Positions 1-48,421 of a DNA stretch of 48,421 bases are shown piece by piece (positions within the stretch are counted from its first letter, which is position 1; every line of letters starts with the position of its first letter). The DNA is from Candidatus Tayloriibacteriota bacterium (GTDB lineage: Bacteria; Patescibacteriota; Minisyncoccia; Phycocordibacterales; SIBU01): contig SIBU01000006.1 in assembly GCA_009695005.1 (NCBI GenBank), forward strand, positions 1 to 48,421, written 5' to 3'. The notes below the pieces were generated by a model. That model searched no databases and was not told where the DNA came from. It saw nothing but the letters and a program-made list of their open reading frames with translations. Made by a program: the position numbers and the translations under genes.

Positions 1-572
1 GCCAGGGAGGGGAAGGGTATAGGGTTTAGGGTGTAGGAAGAAGACTCGACATCCTCGTTTCGCTTCAGAAGCGAAACGAGGATGTGTCCCTCCATATGAT
101 TTGTCGCCACGACAGGAATATCCCACGCTACGCTCAAGGCTTTTGCAAAGTTAATGCCTACCCAAAGAGCCGGTTCAAGTCCTGGACCAGATGTCACAGC
201 TATCAAATCAATTGGTGGTTTCTCGATAGTTGGAATATACTCTAAAAATAATTTTTGCAATTCTTGTTCTCTATCCAGAATTTTTTCTAGTTTATCATTT
301 TGAATTTGTTCGGAATTTGACTCCTGTGATTTTAGATTTTCGAAGCCAGATTCTTCCAAGGTTTTCTTTAGTAGTGGGACTAAGTTTCGGCCATGTTCAC
401 GTTTTGCCATCATAGGGAAAACACCACCATATTGTTTATGGAGTTCAATCTGGGATAAAACTTTATTTGATAATATTTTTATTGAAAACGGCGGTTTATT
501 TTCTAGGTTATCAATCTCAATGATTGAGAGTGCTGTTTCGTCGCACGATGTTTCAATACCTAAAATTATCAT
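1..572 (-). CDS. tsaD: tRNA N6-adenosine threonylcarbamoyltransferase TsaD, N-terminal part (runs off window start)
   Basis: Reverse strand translates MIILGIETSCDETALSIIEI...GGVFPMMAKREH...VTSGPGLEPALWVGINFAKAL...NHMEGH, hallmark TsaD motifs. Confidence 0.93.
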   Translation of the reverse strand, partial: MIILGIETSCDETALSIIEIDNLENKPPFSIKILSNKVLSQIELHKQYGGVFPMMAKREHGRNLVPLLKKTLEESGFENLKSQESNSEQIQNDKLEKILDREQELQKLFLEYIPTIEKPPIDLIAVTSGPGLEPALWVGINFAKALSVAWDIPVVATNHMEGHILVSLLKRNEDVESSSYTLNPIPFPSL

Positions 573-622
573 ATTGGATATGCTAGCAATTATAAGGAAA
601 AATAACCATTTTAAATAAAAAA

Positions 623-657
623 ATCCCCTCGTATGCCAGTGTGACACACGAGGGGAT
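623..657 (-). terminator. Intrinsic terminator after the PKD-domain gene
   Basis: ATCCCCTCGT...ACGAGGGGAT inverted repeat followed by T7 on minus strand. Confidence 0.75.
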
Positions 658-662
658 GGAGC

Positions 663-2111
663 TCAATTTACTCTCTCAGCTTTGATAAAGCTTTTTTCAA
701 GGACCATGTTAAGGGTCACAAGTACAACATCAGCCTCACCCTTGACTTGAACCGTCAAGGTTGACCATCCAAGCAGGTTATCCGATCGGAGAATTCTGTA
801 CGTTCCTGCTGGTCCGGATAGGGATACTGTCGACTGCGTGCTGTTCGAGCGCACAATTTTTAGTATTACCGGTTGTAACGGCGTTACAATCTGTACCGAC
901 TCAGAGGAGAAGTGATCTCCATCGGAGGCAACAGATCTGAGGCGGAAACGGTACTGCGTCGGACTTGCTCGTCCAGCATTCCATTTGTATGTCAAAACCT
1001 TTTTTGTCTCACCAGAGACTAGATTTGTGACACTACCTGCTGAAACCCAATTTGTGAACGCGCCATTATTAATGGATAGTTCCCAAGTGGATGCGATTAC
1101 CCCAACGTAGTTGCCAGTTCCGACGTTGTCTATTTGCCCACTTATCTCAAGTGGCGTTCCTTCAACAACGTTTCCGTTCACAACATCTGCCCTCACCGTT
1201 ATCGAGAAAGGTTTCGTTGGCGGTAGCGGGATTGCAACGTAGATAATGGCTGACTCCTTGTTGGTCGTGCCATTGCCTGAAACAGTTAGTGTAACCGTTT
1301 TTTCACCAGTAACTGTGTACTGGTGTGTGGGATTCTGAAGAGAACTAGATGTGTTGTCTCCAAAGTCCCAGAGCCAACTTGTTGCATTGCGAGACTTGTC
1401 GGTGAATTGAATCACCGAGGTCGGCTGTCCAACTGCTATGCTAGCGGTGAAGGCAGCGATAGCTGGGTTGGTTATGGGTGGGGGAGGCGCGGGAAGGTTG
1501 AATGCCACAGAGGTTTCGATTACTTCCTGTCCTTCCGCCCAGTATTCTGCCGTGATCGTCCAAGGTCGGTTGCTCTCAATGAACTGACGAATGCTTTCCT
1601 TACCGACCGCGTCATTTGAAGAGACATAAAACGCGTTGGCAACACCGGCTCCGTAGAGCTCGGTAATCAAGGGGTCGTCAACATTTTTGATTGATCCGTT
1701 CAAGTCCTTTCCAAAACGTGAAACCGAAAGTCCTGGAAAGATTCCAGTAAAATTCATCTTGTTTACAGGATCAGAACTTTTGATCCTGTAATGAACTCGG
1801 CTGGCATAGAAGGGCGTCTGACTTGTGTAGTAGAACGGAAATCGGATTTCAAATCCAGTCCCGTTTTCCGACAATTGAATCATCGACTGCTCCGCTAGTT
1901 GTCCCGGTGCAAGAGCTCCACTCGGAGCAATTTTCTGAGACACATTTTGAAGAATAGTGGACCGTTGAGCCGACCATTCTGTTATGTTGGTTACGTTTAC
2001 TGTCGGGCGAGCAAAAACCATTCCTGCTGCCTGACAAGGTTGAGGTTGAGTTACGCTGGCGCAAAGCACCAGTGCCGTTATTACAATGAACTTTTTCATA
2101 AATTTCTGCAA
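663..2111 (-). CDS. Secreted protein with PKD domain (signal peptide, surface/extracellular)
   Basis: N-terminal signal peptide; PKD-like FTDKSRNATSWLWDFGDNTSSSLQNPTHQYTVTGEKTVTLTV. Confidence 0.7.
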   Translation of the reverse strand: MQKFMKKFIVITALVLCASVTQPQPCQAAGMVFARPTVNVTNITEWSAQRSTILQNVSQKIAPSGALAPGQLAEQSMIQLSENGTGFEIRFPFYYTSQTPFYASRVHYRIKSSDPVNKMNFTGIFPGLSVSRFGKDLNGSIKNVDDPLITELYGAGVANAFYVSSNDAVGKESIRQFIESNRPWTITAEYWAEGQEVIETSVAFNLPAPPPPITNPAIAAFTASIAVGQPTSVIQFTDKSRNATSWLWDFGDNTSSSLQNPTHQYTVTGEKTVTLTVSGNGTTNKESAIIYVAIPLPPTKPFSITVRADVVNGNVVEGTPLEISGQIDNVGTGNYVGVIASTWELSINNGAFTNWVSAGSVTNLVSGETKKVLTYKWNAGRASPTQYRFRLRSVASDGDHFSSESVQIVTPLQPVILKIVRSNSTQSTVSLSGPAGTYRILRSDNLLGWSTLTVQVKGEADVVLVTLNMVLEKSFIKAERVN

Positions 2112-2160
2112 ACCGCGGTATTTCAGAGTTGTTGGTGTCCGGATTTGAGAATAACCCTAA

Positions 2161-2376
2161 TGTCCTTGATTGTCAATCAACATTTGAAATGTGTCCTTAA
2201 AATTTTTCAAAAAAGTTAAAACATGTAGCACATGCGTTTGTCAACTGCGAAGAATAATGTCCTTTAAAATAAATGGATTTAGGGTTCGAGTAGAAAATCA
2301 CTTTAAAATTAAGGATAATTATAAAGGACATAGGTGAGAATATATATGTCCTTGATTGTTTTCTACTGATGTCCTT
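2161..2376. promoter_or_regulatory. Cluster of six TGTCCTT/AAGGACA motifs between divergent surface-protein genes
   Basis: TGTCCTT at 2161, 2192, 2259, 2347, 2370 (+) and 2324 (-); three more at 5167(-), 5182(-), 5196(+). Confidence 0.5.
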
Positions 2377-2522
2377 TAGATTTTACATTATTTAGTGTCA
2401 TTTTTTCTAAAAATGATTTGGTAGTTCTTGACAATGATAGTTCTGCGTATAGGATGGGGTTTAAAGCATATTATATGGCTCTATATCTGAACAAAATCCG
2501 ACTAGGCAGAACAAAACTTGAA

Positions 2523-5192
2523 ATGCTAAAAACTGTATTTTCTCAGTTCCTAATTACTGTTTTGATTGCAGGTATGTTTCCAGTGTCTGTTTTTGCTATC
2601 GATACTTCTGCATCGTTGGGAGATGAAGTTTCTGTTGCACCAGCCTCCTCTTCCATTGGAGATGAAGTTGTATCAAGTACGGTTGCCTCAGTAACTTCTG
2701 TATCTTTAGGTGATGAGTCGGGAACTTCAGTAATTGGAATACCAAATATTCCTGCTTCTACTTCCGTTGGTGATGAAATTTCTAGTTTGCCACCAACTTC
2801 TTCATCATTGGGAGATAATGCAGTTTCCTTATCTGTTACGGCTTCGGTTGGCGATGAGGTTGTGAGTGTTTTGTCAGTTTCTGGTTCAGTTGGTGATGAA
2901 AATATTGTTTTAGTTCCTGCTGTTTCTGGATCTGTGGGAGATGAGGGAGCTAGTGTTATTGTTACCACGGGGTCAACGGGGGATGAAGTTGTTTCCCAGC
3001 TTAATGTATCTTCTTCGATTGGTGATGAAATTTTAACTCCTCCCGCTACTTCTGCGTCTGTTGGAGATGAGGTTGCACGTCATCTAATTACCTCAGGTTC
3101 AATCGGTGACGAGGTGGCTATTTTACCAATTACCAGTGCCTCAATTGGTGATGAGAATCTTTCATCAACTCTTGTTACTTCGGCTTCAGTTGGTGATGAG
3201 AATCTTTCATCAACTCTTGTTACTTCGGCTTCAGTTGGAGATGAAGTTATTACCCATCTGGTAATTTCAGGTTCAATTGGCGATGAAGTTATTACTCTGC
3301 CACCAGTTGTTGCATCATTGGGTGATGAAGTTATTACTCTGCCACCAGTTGTTGCTTCATTGGGCGATGAAGTTATAAGTTCCGGCGGCGGCAGCACCGG
3401 TGGCGGAGGAGGTGGTGGTGGTATTGTCACTCCACCGCCTTCTGTGTGTCCGACTGCAAGCATCTCGAGTCCACTGTCAGTTTCTACCGTTGTGTCTCAG
3501 CCATTTTCATACACTTTTTCTGCAATCACTTCACCTGTAACTGGAGGAACTTTTACATTTTCGTTAGGTAACTCGCTTCCAGCAGGATTAAGTTTCGATT
3601 CCTCAACCAGAGTGATTTCTGGAACGCCTGCAGTGACAGGAACTTTCAATATTCAAGTTACAGTAAGTAATCCTTGTGGCAGTAGTACTTCCACCCTCGT
3701 GATAGTGGTTACTCCCGGTGCTGTAGTTAGTTGTTCAATTCCCAGTGTCTCCAGCGCCTTAGCCGTATCTGGAACATTGAATCAGGCATTTGCATATACT
3801 TTCACTGCAACTACTACTCAGGCGACGAGTTCATTGTCTACTTTTGCAATTCCAGGAGCGCTTCCATCAGGATTATCTTTTTCAACAAGTACAGCTACCA
3901 TATCAGGAATTCCAACTCAGTCAGGAACATATAACATTCCTTTGTCAGTAAGCAATCCTTGTGGTAGCTCGAATGCTATTCTTGTAATTACAGTACCAGT
4001 GGTTTCTTCTGGAGGCGGCAGCAGCGGTGGTGGTGGAGGTGGTGGTGGTGGTGGATCAGTTTCTATACCTACACCTCCCGCTTCAAACGGCGGAGGTAAT
4101 AGTGGCACAATTCCTCCCGCTTCAAACGGAGGTGGTGGAGGAGGCGGTGGGGGAGGAACACTAATTCTGGTATCAAACTCTTCTGTTTGCCCAGTAGGAC
4201 AAGGATCAGTTGAGGTTAATTGGTATACCAATTATGAAACTGGTGGCAGGGTACTTTTTGGTACAAGTTCCGTCTCAGTTCTTGGTGTTGCCCCACTTTT
4301 TGGTTATCAAAATGGGACAGATAAAAATACAGTTGGAACCACTACACATAAAGTGATTATTAACGGCCTTATTTCAGGTACCACTTATTTTTTTAGAGCG
4401 GCATCTGGTTTCTCTCAAATAGGTTATACAGAATCAGTTGGAAATGAAATAAGCATAGTTGTTGGGTCAGGTGCACAATGCAAGACAGCATCAACATTGA
4501 CTCAAGTATCTCCCGGCAATCTTAATGTTGCATGTCCATATATTGAGGATTATATGAGACTTGATTTAAATAATAATGTTGAACAGGTATACAGACTTCA
4601 GAATTTTTTGAAAGTAGTCCAAGGATTAGATGTTGATAGTAATGGCGTATTTGATGCAAAAACAAAAGTTGCTGTTATAGCATTTCAAAATAAGTATAAG
4701 GAAGATGTTTTGATGCCTTGGGGATCTAACTCAAAAGCTACTGGTTATGTCTATATAATGACCAAGCAAAAAATAAACCAAATAATGTGTGGAGGTTCAT
4801 TACAAAGACCAAATGAACAGAAGATAGTAAATGACCACAGGACAGAGCCATCTGTTACTCCAACTACGTCAAATGAGCCACAATTTACCACTCCACCACA
4901 GGAGGAACTGGAAATTATCGGCCTAGTAGGTGATGAAACAGACAAAGTTAATGACATCTCTGCAACTACGACAGTGGGTAATATGCAGCTAACAGCCTCA
5001 GCCTATTATTCTTCGCTAACTGACTTACTAAATTATAATTTCCATGTTGACATTAATCTTGGGTTGTTACTCATCGTTGTGTTGCTTGTAAGCATAATTG
5101 GACTGCTGGTCTACTTAAAAAGAAAGGAACTTAGAAACCGTTGGGGTATATGGCTAGAAAGGCGTAAAGGACAAGACTATAAAGGACAGTAG
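2523..5192 (+). CDS. Large surface protein: signal peptide, ~18 SxGDE repeats, Gly-rich linkers, Ig/He_PIG-like domains, peptidoglycan-binding-like domain, C-terminal TM helix
   Basis: ORF 2418..5192; MLKTVFSQFLITVLIAGMFPVSVFA signal peptide supports start at 2523; repeats and YRLQNFLKVVQGLDVDSNGVFDAKTKVAVIAFQ PG-binding-like segment. Confidence 0.8.
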   Translation: MLKTVFSQFLITVLIAGMFPVSVFAIDTSASLGDEVSVAPASSSIGDEVVSSTVASVTSVSLGDESGTSVIGIPNIPASTSVGDEISSLPPTSSSLGDNAVSLSVTASVGDEVVSVLSVSGSVGDENIVLVPAVSGSVGDEGASVIVTTGSTGDEVVSQLNVSSSIGDEILTPPATSASVGDEVARHLITSGSIGDEVAILPITSASIGDENLSSTLVTSASVGDENLSSTLVTSASVGDEVITHLVISGSIGDEVITLPPVVASLGDEVITLPPVVASLGDEVISSGGGSTGGGGGGGGIVTPPPSVCPTASISSPLSVSTVVSQPFSYTFSAITSPVTGGTFTFSLGNSLPAGLSFDSSTRVISGTPAVTGTFNIQVTVSNPCGSSTSTLVIVVTPGAVVSCSIPSVSSALAVSGTLNQAFAYTFTATTTQATSSLSTFAIPGALPSGLSFSTSTATISGIPTQSGTYNIPLSVSNPCGSSNAILVITVPVVSSGGGSSGGGGGGGGGGSVSIPTPPASNGGGNSGTIPPASNGGGGGGGGGGTLILVSNSSVCPVGQGSVEVNWYTNYETGGRVLFGTSSVSVLGVAPLFGYQNGTDKNTVGTTTHKVIINGLISGTTYFFRAASGFSQIGYTESVGNEISIVVGSGAQCKTASTLTQVSPGNLNVACPYIEDYMRLDLNNNVEQVYRLQNFLKVVQGLDVDSNGVFDAKTKVAVIAFQNKYKEDVLMPWGSNSKATGYVYIMTKQKINQIMCGGSLQRPNEQKIVNDHRTEPSVTPTTSNEPQFTTPPQEELEIIGLVGDETDKVNDISATTTVGNMQLTASAYYSSLTDLLNYNFHVDINLGLLLIVVLLVSIIGLLVYLKRKELRNRWGIWLERRKGQDYKGQ
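2595..3375 (+). repeat. In-gene array of ~14-15 codon SxGDE repeats
   Basis: 18 occurrences of S-[LIVT]-G-D-[EN]; near-exact 45-bp and 42-bp tandem DNA duplications near 3155-3245 and 3289-3372. Confidence 0.85.
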
Positions 5193-5418
5193 GAATGTCC
5201 TTTATACAATTTCGCTAGCTCAACTTTACAAAAAAATTGAATATGTTGTATTAAAATTCGCTGTGGCTAATAACTGCCGAACAGTAATATAAGTTCTTTC
5301 AGTGTTATTCGGCAGGTGGTAATATTTATTTACAGTAATCGTATCTGTAAGAACTTTGTGGAATGCGATTTGCGAGATTATGGATAACAATTTGAACATT
5401 CGCCAAGAGAGTGAGAAT

Positions 5419-6576
5419 ATGGAAATTAGTTTTTTGTTACCCTGTTTAAATGAAGCAAGAACTCTTTTAGATTGTATAAGAGAATGCCAGGAAGCAATTA
5501 GACTCTCAGGTGTGGTTGGAGAAGTTGTAGTTTCGGATAATGGGAGTACTGATGGATCACAAGATATTGTAAAGGAATCCGGAGCTAAACTTGTGTGTGC
5601 TACAGAAAGAGGGTACGGCAGTACGCTAATTTGTGGTATTGCTGCAGTTAAGGGTAGGTATGTTCTTATTGGTGATAGTGACATGAGTTACAACTTTTTG
5701 CAGATGCCGCTTTTTTTAAAAAAGCTTCATAAAGGTTATGATCTTGTTGTTGGATGTCGAATGCCAAAAGGTGGTGGTGAAATTAAATCTGGCGCTATGC
5801 CGATTTTACATCGGTATTTGGGAAATCCTTTTCTTTCATGGTTGGGTCGTTTACTCTTTAAAACTCAGATAGTAGATTTTCATTGCGGTTTGAGGGCGTT
5901 TGATAGAGAGAAAATTTTATCTCTCAATCTTAAATATAGAGGAATGGAATTTGCCTCTGAAATGATTGTTAAGTCAAAACTGGCGGGATTAAAAATTGCT
6001 CAAGTACCCGTTACCTTGCGTAGAGATGGTCGAAAGCGCAATAGTCACCTGAATACATGGGGTGATGGGTGGAAACACTTACGATTTATGCTTTTGCATG
6101 CGCCTAGATGGCTGTTTCTCTATCCCGGGGTAGCACTGTGTCTATTGTCTGCATTGGTATTTGGGTGGTTGGCTTATAGTCCAGTTTTGATTAATGGAAT
6201 TCGCTTTGATACAAACACTTTGATGATTTCTTCAGTTGGGATTTTAATAGGATTTCAGATATTAACATTTGGTCTGGTGGCGGAAATAGTATCTGCTCGT
6301 TCATTGAGATTACCGCAGTCATTTATGGCACGCAAGATACTAAAAATTGGTCCATTCGAAACAGGAATATTTGCTGGGTTGGGATTTTTTATTGCAGGAT
6401 TGATTTGTTTGTCTTTAGCTTTTATAAAATGGAAAAATGTTGGATTTGGGAATTTAAGTTATCCTGATACTTTACGTTTAGTTATTCCAGCGGTAACAGC
6501 GATTTCTCTAGGTGTTCAGGTAGTTTTTGGAGGTTTCCTTTTGGGAATTTTTGGCTCTGATGAAGACCAATTATAG
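5419..6576 (+). CDS. Glycosyltransferase family 2 (dolichyl-phosphate-mannose synthase-like) with C-terminal TM segments
   Basis: MEISFLLPCLNEARTL...VVVSDNGSTDGS...GDSDMSYNF...; hydrophobic C-terminus. Confidence 0.85.
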   Translation: MEISFLLPCLNEARTLLDCIRECQEAIRLSGVVGEVVVSDNGSTDGSQDIVKESGAKLVCATERGYGSTLICGIAAVKGRYVLIGDSDMSYNFLQMPLFLKKLHKGYDLVVGCRMPKGGGEIKSGAMPILHRYLGNPFLSWLGRLLFKTQIVDFHCGLRAFDREKILSLNLKYRGMEFASEMIVKSKLAGLKIAQVPVTLRRDGRKRNSHLNTWGDGWKHLRFMLLHAPRWLFLYPGVALCLLSALVFGWLAYSPVLINGIRFDTNTLMISSVGILIGFQILTFGLVAEIVSARSLRLPQSFMARKILKIGPFETGIFAGLGFFIAGLICLSLAFIKWKNVGFGNLSYPDTLRLVIPAVTAISLGVQVVFGGFLLGIFGSDEDQL

Positions 6577-6599
6577 GAGAAATAAATTGTGAAGTTTCT

Positions 6600-6689
6600 G
6601 TGGGCGGTAAAGGAATTTCTCGGCCTACAGCCGCAGTACAGGTTTCCCATCTCGCAGACTCGATAAGGGAGAACCTTTTCGAATCCTCA
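6600..6689 (-). repeat. tRNA-tail module Val-b (type I core)
   Basis: Minus strand: inverted T-arm TGAGGATTCGAA, hairpin core ...GTACTG CGGC-TGTAG-GCCG..., terminal direct copy CCTTTACCGCCCAC of tRNA-Val 3' end. Confidence 0.75.
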
Positions 6690-6740
6690 CTCAAGGCAAG
6701 CAGTTGCCTTGCTTACCACCCACAATTCGTGGGACTTTTT

Positions 6741-6836
6741 GTGGGCGGTAGAGGATTCGGTCACGCATAATTTTCTGGTGAAAATTTACGCGACCCCGAC
6801 TCGGCCCGTCGGCCTCCGTCTTTCGAATCCTCTACC
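6741..6836 (-). repeat. tRNA-tail module Val-a (type II core)
   Basis: Minus strand: GGTAGAGGATTCGAA (inverted tRNA-Val T-arm/acceptor) - core - CGAATCCTCTACCGCCCAC (direct tRNA-Val 3' end). Confidence 0.85.
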
Positions 6837-6893
6837 ACCATCACACTGACAACTTACAAAAACAGCCCAACGGGCTGTTTCTGTAAGTCATTG

Positions 6894-6966
6894 TGGGCGG
6901 TAGAGGATTCGAACCTCTGACCCCATCGACGTCAACGATGTGCTCTACCAACTGAGCTAACCGCCC
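6894..6966 (-). tRNA. tRNA-Val(GAC)
   Basis: GGGCGGTTAGCTCAGTTGGTAGAGC ACATCGTTGACGTCGATG ... GGTTCGAATCC TCTACCGCCCA; loop TTGACGT, no encoded CCA. Confidence 0.95.
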
Positions 6967-6995
6967 GAAAATAATTAAAAATACAACTAAATATA

Positions 6996-7315
6996 CGGGG
7001 AGATTCGGTCGCTACTCGACCAGTACACCTTTCCCATTTCTTCACGATATGAATCGCTCAGAAATATGGGAGAAGGTCTTCGACTCCCCGACGCAGAGCG
7101 TTTAGCCCTGCTTAGGTTCACAGCCTTGTCGCGTTGCTCCAAACCTGTGACCCTACGGGGAGATTCGGTCGCTACTCGACCAGTACACCTTTCCCATTTC
7201 TTCACGATACGAATCGCTCAGAAATATGGGAGAAGGTCTTCGACTCCCCGACGCAGAGCGTTTAGCTCTGCTTAGGTTCACAGCCTTGTCGCGTTGCTCC
7301 AAACCTGTGACCCTA
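6996..7315 (-). repeat. Two tandem 160-bp tRNA-tail modules of tRNA-Glu (type I core)
   Basis: Period 160 bp (CGGGGAGATTCGG at 6996 and 7156, junction CGGGGAGTC at 7316); units differ at about 2 positions; contain inverted TTCGACTCCCC. Confidence 0.9.
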
Positions 7316-7379
7316 CGGGGAGTCGAACCCCGATTCCAGCCTTGAAAAGGCCGTGTCCTAACCATTAGACGATAGGGCC
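7308..7379 (-). tRNA. tRNA-Glu(TTC)
   Basis: GGCCCTATCGTCTAATGGTTAGGACACGGCCTTTTCAAGGCTG...GGGTTCGACTCCCCGTAGGGTCA. Confidence 0.95.
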
Positions 7380-7475
7380 ATTAAGGAAAATTGACTCCCT
7401 AAAGACCCAAAAATAATAGCATTTTTTGTAAAATTAGCAAAAAATGCTAGGATTACTCGGTCAAACTAATCCACG

Positions 7476-7561
7476 GAGGAGTGGCTGAGTGGTTGAAGGC
7501 ACCGCATTCGAAACGCGGCAGGGATGAAAGTCCCTCGTGGGTTCAAATCCCACCTCCTCCG
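7476..7561 (+). tRNA. tRNA-Ser(CGA)
   Basis: GGAGGAGTGGCTGAGTGGTTGAAGGCACCGCATTCGAAACGCGG, long variable arm, GGGTTCAAATCCCACCTCCTCCG. Confidence 0.95.
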
Positions 7562-7936
7562 CAATGAGCCACAAGAAAGTCTAAATGACTTTCGAGTGGG
7601 TCGTCATTGCGAGAGAGAGGTAGGATTTGAAGGCCGGAGTCTTGCTTTGGCAAGACGAGGCGGGGTCGCGGGATTTTCTAGTTGGAAAATACCTGTGACC
7701 AAATCCCACCTCCTCCGCAAAATCAAACACTCCAAGGTATGTTTTGATTTTGCGTGTGGAAGTATCTGCTGGGAGCAGATACGGGTGGGATTTGAAGCCC
7801 GATTGAGTCGAGTGTTCCCACGAGCCAATCGGGGTACTGAAACTGTAAGTTTCAAAATTCCCACCTCCTCCGCAATGAGCCACAAGAAAGTCTAAATGAC
7901 TTTCGAGTGGGTCGTCATTGCGTGAGAGAGGTAGGG
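7562..7936 (+). repeat. Array of tRNA-tail modules of tRNA-Ser: direct repeat, Ser-a type II core (7619-7719), Ser-b type I core (7784-7874), direct repeat
   Basis: CCACCTCCTCCGCA at the tRNA 3' end and again at ~7707 and 7861; CAATGAGCCACAAGAAAGTCTAAATGACTTTCGAGTGGGTCGTCATTGCG repeated at ~7562 and ~7873; inverted GGATTTGAAG/GGTGGGATTTGAAG. Confidence 0.9.
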
Positions 7937-7971
7937 AAGTACTAAAAACATTTCAAAATAACTCAAAATTT

Positions 7972-8394
7972 ATGCTCGAAAAAAAATTAGGTAAAAGAAG
8001 ATTCTATAAATTAACTGAGTTTGAGTGCATAAATCTTTTGAAAGTAGGTGAAGAAGCTTTCAAAAACACATATCCTAAAAGTAGAGATGGTTTTGCTGTT
8101 GCTTTGATGACAGTTTCTGGAAATGTTTATACAGGAGTTTCATATAGATCAGATACTGCGACACTTACCATGCATTCTGAGGCGACAGCTTTGGTACACG
8201 CAGCTATACATGGGGAAAAGAACGTTGTTGCAATTACCGGACCGAATTGTCATATTTGTAAGCAGTTAATCTATGAAAGCAGTTTGCGATCGGGTATTGA
8301 TGTTGTTGTGATTATAAGAGAGGGCGGTAAAATAAAACAAATTCCAATTTCAAAGATGATGCCGTATCCTTGGCCGGAAAAATTAAACGAGTAA
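7972..8394 (+). CDS. Cytidine deaminase-like protein
   Basis: MHSEATALVHAA and GPNCHICKQLIYE resemble the H-x-E and P-C-x-x-C zinc motifs. Confidence 0.7.
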   Translation: MLEKKLGKRRFYKLTEFECINLLKVGEEAFKNTYPKSRDGFAVALMTVSGNVYTGVSYRSDTATLTMHSEATALVHAAIHGEKNVVAITGPNCHICKQLIYESSLRSGIDVVVIIREGGKIKQIPISKMMPYPWPEKLNE

Positions 8395-8403
8395 ATTTAA
8401 ACT

Positions 8404-8991
8404 ATGATGTCACAGTCAAATTTCCCCAAAAAATTGAATTTAGGTAGTGGTCAATTTCCACGAGAGGGTTTTTTGAATGTAGATTTCAGTCATCTTGCGA
8501 ATCCTGATTTAATCATGGATTTAAATGATCCTAAAAATATGCAGGTTTTGCCGAGCGGTCATTTTGAATTGATAGTATTGGATCATGTTTTGGAGCATTT
8601 AGGCGACACGTTTGGCATAATGAAGCAGATTCACAGGTTGCTCCAGCCCGGAGGAGTAGTTGAGATACGAGTTCCTCATTTTTCCAGAGGATTTATGCAC
8701 CCTGAGCATCAACGGGGTTTTGATGTGACTTTTCCTGAGTATATGAACCCAAGATTTAAAGGGGGTTATATTGGCGTGCCTTTTAGGCCAGTTTCGGTCA
8801 AGTTGGAATATATAATCAGGTTTGATATGAAGGCGCCGTATGTAGGAAAAATCCAACTTATTATTCTAAAAATTATGAACAAAGTATTGACATGGAGTGC
8901 TAATTTAAATACAAATATCTGTTCAAGATTTTGGTGTTTCTGGGTGGGCGGATTTGAGCAGGTTGAATTCATTCTTAAAAAACCAAAGTAA
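8404..8991 (+). CDS. SAM-dependent methyltransferase-like protein
   Basis: KLNLGSGQFPREGFLNVDFS...LIVLDHVLEHL...GGVVEIRVPHFSRG. Confidence 0.8.
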   Translation: MMSQSNFPKKLNLGSGQFPREGFLNVDFSHLANPDLIMDLNDPKNMQVLPSGHFELIVLDHVLEHLGDTFGIMKQIHRLLQPGGVVEIRVPHFSRGFMHPEHQRGFDVTFPEYMNPRFKGGYIGVPFRPVSVKLEYIIRFDMKAPYVGKIQLIILKIMNKVLTWSANLNTNICSRFWCFWVGGFEQVEFILKKPK

Positions 8992-9372
8992 ACAACTGTT
9001 TGGTTTTAATCCCCGTAACTATTTTCAGATGAATAGTGCTCGAATGCACCGTTTCGCTTTATGAAGGACACCGTACTGAGTCTTTCGTGATACTCGGCAG
9101 TACTCCGAGGGGTCAGTGATGTTGTCTCCGTCTCTCCACTGCCGATACGTTTCTCGTCGCTCGGATAGTAACAATTTGGTACTCTTATGCATGCAAAAGG
9201 TACGGTAACGATTAATGGCTTCAACACCAAAATCGTACTGCACTTTTTCTGTTTCAATAAGCCAAGGTGTTATTAATGCTGTGGTAATTTACATAAAATT
9301 TGACACAAACACTTTGAAATGTTCTGCTGTAGCAGATCACTAGTTTGAACAAAAATTAACGAAAGGAAATCT

Positions 9373-9660
9373 ATGTCCTTAGGAAGTGAAAACTTCTGTA
9401 AAGAGTTTGATGAGGCGCATCGAGGTTGCAATGTTCCGGATTGCGGAAGTTCTCTGATGAACGGCCAGTGTTACGTCAGACCTGGAGGTAAGCTGGTCGA
9501 GCTTTGCGAAGAGCACACCAGACTCGCGAATGAAAACGGAATCAGAACCATGGGCCGTGACGAGTATCTGCGTCAGCAACAAGTAGGCCGTGGAGAGAGT
9601 CCGGAACAGCTGGCGATCAAGCGTGCCGAGAAAGTGGTCGATTTTTTGAAGGGCAAATAG
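9373..9660 (+). CDS. Hypothetical small protein (Cys-containing N-terminus)
   Basis: 95-aa ORF preceded by AACGAAAGGAAAT; CxxxDEAHRGCNVPDCG. Confidence 0.5.
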   Translation: MSLGSENFCKEFDEAHRGCNVPDCGSSLMNGQCYVRPGGKLVELCEEHTRLANENGIRTMGRDEYLRQQQVGRGESPEQLAIKRAEKVVDFLKGK

Positions 9661-9940
9661 CTATAATGCAAAACCGAGTCTCCATCAGCGAGGTTCGATT
9701 TTTTTAATGAAAATATTGGTTACCAGTCAAAGTTGTCTATTTTCCATCTAACTACATATAAATATTCTCTAGCACTTCGATCGTATCTTCTAGATCTTTG
9801 GAGAACATTGAGAGGAGATGGCGTTGTGATGGCGTTCTCTACTGCAGAAAGTGCAATACGAATACTGTTCAAGACAGGTTATACTTTGCTAGTCGGGTAG
9901 CGCTGACGGAGAAGTAGAATTTTTATAACTAAAGTATTCC

Positions 9941-9978
9941 TAGCCGTTCTGATTTTATCGGAACGGCTAATTTTTTTT
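9941..9978 (+). terminator. Intrinsic terminator
   Basis: TAGCCGTTC-loop-GAACGGCTA followed by ATTTTTTTT. Confidence 0.8.
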
Positions 9979-9998
9979 GCGCGATATTCTAACCGATA

Positions 9999-10961
9999 TT
10001 ATTTACCGTGTAACCACATGTAGATATCTTCAAGAGCCTTTACTGCATCACCCGCGGCGATGTTGTTTTGGTGGTATAAACCATTAGTACAATCTCCTGC
10101 AGCCCAGACGCCAGGAACAGAAGTTTGTTGGTTTCTTGGGTCTACCACTACTTGCCCAAACTTATCCAGTTCTATAAGTTTTGAGATATATGCGGTAGCG
10201 GGAGTTGAGCCAATCTCAACAAAAATTCCCGAAACAGGTAATTCAACTTTGTTTACGGTTTCTTTTTCTTTGTAAATTAATTTCTCCACAAAATCTCCGC
10301 CAGTAACTTCAAGTATTTCAGTATTTAAAATAGCATGCATTTTTGGATTTGAGAGTACTTTTTTTACAGTGATCTCGTCGGCTTTAAACTCTTCGTTTTT
10401 GTGTAGAAGCACTACACTCTTACAGTAAGCTAAGAGTTGAGCAGCGGTTTCAAAACCAGCATTACCTCCTCCGATAACGACAACATCCATATCAGCGAAA
10501 AGTGGTCCGTCACATGAAGCACAGTAAACTATGCCCTTATTTTCGTATTTATCGGCCCCAGGAACGTTTAGTTTCCGTCTAGAGCTACCAGTGGCAATTA
10601 ATACGGCTTTTGCACTGTAAATCGATTTATCAGTTTTAATAGAAAAAACATAATCGGCTTGGACAGAATTATCTCCTTGTTTTTTGGTGACCTCAATAAC
10701 AGTTTCGCCTTCATAAATTTCTACAATGTCGCCAGCATAAGTTTTAAGATGTTCCTTGAGGGATGAGGCAAGTTTAGAACCACTTATGGTTGGTGTGCCA
10801 ATCCAATTTTGAATTTCCTCTGACACGGAGCTTTGTCCTCCAAATTCTTTTGCAATAAAAACAGTCTTGAGTCGTTTGCGCGAAGCATAAACACCTGCGG
10901 CTACTGCGGCAGGTCCACCACCAATTATGCAGAGATCGTATATCGTAGATTCGGGATTCAT
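9999..10961 (-). CDS. trxB: Thioredoxin reductase
   Basis: YDLCIIGGGPAAVAAGVYASR, CASCDGPLF redox motif, GVWAAGDC. Confidence 0.92.
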   Translation of the reverse strand: MNPESTIYDLCIIGGGPAAVAAGVYASRKRLKTVFIAKEFGGQSSVSEEIQNWIGTPTISGSKLASSLKEHLKTYAGDIVEIYEGETVIEVTKKQGDNSVQADYVFSIKTDKSIYSAKAVLIATGSSRRKLNVPGADKYENKGIVYCASCDGPLFADMDVVVIGGGNAGFETAAQLLAYCKSVVLLHKNEEFKADEITVKKVLSNPKMHAILNTEILEVTGGDFVEKLIYKEKETVNKVELPVSGIFVEIGSTPATAYISKLIELDKFGQVVVDPRNQQTSVPGVWAAGDCTNGLYHQNNIAAGDAVKALEDIYMWLHGK

Positions 10962-11020
10962 AATTAAAGAATTAAAAATAAAGTACAAAGAGATTATAGC
11001 AAGGCATTTAGTAAAACCAA

Positions 11021-11053
11021 ACCTCCCCGATTCGCGAAGCGAATCGGGGAGGT
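11021..11053 (-). terminator. Terminator hairpin downstream of ftsZ
   Basis: ACCTCCCCGATTCGC-GAA-GCGAATCGGGGAGGT, 15-bp perfect arms. Confidence 0.7.
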
Positions 11054-11085
11054 AGTCTTGAGCTGTGAATTAAAATTTCTACGTT

Positions 11086-12231
11086 CTACTTTTTAGCCCT
11101 TCGAAGAAATGCTGGAACAGAACCCCAATCATCATCAACGTCATCAATAATTTTCTTCTCCTCAACCATCCTTGGTGTGACAATTTCCTTTAAAATCGGA
11201 GCTGGTGCTGGTGTAACGTTGTGAATTTTATTTTTATCTGGATTTTCAGTACCAAATAGCATGCGCTTATTGACGTTCTCAGGGAATCCAGAAGCAATGA
11301 CGGTAATTTTTACCTCGCCCTTTTTTAGCTTCTCATCTCTTACTGTACCAAAAATAACTTTGGCATTTGGATCTATAGATTCAGTAATGATTTTTGCAGC
11401 GTCTTGAATTTCAAACATAGTTAGGTCATCGCCACCTGCAATTGAAAACAATACTCCTTTTGCTCCATGTATTGAAAGTTCAAGTAGGGGAGAATTGATC
11501 GCGTTTTTGGCGGCTTCCTCGGCTCTCTTTTCACCTGAAGCTGTACCAATTCCCATGAGGGCAGAACCGGCATTTTCCATGATTGATCGAATATCAGCGA
11601 AGTCGATATTGATAACTCCAGGGGTAGTTATAAGATCTGAAATTCCCTCGACAGCCTGTTTCAAAATTTCATCACACATTGCAAAGGCGGCGCGGGCAGT
11701 AGTTTCCTTGCTGATAGTAGAAAGTAGTCTGTCGTTTGGAATGATAATGATGGCGTCGACAGATTTTCGAAGTTCCTCCAAACCTTGTTCGGCTAGACGC
11801 ATTCTTTGAGCACCTTCAAAAAAGAAAGGCTTTGTTACTACTGCTACGGTTAAAGCGCCGATTTCTTTTGCAGTTTTGGCAACGACTGGAGCTGCACCTG
11901 TGCAAGTTCCACCACCCATTCCTCCGGCAATGAAAACCATATCTGCACCCTTTATCGCTTCCTGAATCTCTTCCTTTGTTTCTTCAACGGCTCTTTTACC
12001 AAGCTCTGGGTTCATTCCGGTGCCAAGACCGCGTGTAAGATTTTTTCCAATGTGGATTTTTTTCTTAGCAAGTGTGTTGTGAAGGTCCTGTGCATCAGTG
12101 TTTACCGCAACAAATTCAACACCCTTAACTTTCGAGTTAATCATGTGGTTGATGGCGTTTTTGCCAGAACCGCCCACGCCCAAAACTTTGATGCGGGCGA
12201 ATGCTTCAACCTCCGGTGTAACTTGTGGCAT
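11086..12231 (-). CDS. ftsZ: Cell division protein FtsZ
   Basis: [29 protein letters not shown], tubulin signature. Confidence 0.98.
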
Positions 12232-12408
12232 GTTAGAAAAATTAAATATTAAAAAAGTTTAATAAGTTAGAAAATGGCTTAAAGGATAGAACCCTAAATG
12301 GCCTGTTTCTTATGCGGTTATCATAACAGAAAGGCTAAAATAAATACAAGGGTTGACACTAGGTGGATTATAGATTATAAAATTGGGAGATTAACTCCTT
12401 TGAACTAT

Positions 12409-12618
12409 ATGAACTATAAAGAATGTCTCGGACTTGTCACTCAAACTGTGGCGGAATTGCTGGCAATACCAGCGACAACGATTACACTCGATATGAAAAT
12501 TGGCGGACAGTTTCAAGCTGTCAGTACTCTGTTTTCACTCAATGCTTGTACTGCTGACACCACAATTCGTCAGATTGCGGATGTCCTCTATGAACGCGAA
12601 GTTGAAGCCGGTCATTAG
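12409..12618 (+). CDS. Small protein with acyl-carrier-protein-like pattern but no DSL serine
   Basis: MNYKECLGLVTQTVAELLAIPATTITLDMKIGGQFQAVSTLFSLNACTADTTIRQIADVLYERE. Confidence 0.4.
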   Translation: MNYKECLGLVTQTVAELLAIPATTITLDMKIGGQFQAVSTLFSLNACTADTTIRQIADVLYEREVEAGH

Positions 12619-12671
12619 TTTTAACCTCAGCAAGCAATTGTGGAGGTTATTTTATTGTAAACCGATGAATA

Positions 12672-12711
12672 AAAAAATCTCCAAATCAGTAAATGACTCA
12701 GGAGATTTTTT
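12672..12711. terminator. Bidirectional terminator hairpin
   Basis: AAAAAATCTCC...GGAGATTTTTT between convergent ORFs. Confidence 0.75.
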
Positions 12712-12730
12712 CTTATTTTTTGAATTTTAA

Positions 12731-13909
12731 TTAAGGTAAAAATTTCTTCAACCACTTAAAGATTTCGTTTGATGCCACTTTTATTGTTCCTACACCATCA
12801 GTAATTCGATCATCTTCGTTTAAGCCTAAAATACAAAGACCGAAAGCTACAGACCAGGACGCATCTTTGATTTGTCCCTTGTTTCCCTCGTTTAGACTTA
12901 CTCCAGCAATTCTTGAGGGTAGTTTGAGGGAAGCTTTTGCGAAATCTCCGATTGTCTCGATACCAGAACTACCTCCTGTTAAAACAATTCCAGCGGGCAG
13001 AAGTCCGTTTCGCCCAATTTTTTTAAGATGAGCCTCAATGAGGTCAAATATATCCGAAAGTCTTGCTGAAATTATTTCATCAAGTCTTCTTCTGGGGTAG
13101 CTGATGCCGACAATTGTTCCACGTTTGATGTCCTCTGCTTCTTCAAGTGGAATTTTCAAACCAAGTGCTATGTCGTTCGTAATATCATCGCCTCCGAAAG
13201 GGAAGACTTCCACTGAAATTGGAATATTGTTTTCGAACACTGCGATTGAAACTGTTTCTGAACCGATGTTAGCAAGAACGCAACCAGCGACTTTCTGTGT
13301 CTTGGTTAGTGTTACCAAGGACGCTGCAATCGGGGAAGCTACAATATCTTCCACTGTTACACCAGCTTCGCCTAAAGTTTCAATGAGGTCGCTAACATGT
13401 CGTTCTGTGCAAGTGATAAAAAGAGTCTTGACCTCAATCTTTGTGCCCTTCATACCTACAGGTCGTCCATAAACAAGCTTGTTGTCTACTTTGAATTCCA
13501 ATGGCACTGTGTGAATTATACGCTGATTAATTATGGAAGACTGAGGAATTTCCGATTGGCTAGCGTCCACAACTTTTTGGACATCAAGTTCACTAATTTC
13601 ATAATCTGCTCTCGAAACAACCGTAGTTCCGCCTGACGTAATTCCCGAAAGACCGACACCTCCGATTGAGACAAAGGCCCTTCTAACCTTTGTGCCGGAA
13701 GTTTTTTCGGCTTGTTGAATTGCAGATCTCAAACTTTTGGCGACTTCTTCTTGGTTTAAAATGTAACCGTGTCTGAGTCCCTTGGATTCTGCATAGCCCA
13801 CACCTAAAACTTTAGGAAAAGTTTTCTCCTTTTCTTTTGAATTTTCGGCAATTACCACTTTAATTTGGTACGAGCCGATATCTATTCCGACTGAAATATT
13901 TTTGAACAT
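12731..13909 (-). CDS. ftsA: Cell division protein FtsA
   Basis: FKNISVGIDIGSYQIKVVIAE...GIVLTGGSSGIETIGDFA; next to ftsZ. Confidence 0.93.
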   Translation of the reverse strand: MFKNISVGIDIGSYQIKVVIAENSKEKEKTFPKVLGVGYAESKGLRHGYILNQEEVAKSLRSAIQQAEKTSGTKVRRAFVSIGGVGLSGITSGGTTVVSRADYEISELDVQKVVDASQSEIPQSSIINQRIIHTVPLEFKVDNKLVYGRPVGMKGTKIEVKTLFITCTERHVSDLIETLGEAGVTVEDIVASPIAASLVTLTKTQKVAGCVLANIGSETVSIAVFENNIPISVEVFPFGGDDITNDIALGLKIPLEEAEDIKRGTIVGISYPRRRLDEIISARLSDIFDLIEAHLKKIGRNGLLPAGIVLTGGSSGIETIGDFAKASLKLPSRIAGVSLNEGNKGQIKDASWSVAFGLCILGLNEDDRITDGVGTIKVASNEIFKWLKKFLP

Positions 13910-14005
13910 ATGAATGATGGCACAATTGACCATTTACATGTGACCATTGGCTAAGATGAATTTTGAAGAAGTTAAATGTCGAAAGTTAATTGTCAAATGC
14001 TGAAA

Positions 14006-14407
14006 CTAAATTCCAAATTCCTTTCGGAATTTAGTTTCCCGTGCTTCCATTCTACTACCATGATCAAATCCCTCCAAATGAACCAAACCGTGGATAAACA
14101 AGAAACTTATGAAATTTTCAATCTCTCGATCAAATTTTATCGCTTCCTTTTTGGATTCTTCTAAGTTTATAAAAATCTCACCTGCCGATTTTGAAAGAGG
14201 GAAGCTTAGTATGTCAGTGGCCTTATCGATTTTACGGTGTTCTTTGTTAAGTTTTTTTATTGTTGAACGATTGACAAATACTAAGCTTAACTCGTACTCT
14301 TTTCCCAAAACCGTTTCCTTAATTAATTCAAAAGGCAATTCCGCGATGGCGGAATTGCCTTTTGTGTTCCAGGTTATAGAAAAATTATTCTCTAAATTAT
14401 TTGACAT
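14006..14407 (-). CDS. ybeY: Endoribonuclease YbeY
   Basis: KATDILSFPL and FLFIHGLVHLEGFDHG. Confidence 0.85.
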   Translation of the reverse strand: MSNNLENNFSITWNTKGNSAIAELPFELIKETVLGKEYELSLVFVNRSTIKKLNKEHRKIDKATDILSFPLSKSAGEIFINLEESKKEAIKFDREIENFISFLFIHGLVHLEGFDHGSRMEARETKFRKEFGI

Positions 14408-14410
14408 TAA

Positions 14411-14647
14411 CTAGCGAGTTTTTTCTTGCATTTTTCCAAGCTTTATAAGTAGATCAACTTCCTTTCTTCGATTGAGCTTTTTCAAAGTGGCGACTTTACG
14501 TTTATAGGTTGATTGATTGCGTGTTTTGTATCTAAGAGATCGTACGCGGGGTAATACACCTGAACCTTGAACACGCTTAGTAAAGCGTCGCAAGACACCC
14601 ATGCTGTTTTCCGTTCCCGTCTTTGTAACTTCAACGTTTGTGGCCAT
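14411..14647 (-). CDS. rpsU: 30S ribosomal protein S21
   Basis: MATNVEVTKTGTENSMGVLRRFTKRVQGSGVLPRVRSLRY. Confidence 0.75.
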   Translation of the reverse strand: MATNVEVTKTGTENSMGVLRRFTKRVQGSGVLPRVRSLRYKTRNQSTYKRKVATLKKLNRRKEVDLLIKLGKMQEKTR

Positions 14648-14699
14648 AGCTCGATATAATAGCACAGGATTTTATTTTTGCAAATTTTACTCACCCAAT

Positions 14700-15137
14700 T
14701 TATATATTAGGAGTGTTCCTCAAAAGTTTCAGTAATTCTTTTTCAAGTTTTCTTACGGAAATGGGACGAGCCATCGTCATTAAATTATGTGTTGTGCCAT
14801 CAATAATAATGACGGTTTTTCCTGACTTAAAAAACATTCCGTAATTTTGAAAAGAGAATCCCCGATCTATTTCTTGCCAATATTCATATATCTCTACTGT
14901 GTGTCCAGAGACATTCCCTGCAAGCCTGTTTTTTTGATAGTGAATTTTTCTCATGCCAAAACGACCCTTTTGATCCTTAGTAAAAGCGTATATCTTAGCA
15001 TCAAAATTTAAACCTAACTTTCGGGCTAGTGTACCGATACGATTAGGCCGTATTATTTTCAGGAGAAAATAAATAATGATACAAATTGTCACCAAGCTTA
15101 ATAGTATAAGCAAACCATATATAGTATCTAAGTCCAT
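14700..15137 (-). CDS. Hypothetical membrane protein
   Basis: Single N-terminal TM helix; ORF length 145 aa. Confidence 0.5.
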   Translation of the reverse strand: MDLDTIYGLLILLSLVTICIIIYFLLKIIRPNRIGTLARKLGLNFDAKIYAFTKDQKGRFGMRKIHYQKNRLAGNVSGHTVEIYEYWQEIDRGFSFQNYGMFFKSGKTVIIIDGTTHNLMTMARPISVRKLEKELLKLLRNTPNI

Positions 15138-15162
15138 ATTATGATTATTTAATAGTAATAGA

Positions 15163-16416
15163 TTAAAGCTTCTTTAAATATCTTGCTAAATCGGCAATTT
15201 TCACTGTATCTTGGCACCTATCTGTCATGTGTCTAACAATTACTGTGTTTTCAATGGCCTCCTTTTGACCCATTATGATTGTGTAGGGGATTTTCATGTT
15301 CTCGGCTACAGATAGTTGTGAAATGAGTTTGTCTCGGGAAATCGCCTGGTACATCGGAATTTTATTTTGCCGCAAAATTTCAATAATTTTCAAACTTTTC
15401 AATTTTGCTTCAAAACCTAATTGTATGAAATATATTTTTGGTTTTAAGAATTTCAGGTTTTTTTGAACATTTTTCTCCTTAAATGAAAGACGAACTCCGA
15501 TACCAGGCAAATCTTTTCTCCAGCCTATTTTTTTAGCTAGGTTTGCGTATCTAACACCTACGGCTAGAGGTTTACAGGTTTCTCGGCTTTCAGCGTTGTG
15601 AATTTCAAAAATAGTTTGGCAAGTGAACGCTCGATTTCCCACAAGGAAATGGTCGATTTCATATGGAATTTCCAATATTTCGAGATACTCCAATACTTCT
15701 TTAAAGTGAGTGCGTGAGGGTTCTGATAAAAAGTTCATTGACTTAGGAGCGCTTTCTTTGATGATTCGGCATTTATCGTTTTTGCAGGATAAAAGATCAA
15801 AAACATCTTTTTTTAGAAGCTGTCGGCAGTGAGCGGGAAGATCTTCAATATTCTTTCTGTAATACGCATTGAGTTCACGACTGAAACGCGCCACCGTGTC
15901 ACGGTCCCCAACACTATTTAGGTGTACTGAGAGATCTGTAAAGCCTTCTTCTTTAAGAATTTCAAGGGAAGTTTTTATAAGAAGTGCTTCCGCAATACTT
16001 TTTGGTGTTCCCATCACTTCAAGAGAAACAACTCTGTCTTTGCCATTTTTTTTGCCACCCACTTGAGGAACTTGCTTACCTTCGTTTAAAACCGGTTTAC
16101 CATAATAAATCATCACAGGTTGAGGCAATTCATCCATTTTTTTCTCCTCATAATTTCTTAGCATTGCGATTTTTTCCTCTATAGAAAAACGAATCGGTTG
16201 ATCTGTGACGTCTTTGTTTCTAAGTTCAATTTCTGTTACGGATTTGGCTTTTTTCAAATCATCCTTGTTGATATGAGGAGCATCAGTTGGTGTGAATCCA
16301 TAGTAAAGAGCAATCTCGGCTGGAAGATCTAAATTTTTGTACCAACATTCTTGTGCCTTCTCCGGTACTTTTATTTTCGAGGGCTTATTTTTGGTTTTTT
16401 TTATAAAGGAAGGCAT
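15163..16416 (-). CDS. Histidyl-tRNA synthetase-like protein (divergent paralogue)
   Basis: HisRS-like core (QPVMIYYGKPVL, ...FLVGNRAFTCQTIFEIH) plus anticodon-binding-like C-terminus (FIQLGFEAKLKSLKIIEILRQNKIPMYQAISRDKLISQLSVAENMKIPYTIIMGQKE). Confidence 0.65.
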   Translation of the reverse strand: MPSFIKKTKNKPSKIKVPEKAQECWYKNLDLPAEIALYYGFTPTDAPHINKDDLKKAKSVTEIELRNKDVTDQPIRFSIEEKIAMLRNYEEKKMDELPQPVMIYYGKPVLNEGKQVPQVGGKKNGKDRVVSLEVMGTPKSIAEALLIKTSLEILKEEGFTDLSVHLNSVGDRDTVARFSRELNAYYRKNIEDLPAHCRQLLKKDVFDLLSCKNDKCRIIKESAPKSMNFLSEPSRTHFKEVLEYLEILEIPYEIDHFLVGNRAFTCQTIFEIHNAESRETCKPLAVGVRYANLAKKIGWRKDLPGIGVRLSFKEKNVQKNLKFLKPKIYFIQLGFEAKLKSLKIIEILRQNKIPMYQAISRDKLISQLSVAENMKIPYTIIMGQKEAIENTVIVRHMTDRCQDTVKIADLARYLKKL

Positions 16417-16509
16417 ATGTATTGGAGTTTCAAATTTTAGCAGAAATTAAAAACGAACTTTAAACGAAATTAGTGAAATTGTGGGCACTTTAAGATTTTT
16501 TTATCAATA

Positions 16510-17118
16510 CTATAAGAGATGCTCTCCTGGCCACACTGTTATCATGTTGAAGGGATATAATCTAAAAATTGGCCTGCCAACGATTTCATCCGCCGGTAAT
16601 GCACCCCAACCCCTCGAGTCGTAACTCACAGAACGGTTGTCGCCTAACACAAAATAATGGCTGTCATCAAGTGTGTATGTCTGCTTTTGCATTTGTACTT
16701 TGTTATGAATATATGATTGGTCAAGTAGGAGGCCTTCAGGATGTTCTGTGTTTATTACTGTGACATTTTCACCATCAAGAATGATTGTTTCTCCGGGAAG
16801 ACCAACAATTCTTTTTATTAAATATTTCTTTTCCTCTCCACGCCAAAAAACGATGATTTCTCCTCGAGCCGGCCTTTGGAAGTGATAACTAATTTCATCT
16901 ACGAGCAAGTAGTCCTTATCTTCGAAGGTAGGTACCATTGATGGACCAGAGACCATGAAGGGTTGAATCACATAAAAACGAATTGGCAGGATGATAGCTA
17001 TCACGGTCAGTGCAAATTTTGCGATATCCCACCAAGAATCTTCTTTGTGTTTGTGAGAAAAATGTTCCTCAGCCATCTTGTTTGCTTCTTCGGGAATTTT
17101 TTCTTTTTCTTCACTCAT
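16510..17118 (-). CDS. lepB: Signal peptidase I
   Basis: SGPSMVPTFEDKDYLLVDEISY, GEIIVFWR...YLIKRIVGLPGE, YFVLGDNRSVSYDSRGWG. Confidence 0.95.
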   Translation of the reverse strand: MSEEKEKIPEEANKMAEEHFSHKHKEDSWWDIAKFALTVIAIILPIRFYVIQPFMVSGPSMVPTFEDKDYLLVDEISYHFQRPARGEIIVFWRGEEKKYLIKRIVGLPGETIILDGENVTVINTEHPEGLLLDQSYIHNKVQMQKQTYTLDDSHYFVLGDNRSVSYDSRGWGALPADEIVGRPIFRLYPFNMITVWPGEHLL

Positions 17119-17355
17119 GATGTCTGAATTTTAGTACGATGACTCGCTTGACGCAATAGGAAATAGAATGGTGTAGCACAATTTTTGTTGCAAACAAGGT
17201 AAGAGTGATAGAATAATACAGTTAATATTTTAAAAATTCCAAGAAGAAAATTCGAAATCGGAAACAAGCTCTAAAATATTGAAAAATAAAAAAGGAAATC
17301 GATTTTTTTGAATTTGTTCAGAATTTCGAGTTTAAGATTTAGAATTTAGTAAATT

Positions 17356-17979
17356 ATGTCATATATTATTGTTGCATTGGGAAATCCTGGAGCTGAATAC
17401 GAAAATACTCGCCATAACACAGGACGAATTGTCTTGGATGTGTTTGCTAAAGCAAATGATTTTCCAGAATTTGCTCCTGATAAAAAATTTAAAGCATTAA
17501 TTTCAGAAGGAAAGGTTGGTAAGACATCGGTCTTGCTTCTTGAACCTGAATCATTTATGAATAATTCGGGAGAATCTTTAAAAAAGATTAAAGATTTTAA
17601 ATTTAAACTGTCGGGGAAAGGGAAAGATAAGATAAAAGAAGTAACAAATCTTGCGGTAATTCACGACGATTTGGATATTCCTTTCGGTTCGTACAAAATT
17701 TCTTTTAACAAAAGTTCTGGCGGTCACAGGGGAGTGGAGTCAATTATTAAAGCAGTTAAGACCCAAGCTTTCGTTCGAATTCGGGTTGGTATCGCTTCAT
17801 CCTCTTCCGTGGTAAAGAAATCACAGGATGAAGAGACAGTAAATAAAGTTATTTTAGGCAAATTTTCTCCCGACCAAATGGCAGAACTCAAAAAACTTTC
17901 TAAAAGCGTCAGCCCCGCTCTCTCTGTTCTCCTTGTTGACGGTCGTGAAAAAGCCATGAGTCAGCAGGGGAGTTACTAA
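17356..17979 (+). CDS. pth: Peptidyl-tRNA hydrolase
   Basis: IIVALGNPGAEYENTRHNTG, LLEPESFMNNSGES, VIHDDLDIPFG, SGGHRGVESI. Confidence 0.95.
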   Translation: MSYIIVALGNPGAEYENTRHNTGRIVLDVFAKANDFPEFAPDKKFKALISEGKVGKTSVLLLEPESFMNNSGESLKKIKDFKFKLSGKGKDKIKEVTNLAVIHDDLDIPFGSYKISFNKSSGGHRGVESIIKAVKTQAFVRIRVGIASSSSVVKKSQDEETVNKVILGKFSPDQMAELKKLSKSVSPALSVLLVDGREKAMSQQGSY

Positions 17980-18081
17980 AACGAATCTCAATATCAAAGT
18001 TTAACCTTGATATTCGATAACCTGCCTAGAGTTTAGTCAGTAGGATAAGGGATTTTTCATAGTTGCGAGCTGAGCATAGTA

Positions 18082-18103
18082 AAACGGCCCGCAAGGGCCG
18101 TTT
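18082..18103. terminator. Terminator hairpin between convergent pth and rpsA
   Basis: AAACGGCCC-GCAA-GGGCCGTTT. Confidence 0.65.
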
Positions 18104-18137
18104 ATCTGAGTTCTTTAAGGGAAGCTATTTGAGCTTT

Positions 18138-19298
18138 CTATTTTTTATCACCGACGAAAGAAAGTGCCATCTTCTGCTCCTTAGCATCAAAGAATGTGAT
18201 TTTAAAAGAGTATATCTTGCCGAGTTCGAGATTTGTTCGAAGTTTCTCCTCAGTCCCGAATTCCGAAATGTGGACCAAACCGGCAACACCCTCTTCAATT
18301 GAGGCGAGAGCACCGTGTTTGTTGAATTTAATGATAACACCTTTAACTGTATCGTCTTTCTTGTATTTCTTGGCGGCGTCAACCCAAGGGTTTGGCTTCA
18401 GGGCTTTAATGGAAAGAGAAATTTTACCTTCCTTGATTTCAATAATTTTTACATTAACTTTCTGACCAACCTTAAACATTGAGCGAGGATCATCAACTAA
18501 TGCCCAGTCGATTTCAGAAATATGAACCAATCCTTCCAATCCTTCTTCGAGTTTAACAAAGACCCCAAAGTCTACAATGCCAGTAATATCACCGGTTACC
18601 TCATCGCCAACCGTGTATTTGCCAACAATTTTCTCTTTATCTTTGGTTTCAGGACTCTTCTCAGAGAAGATAAGTTTACCTTCTTTAGGAATTGCTGAAA
18701 TTACAGAAACGGAAATTTTCTCACCAACAAGCTTTCTAAGAACTTCAAGAATTTTGTCCTTGTCACCGTCTAATACACGAGGGTAGTGTTCGGTTTTAAG
18801 TTGAGAGGCAGGGAGGAAACCTGCAATACCTTGCCATTCCAAAATAAGACCACCTTTATTGGCCTCTTTGACTGTTAGTTCAATAACTTTCTTGTCTCGA
18901 ATAGCTGCTTCAGCTTCACTCCAGATCATTGCTGTGCGAGCTTCACGAAGAGACAATTCGATGTATCCGTCCTCGTTTTCTACGTCTACAACTTTGGCGG
19001 CAATCTTGTCCCCGATGGAAACTTTCTTGATAACATCACGAGCGTTAATATATTCACGACCGTAAATGATACCGGTTCCAAAAGGAGGCAAATCAATATA
19101 AACTCTTGATTTCTCTATATTTAAAACTGTACCTTCCACGAGATCGCCGACAGCAGGAGGATTTCCTGTGTCTTTCAAAATCTTGCCCATCAATGTCTCT
19201 TTCTTCTCCTTTTCCTCAATAGTTTTGGCGTCGTCTTTCGGGAGAGTGTCTACTAGATCTGCGGCTTCCTTCAAAGTCGCGGCATCGTCTTTTTTCAT
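18138..19298 (-). CDS. rpsA: 30S ribosomal protein S1 (four S1 domains)
   Basis: Repeated S1 motifs: VGDEVTGDITGIVDFGVFVKLEEGLEGLVHISEI... Confidence 0.9.
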   Translation of the reverse strand: MKKDDAATLKEAADLVDTLPKDDAKTIEEKEKKETLMGKILKDTGNPPAVGDLVEGTVLNIEKSRVYIDLPPFGTGIIYGREYINARDVIKKVSIGDKIAAKVVDVENEDGYIELSLREARTAMIWSEAEAAIRDKKVIELTVKEANKGGLILEWQGIAGFLPASQLKTEHYPRVLDGDKDKILEVLRKLVGEKISVSVISAIPKEGKLIFSEKSPETKDKEKIVGKYTVGDEVTGDITGIVDFGVFVKLEEGLEGLVHISEIDWALVDDPRSMFKVGQKVNVKIIEIKEGKISLSIKALKPNPWVDAAKKYKKDDTVKGVIIKFNKHGALASIEEGVAGLVHISEFGTEEKLRTNLELGKIYSFKITFFDAKEQKMALSFVGDKK

Positions 19299-19707
19299 AA
19301 ATCTATGGTGGCAAGGGGCTCTTTGACCCGTGTCTTAGAGGTTAACCCTAACTCGTTTTAATAATTGCCTTTACCCGTTTAAATCAGTTTGATTTGAATT
19401 AGGCTTTGCCCAATGGCTTTCTCCGCCGTATGGGCGGGGGACAGGCATTGGTGAGCATTATACACGGAAGTTGCGTTTCGGCAATTAACTCCTTACATGG
19501 GCTAGACCTGGTTTAGACACTTGCTATTTCAATAGATTTATGTTTATATGTAGTCTGAAAAGTTGGGTAAACAACCAAAATGCACCTAGTTATATGAATA
19601 TAAGCAGAACTACTATACAGCTTCGTCGGATATTTCCGGTGAACATCGGTACGATTCTTAATTCGTTTGAATATCGTATCGCCACTCAGGGGATCATTGA
19701 GCGAAGG

Positions 19708-20172
19708 ATGAGTGATAAGTTGGAGATGGAGATTACATCGAAGGCCGAAGACCTGATGTGGAATGCGGAGGAAACACACCTCTCTACTTTCTTCAGTGAA
19801 AAAAAAGAAGATGTTTTGCTGGCAGATGTTTCAGTTGCGGAGCTTGGTTTGCCAGACCAGTCAGCCTTCGGAGACATTCTGGCCGAGGCTGTCGGTCGTA
19901 CCGTGACCCACGACGGAAAGCAATACGCTTTAGCAAAAGCTTTGCCTGAGGACCTGCTTATGTTTCGCTTGGTCTATCTTGATTAGGAGGTAGATGAGTG
20001 GCTCCGTGGCGGTATGGATGCTATCGATCATCCGATGGGAAATAAAATGATCCTTCGGATTGTCCGAGGCAAGAACGGGATTTTCTATCTCGATACGGAT
20101 GATGGTGGAGACGATGAAGATGTGTTTGACGACCACGTCCAGTTCCTTTGGAGACTCATTCCTGCGCAGTGA
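19708..20172 (+). pseudogene. Hypothetical ORF interrupted by one in-frame TAG (19984-19986), frame continues to TGA at 20170-20172
   Basis: ORF 19540..19986 ends ...LVYLD*, same frame reads EVDEWLRGGMDAIDHPMGNKMILRIVRGKNGIFYLDTDDGGDDEDVFDDHVQFLWRLIPAQ*. Confidence 0.5.
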
Positions 20173-20220
20173 GTGCTGGGAAACCTCCTGTATCCAGAAG
20201 CAGCAAGAAATAAATTCTAC

Positions 20221-20247
20221 CCGCGTAACTTTCTGAAAGTTACGCGG
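20221..20247 (+). terminator. Intrinsic terminator
   Basis: CCGCGTAACTTTC-T-GAAAGTTACGCGG then TTTTAT. Confidence 0.8.
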
Positions 20248-20301
20248 TTTTATATTTTCCCTCTTTACTATTTTCCATTCTTCGTCTGATTGTCACTTAC
20301 T

Positions 20302-20494
20302 AAAGGCATTTTCATTAAGGGTTCAAGAGTGAATCGCATTACGGCGATTTAAAGGAGGTTCGCAATAACACTATCTATGGTATTTCTCTTGAAGGCATGA
20401 ATCTTTTTTTCTTGGGAGCGTTGGATTCAAAGGACTTGTCTGCTGAAACCAAAGAATCTCTAGATGACATTGATGTTTTGATTGTGTCTGTCAG
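20302..20494 (+). pseudogene. Decayed partial duplicate of the MBL-fold gene at 21063-21701
   Basis: AAAGGCATTTTCATTAAGGGTTCAAGAGTGAATCGCATTACGGCGAT... aligns along its length to ~21287-21480, with frameshift and stop. Confidence 0.85.
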
Positions 20495-20506
20495 TAGTAT
20501 AAAAAA

Positions 20507-20526
20507 ACCCGCTTTCTAATGCGGGT
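20507..20526 (-). terminator. Intrinsic terminator of the 20554..20946 gene
   Basis: Minus strand ACCCGC-loop-GCGGGT followed by TTTTTTT. Confidence 0.75.
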
Positions 20527-20553
20527 TAAGGTGCGTTTGGATTCATTTGTAAT

Positions 20554-20946
20554 TTATACATCCAGCATGAATCCGTGTAATTCATGCACGCAAATTATCG
20601 CGGTGTTCGAAGGTTTGCCGCCACCTGAGTCGGCAGGGACGTAAGTATGTTCTTCAAACCACAGGATGTCCTGCCTTCCAGGGAAGGAATTCCTATGGGA
20701 CTTGTCTTCGAGAAGATAGTATGTTCCCGTTTTGACTGGCGGTAGGTCTCCTTCAATACGCCAACCTTGATCGCGCTTGACCAGAACTTCACCCAACATT
20801 TCGGTGGAATCGGCCATGCTATCACCCGCACGCATGTATTGGATTTGTCCGGTTGGTGGAAACTCCCCTACGATTTTACCCATTTTTAAAAGTCGTATTG
20901 GTTTCGATCCACAGTTGATTATGGTCGGATGGGGTATGTATGTCAT
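20554..20946 (-). CDS. Hypothetical protein
   Basis: 130-aa ORF with its own terminator. Confidence 0.55.
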   Translation of the reverse strand: MTYIPHPTIINCGSKPIRLLKMGKIVGEFPPTGQIQYMRAGDSMADSTEMLGEVLVKRDQGWRIEGDLPPVKTGTYYLLEDKSHRNSFPGRQDILWFEEHTYVPADSGGGKPSNTAIICVHELHGFMLDV

Positions 20947-21062
20947 ATGCTTGTTTTTCTATCGTGTTTGTTCGGATTGCTGCTACGGAGTAAGGTACAT
21001 TAAATCAGGGATTAGTACAAGATGACTTTACTATTTGTCTTTTTTTATTTATTATTTCATTC

Positions 21063-21701
21063 ATGGTAATTACACATTCAGGCCTTGAGGCCATTAAAAT
21101 TCAATTTGGCGAGACAGTTATTGCTCTTAATCCAGTATCCAAAGAGTCTAAACACAAGTCAGCAAGATTTGGTGCGGACATTGCTTTGGTGTCATTAAAC
21201 GATCCTGATTTCAACGGTGTTGAGAATGTAACTCATGGTGGACGAGCTCCCTTTGTTGTAAACGGTCCAGGGGAATACGAAATCAAAGGCATTTTCATTA
21301 AGGGTTTCAAAAGCGAATCTCATTACGGCGACTCAAAGGATGTTCGCATCAATACTATATATAGTATTTCTCTTGAAGGCATGAACCTCTGCTTCTTGGG
21401 CGCACTCGATTCCAAAGACCTATCGGCTGAGACCAAAGAAGCGCTCGATGATATTGATGTTTTGTTTGTGCCCGTCGGGGGCAACGGTGTTCTTTCGCCG
21501 GCTGCGGCAAACGAACTTGCTGTTAAACTTGAACCGAAACTTATCATACCGATGCACTGGAGTAATGATGAGAAAAACTTGAAGGCTTTTCTTAAAGAAG
21601 CGGGCGAGGAAGGAAGTAAGCCGGAGGAGAAATTAACTCTTAAGAAAAAAGATTTGGAAGGCAAGGAAGGAGAGGTTGTTGTTTTGGCCCCAAGTCTCTA
21701 G
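21063..21701 (+). CDS. MBL-fold metal-dependent hydrolase-like protein
   Basis: MVITHSGLEAIKIQFGETVIALNPVSKESKHKSARFGADIALVSLNDPDF...KLIIPMHWS. Confidence 0.75.
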   Translation: MVITHSGLEAIKIQFGETVIALNPVSKESKHKSARFGADIALVSLNDPDFNGVENVTHGGRAPFVVNGPGEYEIKGIFIKGFKSESHYGDSKDVRINTIYSISLEGMNLCFLGALDSKDLSAETKEALDDIDVLFVPVGGNGVLSPAAANELAVKLEPKLIIPMHWSNDEKNLKAFLKEAGEEGSKPEEKLTLKKKDLEGKEGEVVVLAPSL

Positions 21702-21790
21702 TCCTTTAAATTTTTAGATTAAGAATTTTAAGTCGAAGTCATTTACAATTTCCCTCTAAATGTAATTTTCGATTTATTAGTTTGCCACCG

Positions 21791-22090
21791 ATGATTTTAG
21801 ACTTGATAGAAAACCTAAGAAAAAAACCTGTCGCTTATCGAAAGCGAGTAGTGTTTGTTTTGTCGACAGTTATTACCATCATTATTTTGACTTTTTGGTT
21901 GGGTACTTTCAATTACAGATTTGGTGGAAATGAAACAAGTCCAGAATTGTCGCAAGAGGGTTTAAAACCCATTCAAGAAATTAAATCTAGTATTTCAAAT
22001 TTTATCGATTCCGTTAAAAAAATCGGCAGTAATGTATTTGGATCTTTATCTGCTACTACCACCCAAAAATTTACCGAGCTTAAGAAGTAA
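21791..22090 (+). CDS. Hypothetical single-TM protein
   Basis: MILDLIENLRKKPVAYRKRVVFVLSTVITIIILTFWLG. Confidence 0.5.
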   Translation: MILDLIENLRKKPVAYRKRVVFVLSTVITIIILTFWLGTFNYRFGGNETSPELSQEGLKPIQEIKSSISNFIDSVKKIGSNVFGSLSATTTQKFTELKK

Positions 22091-22218
22091 TGTTTTTTAA
22101 TATGGAGATTGCACCTTTCGTGTGCGTAATATTGCAAAAAATAGACCTTCGTGGCCTAAGCAATTAACCTCTTTCAAGGCTTCCAATTTACTATTTATTC
22201 TGATAGAATACCCGCATT

Positions 22219-24696
22219 ATGGCTGCAAGAAAAGAAGATAAAGAACCGGAAAAGAAGGCAGAAAAACCGGCCCATATCAATGTTATTTCACGAAATATTT
22301 CGACAGAAATGCGCGAGTCGTATCTAGACTACGCTATGTCGGTTATTACTGCGCGTGCCCTTCCCGATGTTCGTGACGGTTTGAAACCTGTTCATCGCCG
22401 GATTCTTTTTGCCATGAACCAGATGGGTTTAACATCAACCGCTAAATTTAGAAAATCAGCTACGGTTGTTGGAGAAGTTCTCGGTAATTACCACCCTCAC
22501 GGAGATGTTGCTGTTTATGACACTATGGTAAAAATGGTTCAGGATTTCTCGATGCGTTACCCTCTTATTTTTGGTCAAGGAAATTTTGGATCAATCGATG
22601 GTGATCCTGCTGCGGCTCATCGTTACACAGAAGCTAGAATGTCTAAAATTGCGGCTGAGCTTCTTCGAGATATCGAAAAAGAAACCGTAGATTTTCGTCC
22701 AAATTACGACAATTCGAAAAACGAACCAACTGTTTTACCGAGTGTTGTTCCAAACCTTTTGCTTAACGGTACTCTCGGTATTGCCGTAGGTATGGCAACA
22801 AATATTCCGCCTCACAATTTAGGTGAAGTGGTTGATGCTACTGTGCATCTTGTTGATAACAAGAATGCCACTACGGAAGATTTGTTGCAATTTATTAAAG
22901 GGCCGGATTTTCCGACCGGAGGTATTGTTTTTGGAGCAAAAGATCTTCACCATGCATATAGTAGTGGACGAGGAGGTGTAGTGACTCGAGGAGTGGCGGA
23001 AATTACGGAAAATAAAGCTGGTGTAGCACAAATTATCATTACTTCGATACCTTACCGTGTAAATAAATCTGAGCTTATTATACAGATTGCCGATTTGGTT
23101 CGTGAGAAAAAAATCGAAGGCATCAAGGGTCTGCGAGATGAATCTTCCAAAGACATTAGAGTTGCTATTGATTTAAAACAAGGAGCATATCCAGAGAAGA
23201 TTTTGAATTATATATATAAGCACACACAACTTGAAGAAGCTTTTCACTTTAATGTGGTGGCTTTGGTCAATGGAATTCCTCAGACATTGTCGCTTAAAGC
23301 GATTTTGGAGGAATTTGTGGCTCATAGAGTTGTGGTGGTGCGACGCAGAACTGAGTTTGATTTAAGAAAGGCTGAGGATAGGGAGCACATTTTAATCGGC
23401 CTTAAGAAGGCTCTTGACCATATCGATGAAATTATTAAACTCATCAGAAAATCAAAGGATACTCCGGAGGCGCATGCCAATTTGATGAAGCAGTTTAAAT
23501 TTTCCGACCGACAGGCCACTGCAATTCTCGAAATGAAACTTGCTCGTTTGGCCAGTTTGGAGCGCAAGAAAATCGAGGACGAACTTACTGCTGTTCAGGC
23601 TCTTATTAAGACTCTAAAGGAAATTTTGGCCAGCCCAAAGAAAATTTTAGGCATTATTAAAGATGAATTGAATGAAATTAAAGCCAAGTATGGTGATGAT
23701 CGTCGCACGAAAATAATCAAACAGGCTGCAGGCACATTTTCCGAGGAAGATTTGATTCCTGACGTTGAAAGTGTTTTGGTGTTGACCAAGGGTGGTTACA
23801 TTAAACGTACTGATCCTGAAGAATATCGAAAGCAAAAGCGCGGAGGTGTCGGTGTGATTGACCTTGATACTAAGGAGGAAGATTTTGTGACGATGTTTCT
23901 CACAACCACAACTCACAGTGACCTCCTTTTCTTTACGGACAAGGGTAAGGCCTATCAGATAAAGATGTATGAAATTCCTGAAGGTAAACGTGCCACCAAG
24001 GGTAAGTCAATTATGAACTTTATTTCTCTTGCCGAAGACGAGAAAGTGACCAGTATTTTGGCTATGCCGAAAGCTGTAAAAGAATCCAGCTTGTCGCTTC
24101 TTATGGTAACTAAAGAGGGTGTGGGTAAGAAAACTGCAGCTAAGAATTTTCATGATGTTCGTAGGAGCGGTTTGATTGCCATTAAATTACAACAGGGTGA
24201 TCAATTGATTTCCGCTTCCTTTGTTGAAAAAAGCGATGAGTGCATCGTGGCAACTTCAAATGGTCAGTCTATTCGTTTTAGGGAAAGTGATGTTCGAGAG
24301 ATGGGAAGAAATGCCGGTGGCGTTCGTGTAGTTCGTTTGAAAAAAGGAGACGTTCTTGTTGGTTCAGATATCATCAAGAAAAATCAAAAAAATCCAACCT
24401 TGCTTGTGATTATGGAAAACGGTTATGGTAAGAAAACCGATTTGGAGGAATATAAAACGCAGAAACGAGGCGGTTCAGGTATTAAAACTGCCAAAATCAC
24501 ATCAAAGACCGGAAAGCTTATCGCTTCAAAAGTTGTAGATGAGGCGGAGATAGAAGAAGTAATTGCAATTTCAAAGAAAAGTCAGGTTATTCGTGTGGAT
24601 GTAAAGGAAATTCCAATTATCGGAAGACAAACTCAGGGTGTTCGCATTATGAGATTACGAGAAGGGGATTCAATCGCGTCCATTACCTGTCTATAA
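22219..24696 (+). CDS. gyrA: DNA gyrase subunit A
   Basis: [44 protein letters not shown]-terminal GyrA repeats. Confidence 0.97.
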
Positions 24697-24814
24697 TTTA
24701 ATGTTATTTCTCCGTTGGCGTGTTAGAATATTGCTTAAGATATTAGGCATGATTTTTTTTGTTATTTAGGTATTGTTTCGATTTTCGATATTAAAATTTC
24801 GAATTTACACTTCA

Positions 24815-25342
24815 ATGTTTAGCGACCCTCAAAAAAATATCGAACAACTCCGACTTTTACCCGACGCTCATGTGGCTGATTTTGGTTCTGGGGCTGGTCA
24901 CTACACTTTAGCTGCCGCAAAAGCTGTTGGAAATATGGGCAGAGTTTACGCTATCGATGTTTTAAAGGAAATGCTTCAAAAGTTGAAGAATCAAGCTGAA
25001 AGAGCTGGATTTATTAATGTTGAGTCTGTTTGGGGAAATATTGAGAAACTGGGTGGTACCAGGCTTGCCGATGCTTCTGTTGATGCGGTACTTGTTTGCA
25101 ATACTCTTTTCCAAGTTGAGGACAAGAAGGATCTTCCTGTGGAGGCCAAGCGAATTCTAAAGCCACATGGAAAGATTCTGGTAGTTGATTGGAAGGAATC
25201 ATTCGGCGGAATGGGGCCACAGTCGGGTCATGTTGTGGACAGTGCCACAGCTAGATCGCTTTTTGAAAAAGTTGGTTTTACCTTCGAAAGGGAAATTTCA
25301 GCTGGCGCTCATCATTATGGTATGATTTTAAGAAGAGCGTAG
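24815..25342 (+). CDS. Class I SAM-dependent methyltransferase
   Basis: HVADFGSGAGHYTLAAAKAVGNMGRVYAIDV. Confidence 0.85.
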   Translation: MFSDPQKNIEQLRLLPDAHVADFGSGAGHYTLAAAKAVGNMGRVYAIDVLKEMLQKLKNQAERAGFINVESVWGNIEKLGGTRLADASVDAVLVCNTLFQVEDKKDLPVEAKRILKPHGKILVVDWKESFGGMGPQSGHVVDSATARSLFEKVGFTFEREISAGAHHYGMILRRA

Positions 25343-25407
25343 TTTAAGCTCCTAGGTCTGATTTAACTTTGTTGATATTAATTTTACTGACAAAAATCTT
25401 CTAAATT

Positions 25408-26676
25408 ATGAAAACTAGTCCATTTCAAATTATAGTTCTTTCGTTTTTTGCAGTATCTATAGTTATCGGAGTTATAGTTTTGTCTTCAATTAAAAGTTCC
25501 AGCCAGGGTCCCGGCGCGACAATAGTAATTTGGGGAACTATGCCACAGCAAGTTTTTAGTTTTTCCACCGCTGCACTGACGCAAACAAACAAAAATTTGA
25601 AGTTTAATTATATAGAGATGAAGTCTGATACCTTTGACAGAGATCTTGTAGAGGCGCTGGCCTCCGGAATTGGTCCAGATGTAATTTTACTTCCGCAAGA
25701 TTATATTGTTAGATTGCGTGATAAAATTTTACCTATGCCTTACACCGCGCTACCTTTGCGGGACTTTATGGATACTTTTATTCAGGAAGGATCTCTGTAT
25801 TTGGATGAAGGCGGGATTCTTGCTGTTCCGTTTACTGTTGATCCTCTTGTTATGTACTGGAACAGGGACTTACTTACAAATGCAGGTATGGCCATACCTC
25901 CTAAAACCTGGAATGAATTCATCACTTTGGCACCGAAACTTACTGTGCGGGATAAGAGCATCAATGTGATAAAAAGTACTGTCGCCTTGGGAGAGTTTAG
26001 AAATATTGCTAATTCTAAAGAGATTGTTTCAGCACTGTTTCTCCAAACTGGTAATCCGATAATGAAGCATGACGCCAGTGGTTTTGGTAGTGCACTTTAT
26101 CCTTCAACTTTGGGTACTGTCGGAGCTATGAATTTTTACACCGATTTTGCCAACCCGGTGAAGCCGAATTATTCATGGAACAGGGCATTGCCAAATTCTC
26201 GCGATATGTTTACGGCAGGGGATTTAGTTTTTTATTTTGGCTTTGCTTCTGAAATCTCTAAAATTCGAGAAAAGAATCCCAATTTGAATTTTGATGTGAC
26301 ATATTTCCCACAACCAAAAAGTGCACCCGTTTTAACCACGTTTGGTCGGATGCAGGGTTTAGCTGTGCTCAAAAGTTCGCCTAACGCTTCACAGGCATTC
26401 GGGGATATTTTAGCCCTTACTTCTGCGGAATCTATTGCTAGTGTCAGCAAGGCAACAAATCTTCCCCCTGTTCGTTTGGATTTGCTTTCTACAAGTTCAG
26501 AGGATCCTTATCAAGCTATATTTTATAGTTCAGCTATCAGGGCTCAAGGTTGGCTTGATCCAAATCCGCAATCGTCACGAACTATTTTTCAGAACATGAT
26601 AGAATCTATCACTAGCGGTGAGCAGGAGGTGGGAGCTGCAATTGATTTGGCCGGGAGGAATTTGAATGGTATTTAA
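25408..26676 (+). CDS. Extracellular solute-binding protein (ABC sugar-type), membrane-anchored
   Basis: N-terminal TM; GPDVILLPQDYIVRL...VMYWNRDLLTNAGMAIPPKTWNEFITLAPKLT. Confidence 0.8.
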   Translation: MKTSPFQIIVLSFFAVSIVIGVIVLSSIKSSSQGPGATIVIWGTMPQQVFSFSTAALTQTNKNLKFNYIEMKSDTFDRDLVEALASGIGPDVILLPQDYIVRLRDKILPMPYTALPLRDFMDTFIQEGSLYLDEGGILAVPFTVDPLVMYWNRDLLTNAGMAIPPKTWNEFITLAPKLTVRDKSINVIKSTVALGEFRNIANSKEIVSALFLQTGNPIMKHDASGFGSALYPSTLGTVGAMNFYTDFANPVKPNYSWNRALPNSRDMFTAGDLVFYFGFASEISKIREKNPNLNFDVTYFPQPKSAPVLTTFGRMQGLAVLKSSPNASQAFGDILALTSAESIASVSKATNLPPVRLDLLSTSSEDPYQAIFYSSAIRAQGWLDPNPQSSRTIFQNMIESITSGEQEVGAAIDLAGRNLNGI

Positions 26677-26692
26677 ATGAATTAAATATAGT

Positions 26693-27190
26693 ATGAATAT
26701 ATCAAGTGGAGCAAGAATAATCGCAACAACACTTTTAATTTTTATAGTTGGATTTTTGGCAGTACCCTTTTTTGTAGTTAATGCTGCTAGTGGATTGGTA
26801 CCTTGCGGAGATAAAGCCTATAACTTGACGGATAATCTTCCGCCTACTGATAAAAATGGTAAATTAAGTATGAAACCTGGTGAAAATGTTGGTGATGTTA
26901 GCAATCCTTGTGGTTGGAATGATTTTATTGTTGGCATTACCAATGTTACCAATTATTTTATAATTATGGGTACTGCAGTTTCAGCTTTAGCTTTCGGATA
27001 TGCTGGTTATCTAATGATGACTGCAGGTGGTGAGATGAGTAAAATTCAAGAGGCGAGGTCCATCTTTGGAAAAGTTTTGGTGGGTTTTCTAATTATGCTT
27101 TCTGCTTGGCTTATTGTTCATGCTATTGATGCCATGTTTATTTCAAATGATTTTATCAGGTCAGATACGACTGGTATCAAGCCAATATAG
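26693..27190 (+). CDS. T4SS pilin/TrbC-VirB2-like membrane protein
   Basis: Signal peptide plus two TM; MGTAVSALAFGYAGYLMMTAGGEMSKIQEARSIFGKVLVGFLIMLSAWLIVHAI. Confidence 0.7.
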   Translation: MNISSGARIIATTLLIFIVGFLAVPFFVVNAASGLVPCGDKAYNLTDNLPPTDKNGKLSMKPGENVGDVSNPCGWNDFIVGITNVTNYFIIMGTAVSALAFGYAGYLMMTAGGEMSKIQEARSIFGKVLVGFLIMLSAWLIVHAIDAMFISNDFIRSDTTGIKPI

Positions 27191-27221
27191 TCATATTTAT
27201 AATAACGTTTCAATTTAATTT

Positions 27222-27635
27222 ATGTCTACAGCAAAAAGCAAAAAAATTTATTGGACAATTCTATCGCTAGTTATTGTTTTTTTTCAGAGCAATATTCTTC
27301 ATGCCCAAATCGGTCAAAGTGTTGGTCCAGCACCGATTATTTCAAATCCACTTGGTAGAGGTAACGATACTATTGCAGCTTTTATAGCCATGCTTATGGA
27401 TACTATTTTTCCCATTGCTGCCATGGCCTCAATTTTCTTTATGATTTTCGCTGGTTTTAGGATGGTTTTGTACAGCAGTAATGAGGAAAAACTTGCTGAG
27501 GCTCGTCAAGCATTCCTTTGGACTGTTATCGGTATTGGTGTTTTGTTAGGTGCTAAGGTGTTTTCCGCCGTTGTTTGCGGTACTGTTAATCAGCTTTTGT
27601 CCAGCCCTGCTCAGTTGTCGTGTCCTAGGCCGTAA
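27222..27635 (+). CDS. T4SS pilin-like membrane protein
   Basis: SIFFMIFAGFRMVLYSSNEEKLAEARQAFLWTVIGIGVLLGAKVF. Confidence 0.7.
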   Translation: MSTAKSKKIYWTILSLVIVFFQSNILHAQIGQSVGPAPIISNPLGRGNDTIAAFIAMLMDTIFPIAAMASIFFMIFAGFRMVLYSSNEEKLAEARQAFLWTVIGIGVLLGAKVFSAVVCGTVNQLLSSPAQLSCPRP

Positions 27636-27652
27636 AGTTAATTACTATCAGA

Positions 27653-28018
27653 ATGAGCATTAATATAAAAATTGATAAAAGTCCTACTAGGAGAAAATTA
27701 TCTACTAATTTATGTTTTTATATTTTAGTCGTTTTGTTTCATTTCCCAATTTTTGTTTCTGCATTAGACAAGCCGGAAAATCTTACCGATTTTGTTGGCA
27801 ATTTTATTACATCTCTTGATTTTGTAATAGCCTTTATAGTTTTACTTTCCTTTTTCACTTTTTTAACCGGAATACTAAAATACGTAAATGCGGGCGGAGA
27901 CGAGGAGAGATTAGGTAAAGCCAAACAACTTATCATATACGGTATCTTGGGGCTGTTTGTCATGTTTTCATTTTGGGGGTTGGCAAGTATCGTGTCGAAT
28001 ACCTCTTTAGGTGTTTAA
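27653..28018 (+). CDS. T4SS pilin-like membrane protein
   Basis: FFTFLTGILKYVNAGGDEERLGKAKQLIIYGILGLFVMFSFWGLASIV. Confidence 0.7.
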   Translation: MSINIKIDKSPTRRKLSTNLCFYILVVLFHFPIFVSALDKPENLTDFVGNFITSLDFVIAFIVLLSFFTFLTGILKYVNAGGDEERLGKAKQLIIYGILGLFVMFSFWGLASIVSNTSLGV

Positions 28019-28058
28019 ATTTGTACAAGGTAAATAAGTTAAAAGTAAAAGAAAAAAT

Positions 28059-28862
28059 ATGTTAAGAATTAATAAATTCATTTTTGGAAGTTTGGCAATC
28101 TCTGTGTTGCTGGCCAGTTTTATTTTTCCGATTCAACAAGTGTCAGCTGCTTGTACTGAAGCCCAAGTTGATTCATGGCTTGCGGGGAAAAATCTTACTC
28201 GTAATGGGGAAAATCTCCATCAAGCGTATCAGTCGCTTAACGATTGCCCGACAAATGGGGGAGGCATTGGTGATTTTATTGTCCAAATAAACAGAATTTT
28301 AAATTACATCATTCCTTTTCTTGTGGGTCTTGCTGTTTTTCTCATAATTTACGGAATTTTAGGTTATATCTCAAAGGCTGCTGATGAGGAAAAACGCAAA
28401 GAAGCTAAGGATTTTATCATGTGGGGAGTTTTGGGAGTTTTTGCGATGATTTCTGTTTGGGGGTTCATCTCGATCGTTGTGAATTCATTTAATTTAGATA
28501 ACTCCACAAGCATTGTATCTAACAGATATCCCGGTGCAACTATACCCAGTACACAACCTACAAATCTAGTTGATTTGATTGGTCGGGTTAATGGCCTTAT
28601 GAACGCTACTATCCCGTTCTTGATTGGATTGGGAGTTTTCCTTATTATATTCGGTATTTTCAATTACATTCGTCAAGGTGCAAACGAGGAGAAACGTGCC
28701 GAGGCTCGGATGTTTATTCTTTGGGGGGTTATTAGTGTGTTCGTAATGTTGTCAGTTTGGGGTTTTGTTAATATTTTACTAAATACATTTAAATTCGATA
28801 ATACTGTGCCGAGATTAGATGGTGCGAAGGGAATACTAAAAAATCTACAATTACCATCTTAG
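28059..28862 (+). CDS. Tandem-duplicated T4SS pilin-like membrane protein (two pilin units)
   Basis: Two similar halves: INRILNYIIPFLVGLAVFLIIYGILGYISKAADEEKRKEAKDFIMWGVLGVF and VNGLMNATIPFLIGLGVFLIIFGIFNYIRQGANEEKRAEARMFILWGVISVF. Confidence 0.75.
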   Translation: MLRINKFIFGSLAISVLLASFIFPIQQVSAACTEAQVDSWLAGKNLTRNGENLHQAYQSLNDCPTNGGGIGDFIVQINRILNYIIPFLVGLAVFLIIYGILGYISKAADEEKRKEAKDFIMWGVLGVFAMISVWGFISIVVNSFNLDNSTSIVSNRYPGATIPSTQPTNLVDLIGRVNGLMNATIPFLIGLGVFLIIFGIFNYIRQGANEEKRAEARMFILWGVISVFVMLSVWGFVNILLNTFKFDNTVPRLDGAKGILKNLQLPS

Positions 28863-28990
28863 TTTTGTTATCACTAATCCACAGTTTGCTTGCTAATATA
28901 CTCTTGAACAAGATATAATATAAGCTGATATTACAAAAAATAAAAGGTCGTTTTGTTCTCAATTATCAATTTAGAATTAATTAATTATAA

Positions 28991-29395
28991 ATGAAAAAAT
29001 ATATCATAGGTTCGTCAGTTGCAACAACGCTCACTGTTTTTGCTCAAAGTGCTTTTGCACAAGCAGCACTAATAAATGTAAAGCCAGCTACTTTTGATAG
29101 CTCAGGCTTAGGGGGTCTTATAGTGGCTGTAAATCGAATTGTTAATTACATTGTGCCATTCCTGGTCGGTCTTGCTGTCCTAGTAGTTATTTACGGAGTG
29201 TTCGGTTTTATCAGTAACGCCGCTGATGAAGAGGCTCGCGCAAGTGCAAAGCAGTTCATCATCTGGGGCATTATCGGTATCTTTATCATGCTTTCAGTTT
29301 GGGGCTTGGTAACTATTTTGGAAGGAACTTTGGTCTTGACTAAAGATGCTTCTGGTATTAAAACTCCAACTGTAAGTACTACTATAGTTCCATAG
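28991..29395 (+). CDS. T4SS pilin-like membrane protein
   Basis: VNRIVNYIVPFLVGLAVLVVIYGVFGFISNAADEEARASAKQFIIWGIIGIFIMLSVWGLV. Confidence 0.75.
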   Translation: MKKYIIGSSVATTLTVFAQSAFAQAALINVKPATFDSSGLGGLIVAVNRIVNYIVPFLVGLAVLVVIYGVFGFISNAADEEARASAKQFIIWGIIGIFIMLSVWGLVTILEGTLVLTKDASGIKTPTVSTTIVP

Positions 29396-29402
29396 TTAAC
29401 TA

Positions 29403-29651
29403 ATGAACGAGGTAACTATTCTTGTTAATAAAATCAGCACATATATTCTCAAGCCACTGATTTATTTAATGTTTGCTGTAGCAACCCTTGTGTTTATTTG
29501 GGGCATTCGAGGCTACATAGGTTCAGCTGATGACGCTGAAGCAAGGGCAAAAGGTGCTCAGCAGATGATTTGGGGTATTGTTGGAATGGCAATAATGATT
29601 GGTGCAGTAGCACTTGTTGAGATTATTAAGAATACTGCCACTGTATTGTAA
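29403..29651 (+). CDS. Short T4SS pilin-like membrane protein
   Basis: LMFAVATLVFIWGIRGYIGSADDAEARAKGAQQMIWGIVGMAIMIGAVALVEII. Confidence 0.7.
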   Translation: MNEVTILVNKISTYILKPLIYLMFAVATLVFIWGIRGYIGSADDAEARAKGAQQMIWGIVGMAIMIGAVALVEIIKNTATVL

Positions 29652-29664
29652 AGATTTTGGGAAA

Positions 29665-29701
29665 AACAACCCCCGTTTCGCCTTGCGAAACGGGGGTTGT
29701 T
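29665..29701. terminator. Bidirectional terminator hairpin
   Basis: AACAACCCCCGTTTCGC-CTT-GCGAAACGGGGGTTGTT, 17-bp perfect arms. Confidence 0.85.
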
Positions 29702-29720
29702 TTATTTCTGCAAAGGAAAA

Positions 29721-29748
29721 GGCGGGAATTGATAAATCAATTCCCGCC
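29721..29748 (-). terminator. Second hairpin, candidate terminator for the minus-strand band-7 operon
   Basis: GGCGGGAATTGA-TAAA-TCAATTCCCGCC. Confidence 0.55.
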
Positions 29749-29764
29749 ATGTTTTGTACCTTTA

Positions 29765-30541
29765 TTATCTTCGAATTACTTCTACGACAACAGGTACAGT
29801 TTCAGCCTCTATCCAGATGATTTTACTTCCTGCAAATTCAAAGTATCTGTCATCCTCATTACTTTGTGGCTTGCCATGCCACATTAACCGTCGACTATCG
29901 GTATTTCGACCATCAACTCGAGCCCAGTATCTCTGATCAGGTGAAATGGCCCTGATTTCAAACTTCCATGATTCTGGAATCGGAATTGCGACTTCGCTAC
30001 CAAGTGGTGCCGTGTAGTAGTGCAACGGTCTGCCACCACTTGCAACACCTCCACCAAGATTAACCTGATTGATTCTGTCTTCAATTGTTGTGAACTTAGA
30101 AGACAGCATCGAGGCAGTTAAGAGTAGAAGTACAATGACTACAATCCTAAACAGAATCCCAGTTGTACTTAAACCGCCCTTAGGTTCTGTCGAGTGTGAG
30201 TGATCATCTTCACCGCTTGCTGTTTGTTTAGCCTCCTTCGTGGGTTGTCCAAAAAAGAGGCAAAATATGGCAAGACCTGCGATTACCCACAACCAGAAGA
30301 ATCCGCCGTGAGTCGTTTGAAGCTTCTCCCATTCTCGTGGATAGAAGTGATAGATGTTGGCTAAAATGAAAGCTTCAATTATGAAGACAGCTATCATTTT
30401 CCATCCATTGCTTAGCCACCCCACTTTAAGTTTGGGGAACTTGATTTTTAATTTATGGACTAATACCATCCCAACCACAACCAGCGCGATTATACCAACC
30501 ATCCAACTAGTCAGATCAACGGTTGCCATCTTAGTTATCAT
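29765..30541 (-). CDS. Hypothetical membrane protein coupled to the band-7 protein
   Basis: Several TM segments; start overlaps the 3' end of the upstream ORF by 4 bp. Confidence 0.6.
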   Translation of the reverse strand: MITKMATVDLTSWMVGIIALVVVGMVLVHKLKIKFPKLKVGWLSNGWKMIAVFIIEAFILANIYHFYPREWEKLQTTHGGFFWLWVIAGLAIFCLFFGQPTKEAKQTASGEDDHSHSTEPKGGLSTTGILFRIVVIVLLLLTASMLSSKFTTIEDRINQVNLGGGVASGGRPLHYYTAPLGSEVAIPIPESWKFEIRAISPDQRYWARVDGRNTDSRRLMWHGKPQSNEDDRYFEFAGSKIIWIEAETVPVVVEVIRR

Positions 30542-32196
30542 ATTGTAGGAGTTTGCGGTGTTTTTGTTGTGTCAAGGCTTTTCAGAGTTTCCTTGATGTT
30601 TATAAGTCCACTTAGCAAGTTGCCGTCAGCTCCTGCTGGAGTTATAACGATCTTACTGTTGTCTTTAAGGGCTTTTTCTACCATTTCTAGTTGAGCAAGC
30701 AACCTTCCCATTTCTGAGTCGGAAGCCTTGATGATAGCTTTTCGTCCCTTGGCTTCAGCGTTCAGAAAAGCTTGTCTTCCTTCAGCCAGAGCCATTTGTT
30801 CGGCTCTCGTTCCTTCTGCTTCGGCCAGCCTGGTCGCTCTAACTCCTTCTGCTTCTGCAAGCATGAGAGCTTGTGTAGCTATTGCTGTGCCCTCGCCCTT
30901 CTTCACAAGTAGGACTCTTGCCGATGCAGCCTGACTAGTAGCACGCTCGACATTGATAGCTTCAATTGTCGCTTCTTTCATGGCCAAGTTGATTCCTTTA
31001 GGAAGACCTGTTTCAATTCTGACTGATTTAACATCAATGCCAGTTCTACCCAGGCTTTTAATGTTCTCAAAACCAAAACCGATAGCTTTGCGGAAAACTT
31101 CAGGCCTTGTAGGATCAATTTTCCTATCTTCCTCAAGTAACGTTTCAAGAATGTAATGTAATGTAAGGGCAACATCATCAATCCTGTAGATGAAATACTC
31201 AAGTGTGATCCTACTGCACAGAATTTGTAGGTGACTCATCATGAGTTCATCAATCTTTCGAAGTGCGCTGATTAGATCACCAAAACGTCTAATCAAAATT
31301 CTAATGCCACTTTTCGGTATTAGTAAACTGACGACAATTTTTGGGTCAGTTGTGATTTTGGCACTTAAGGGGTTTGTAGAATTTCTAAATGTTAGCTCAT
31401 CATTACTATCATCAACATCGTTCTTTTTAAGGAATTTTGCCGATATTCCACTTGCGAAGGTAACTCTGGTAGCTTCCTCAGAAACGCGAATAGTACCACT
31501 TGCTCCACGAAATTCTTCCTCGTTTTGAACAAGTTTCCATTCAACAACTTGTTCTGAAGTTCCCGTTCCATGTCCTTCACCGCGTTCAGCCGCCTTAACT
31601 TTCTCTGGTGTACCACCAGCTAAAGTGATTATGTTCGATGTTATTGGAGTGATTTTGCATAGCCACCTTGGCACAAATGCAGGACCAGGTCCAAGATCCT
31701 CAAACATAATTCCAAAAAATGATTTAACAGCATTTTCTGTCTCGGAAACTTTTTTAAAGCTTCCGGCTATATAGAGAATGGCTGAAATAAATATGAACGG
31801 CAGCCATTGTATTGAGTAATCTGTTGTCTCGACTTTGAATTCAACTTTCCATTTTCCAACAATCAAGTAGATTAGTACTGCGAATGTAGAGAAAATGACA
31901 AAGATACCAGACAGACAAAGAATCGTCGATGATAAGGGAGACAGATAGAATCCGTACTCTCTATCACCTTTTGAAACCTGAGTCTTGAATAAGGTGAAAG
32001 CCTTCTTTAACAACTCGACAAGTTTGGTTGTTTTGATTTTACTTATGATTTTGGAGAATTTTGTTCTTCCAAACACCACTCCGACGATGAGGACTCCGAT
32101 CGCGAGGCTAACACTGGCAATGAGCCAGTCAGTAAGCCACGCGGTGAAACTGATACTAAGGGCAACTATGAGCGCGATAACTAGATTTTCTTTCAT
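30538..32196 (-). CDS. SPFH/band-7 domain membrane protein
   Basis: N-terminal TM segments, Glu/Ala-rich band-7-like tail (ATIEAINVERATSQAASARVLLVKKGEGTAIATQALMLAEAEGVRATRLAEAEGTRAEQMALAEGRQAFLNAEAKG). Confidence 0.8.
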   Translation of the reverse strand: MKENLVIALIVALSISFTAWLTDWLIASVSLAIGVLIVGVVFGRTKFSKIISKIKTTKLVELLKKAFTLFKTQVSKGDREYGFYLSPLSSTILCLSGIFVIFSTFAVLIYLIVGKWKVEFKVETTDYSIQWLPFIFISAILYIAGSFKKVSETENAVKSFFGIMFEDLGPGPAFVPRWLCKITPITSNIITLAGGTPEKVKAAERGEGHGTGTSEQVVEWKLVQNEEEFRGASGTIRVSEEATRVTFASGISAKFLKKNDVDDSNDELTFRNSTNPLSAKITTDPKIVVSLLIPKSGIRILIRRFGDLISALRKIDELMMSHLQILCSRITLEYFIYRIDDVALTLHYILETLLEEDRKIDPTRPEVFRKAIGFGFENIKSLGRTGIDVKSVRIETGLPKGINLAMKEATIEAINVERATSQAASARVLLVKKGEGTAIATQALMLAEAEGVRATRLAEAEGTRAEQMALAEGRQAFLNAEAKGRKAIIKASDSEMGRLLAQLEMVEKALKDNSKIVITPAGADGNLLSGLINIKETLKSLDTTKTPQTPTI

Positions 32197-32360
32197 AACT
32201 GTTTTCCGGTTTTCTGTATTCTGATTGTTTGGGTTTGTTGTTATTAAATTGACAGGGGAATGCGATTTTAATCACATTCCGGCCAATACGAACTTTCGCC
32301 ACATTATCATAATTTTAGGCAAAAGTCAAGCAAATATCCGTAACACGTTTCGTCCCTCAG

Positions 32361-32392
32361 TATAGCCCTTATTCGCTGGAATAAGGGCTATA
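32361..32392. terminator. Hairpin, candidate terminator
   Basis: TATAGCCCTTATTC-GCTG-GAATAAGGGCTATA. Confidence 0.5.
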
Positions 32393-32430
32393 TATACAAG
32401 GCAAAATAAAGTAAATTTGTGTAAATTAAT

Positions 32431-32520
32431 GTGGGCGGGAGAGGGATCTTGAAACTTACAGTTTCTGTACATCTTTCGTATTCCGATGACGGAATAGACT
32501 CAAGGTCTTCAAGTCCTCTC
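32431..32520 (-). repeat. tRNA-tail module Leu-b (type I core variant)
   Basis: Minus strand AGAGAGGACTTGAAG...GTACAGAAACTGTAAGTTTCAAGATCCCTCTCCCGCCCAC. Confidence 0.85.
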
Positions 32521-32575
32521 TTGCAGGCAAAGCAGTTTGCCTGCTCTGACCACAAAAATTCGTGGACTCTTTTAT

Positions 32576-32681
32576 GTGGGCGGGAGAGGAATCTTGACCG
32601 CTACTCGGTCAGTACCCCGATTGGATTTTTTCTTCACTAGGAAGTGTGAAAAAATACTCAATCGGGCTTCAAGTCCTCTCC
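32576..32681 (-). repeat. tRNA-tail module Leu-a (type I core)
   Basis: Minus strand GGAGAGGACTTGAAGCCCGATTGAG...CCAATCGGGGTACTGACCGAGTAGCGGTCAAGATTCCTCTCCCGCCCAC. Confidence 0.9.
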
Positions 32682-32742
32682 GAAAAGCATGTCCGTGCTT
32701 TTCTCCGCCTCACAAGATATATTCGCGAGGCTCATTGTTTTG

Positions 32743-32823
32743 TGGGCGGGAGAGGACTTGAACCTCCATGCCTTGCGGCACCAGCTCCTAAGGCTGGCGT
32801 GTCTGCCATTTCACCACCCGCCC
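32743..32823 (-). tRNA. tRNA-Leu(TAG)
   Basis: GGGCGGGTGGTGAAATGGCAGACACGCCAGCCTTAGGAGCTGG...GGTTCAAGTCCTCTCCCGCCCA. Confidence 0.95.
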
Positions 32824-32835
32824 AATTGTATAATT

Positions 32836-33116
32836 CGCCTCAGCTGTTTTGTTTGAAAACAAAACATGCTTCCGGCTCGCACCCGTATCAGTATTTACTG
32901 GTGGTCACGAGTTTCCTCGACTCGTCTGTCTCGGAACTCTCGACCCCGCCTCAGCTGTTTTGTCTGGAAACAAAACATGCTTCCGGCTCGCACCCGTATC
33001 AGTATTTACTGGTGGTCACGAGTTTCCTCGACTCGTCTGTCTCGGAACTCTCGACCCCGCCTCAGCTGTTTTGTTTGAAAACAAAACATGCTTCCGGCTC
33101 GCACCCGTATCAAAAA
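32836..33116 (-). repeat. 111-bp tandem repeat (about 2.5 copies) downstream of tRNA-Lys, type II core
   Basis: CAGCTGTTTTG at 32841, 32952, 33063 (period 111); inverted CGGGTGCG of the tRNA-Lys end/trailer. Confidence 0.9.
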
Positions 33117-33145
33117 ATCTAAAGCAGTTTAGATTTTTTGTCGGG

Positions 33146-33218
33146 TGCGCCCAGTTGGAATCGAACCAACGACCCTTCGCTTAAGAGGCGATTGCTCTAC
33201 CGACTGAGCTATGGGCGC
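33146..33218 (-). tRNA. tRNA-Lys(CTT)
   Basis: GCGCCCATAGCTCAGTCGGTAGAGCAATCGCCTCTTAAGCGAAGGGTCGTTGGTTCGATTCCAACTGGGCGCA. Confidence 0.93.
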
Positions 33219-33283
33219 ATATAAATACGTTCGTCATAGTAACACGTTTTTATAAATTTGCGAATTTTATATAGGGAATACAA

Positions 33284-33411
33284 TCTCGTTACAGGTTCAG
33301 TACAGGTTTCCCATCTCGGGGACTCGATATGGGAGAACCTTTTCGATTCCTACCTTGCAAGGCAAGCAGTTGCTTTGCTCCGAGTCCAGCTCGTTTCGTT
33401 CGCTGTCCCGA
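33284..33411 (-). repeat. Orphan tRNA-tail module (type I core) without an adjacent upstream tRNA
   Basis: 62 bp (33289-33350) identical to 40854-40915; degenerate outer ends. Confidence 0.85.
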
Positions 33412-33486
33412 CATGGTAACTATGATAATATAAGATCTATTCTAAACAGTAAATTCACAACTGGAGCAACCATATAGAAATAACCA

Positions 33487-33645
33487 ATCACACTTGGCAT
33501 TTCTCAAAATGTCTTATCAAAAAAAGAAGATTTGGCTTTTCATACTATTGCTGAATTTGAGTCTGGCTCAACACCTAAACCAACTATGGATAGAGTCAAA
33601 AAAACTGCAGAAGGGCTCGGGGTCTCCCTTGATGTTCTAATTTAA
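33487..33645 (+). pseudogene. Truncated XRE/Cro-CI HTH remnant
   Basis: Reads ITLGISQNVLSKKEDLAFHTIAEFESGSTPKPTMDRVKKTAEGLGVSLDVLI*; stops just upstream and no start. Confidence 0.65.
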
Positions 33646-33668
33646 TAAAATAAGGTAAAATTATTACT

Positions 33669-36600
33669 ATGGAAAAATTAAAACTAGTACAAGGGCTAGC
33701 TCCGATACAGGGCGAGGTCTCAAGCGCACAGGCGGCCGAAAATACCACTGAGGTTATAAAGGAGCTGGAGTTGAAAGAGCTGCAAAGATCAGTAGAACCT
33801 ATTAATCTGGTGAGTGGTGGTAAAGGGGAAATCGAGGCAGCTAGGCCGTGGAATAATTATACCATCGCCATGGTTTTTGGCTCTGATGATATTAGGATTT
33901 TTGATGAAGATGCCAAACTTCTTGAAGATTTTCAACCCCCATTGAGTAGTAAGGTGGTGGAGGTTAATTGGAATGACAACCGTATTAGGGACAAAGTTAG
34001 ACTAGAACATATAAGCAATGACCCTCGGTATCTCCAAAACAAATCTGTTGCAATGTTGGATAAGGTGCCATTTGAATTACGACCATTTGCGAAAAAGTCT
34101 CTTGGTCAAAAGGGTATTCTTGTAATAAGTCAAGGTCAACAAAATAAACGGGTTGAATTAGTTGCCTCTGAGCTGACTGTTATATCAGATAAATATATAG
34201 TATTGACTACGAAGGAAGGTGGATTTTTTACCTTCATCACAAAAAGTGAGAAAGGAGTTACACTTGCTCCAAAACATTGGGTAAGGCTAAATCCATCTGA
34301 TCCATTGCCAAATGACTTAAAGGATAAGGTAGAAAAATTGCTTGGAGAAAGTGAGGGTTATAAGCAACTTAATGAGTCTCACTACGCTCTTATCACTGAT
34401 GTGGGTGTTAACATTTTTAAAACTGGAGATAACCAAGGCTTACCTGTATTTTCTGAAGATATTCCATCAGTAGAGCGAAATATAGTGATCGATCCTTCTA
34501 ATCCGAATGTTATTTTTTATTGTCAAAGTAGTAATCCTAGAAGTGTGGTGAGGCTTGATTTAAACGGAGAACCAAATACATGGAAGCCTGTTGCTGCGGA
34601 ATTTCCAAAGAAATATGAAAGTGTTCGTAATCTTCAATTAGACCCGACTGGAAATTTTTTCCTATTTTACTCTAAAGATGATCTAGTCATCGTTGCAAAA
34701 GATACTTTGGATGAAGTCAAAAGAGTGCCCAACCTAACCCAGGTAAACTTTGATTCCACGGGAAAAATTCGCGCCGTAGATAAGGATGGTCATCTTGTTA
34801 TATATGAACCAAATTTTAGTGAAGTTGCTGAAGAATTTGATAAACGACGCGTTGCGAAGCTGGCCGATGGAGTTCAGTTCAAGGATATTTTTGATATAAA
34901 GGCTTCCGAAAAGGCAACGGAAGGTGATGTGACTTTAGAATACTTAGAACCATTGCGATTGAAATATCAAGAGCAATTCACCGATGTACTTTCAAAAATA
35001 ACCACTCAGGGGGGCGTTAACCAAATTCGACAAGGATTTAATAAGCTCCGAGAAGCATTACGACAACAAGGATTAAAGCAAAATGAAATCACCTTTATTG
35101 TTGAAGGGCTTGAGGAGCCTATAACAATAAAAGAAAAAGATTTTGCTGTTAAAGCTACAGAAGAAGCTCTTACCTCTGTGCGAACAAAGCTTGTTGGTGG
35201 ACTCTCTATCAGTTCTGTATCAGAGGCACGTGCTGAAATGGAAAAAGTTAGGTCTACGGAGGCTCTACTAGATGTAGGTTTGCGGCAGGAGGTACACGTA
35301 GTGGTCTTGGAGCTTGAGCAAAGATCGTTAGAACTTTTCCGACAGCGTGGCGGAGAAATTACAAGAGATATTCACGGACTGATTGAAAGAACCAAAAAAG
35401 ACCTTGAAGGCTTTACTAGCAAGTCACAGATGGATGATTGGCTTGAGTTCCGTTACCCGCAATTAAAGTCAGGGTTAGGTTTATTGGCCAAGGACGTTCC
35501 TCTTGAAGCAGATGAGGCTTATAAAGCAATTGTTTCGGCTCGTACAGAACTGCAGACCATCGCCTCCACGTTCGAGGATAAATTCAAAAGAGAATATGCA
35601 AAAGTAAGAGAGAAGGCATCAGCGCGAATAGGAGCAACAGTGGATATATTGTCACAAGATGTTGATGGTCTGATTGATCGTCTACGAACTAAAGGTTTTA
35701 CTAGTCGAACTCAGGCAGAACAATATCTATCTTCAAGCGAGGCCAAGAAAACACTGGATGCTGAAATCTCTGGACTAGCCGGAGATAATCCTGATTTGGC
35801 CAAAGAGTTGGAGCGAGGTTTGAAAGTGAGAATTTCCAACACGTTAACTGAAATTGAACGTGGGGCATTAACTCAAGTTTCTAAAACTGGTCAGCAAATG
35901 GTCATGTTTGGAGATACGTCTTTTCCTAAGTGGGAAGCAAAAGTTAAAGAAAAGGTAGAACGCAAAGTCGATGTGACATTTGAAGAAGATGCAAGGTCTC
36001 ATGGACCAGGAGTTAAGGCCGGAGATATTCTTGGAGATGTTTCTATCTCAATTCGTACATCTACGGGAAAAGTAGAGCAAGTCCGACTTTATGAAGGGTG
36101 GCTTAATGAAAATGAATGGCGTCTTGGTCTTTTAACATATCGTGGCGAATCCATTTCTCCGTCTTATTTAACTGCCAAAGAATTTAGGGATGTTAAAAAA
36201 TCATACAGAGATTGGTCTCAAGGAGAAAAATCTAATCTCCAACAGGAATTACAGGAAAAAAGAGACGCTCTTAAAGAGATTTATTTAAGACGACAAAAGA
36301 TTGGTGAAAGAACTCCCGACGTAGATAACGCTTGGCAAGAAGAATATAAACAAAAACTGCAGGAGTGCGGTACTTTTGCCGCCGAACACCACATCTCTCT
36401 ATTGCGACGTATTGATCAAATTAAAACAGAGCCGGAAATAGAATACACAAATGGAAAGGGATTTGTTCCGCAGTGGCAGAGTCACTGGGTTATGGATCCT
36501 CAAACCGAAACTGATTTGTCTGAAATGGCAGAAGCATTAAAGATGCAATTAGATTTACAGGAAGGTTTACTTAACTTGAAAGGACACGCGGGTACTGGTA

Positions 36601-37535
36601 AAGATGTGCGTATAAAAATGTTTAGTGCCTTAACCAATCGACCTTATTTCGGAATTGATGGAACGAAATGGACGACTGAATTTGAATTGTCAGAAGATGT
36701 CATGTTGGAATCTCTGGACGGAGCTTCACAGACATTAAAAGTGCCTTCAGCAGTATTGAACGGGATTACCACTCCCGGAGCAATTGTGTACTTCAACGAG
36801 TTTAACGCGATGCCTGAGCAAGCGCAGATTTTCCTTCATGCTCTTATGGACGAAAAGCGCTCGTTAACACTGAAAACAAGTTCCGGTAAAACTATTCGGG
36901 CATTGCCAAGTGTTCTACTGGTTGGTTCTATGAATCCAAATTATCCCGGAACATTTAATCCCCAATTCGCTACTCGTAGCCGTATGCTATCTATCGAAAT
37001 TGGTTACCCACCTCTCACACGCAAAGCTGATGCAGGAGACCGAAATCCTAACCCACCCTACGATGCTTCTGAGGCATTGCGTATAGCTCGAGGTATTGAC
37101 TCTCTAGCTGACCTAACATATGAGGCAAGCTTGGAACACAACGATTTTGTAAAAATGTGGGATAAATATATCAACGGCATAGACAATGGCGCACCAGAGC
37201 CAACTGGGACACAAAAGTTCGATATAGATGCTTCCCTCGCTCTTGTACAGTTTGCCAGTATTCTCCGAGAGAACTTTATTAAAATCTTTGAGAAGAGTCG
37301 TGAGGCACGAAATGCGATACCAGTTACTCAACCAATTACTGGTAGAGAATTGCGTCGAGCGGCATATGCTATTAGCAAGATGACTCCCGAAGAAAAGGCT
37401 ACTGCAAATCCAGAAGGTGTAGCTCGAGCCCTTCTTAATAAATACTTCTTAACCCACATTGACAAACAAGAAGATCAGAACAAGATTCGCACAGCAATGG
37501 ATACTTGGACTTCTAGAAAGCGTGTAAGGGCATAA
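33669..37535 (+). CDS. Giant protein: N-terminal propeller-like repeats, coiled coil, C-terminal MoxR-like AAA+ ATPase
   Basis: GHAGTGKDVRIKM, IVYFNEFNAMP, GSMNPNYPGTFNPQFATRSRM; 4-nt gap to the next gene. Confidence 0.8.
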   Translation: MEKLKLVQGLAPIQGEVSSAQAAENTTEVIKELELKELQRSVEPINLVSGGKGEIEAARPWNNYTIAMVFGSDDIRIFDEDAKLLEDFQPPLSSKVVEVNWNDNRIRDKVRLEHISNDPRYLQNKSVAMLDKVPFELRPFAKKSLGQKGILVISQGQQNKRVELVASELTVISDKYIVLTTKEGGFFTFITKSEKGVTLAPKHWVRLNPSDPLPNDLKDKVEKLLGESEGYKQLNESHYALITDVGVNIFKTGDNQGLPVFSEDIPSVERNIVIDPSNPNVIFYCQSSNPRSVVRLDLNGEPNTWKPVAAEFPKKYESVRNLQLDPTGNFFLFYSKDDLVIVAKDTLDEVKRVPNLTQVNFDSTGKIRAVDKDGHLVIYEPNFSEVAEEFDKRRVAKLADGVQFKDIFDIKASEKATEGDVTLEYLEPLRLKYQEQFTDVLSKITTQGGVNQIRQGFNKLREALRQQGLKQNEITFIVEGLEEPITIKEKDFAVKATEEALTSVRTKLVGGLSISSVSEARAEMEKVRSTEALLDVGLRQEVHVVVLELEQRSLELFRQRGGEITRDIHGLIERTKKDLEGFTSKSQMDDWLEFRYPQLKSGLGLLAKDVPLEADEAYKAIVSARTELQTIASTFEDKFKREYAKVREKASARIGATVDILSQDVDGLIDRLRTKGFTSRTQAEQYLSSSEAKKTLDAEISGLAGDNPDLAKELERGLKVRISNTLTEIERGALTQVSKTGQQMVMFGDTSFPKWEAKVKEKVERKVDVTFEEDARSHGPGVKAGDILGDVSISIRTSTGKVEQVRLYEGWLNENEWRLGLLTYRGESISPSYLTAKEFRDVKKSYRDWSQGEKSNLQQELQEKRDALKEIYLRRQKIGERTPDVDNAWQEEYKQKLQECGTFAAEHHISLLRRIDQIKTEPEIEYTNGKGFVPQWQSHWVMDPQTETDLSEMAEALKMQLDLQEGLLNLKGHAGTGKDVRIKMFSALTNRPYFGIDGTKWTTEFELSEDVMLESLDGASQTLKVPSAVLNGITTPGAIVYFNEFNAMPEQAQIFLHALMDEKRSLTLKTSSGKTIRALPSVLLVGSMNPNYPGTFNPQFATRSRMLSIEIGYPPLTRKADAGDRNPNPPYDASEALRIARGIDSLADLTYEASLEHNDFVKMWDKYINGIDNGAPEPTGTQKFDIDASLALVQFASILRENFIKIFEKSREARNAIPVTQPITGRELRRAAYAISKMTPEEKATANPEGVARALLNKYFLTHIDKQEDQNKIRTAMDTWTSRKRVRA

Positions 37536-37539
37536 ATAT

Positions 37540-40500
37540 ATGAAACGTCCCGGTCAATTTACTGAGTCGACTCCACAAGAGAAGGCGAAGCCGTCAAGAC
37601 TCACTCGTGAGATGCTATATCTCGCTGAACAGGCCGCTGAAGGTAGATTAAAGGTTCTTCCTGCCAAGGAATGGTCTTTGCATTATCCAGTAGATCAGGC
37701 AACTCGAGCGGAAAAACTTCAGGGATTGTTGGATGGTAAATATACCGCCGAAGAAGTGACACACGATATCAAACCTGATTCGCTTTTTTATAATGCCGAG
37801 GATATTGAAAAAGAAGGCTTAGAAAAAGTCAGTGGACGTATTCGAGACCTTTCCGCATTCATTACTCACTACGATTATCCTAGATTCGCCAAATTCGTAG
37901 AAGATATGCGTGGTCATGATATCCCTCTGGACGACCTTGATAACCTTTATAGCGATGTAACTCAAGCAAGAGTTCAGAAAAAAGTAATGGATTCTTTTGG
38001 ACATACTGGCCGAATGCAAATGCTGGAAGCTCTTCGAGCTGAAGCGGAAACTACGATTAAAAATATGGGGAATCTTCCTCGGTCTCAAAAGGTACTAAAA
38101 GCATTGAAGGTCAATTGGTTAAGTGAGGATATGGGTTTAGTGGGCATGGAAGAACGGGATCGTGTTATCTCTGAACTTTCGGGAGATGAGCGCAAACTTT
38201 TTGAAGACCTTCAATCCTCTTATCGAGAATACATACAAAAAGGAGACGAGAGTGGATATAAAAAACTCACTGACGCGGTACGAGAAGGTCTACCGAAAAT
38301 TCAGAAAGAGACAAAGGGTGGTGAACCTAGTGAAAGCATGCAAGAGCTAGAAAAGGAACTTGAGAAGTATCAAGAGCAAGCTGTCCCACCCGGCTCTCCA
38401 GAAGATCCCGCAATTCCTCCCGAAGATCGAGACGAATATCACACCCCACCTCCAGCACCCGGTGAATCAAAAGAAAAGATGCAGGAAAGGGCAATCTTTG
38501 AGATTGATCCTGCACTTGGTGGATACTACGCGAGTGGTAGAAAAAGTTATTATGATGTTGATTCAAAAACATGGAGCAAGAAAAAACAACTTTCCCCTTA
38601 CACTATTTCTATTACGGGCAAAGATCGATCTACAATCTCAGGGACTTTAGGTAGCGGAGTTAAATCTCTACCTCTTCCAAATGGCTATGCACTTGATGTT
38701 TCCTCTCTGAAAGCTAATGGGGCTAATGTAGAAGTTAGGCGTGATCAAAATGGCTGTTTTTATCTTGAAGTCAGTGGGACTGGTTCATTTTCAATAGATT
38801 TTTTGTTAGAACAAACACCCTTTCCTGGAAAAACGATCCCAGAAGATATGGCGCTTCTTCATCGTGGGTCACTTTCATCAAAATCTGAAGCAGTCCTCTC
38901 CAAGCTTATAGGATCACCCATACAAAAAGCCGAGCAGGTACGACAATACATTTTAGCAAATCACTTTTACCCCGGAGGCGGAGATCTAGAGAAAGCACAA
39001 GCGTTGCAGTATAAATTGCGAAGTGAATCCACTGGTGATAACTATCTCCAAAATATCGACCAGTCAGAATACTTGGAATGCTACTCCTCTAATACCAAGT
39101 TTATTGCAATGATGCGTAAGGCAGGTATTCCAGCCCGTTTGGTGATTGGACATAAAGTTGAAGGGGCAAAAGATGGCAAGTCGGCTATTACTCAGAGTTC
39201 TGGCCATGCCTGGTCAGAAATTTGGGATGGAAAGACATGGAGACGTTTTGATGCCACTCCAAATCCAAAACCTGAAGACCAAAAGGAGTCAGACAAGGAC
39301 GATAGGAAATTAGAAAAAGAATCTGCAGAGGAAGCAGAGGATGGTGGCATTGATAAGCCACAGGAGAATGGAGACAAAAAGGGTCAAAAAGGAGATCAGC
39401 AAAAGGAAGGCCAGACACAAGGAAAACAACAAGGTCAAGGACAATCCCCTGAATCCGGTAATCCCTTAGAGCAAATGCCCGATGCTTCAGATAGTCAGAT
39501 GCAACAATCAGAATCACAACTGCAAGAAGCGAAAGAACAAATGGAAAAGATGGCTGAACAAAAACAGCAACTTGAAGACAAAGTACAAAATGCAGAAAAG
39601 TTCAAAGAACTTTCTGAGCTTCAAAAAGAAGTAGAAGGTAGCGATCTTTTTGATGATTCAAAAAAAGAAATTAAAGACAAGCTGGAAGCGAAAGAGGATC
39701 AGATGAAAGATAAAATTAAAGACGAGCTCGACAAAATGGTTGAGGATGGCTTTATGGACGAAAAAAAGAGAGATGAGATCATAAAAGAACTTGAAGAAAG
39801 AAAGCTAGAGGAACTTGATCGAGTTCAAAAAGAAGTTGAACAAGAAAATAGAGTTTATAACGAGTATGAGGATATTCGTGAGGAGATCGAACCATTGGTA
39901 GATAAATGGTTTCAATATTTTGCTGAACGTTTACCAAGACAGGACGAGGTTGGATTTGATGATGATTCCCTAACTCGACAAGGAGCATTTGATCGAAAGG
40001 CTGTAATGAAAACCAGAAACTTACTTTTTGGAACAGTAAAAAATCCTCGAGAAATCTACCCCTCTGTCAAGCCTCGATTTATGGCATCAATTTTGGTGGA
40101 TGTGTCTGGTTCTATGGCGGGAGAAAAATTACAAAGCGCACGAAAACTTCTAATATTTTACTCTGAATTATTCAGTCGTATTTCTCAAGAATTTGGTTAT
40201 ATTAAATTTTCTATAAATACTTTCTCTAATTCTGTAACTGAAATTAAAGAATTTAAACAAGATTATGATTCACCACAAAGATACGACTTTGAAGATGGTA
40301 CGCAATCAACTATAAAAGTTCGGTTAATGCAAAAACTGGCTACTCGAGGTGGTACTAATATGCTTGATGGTATCAAAAAAGCGGCGAGCAAATTAAACGA
40401 ACAAGTTGAAGAATACCCTGATTATGCCTCTGCGTTTTATTTTGTTGGTGATGGTGGTGATACTTGTGGCAATACAGAAAACATAACCAGATTTTTAGAG

Positions 40501-40701
40501 GTAAATGATTCAGAGCATGGATTCGGTGAGCATATGTATTCCGCTATTCTACTTGGTAATGAATCCCAACGTAAAGAGTTGGCGGTGATTTTTGGGGATG
40601 AGCATACAAATGTTGCACCTGATCTCGGTGAACTTATAGAAAAAAGCATGGATAAGTTTGACGAGGACTTGGGGGAGTATTTAAAGACTAAGACTCAATA
40701 A
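37540..40701 (+). CDS. Transglutaminase-like + VWA domain protein
   Basis: ECYSSN...SGHAWSEIWDGKTWRRFDATP (C-H-D triad); ILVDVSGSMAGEK...RGGTNMLDGI MIDAS. Confidence 0.88.
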   Translation: MKRPGQFTESTPQEKAKPSRLTREMLYLAEQAAEGRLKVLPAKEWSLHYPVDQATRAEKLQGLLDGKYTAEEVTHDIKPDSLFYNAEDIEKEGLEKVSGRIRDLSAFITHYDYPRFAKFVEDMRGHDIPLDDLDNLYSDVTQARVQKKVMDSFGHTGRMQMLEALRAEAETTIKNMGNLPRSQKVLKALKVNWLSEDMGLVGMEERDRVISELSGDERKLFEDLQSSYREYIQKGDESGYKKLTDAVREGLPKIQKETKGGEPSESMQELEKELEKYQEQAVPPGSPEDPAIPPEDRDEYHTPPPAPGESKEKMQERAIFEIDPALGGYYASGRKSYYDVDSKTWSKKKQLSPYTISITGKDRSTISGTLGSGVKSLPLPNGYALDVSSLKANGANVEVRRDQNGCFYLEVSGTGSFSIDFLLEQTPFPGKTIPEDMALLHRGSLSSKSEAVLSKLIGSPIQKAEQVRQYILANHFYPGGGDLEKAQALQYKLRSESTGDNYLQNIDQSEYLECYSSNTKFIAMMRKAGIPARLVIGHKVEGAKDGKSAITQSSGHAWSEIWDGKTWRRFDATPNPKPEDQKESDKDDRKLEKESAEEAEDGGIDKPQENGDKKGQKGDQQKEGQTQGKQQGQGQSPESGNPLEQMPDASDSQMQQSESQLQEAKEQMEKMAEQKQQLEDKVQNAEKFKELSELQKEVEGSDLFDDSKKEIKDKLEAKEDQMKDKIKDELDKMVEDGFMDEKKRDEIIKELEERKLEELDRVQKEVEQENRVYNEYEDIREEIEPLVDKWFQYFAERLPRQDEVGFDDDSLTRQGAFDRKAVMKTRNLLFGTVKNPREIYPSVKPRFMASILVDVSGSMAGEKLQSARKLLIFYSELFSRISQEFGYIKFSINTFSNSVTEIKEFKQDYDSPQRYDFEDGTQSTIKVRLMQKLATRGGTNMLDGIKKAASKLNEQVEEYPDYASAFYFVGDGGDTCGNTENITRFLEVNDSEHGFGEHMYSAILLGNESQRKELAVIFGDEHTNVAPDLGELIEKSMDKFDEDLGEYLKTKTQ

Positions 40702-40800
40702 AAGTTTCTTTTCAGAATATGCCACCTGAATCCAGGAAAAAAAGCGAAGCAAATGTAAAATTCTTAAAAAAACCCAACTGATCGTTCGTAAGGCACGGTA

Positions 40801-40940
40801 CTCTCGCGCTCATCTCGTTTCGCTCGCTGTGCCCGGGGTGGGAAGTTCGAACCTTACAGGTTCAGTACAGGTTTCCCATCTCGGGGACTCGATATGGGAG
40901 AACCTTTTCGATTCCCACACGAAAGCGTCCCGCGCTTTCT
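40801..40940 (-). repeat. tRNA-tail module of tRNA-Leu(TAA) (type I core) with duplicated trailer
   Basis: Minus strand GTGGGAATCGAAAAGG...GTACTG GAACC-TGTAA-GGTTC... CTTCCCACCCCGGGCACAGCGAGCGAAACGAGATGAGCGCG. Confidence 0.9.
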
Positions 40941-40967
40941 CCCGCGCTCATCTCGTTTCGCTCGCTG

Positions 40968-41051
40968 TGCCCGGGGTGGGAATCGAACCCACACGACCTT
41001 ACGGTCCAGGGATTTTAAGTCCCTTACGGCTACCAATTACGTCACCCGGGC
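40968..41051 (-). tRNA. tRNA-Leu(TAA)
   Basis: GCCCGGGTGACGTAATTGGTAGCCGTAAGGGACTTAAAATCCC...GGGTTCGATTCCCACCCCGGGCA. Confidence 0.95.
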
Positions 41052-41055
41052 ATCC

Positions 41056-41162
41056 ATGAGAATCGCTCGCAACTCAAATTTTTGCCGTCGCAAAAATTTG
41101 TCTGGGCACCGCCTCGCAATCGCTCGAAGCTCGCGATATTGCTTCGGCGTTCGATTCTCCCG
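41056..41162 (-). repeat. tRNA-tail module of tRNA-Cys (type II-like core), truncated at the tRNA-Leu 5' flank
   Basis: Minus strand GGGAGAATCGAAC (inverted T-arm) - GCCGAAGCAATATCGC...GCGATTGCGAGGCGG - hairpin - CGATTCTC. Confidence 0.8.
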
Positions 41163-41191
41163 CGCAAGCCGCGCAGGCGGCTTGCTCGTGG

Positions 41192-41263
41192 AGGCCACGG
41201 GGAGAATCGAACTCCCGCATAGAGATTTTGCAGATCTCCGAATTACCACTTTTCTACGTGGCC
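41192..41263 (-). tRNA. tRNA-Cys(GCA), encoded CCA follows at 41189-41191
   Basis: GGCCACGTAGAAAAGTGGTAATTCGGAGATCTGCAAAATCTC...GAGTTCGATTCTCCCCGTGGCCT then CCA. Confidence 0.93.
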
Positions 41264-41308
41264 AAATATATTAATTAAATTTCGATGATCGTAAATCCTA
41301 AAAAAACC

Positions 41309-41632
41309 TTACATTTGTGACAGCATATCAATTTTTTGTCGATTTTTCTCGCCTAAGTCTATCCTGAAATCGACAAAAGGCAATCTGAATAGCTTTGTCT
41401 CACGCTTTAAAACTTCCCGGAACTCAGAACGTTTCCTTTTTGCAAAATCTAGCGCACCGTTTTCCTTGTCAGCAGGGAACACTGTAAATGATACCAGAGC
41501 TCTCTTTCCTGCGTCCATCAGTTCAACATTGGTGACTGTGATGAGAGCACTGTTGGAAGATTCGCGTTCAAGAAATTCCGCTGCTTTTTCGCGGATAATT
41601 TCCTTAACTTTTTCGTCTTTAATGTCGCTCAT
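41309..41632 (-). CDS. rbfA: Ribosome-binding factor A
   Basis: RbfA-like length and pattern (VKEIIREKAAEFL...ITVTNVELMDAGKRALVSFTVFP) next to infB. Confidence 0.75.
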   Translation of the reverse strand: MSDIKDEKVKEIIREKAAEFLERESSNSALITVTNVELMDAGKRALVSFTVFPADKENGALDFAKRKRSEFREVLKRETKLFRLPFVDFRIDLGEKNRQKIDMLSQM

Positions 41633-41640
41633 GATATTAA

Positions 41641-43155
41641 TTATTTTTGAACAATAATAAAGGTTTCCAGTACATCACCGGGAGCAATCTCGATTTTTGC
41701 CTCTGCCATGGCTCCAAATTCCTTGTCTTTCAAAACTTCACTAGTTTTGACTTTTTGTTGCTGAAGTTCACGGATTCTTCCGCTACCAACCTCAGCGCCA
41801 CGTCTTATAATTTTGAATTCATCCCCTAAACCGATTGAACCCTCTATAACCTTACCCCCGATAATTTGCTTGTCTTTAACGACACTGAACAAGCGAATGA
41901 TTTTGGCTTTGCCTCTTGTTTCGACAACTTCAAGTTTTGGAGTGCGGGTGGCTATAACTTCTTGCATTCTTTCAATCAATTTGTAAATGATAGTAAATAG
42001 TTCAATCTTGACGCCGTCACGCTCAGCCAAATTTCTGGCGGCGTTATCAATTTTTACATTAAAACCAAAAATTAGAGCGTCAGGGTTGCCAGAAAGAATT
42101 TTAAGATCTGACTCATTGATGTCACCGGTACCGGATTGAATAATTCTTGGAATAATTTTATCGGTCGCTAATTTGGCCATTTCATGTTCAATGGCTTCAA
42201 GAGTTCCTGATACATCCGTTTTTACAACGAGAGGAATCACGACTCTTTCTTCGGCGATAGATTTTTTAATTACTACGATTTTTTTAATATTCTTTTCCGG
42301 ATTCTCAAGAAATTCCTCAGCGTCCTTTTTTGAATAGAAAGAGTGAAACATGTCGCCAGTTTTCGGTGCACTGTCCCAGCCAATTATTGTAACTGGAGTA
42401 CCAGGCAGACAAACGTCAATTTTTTTGCCGGCAAAGTTTTCAATCATACGTAGAGGAGAAATAGATTTTCCAGAAACAACAGTCATACCCCTAGAAAGAG
42501 TTCCGTTTCTGATTATAAGCACTGCACTGATACCTCTCTCCTTTGATCTAGAGACTTCGAGTACAACACCTTCTGCAGGAAGATTTTCATTTGCTGAAAT
42601 TTCGCCTACCTCAGCTACCAAAAGAACCATATCCAATAGCTCATTTATACCAGAGCCCGTTTTGGCGGAAACTGGCAAGCAGGGAACTTCACCACCGTAA
42701 CCTTCTACATATATTTCATTTTCTAAAAGACTTTGTTTGGCGCGTTCGATATTAGCACTTGGTTTGTCCATCTTTGTGACCGCAATAATAAAAGGGAGCT
42801 TACTTTCCTTGATGAATTTAAGTGCCTCAAGGGTTTGTGGTTTGACGCCGTCCTCTCCGGAAACAACCAATATGGCAATATCGGCGACGGAAGCACCTCG
42901 GCTACGGATTGCAGCGAACGCTTCGTGTCCCGGCGTATCGATAAAAGTTATCGGTTTTGTCAGTCCTTCAGGAGTTTTGTGAAATACTTCGTATGCGGAA
43001 ACATGCTGTGTTATACCACCAGCCTCTTTGTCTGTAACATTTGATTTACGAATATAGTCTAGAAGGGTAGTTTTGCCATGATCAATATGGCCCATTACCG
43101 CAACAACTGGTGGACGGGGAACAGATGTATTCTTTTGTTCTGTTTTTTTAGTCAT
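41641..43155 (-). CDS. infB: Translation initiation factor IF-2 (short form)
   Basis: RPPVVAVMGHIDHGKTTLLDYIRKSNV, DTPGHEAF, TKMDKP. Confidence 0.96.
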   Translation of the reverse strand: MTKKTEQKNTSVPRPPVVAVMGHIDHGKTTLLDYIRKSNVTDKEAGGITQHVSAYEVFHKTPEGLTKPITFIDTPGHEAFAAIRSRGASVADIAILVVSGEDGVKPQTLEALKFIKESKLPFIIAVTKMDKPSANIERAKQSLLENEIYVEGYGGEVPCLPVSAKTGSGINELLDMVLLVAEVGEISANENLPAEGVVLEVSRSKERGISAVLIIRNGTLSRGMTVVSGKSISPLRMIENFAGKKIDVCLPGTPVTIIGWDSAPKTGDMFHSFYSKKDAEEFLENPEKNIKKIVVIKKSIAEERVVIPLVVKTDVSGTLEAIEHEMAKLATDKIIPRIIQSGTGDINESDLKILSGNPDALIFGFNVKIDNAARNLAERDGVKIELFTIIYKLIERMQEVIATRTPKLEVVETRGKAKIIRLFSVVKDKQIIGGKVIEGSIGLGDEFKIIRRGAEVGSGRIRELQQQKVKTSEVLKDKEFGAMAEAKIEIAPGDVLETFIIVQK

Positions 43156-43192
43156 AAAATTTTGCAAATGTAAAGAAAATCATATTCAAAAT

Positions 43193-43672
43193 TTACTTTT
43201 TTGAAAAAATTTCCCTCGCTATAACTAAAGATTTCTTTTCTTCGTCTGTCAGTTCGTATTCAGATTTAAAATCCTTTATAGGTTTTGAAAAAATACTGAC
43301 ATGATCTCTTGAGTAAAGACTTGAAAGAACTACACCATTGCCCTTTTCTGAAATAAAGCTTGAGGCAAAACTTTGGCTACCACCTTCTCCATTTCCCCTG
43401 AAAGGGTTGAATCTCACTGTCCCGACTCCTTGGACGCTTCTTCCTAGCCTGATTTCAACATTTGCTAGATGATCGATCATCTCAACTTTAAATTGTTTGA
43501 TGATTTTGATGTCAGATTCCATGGTTGACATTGCTTCGTCTAGGTTTTTTGCCTTGCCACCGCGAGTTAGTCTTCTAACACGTATTTCAAGGTGTACAAC
43601 AAAGATAATAAGAAGAGCGCAAGCAACCCCTAAGGTAATTAGAATCTCTCTTGTGTGCATCTCCATAGCCAT
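43193..43672 (-). CDS. Hypothetical single-TM protein
   Basis: N-terminal TM helix, 159 aa. Confidence 0.55.
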   Translation of the reverse strand: MAMEMHTREILITLGVACALLIIFVVHLEIRVRRLTRGGKAKNLDEAMSTMESDIKIIKQFKVEMIDHLANVEIRLGRSVQGVGTVRFNPFRGNGEGGSQSFASSFISEKGNGVVLSSLYSRDHVSIFSKPIKDFKSEYELTDEEKKSLVIAREIFSKK

Positions 43673-43760
43673 AGGATTATAGCGGAGAAAGTGACATTTG
43701 GCAAAAAGCTAAAGATATATCTCATTGTATTTTTCTCAATATTTTCATAATATGTGAAGA

Positions 43761-44966
43761 ATGAAAAAAAGAGTGTATATGGATTACGCCTCAACAACCC
43801 CTCTTGACCCTAGGGTATTCAAAGTGATGACTCCGTTTTTTTTGGAAAAGATTGGCAATCCCAGTTCAATTCACTTTGAAGGAGTTTTGGCAAAAAAAGG
43901 TTTGGAGGAATCGAGGGTAAAGGTAGCCAAAATATTACAGGCTCATGCCGATGAAATTATTTTTACCTCGGGTGGTACCGAATCGAACAATTTGGCAATC
44001 TTTGGAGTTGTAAAAAACTTGGAAAAAAGCGGGCTTTCGATTGCTAAAATGCATTTTGTGACGACGGTTATCGAGCACAGTTCAGTTTTGGAGTGTTTTC
44101 GCGAATTAGAAAGTCGCGGAGCGAAAGTTGATTATGCGCCAGTAAAGAGTAACGGAATTGTTGACCCTAAAATCATCGAGAAATTGCTTCGAAGAGAAAC
44201 GGTACTTGTTTCTATCGGATATACGAACAACGAAATTGGAACCATTCAACCACTCAGAGAAGTTTCGAAGATAATTAAAAATCTGTCAGCGGTTAAAGGT
44301 CAAGAGTCAATTATCAAAGGTTTTTCCAGCCTCATTTTTCACACCGACGCTTCTCAGGCTCCACTTTACTTAGACTGTATGACGGAGCGGTTAGGTGTCG
44401 ATCTTATGACTTTGGATGGTCATAAAATGTATGGTCCAAAAGGTGTTGGAGCGTTATATGTAAAAAGGGGAAATTTAATTCAACCAATTTTTGAAGGAGG
44501 AGGTCAGGAGAGGGGATTTAGGGCGACTACTGAAAATGTGCCGGCAATTGTCGGTTTTGCCAAAGCTTTTGAAATTGCAGTATCAATGAGAATAAAGGAA
44601 TCGGCGCGTCTTGAAAAATTACGAAACTATTTCTATTCCAAGGTTCTGCAGAATACTGGAATAGAAGGATTGGGAAATATAACAGTAAATGGCGATTTGA
44701 ATGAGCGTTTGCCAAATAACATTAATATCTCGGTTACAGGACTGGATGCGGAATTTGCTGTTTTAAAATTAGATGCCAGAGGAATAGCATGTTCTACAAA
44801 AAGTTCGTGCCTAGGTTCTGAGGGCGGATCTTACGTTGTTCGAGCGCTTGGAGGTAGTGCAAAACGCTCGCTAGAGTCCCTTCGTTTTACTTTTGGAAGA
44901 TCTACCGTGAAGGCTGATATTGATTATTTGCTAATTCAGTTAAAGTCGATTATCGCTAAACCATAA
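43761..44966 (+). CDS. Cysteine desulfurase (NifS/IscS family)
   Basis: VYMDYASTTPLDPRV, TSGGTESNNLAI, TLDGHKMYGPKGVGALYV, STKSSC. Confidence 0.95.
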   Translation: MKKRVYMDYASTTPLDPRVFKVMTPFFLEKIGNPSSIHFEGVLAKKGLEESRVKVAKILQAHADEIIFTSGGTESNNLAIFGVVKNLEKSGLSIAKMHFVTTVIEHSSVLECFRELESRGAKVDYAPVKSNGIVDPKIIEKLLRRETVLVSIGYTNNEIGTIQPLREVSKIIKNLSAVKGQESIIKGFSSLIFHTDASQAPLYLDCMTERLGVDLMTLDGHKMYGPKGVGALYVKRGNLIQPIFEGGGQERGFRATTENVPAIVGFAKAFEIAVSMRIKESARLEKLRNYFYSKVLQNTGIEGLGNITVNGDLNERLPNNINISVTGLDAEFAVLKLDARGIACSTKSSCLGSEGGSYVVRALGGSAKRSLESLRFTFGRSTVKADIDYLLIQLKSIIAKP

Positions 44967-45017
44967 TTTTGCTAAATTTAGCTTGTGTTTTTTTGAAGTT
45001 GTTTTATTATTCATTCA

Positions 45018-45935
45018 ATGGAGGAATTAACTAAACAACAAATCGTTCTTGTAACTTTGCTAGTCTCTTTTATTACATCAATTGGGACTGGTATTGTTAC
45101 TGTAGCGCTTATGGATCAAGCGCCACCTGGAGTGACACAGACTATCAATCGCGTGGTGGAACGTACAATAGAGAAGGTTGTACAGGGGCCGGCCCAACAA
45201 ACCGCCTCTGTAATTACCAAGGAGACTATTGTCGTAAAAGAGGATGACTTGGTAGTTCAGGCTGTAGAGAAAAATTCCAAAAGTATCGTTTCAGTCATTT
45301 GGATATCCGGAGAGGGTGATAGTTTGAAAGATGTTTTTGTTGGAAATGGTTTGGTGGTAGGAAAAGATGGCTTGGTTGCAATTGATCCGTCAATTACAGG
45401 TCAGGTTCAAGATTTTGAGGGTAATTTTGTTCCACAAAAATTTAAAGTGATTTATTCTGATCGGTTGACGTTACCGGTTTCGATTGTCCCAGCGTCTGCT
45501 TCTTCAAAAATTATTTTCTTGAAACCCATTTTTGACGGTGTGTCTAAACCTCCGATTTTTTCTCTGGCGTCATTGGCAGATTCTGTTTCTTTAAAACTTG
45601 GACAAACTGTTATCGCGCTTGGAGGAGAAAAGGTTTCTGTTGCAACAGGTATTGTGTCAAATCTCTCTGAAAAGTTGGGTGATACAAGTGTTTCCAGTAC
45701 GGCCACTTCAACCGCAGATATTGTCGCCTTGAAAAATTCTCAAATAATAAAAACTGATATCCATACAATTGGAAAGACATTGGGTAGCATTTTGGTAAAT
45801 TTATCGAGTGATGTTGTGGGTATTAGAGCGATTTCGGCCGGTGAAGGAGATAATTTTTATATTCCGTCTGGTGCGATTGTGGCTGCATTGGCTAAGGTAT
45901 CTGCCGCTACCACTACGGCCTCTGTAATTCGTTAA
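45018..45935 (+). CDS. HtrA/trypsin-like fold protein, apparently lacking catalytic residues
   Basis: VGNGLVVGKDGLVAIDPSITG and IIKTDIHTIGKTLGSILVNLSSDVVGI align with HtrA GSGFII.. and GNSGGPL regions. Confidence 0.7.
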   Translation: MEELTKQQIVLVTLLVSFITSIGTGIVTVALMDQAPPGVTQTINRVVERTIEKVVQGPAQQTASVITKETIVVKEDDLVVQAVEKNSKSIVSVIWISGEGDSLKDVFVGNGLVVGKDGLVAIDPSITGQVQDFEGNFVPQKFKVIYSDRLTLPVSIVPASASSKIIFLKPIFDGVSKPPIFSLASLADSVSLKLGQTVIALGGEKVSVATGIVSNLSEKLGDTSVSSTATSTADIVALKNSQIIKTDIHTIGKTLGSILVNLSSDVVGIRAISAGEGDNFYIPSGAIVAALAKVSAATTTASVIR

Positions 45936-45942
45936 TTAAAAT

Positions 45943-47349
45943 TTAGTGCATTGGGTTCCACAAGGCTTCAGAAAGTCCAACTTCCAAAAGTTTTCTTAAA
46001 CTAAAACGAGATATTTTAGTTTTTTCTATTTCTTTAGGATTTAGTCCTCCGTTTTGGATTGAATTTGTGGCTTGATCGTAATACCACTCTAAAATCTCGG
46101 GTAATCTTCCTGTTCTTGCCAAGTATCTTATATCTAGATTTGTGGTGTTGCCTTTAAGATTCAATTCCTCGGTTCGAATTATGGCGGTCAATGAGCGTAG
46201 ATCAATGTGTTTGGTTGGTCGAGTTAGAATATTTACATGGCCTGAAGGCATCCATTGTGCAACCACATCAAAACGTCCTCCAACTTGAGACCGGAGGTAT
46301 CCCGGCATGCTGGCGTTTTCTGAATCGATAATGACCACTTTAAGCTTTTTATCTCTTTGCTTTGTGAAAAATATTTCGGCTTTACCGCTTAAAACTTTCT
46401 CTTCAAATTCTTTTGGGAGTTCTTCAGTCCTACGAACTTCCTCTTCGAAATGGGCTTCAATAAAAGGAAGTACTATTTCCACAACATGTGCCGGTCTTTT
46501 TGAAAAGTTTTTGTTTAAAGCGGCCACAAGTCCAGATAAACCGAACGCTCTATCTAGAGGATCAGCAGAAATTGTTCCTTTGCCAAAAAAATCGTCGCGT
46601 TCGGTGTATTCAAGAAGTTTTTGTAGAGAAGGGGATTCGCTTACTCCAAGATACTCCGAAATAAGTCTTGTTGCTGTGGTTTTTGTTTGCTTGCCGTGAT
46701 GATCAAATTGCCCTCCACCTAAATCTATCAAAAGCTGACCCTTAGATAGTAAAGAATCCGGAGTTTCTCCATCAGGAACAGTTTGCCAAACGTCAACACT
46801 TGAATTTTCAATTCCAGGAAATCTTATTTTGCCGAATTTTTTCAGAACAAAAATCGCAACAATCGTGTCGGGTTGGGCTCGAGTTGGCAAAATAATTTTC
46901 TGAATTGGAAACGTGGAAAGTTTTGTAACAACTTGTTTGCCGTCAAATAGTCCGATAACTCCAGTTACTGTTAAGGACCCGTCAAGTTTCCTGAACCCAC
47001 TTTTTTCAATCAATTCATTTGAGTAAACGGGCTTGGTGTCGTTTCTGGTAGATAGTGTAATGTGTGGATTAGCGTTTGAAGATAGATCAGTTTGCATTAT
47101 TAAGGCTTGAGCTCTGTCGTCTTCGGCAATACCAATTACATTAAGATTAACTGTATCGCCAAGCTTGAGGGTTTTTATTTGTTCTTCGGAAGGCTTGAAA
47201 TGAATTGTTAGATGGTCAGCGTAAATATTCTCAAATTTAGGTATAAACGTTTGTAAAATTTTGTTGCGACTCTCCTCATTTAAAAAAACGCCAGAATAGA
47301 TAAAATGGGAAGAGAGATTTCTATTTTGGCCCAAGTCATTATTTTCCAT
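45943..47349 (-). CDS. Hypothetical protein with MYG1/DHH-like segment (DLGGGQFDHHGKQTKTTATRLI)
   Basis: DxGGGxFDHH motif. Confidence 0.5.
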   Translation of the reverse strand: MENNDLGQNRNLSSHFIYSGVFLNEESRNKILQTFIPKFENIYADHLTIHFKPSEEQIKTLKLGDTVNLNVIGIAEDDRAQALIMQTDLSSNANPHITLSTRNDTKPVYSNELIEKSGFRKLDGSLTVTGVIGLFDGKQVVTKLSTFPIQKIILPTRAQPDTIVAIFVLKKFGKIRFPGIENSSVDVWQTVPDGETPDSLLSKGQLLIDLGGGQFDHHGKQTKTTATRLISEYLGVSESPSLQKLLEYTERDDFFGKGTISADPLDRAFGLSGLVAALNKNFSKRPAHVVEIVLPFIEAHFEEEVRRTEELPKEFEEKVLSGKAEIFFTKQRDKKLKVVIIDSENASMPGYLRSQVGGRFDVVAQWMPSGHVNILTRPTKHIDLRSLTAIIRTEELNLKGNTTNLDIRYLARTGRLPEILEWYYDQATNSIQNGGLNPKEIEKTKISRFSLRKLLEVGLSEALWNPMH

Positions 47350-47383
47350 TGATATATGTTATCACAGTAAATATAAAAAAATT

Positions 47384-47411
47384 AGCCCCAAAGTTTGAAA
47401 ACTTTGGGGCT
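47384..47411 (-). terminator. Intrinsic terminator of the 47434..48306 gene
   Basis: AGCCCCAAAGTTT-GA-AAACTTTGGGGCT followed by AATTTTTTTA on minus strand. Confidence 0.85.
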
Positions 47412-47433
47412 CACAACATCTTTGCATCTTTGA

Positions 47434-48306
47434 TTATGACGTACCGGTGGTCGCCTGTCTGGGCGACGTGATCACCGGCGGCGCGACGGCAGTGATGATC
47501 TCCACTTTCGTCGCCTCGGTTTTGATCGAGGAACGAGTGTCCTTTCTCTGTCGCTCTTCGAGGATTCTGACCACTTCCCCAGCCATCAAGTAACGACGTC
47601 CGTTTTCCCCTCTCGGAGGGCAAGCTTGCCAGCTGACCGAGACAGGTCTGAGAGGTTTTTCTTCTCCTTCGTAAACCTCGAGCATTCCTGTTTGACGCCC
47701 ATCGTCATACCAGGGGACTACGCCGTTGCTAGGATCTCTGCTTTCCGGCAACGGGACTGTTTCGTCCTTGCCACCTGCAGGAAGCCTCCAACTCTCCAGT
47801 TCTTTTTTAAAGATACCAGCGAGCAAGTCGCGGAGCTCGTCCCGAATGCCCGTGCACTCAAGCGTACCTTTGGTTTGGTAGAAGTGCCCCTTACCTTTCC
47901 GTTGGATGGTTAGGAACAGTTTGTCCACTTGGATGCTCAAGCTGACCTCATAGTATTCCACGGAGCCATCTCGTGATAGCAGGGCGAAGCGTACATTGTT
48001 TTGACCGGGACGCATGTGTGCCGCACCATTGGAGGTGCGGAAGACCTGCATGTCCCGCCGGAAAACCATGTGATTCCCGTCCATTCTGAACGGGGAGTCT
48101 GACATGGTTTTGTTTTGCCCGCCGTTCATAATGACCCCCGTGCACAGGATCATCGGGTTAACCGTGACCACCACGAAAAATTTCTCGGGGAGGACGTTGA
48201 CATCCGAGATGTACCCATCTTCTGCAACGAGCAGGGGTTGTGATACACCGGGAAATCTCGCTTCAACTGTTACGCTGAAGTCGCCAATCTTAATCGTTTC
48301 GTTCAT
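47434..48306 (-). CDS. Hypothetical protein
   Basis: 290-aa ORF with its own terminator and visibly higher GC than its surroundings. Confidence 0.65.
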   Translation of the reverse strand: MNETIKIGDFSVTVEARFPGVSQPLLVAEDGYISDVNVLPEKFFVVVTVNPMILCTGVIMNGGQNKTMSDSPFRMDGNHMVFRRDMQVFRTSNGAAHMRPGQNNVRFALLSRDGSVEYYEVSLSIQVDKLFLTIQRKGKGHFYQTKGTLECTGIRDELRDLLAGIFKKELESWRLPAGGKDETVPLPESRDPSNGVVPWYDDGRQTGMLEVYEGEEKPLRPVSVSWQACPPRGENGRRYLMAGEVVRILEERQRKDTRSSIKTEATKVEIITAVAPPVITSPRQATTGTS

Positions 48307-48352
48307 AATTTTCTTTCTGAGTTCTGTTCGGTTTTGTTTTTTTTGGTTTAAA

Positions 48353-48400
48353 CTGCTAGCCTTTCGGCCATAATAAGGCTTCCAGCCGAGAGGCTAGCAG
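48353..48400. terminator. Hairpin at the window's right end
   Basis: CTGCTAGCCTTTCGGC...GCCGAGAGGCTAGCAG. Confidence 0.6.
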
Positions 48401-48421
48401 TTTCCAAGATGCAATTTTTAA

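Follow-up and report, generated by a model that had tools for sequence, protein, structure and literature searches.

All seven tRNA genes of the window (Ser, Glu, Val, Leu-TAG, Lys, Leu-TAA, and Cys), which is a complete contig of 48,421 nt, are followed by short non-coding units sharing one design. We consider these units RtT-like repeats anchored to tRNA genes, probably co-transcribed, with either recombination or the copying of a template behind their spread and re-fitting, a reading that we hold with about even confidence. RtT RNA was described in the early 1990s as a product of the tyrT transcript of E. coli.

The array behind the tRNA-Ser gene (7475-7935) consists of two units of ~155 nt and a truncated third one (Table 1). 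In each unit, a structured core lies between an antisense copy of tRNA positions T54-T65, which is exact or nearly so, and a direct copy of the tRNA 3′ end. The original prediction had described a direct repeat of the tRNA end plus trailer located after the tRNA gene and again at the array end; both copies are present and form an 80-nt repeat (7545-7624 and 7856-7935; 98% identity, 311 nt spacing) composed of the tRNA-Ser 3′ end and the trailer hairpin. The additional tRNA-end copy expected between the cores was located as well, and the palindromes GCAATGA/TCATTGC, CCAC/GTGG, and GAAAGTC/GACTTTC were all found. The cores differ, as had been stated, and are of two unrelated kinds, the first fitting covariance model R3 (class II) and the second fitting model R1 (class I). 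Folded as RNA, the array is far more stable than shuffled sequences (z = −13.4). The inverted T54-T65 copies in each unit and the units of the same design at the six other tRNA genes of the window had been overlooked; the observation made on the Ser array is correct, but it represents one case of a general phenomenon. A short ORF similar to cytidine/deoxycytidylate deaminases (PF00383; 7972-8394, + strand) begins 37 nt past the array.

Table 1. Coordinates of tRNA-associated units and their parts in the window (D, tRNA 3′ part from T54; I, antisense segment; D′, direct copy of the tRNA 3′ end).
Feature	Position	Strand	Remarks
tRNA-Ser(CGA)	7475-7562	+	ARAGORN and Rfam
D, tRNA-Ser 3′ part from T54, source of the copies in the units	7542-7562	+	T54 located via TTCAAATCC
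Trailer hairpin (hA), tRNA 3′ end continuing into one arm	7563-7619	+	
I of Ser unit 1, T54-T65 antisense	7620-7631	+	1 mismatch
Class II core of Ser unit 1	7629-7705	+	Model R3, 53.6 bits, E = 2.6e-17; sequence is in the R3 training set
D′ closing Ser unit 1, direct tRNA 3′-end copy	7700-7720	+	21 nt
I of Ser unit 2, T54-T65 antisense	7785-7796	+	Exact
Class I core of Ser unit 2	7788-7860	+	Model R1, 71.2 bits; sequence is in the R1 training set
D′, second direct copy of the tRNA-Ser 3′ end	7856-7874	+	
Truncated third Ser unit, trailer hairpin again, ending within the antisense segment	7875-7935	+	Part of the 80-nt repeat
Two near-identical class I units of tRNA-Glu(TTC) (7307-7379)	7000-7250	-	I at 7239-7250 and 7079-7090; D′ at 7149-7160
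Class II unit, then class I unit of tRNA-Val(GAC) (6893-6966)	6602-6833	-	I at 6822-6833 and 6678-6689; D′ at 6743-6754 and 6602-6613
Two class I units of tRNA-Leu(TAG) (32742-32823)	32433-32679	-	
Two class II cores in tandem of tRNA-Lys(CTT) (33143-33219)	32902-33100	-	Acceptor antisense only (GGGTGCG), without T-arm antisense
Class I unit of tRNA-Leu(TAA) (40967-41051)	40831-40918	-	
Class II unit of tRNA-Cys (41189-41263)	41060-41161	-	
Orphan class I core lying 5′ of tRNA-Lys	33282-33350 (unit to 33400)	-	Antisense AGGTAGGAATCGAA fits no neighboring tRNA

The orphan class I unit near tRNA-Lys is possibly the remnant of a lost tRNA. In the genome as a whole (0.79 Mb, 89% complete, 35 tRNAs detected), inspection revealed units close behind 17 tRNA genes, while those of tRNA-Asn, tRNA-Ala(GGC), and tRNA-Ser(GCT) are displaced by an inserted stretch. 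Between tRNA-Asn and its units lies a ubiE-like methyltransferase gene, and a further gene is followed by another unit in a cassette-like manner (L106; G000 contig C19, 121-2700). The tRNA-Ala(GGC) gene is separated by 3.4 kb from a class I unit bearing its 3′-end copy (L107; G000 contig C21), and no integrase ORF was seen in this stretch.

A complete unit follows the order D (T54-N73 of the tRNA plus CA), trailer hairpin, acceptor antisense, hairpin H2, I, core, and D′, the latter being composed of the 3′ strand of the T-stem, the 3′ strand of the acceptor, and NCA. Acceptor antisense was found in 72 of 131 units compared to 51 of 557 controls and mostly lies 22-25 nt before I; the gap is filled by H2 (~24 nt), the loops of which are short and mostly GGG, CTGC, or TAAAC. 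Class I cores comprise a stem P2, the string G(T)ACTG, and a stem P3 with an invariant GTA loop, while class II cores consist of GGAG, a hairpin, and GAG, enclosed by 3 bp and followed by a second hairpin. Covariation was 0.817 for class I and 0.575 for class II (shuffled: 0.184 and 0.202, respectively); a seeming GU/AC signal in the P2 stem of class I was left out because one misaligned bulge blurs it. Core types beyond these two also occur. Rfam searches of the window and of four array loci for self-splicing or known ribozymes gave no match, and the two classes represent covariation-backed structure families without Rfam match. The polarity is nearly fixed, with 93 units at the 3′ side of the tRNA and one at the 5′ side. 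At two loci (L183, L186), tRNA-Lys has a reversed class II unit on its 5′ side, which starts at the complement of the acceptor strand.

The antisense segment is fitted to the tRNA it follows. Within 450 nt of the tRNA gene, antisense to its own T arm was present for 14 of 35 tRNAs in this genome and for 21 of 39 and 10 of 38 in two congeners (26-54%), whereas antisense to other tRNAs occurred on the same flanks in only 3 of 582, 3 of 598, and 7 of 624 cases (about 1%; p = 1e-16, 1e-25, and 2e-9 for the three genomes). As own-tRNA antisense is far more common, the unit must be tailored to its tRNA, although exceptions occur: in this genome, the T-loop antisense of the first tRNA-His unit is mismatched. 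From T54 to T64, I pairs almost completely with the tRNA, in part because matches with at most 2 mismatches were selected, and pairing collapses to 15% at position 53; since match selection does not produce this collapse, T54 marks a sharp edge.

Several observations bear on how the fit is maintained. Among 47 units with a direct copy lacking the T-loop, the antisense in 45 still matches the T-loop of the tRNA at 7 of 7 positions. Where the T-stem has a wobble pair, the segment corresponds to the Watson-Crick antisense of the 3′ strand 24 times and to a 5′-strand copy 3 times. We therefore rejected the idea that units arose as degenerate tRNA duplicates in which H2 replaces the D and anticodon arms. 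The antisense matches its tRNA at the precision of a DNA copy, and its mismatches show no GU excess (GU 25, AC 21); as segments were found by their similarity to antisense with up to 3-4 mismatches allowed, there is a mild bias toward exactness. The stems of H2 and the trailer are almost wholly Watson-Crick paired, and their small excess of GU over AC (20 vs. 5, p = 0.004) is a hint of selection at the RNA level. Because the own-tRNA antisense is usually exact, either some copying process or a strong selection must be at work.

Alternatively, the unit may be a non-coding RNA of benefit to the host, processed from the tRNA precursor and pairing via its T-arm antisense with the cognate tRNA or precursor, thereby controlling folding, 3′ maturation, or level. 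This explanation, which we regard as rather unlikely, would account for the coverage of variable T-loop positions independently of the direct copy, for the covarying cores and conserved short hairpin loops, and for the annotation of one E. coli RtT repeat as the small RNA RttR, but the antisense lacks the GU excess. The distribution of the units speaks for it in part: model R1 matches 158 and model R3 matches 226 of the 297 genomes of the order, and according to a comparison of the two match lists roughly 240 of 297 carry class I or II. However, occurrence is patchy, as no unit was present in the 25 tRNA flanks examined in two near-complete genomes of the same order (G005, G055), which mostly show plain terminator-like hairpins there. 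Moreover, the number of units at a given tRNA varies from zero to two among congeners, and their class differs as well.

The units are restricted to one lineage, with carriers belonging mostly to Ca. Taylorbacteria/Parcubacteria. Among 380 genomes of the phylum, R1 gave 10 positives, all within the order, and no class I unit was detected outside the order in ~360 Patescibacteria sampled; one class II unit was found outside it, behind a tRNA-Trp (L300). A search of 84,980 species genomes for the exact class I pattern gave matches mostly in records labeled Ca. Taylorbacteria, Parcubacteria, Paceibacterota, or Patescibacteria and in a few "uncultured bacterium" bins. A match in Alicyclobacillus (L187) has no nearby tRNA and was taken as chance. 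Searching the literature on tRNA repeats in Patescibacteria/CPR, on RtT, and on REPs, we found nothing on these arrays.

Recombination between the repeats is supported by several products. Tandem units behind tRNA-Glu, tRNA-Tyr, and tRNA-Asn are near-identical, and three congeners sharing the Cys-Leu-Lys-Leu tRNA cluster differ at matching positions, where the spacer was seen empty, filled, or with a chimera of class II and class I. The exchange between repeats anticipated by the original prediction is therefore supported, and sister genomes do vary. Its analogy to cassettes between att-like repeats was not supported: the units have no coding content and are not accompanied by any particular recombinase, a search of the viral contigs of IMG/VR for the exact class I pattern gave no match, and att sites do not predict antisense to the own T arm. 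Passive debris, i.e., slippage that duplicates tRNA ends and trailer terminators in tandem without any element identity, could produce near-identical tandem units, and about a quarter of the trailer hairpins are indeed terminator-like; this explanation is highly improbable and already contradicted by the recurrence of the same two covarying cores behind many isotypes in over 200 genomes.

A small mobile element able to insert by its own chemistry, be it a REP/RAYT-like single-strand hairpin or an att-site cassette, would target tRNA 3′ ends and restore them with the direct copy. Such an element would be in line with the tRNA-end copies on both sides of the units, the existence of empty sites, the near-perfect palindromes, and the insertion of genes between some tRNAs and their units. 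Class I is also weakly associated with Y1 transposases (27/35 vs. 12/25, p = 0.03), but these are absent from five genomes (G001, G006, G013, G034, and G041) with 12-15 class I copies each, and several class I-rich genomes lack a reverse transcriptase. Most genomes have a single tyrosine recombinase (PF00589) whether or not they carry units, which fits a Xer protein. No integrase, reverse transcriptase, or transposase accounting for the units was found, and a reverse transcriptase or integrase origin was discarded because neither correlates with the units. Given also the lack of IMG/VR matches to the exact class I pattern and the fact that insertion leaves the fit of the antisense to each new tRNA unexplained, we judge a mobile element of this type unlikely.

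Of the known systems, RtT of E. coli (tyrT/tyrV, RF00391) comes closest and has the same layout. Its tandem units (~178 nt in E. coli) lie behind a tRNA gene and have their parts in the same order, T-stem/part-acceptor antisense GGGGAAGGA being followed by a structured core and this by the copied tRNA-Tyr 3′ end CCTTCCCCCACCACCA. The arrays described here likewise consist of tandem units directly behind the tRNA, each ending in a 3′-end copy, with a closing stem between the T-stem/acceptor antisense and the tRNA-end copy. RtT is said to hold a tandem GA (PMC8250186), which appears to be present in class I P2, too. In contrast to the E. coli locus, which lies behind tRNA-Tyr only, has two mismatches in 12 between antisense and T-loop, and lacks H2, the units analyzed here follow most tRNA types, are tailored to each, contain H2, and have at least two core families. 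The RF00391 covariance model, which does find the E. coli repeats, gave no match in the window (gathering threshold) or at the four array loci (E ≤ 5). Since the arrays work like RtT without matching RF00391, we regard them as a variant of the RtT kind and not as members of the Rfam family.

Other systems share single traits. REP/BIME sequences, too, are near-perfect palindromes that occur in many copies in bacterial chromosomes and mostly lie 3′ of genes (PMC3733652). They measure 20-40 bp, however, and are not tailored to the neighboring gene, and the cognate Y1 transposase of REP/RAYT systems is missing in several rich carriers of our units. Integrative islands targeting tRNA genes are also flanked by a copy of the tRNA 3′ end and leave the tRNA intact, whereas the ~155-nt units have no coding content or integrase and contain an internal T-arm antisense. 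Integron attC arrays are folded inverted-repeat sites as well; here, no integron integrase or gene cassettes were seen, and no known attC motif was recognized by eye.

Terminator-like sites are enriched past the array (9/68 vs. 7/221 in the background), and together with the fixed polarity, the conserved loops, and the known RtT transcript of E. coli this counts against a purely DNA-based view. A terminator-like hairpin lies ahead of the antisense in 18 of 68 arrays, and transcription of some units may therefore be inefficient. For the RtT-like reading, we envisage that the units would usually be transcribed within the tRNA precursor, like the tyrT repeats of E. coli. Their number would grow through recombination between the direct copies of the tRNA end and, as this would always leave an intact tRNA, the host would tolerate them, while cores could be swapped between tRNA loci. 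DNA-templated correction, by template switching or gene conversion inside the inverted repeat, rather than slow compensatory change at the RNA level, would keep the antisense identical to the tRNA.

Both the fixed hairpin of 22-25 nt where acceptor and T-stem meet and the abrupt edge at T54 seem to be functional and are not explained by simple duplication. It is conceivable, though improbable, that the T54-T65 antisense is a guide, with an RNA- or hairpin-guided element pairing with the tRNA, inserting at the T arm, and copying the 3′ half of its target in both orientations; if so, the units would represent a self-retargeting, protein-poor class of tRNA-parasitic element. For practical work, such arrays can break up assemblies and mislead tRNA annotation. 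With the units described here, the RtT layout, which in E. coli is found at one tRNA operon, recurs in an unrelated reduced lineage behind almost every isotype and in most genomes of the order.
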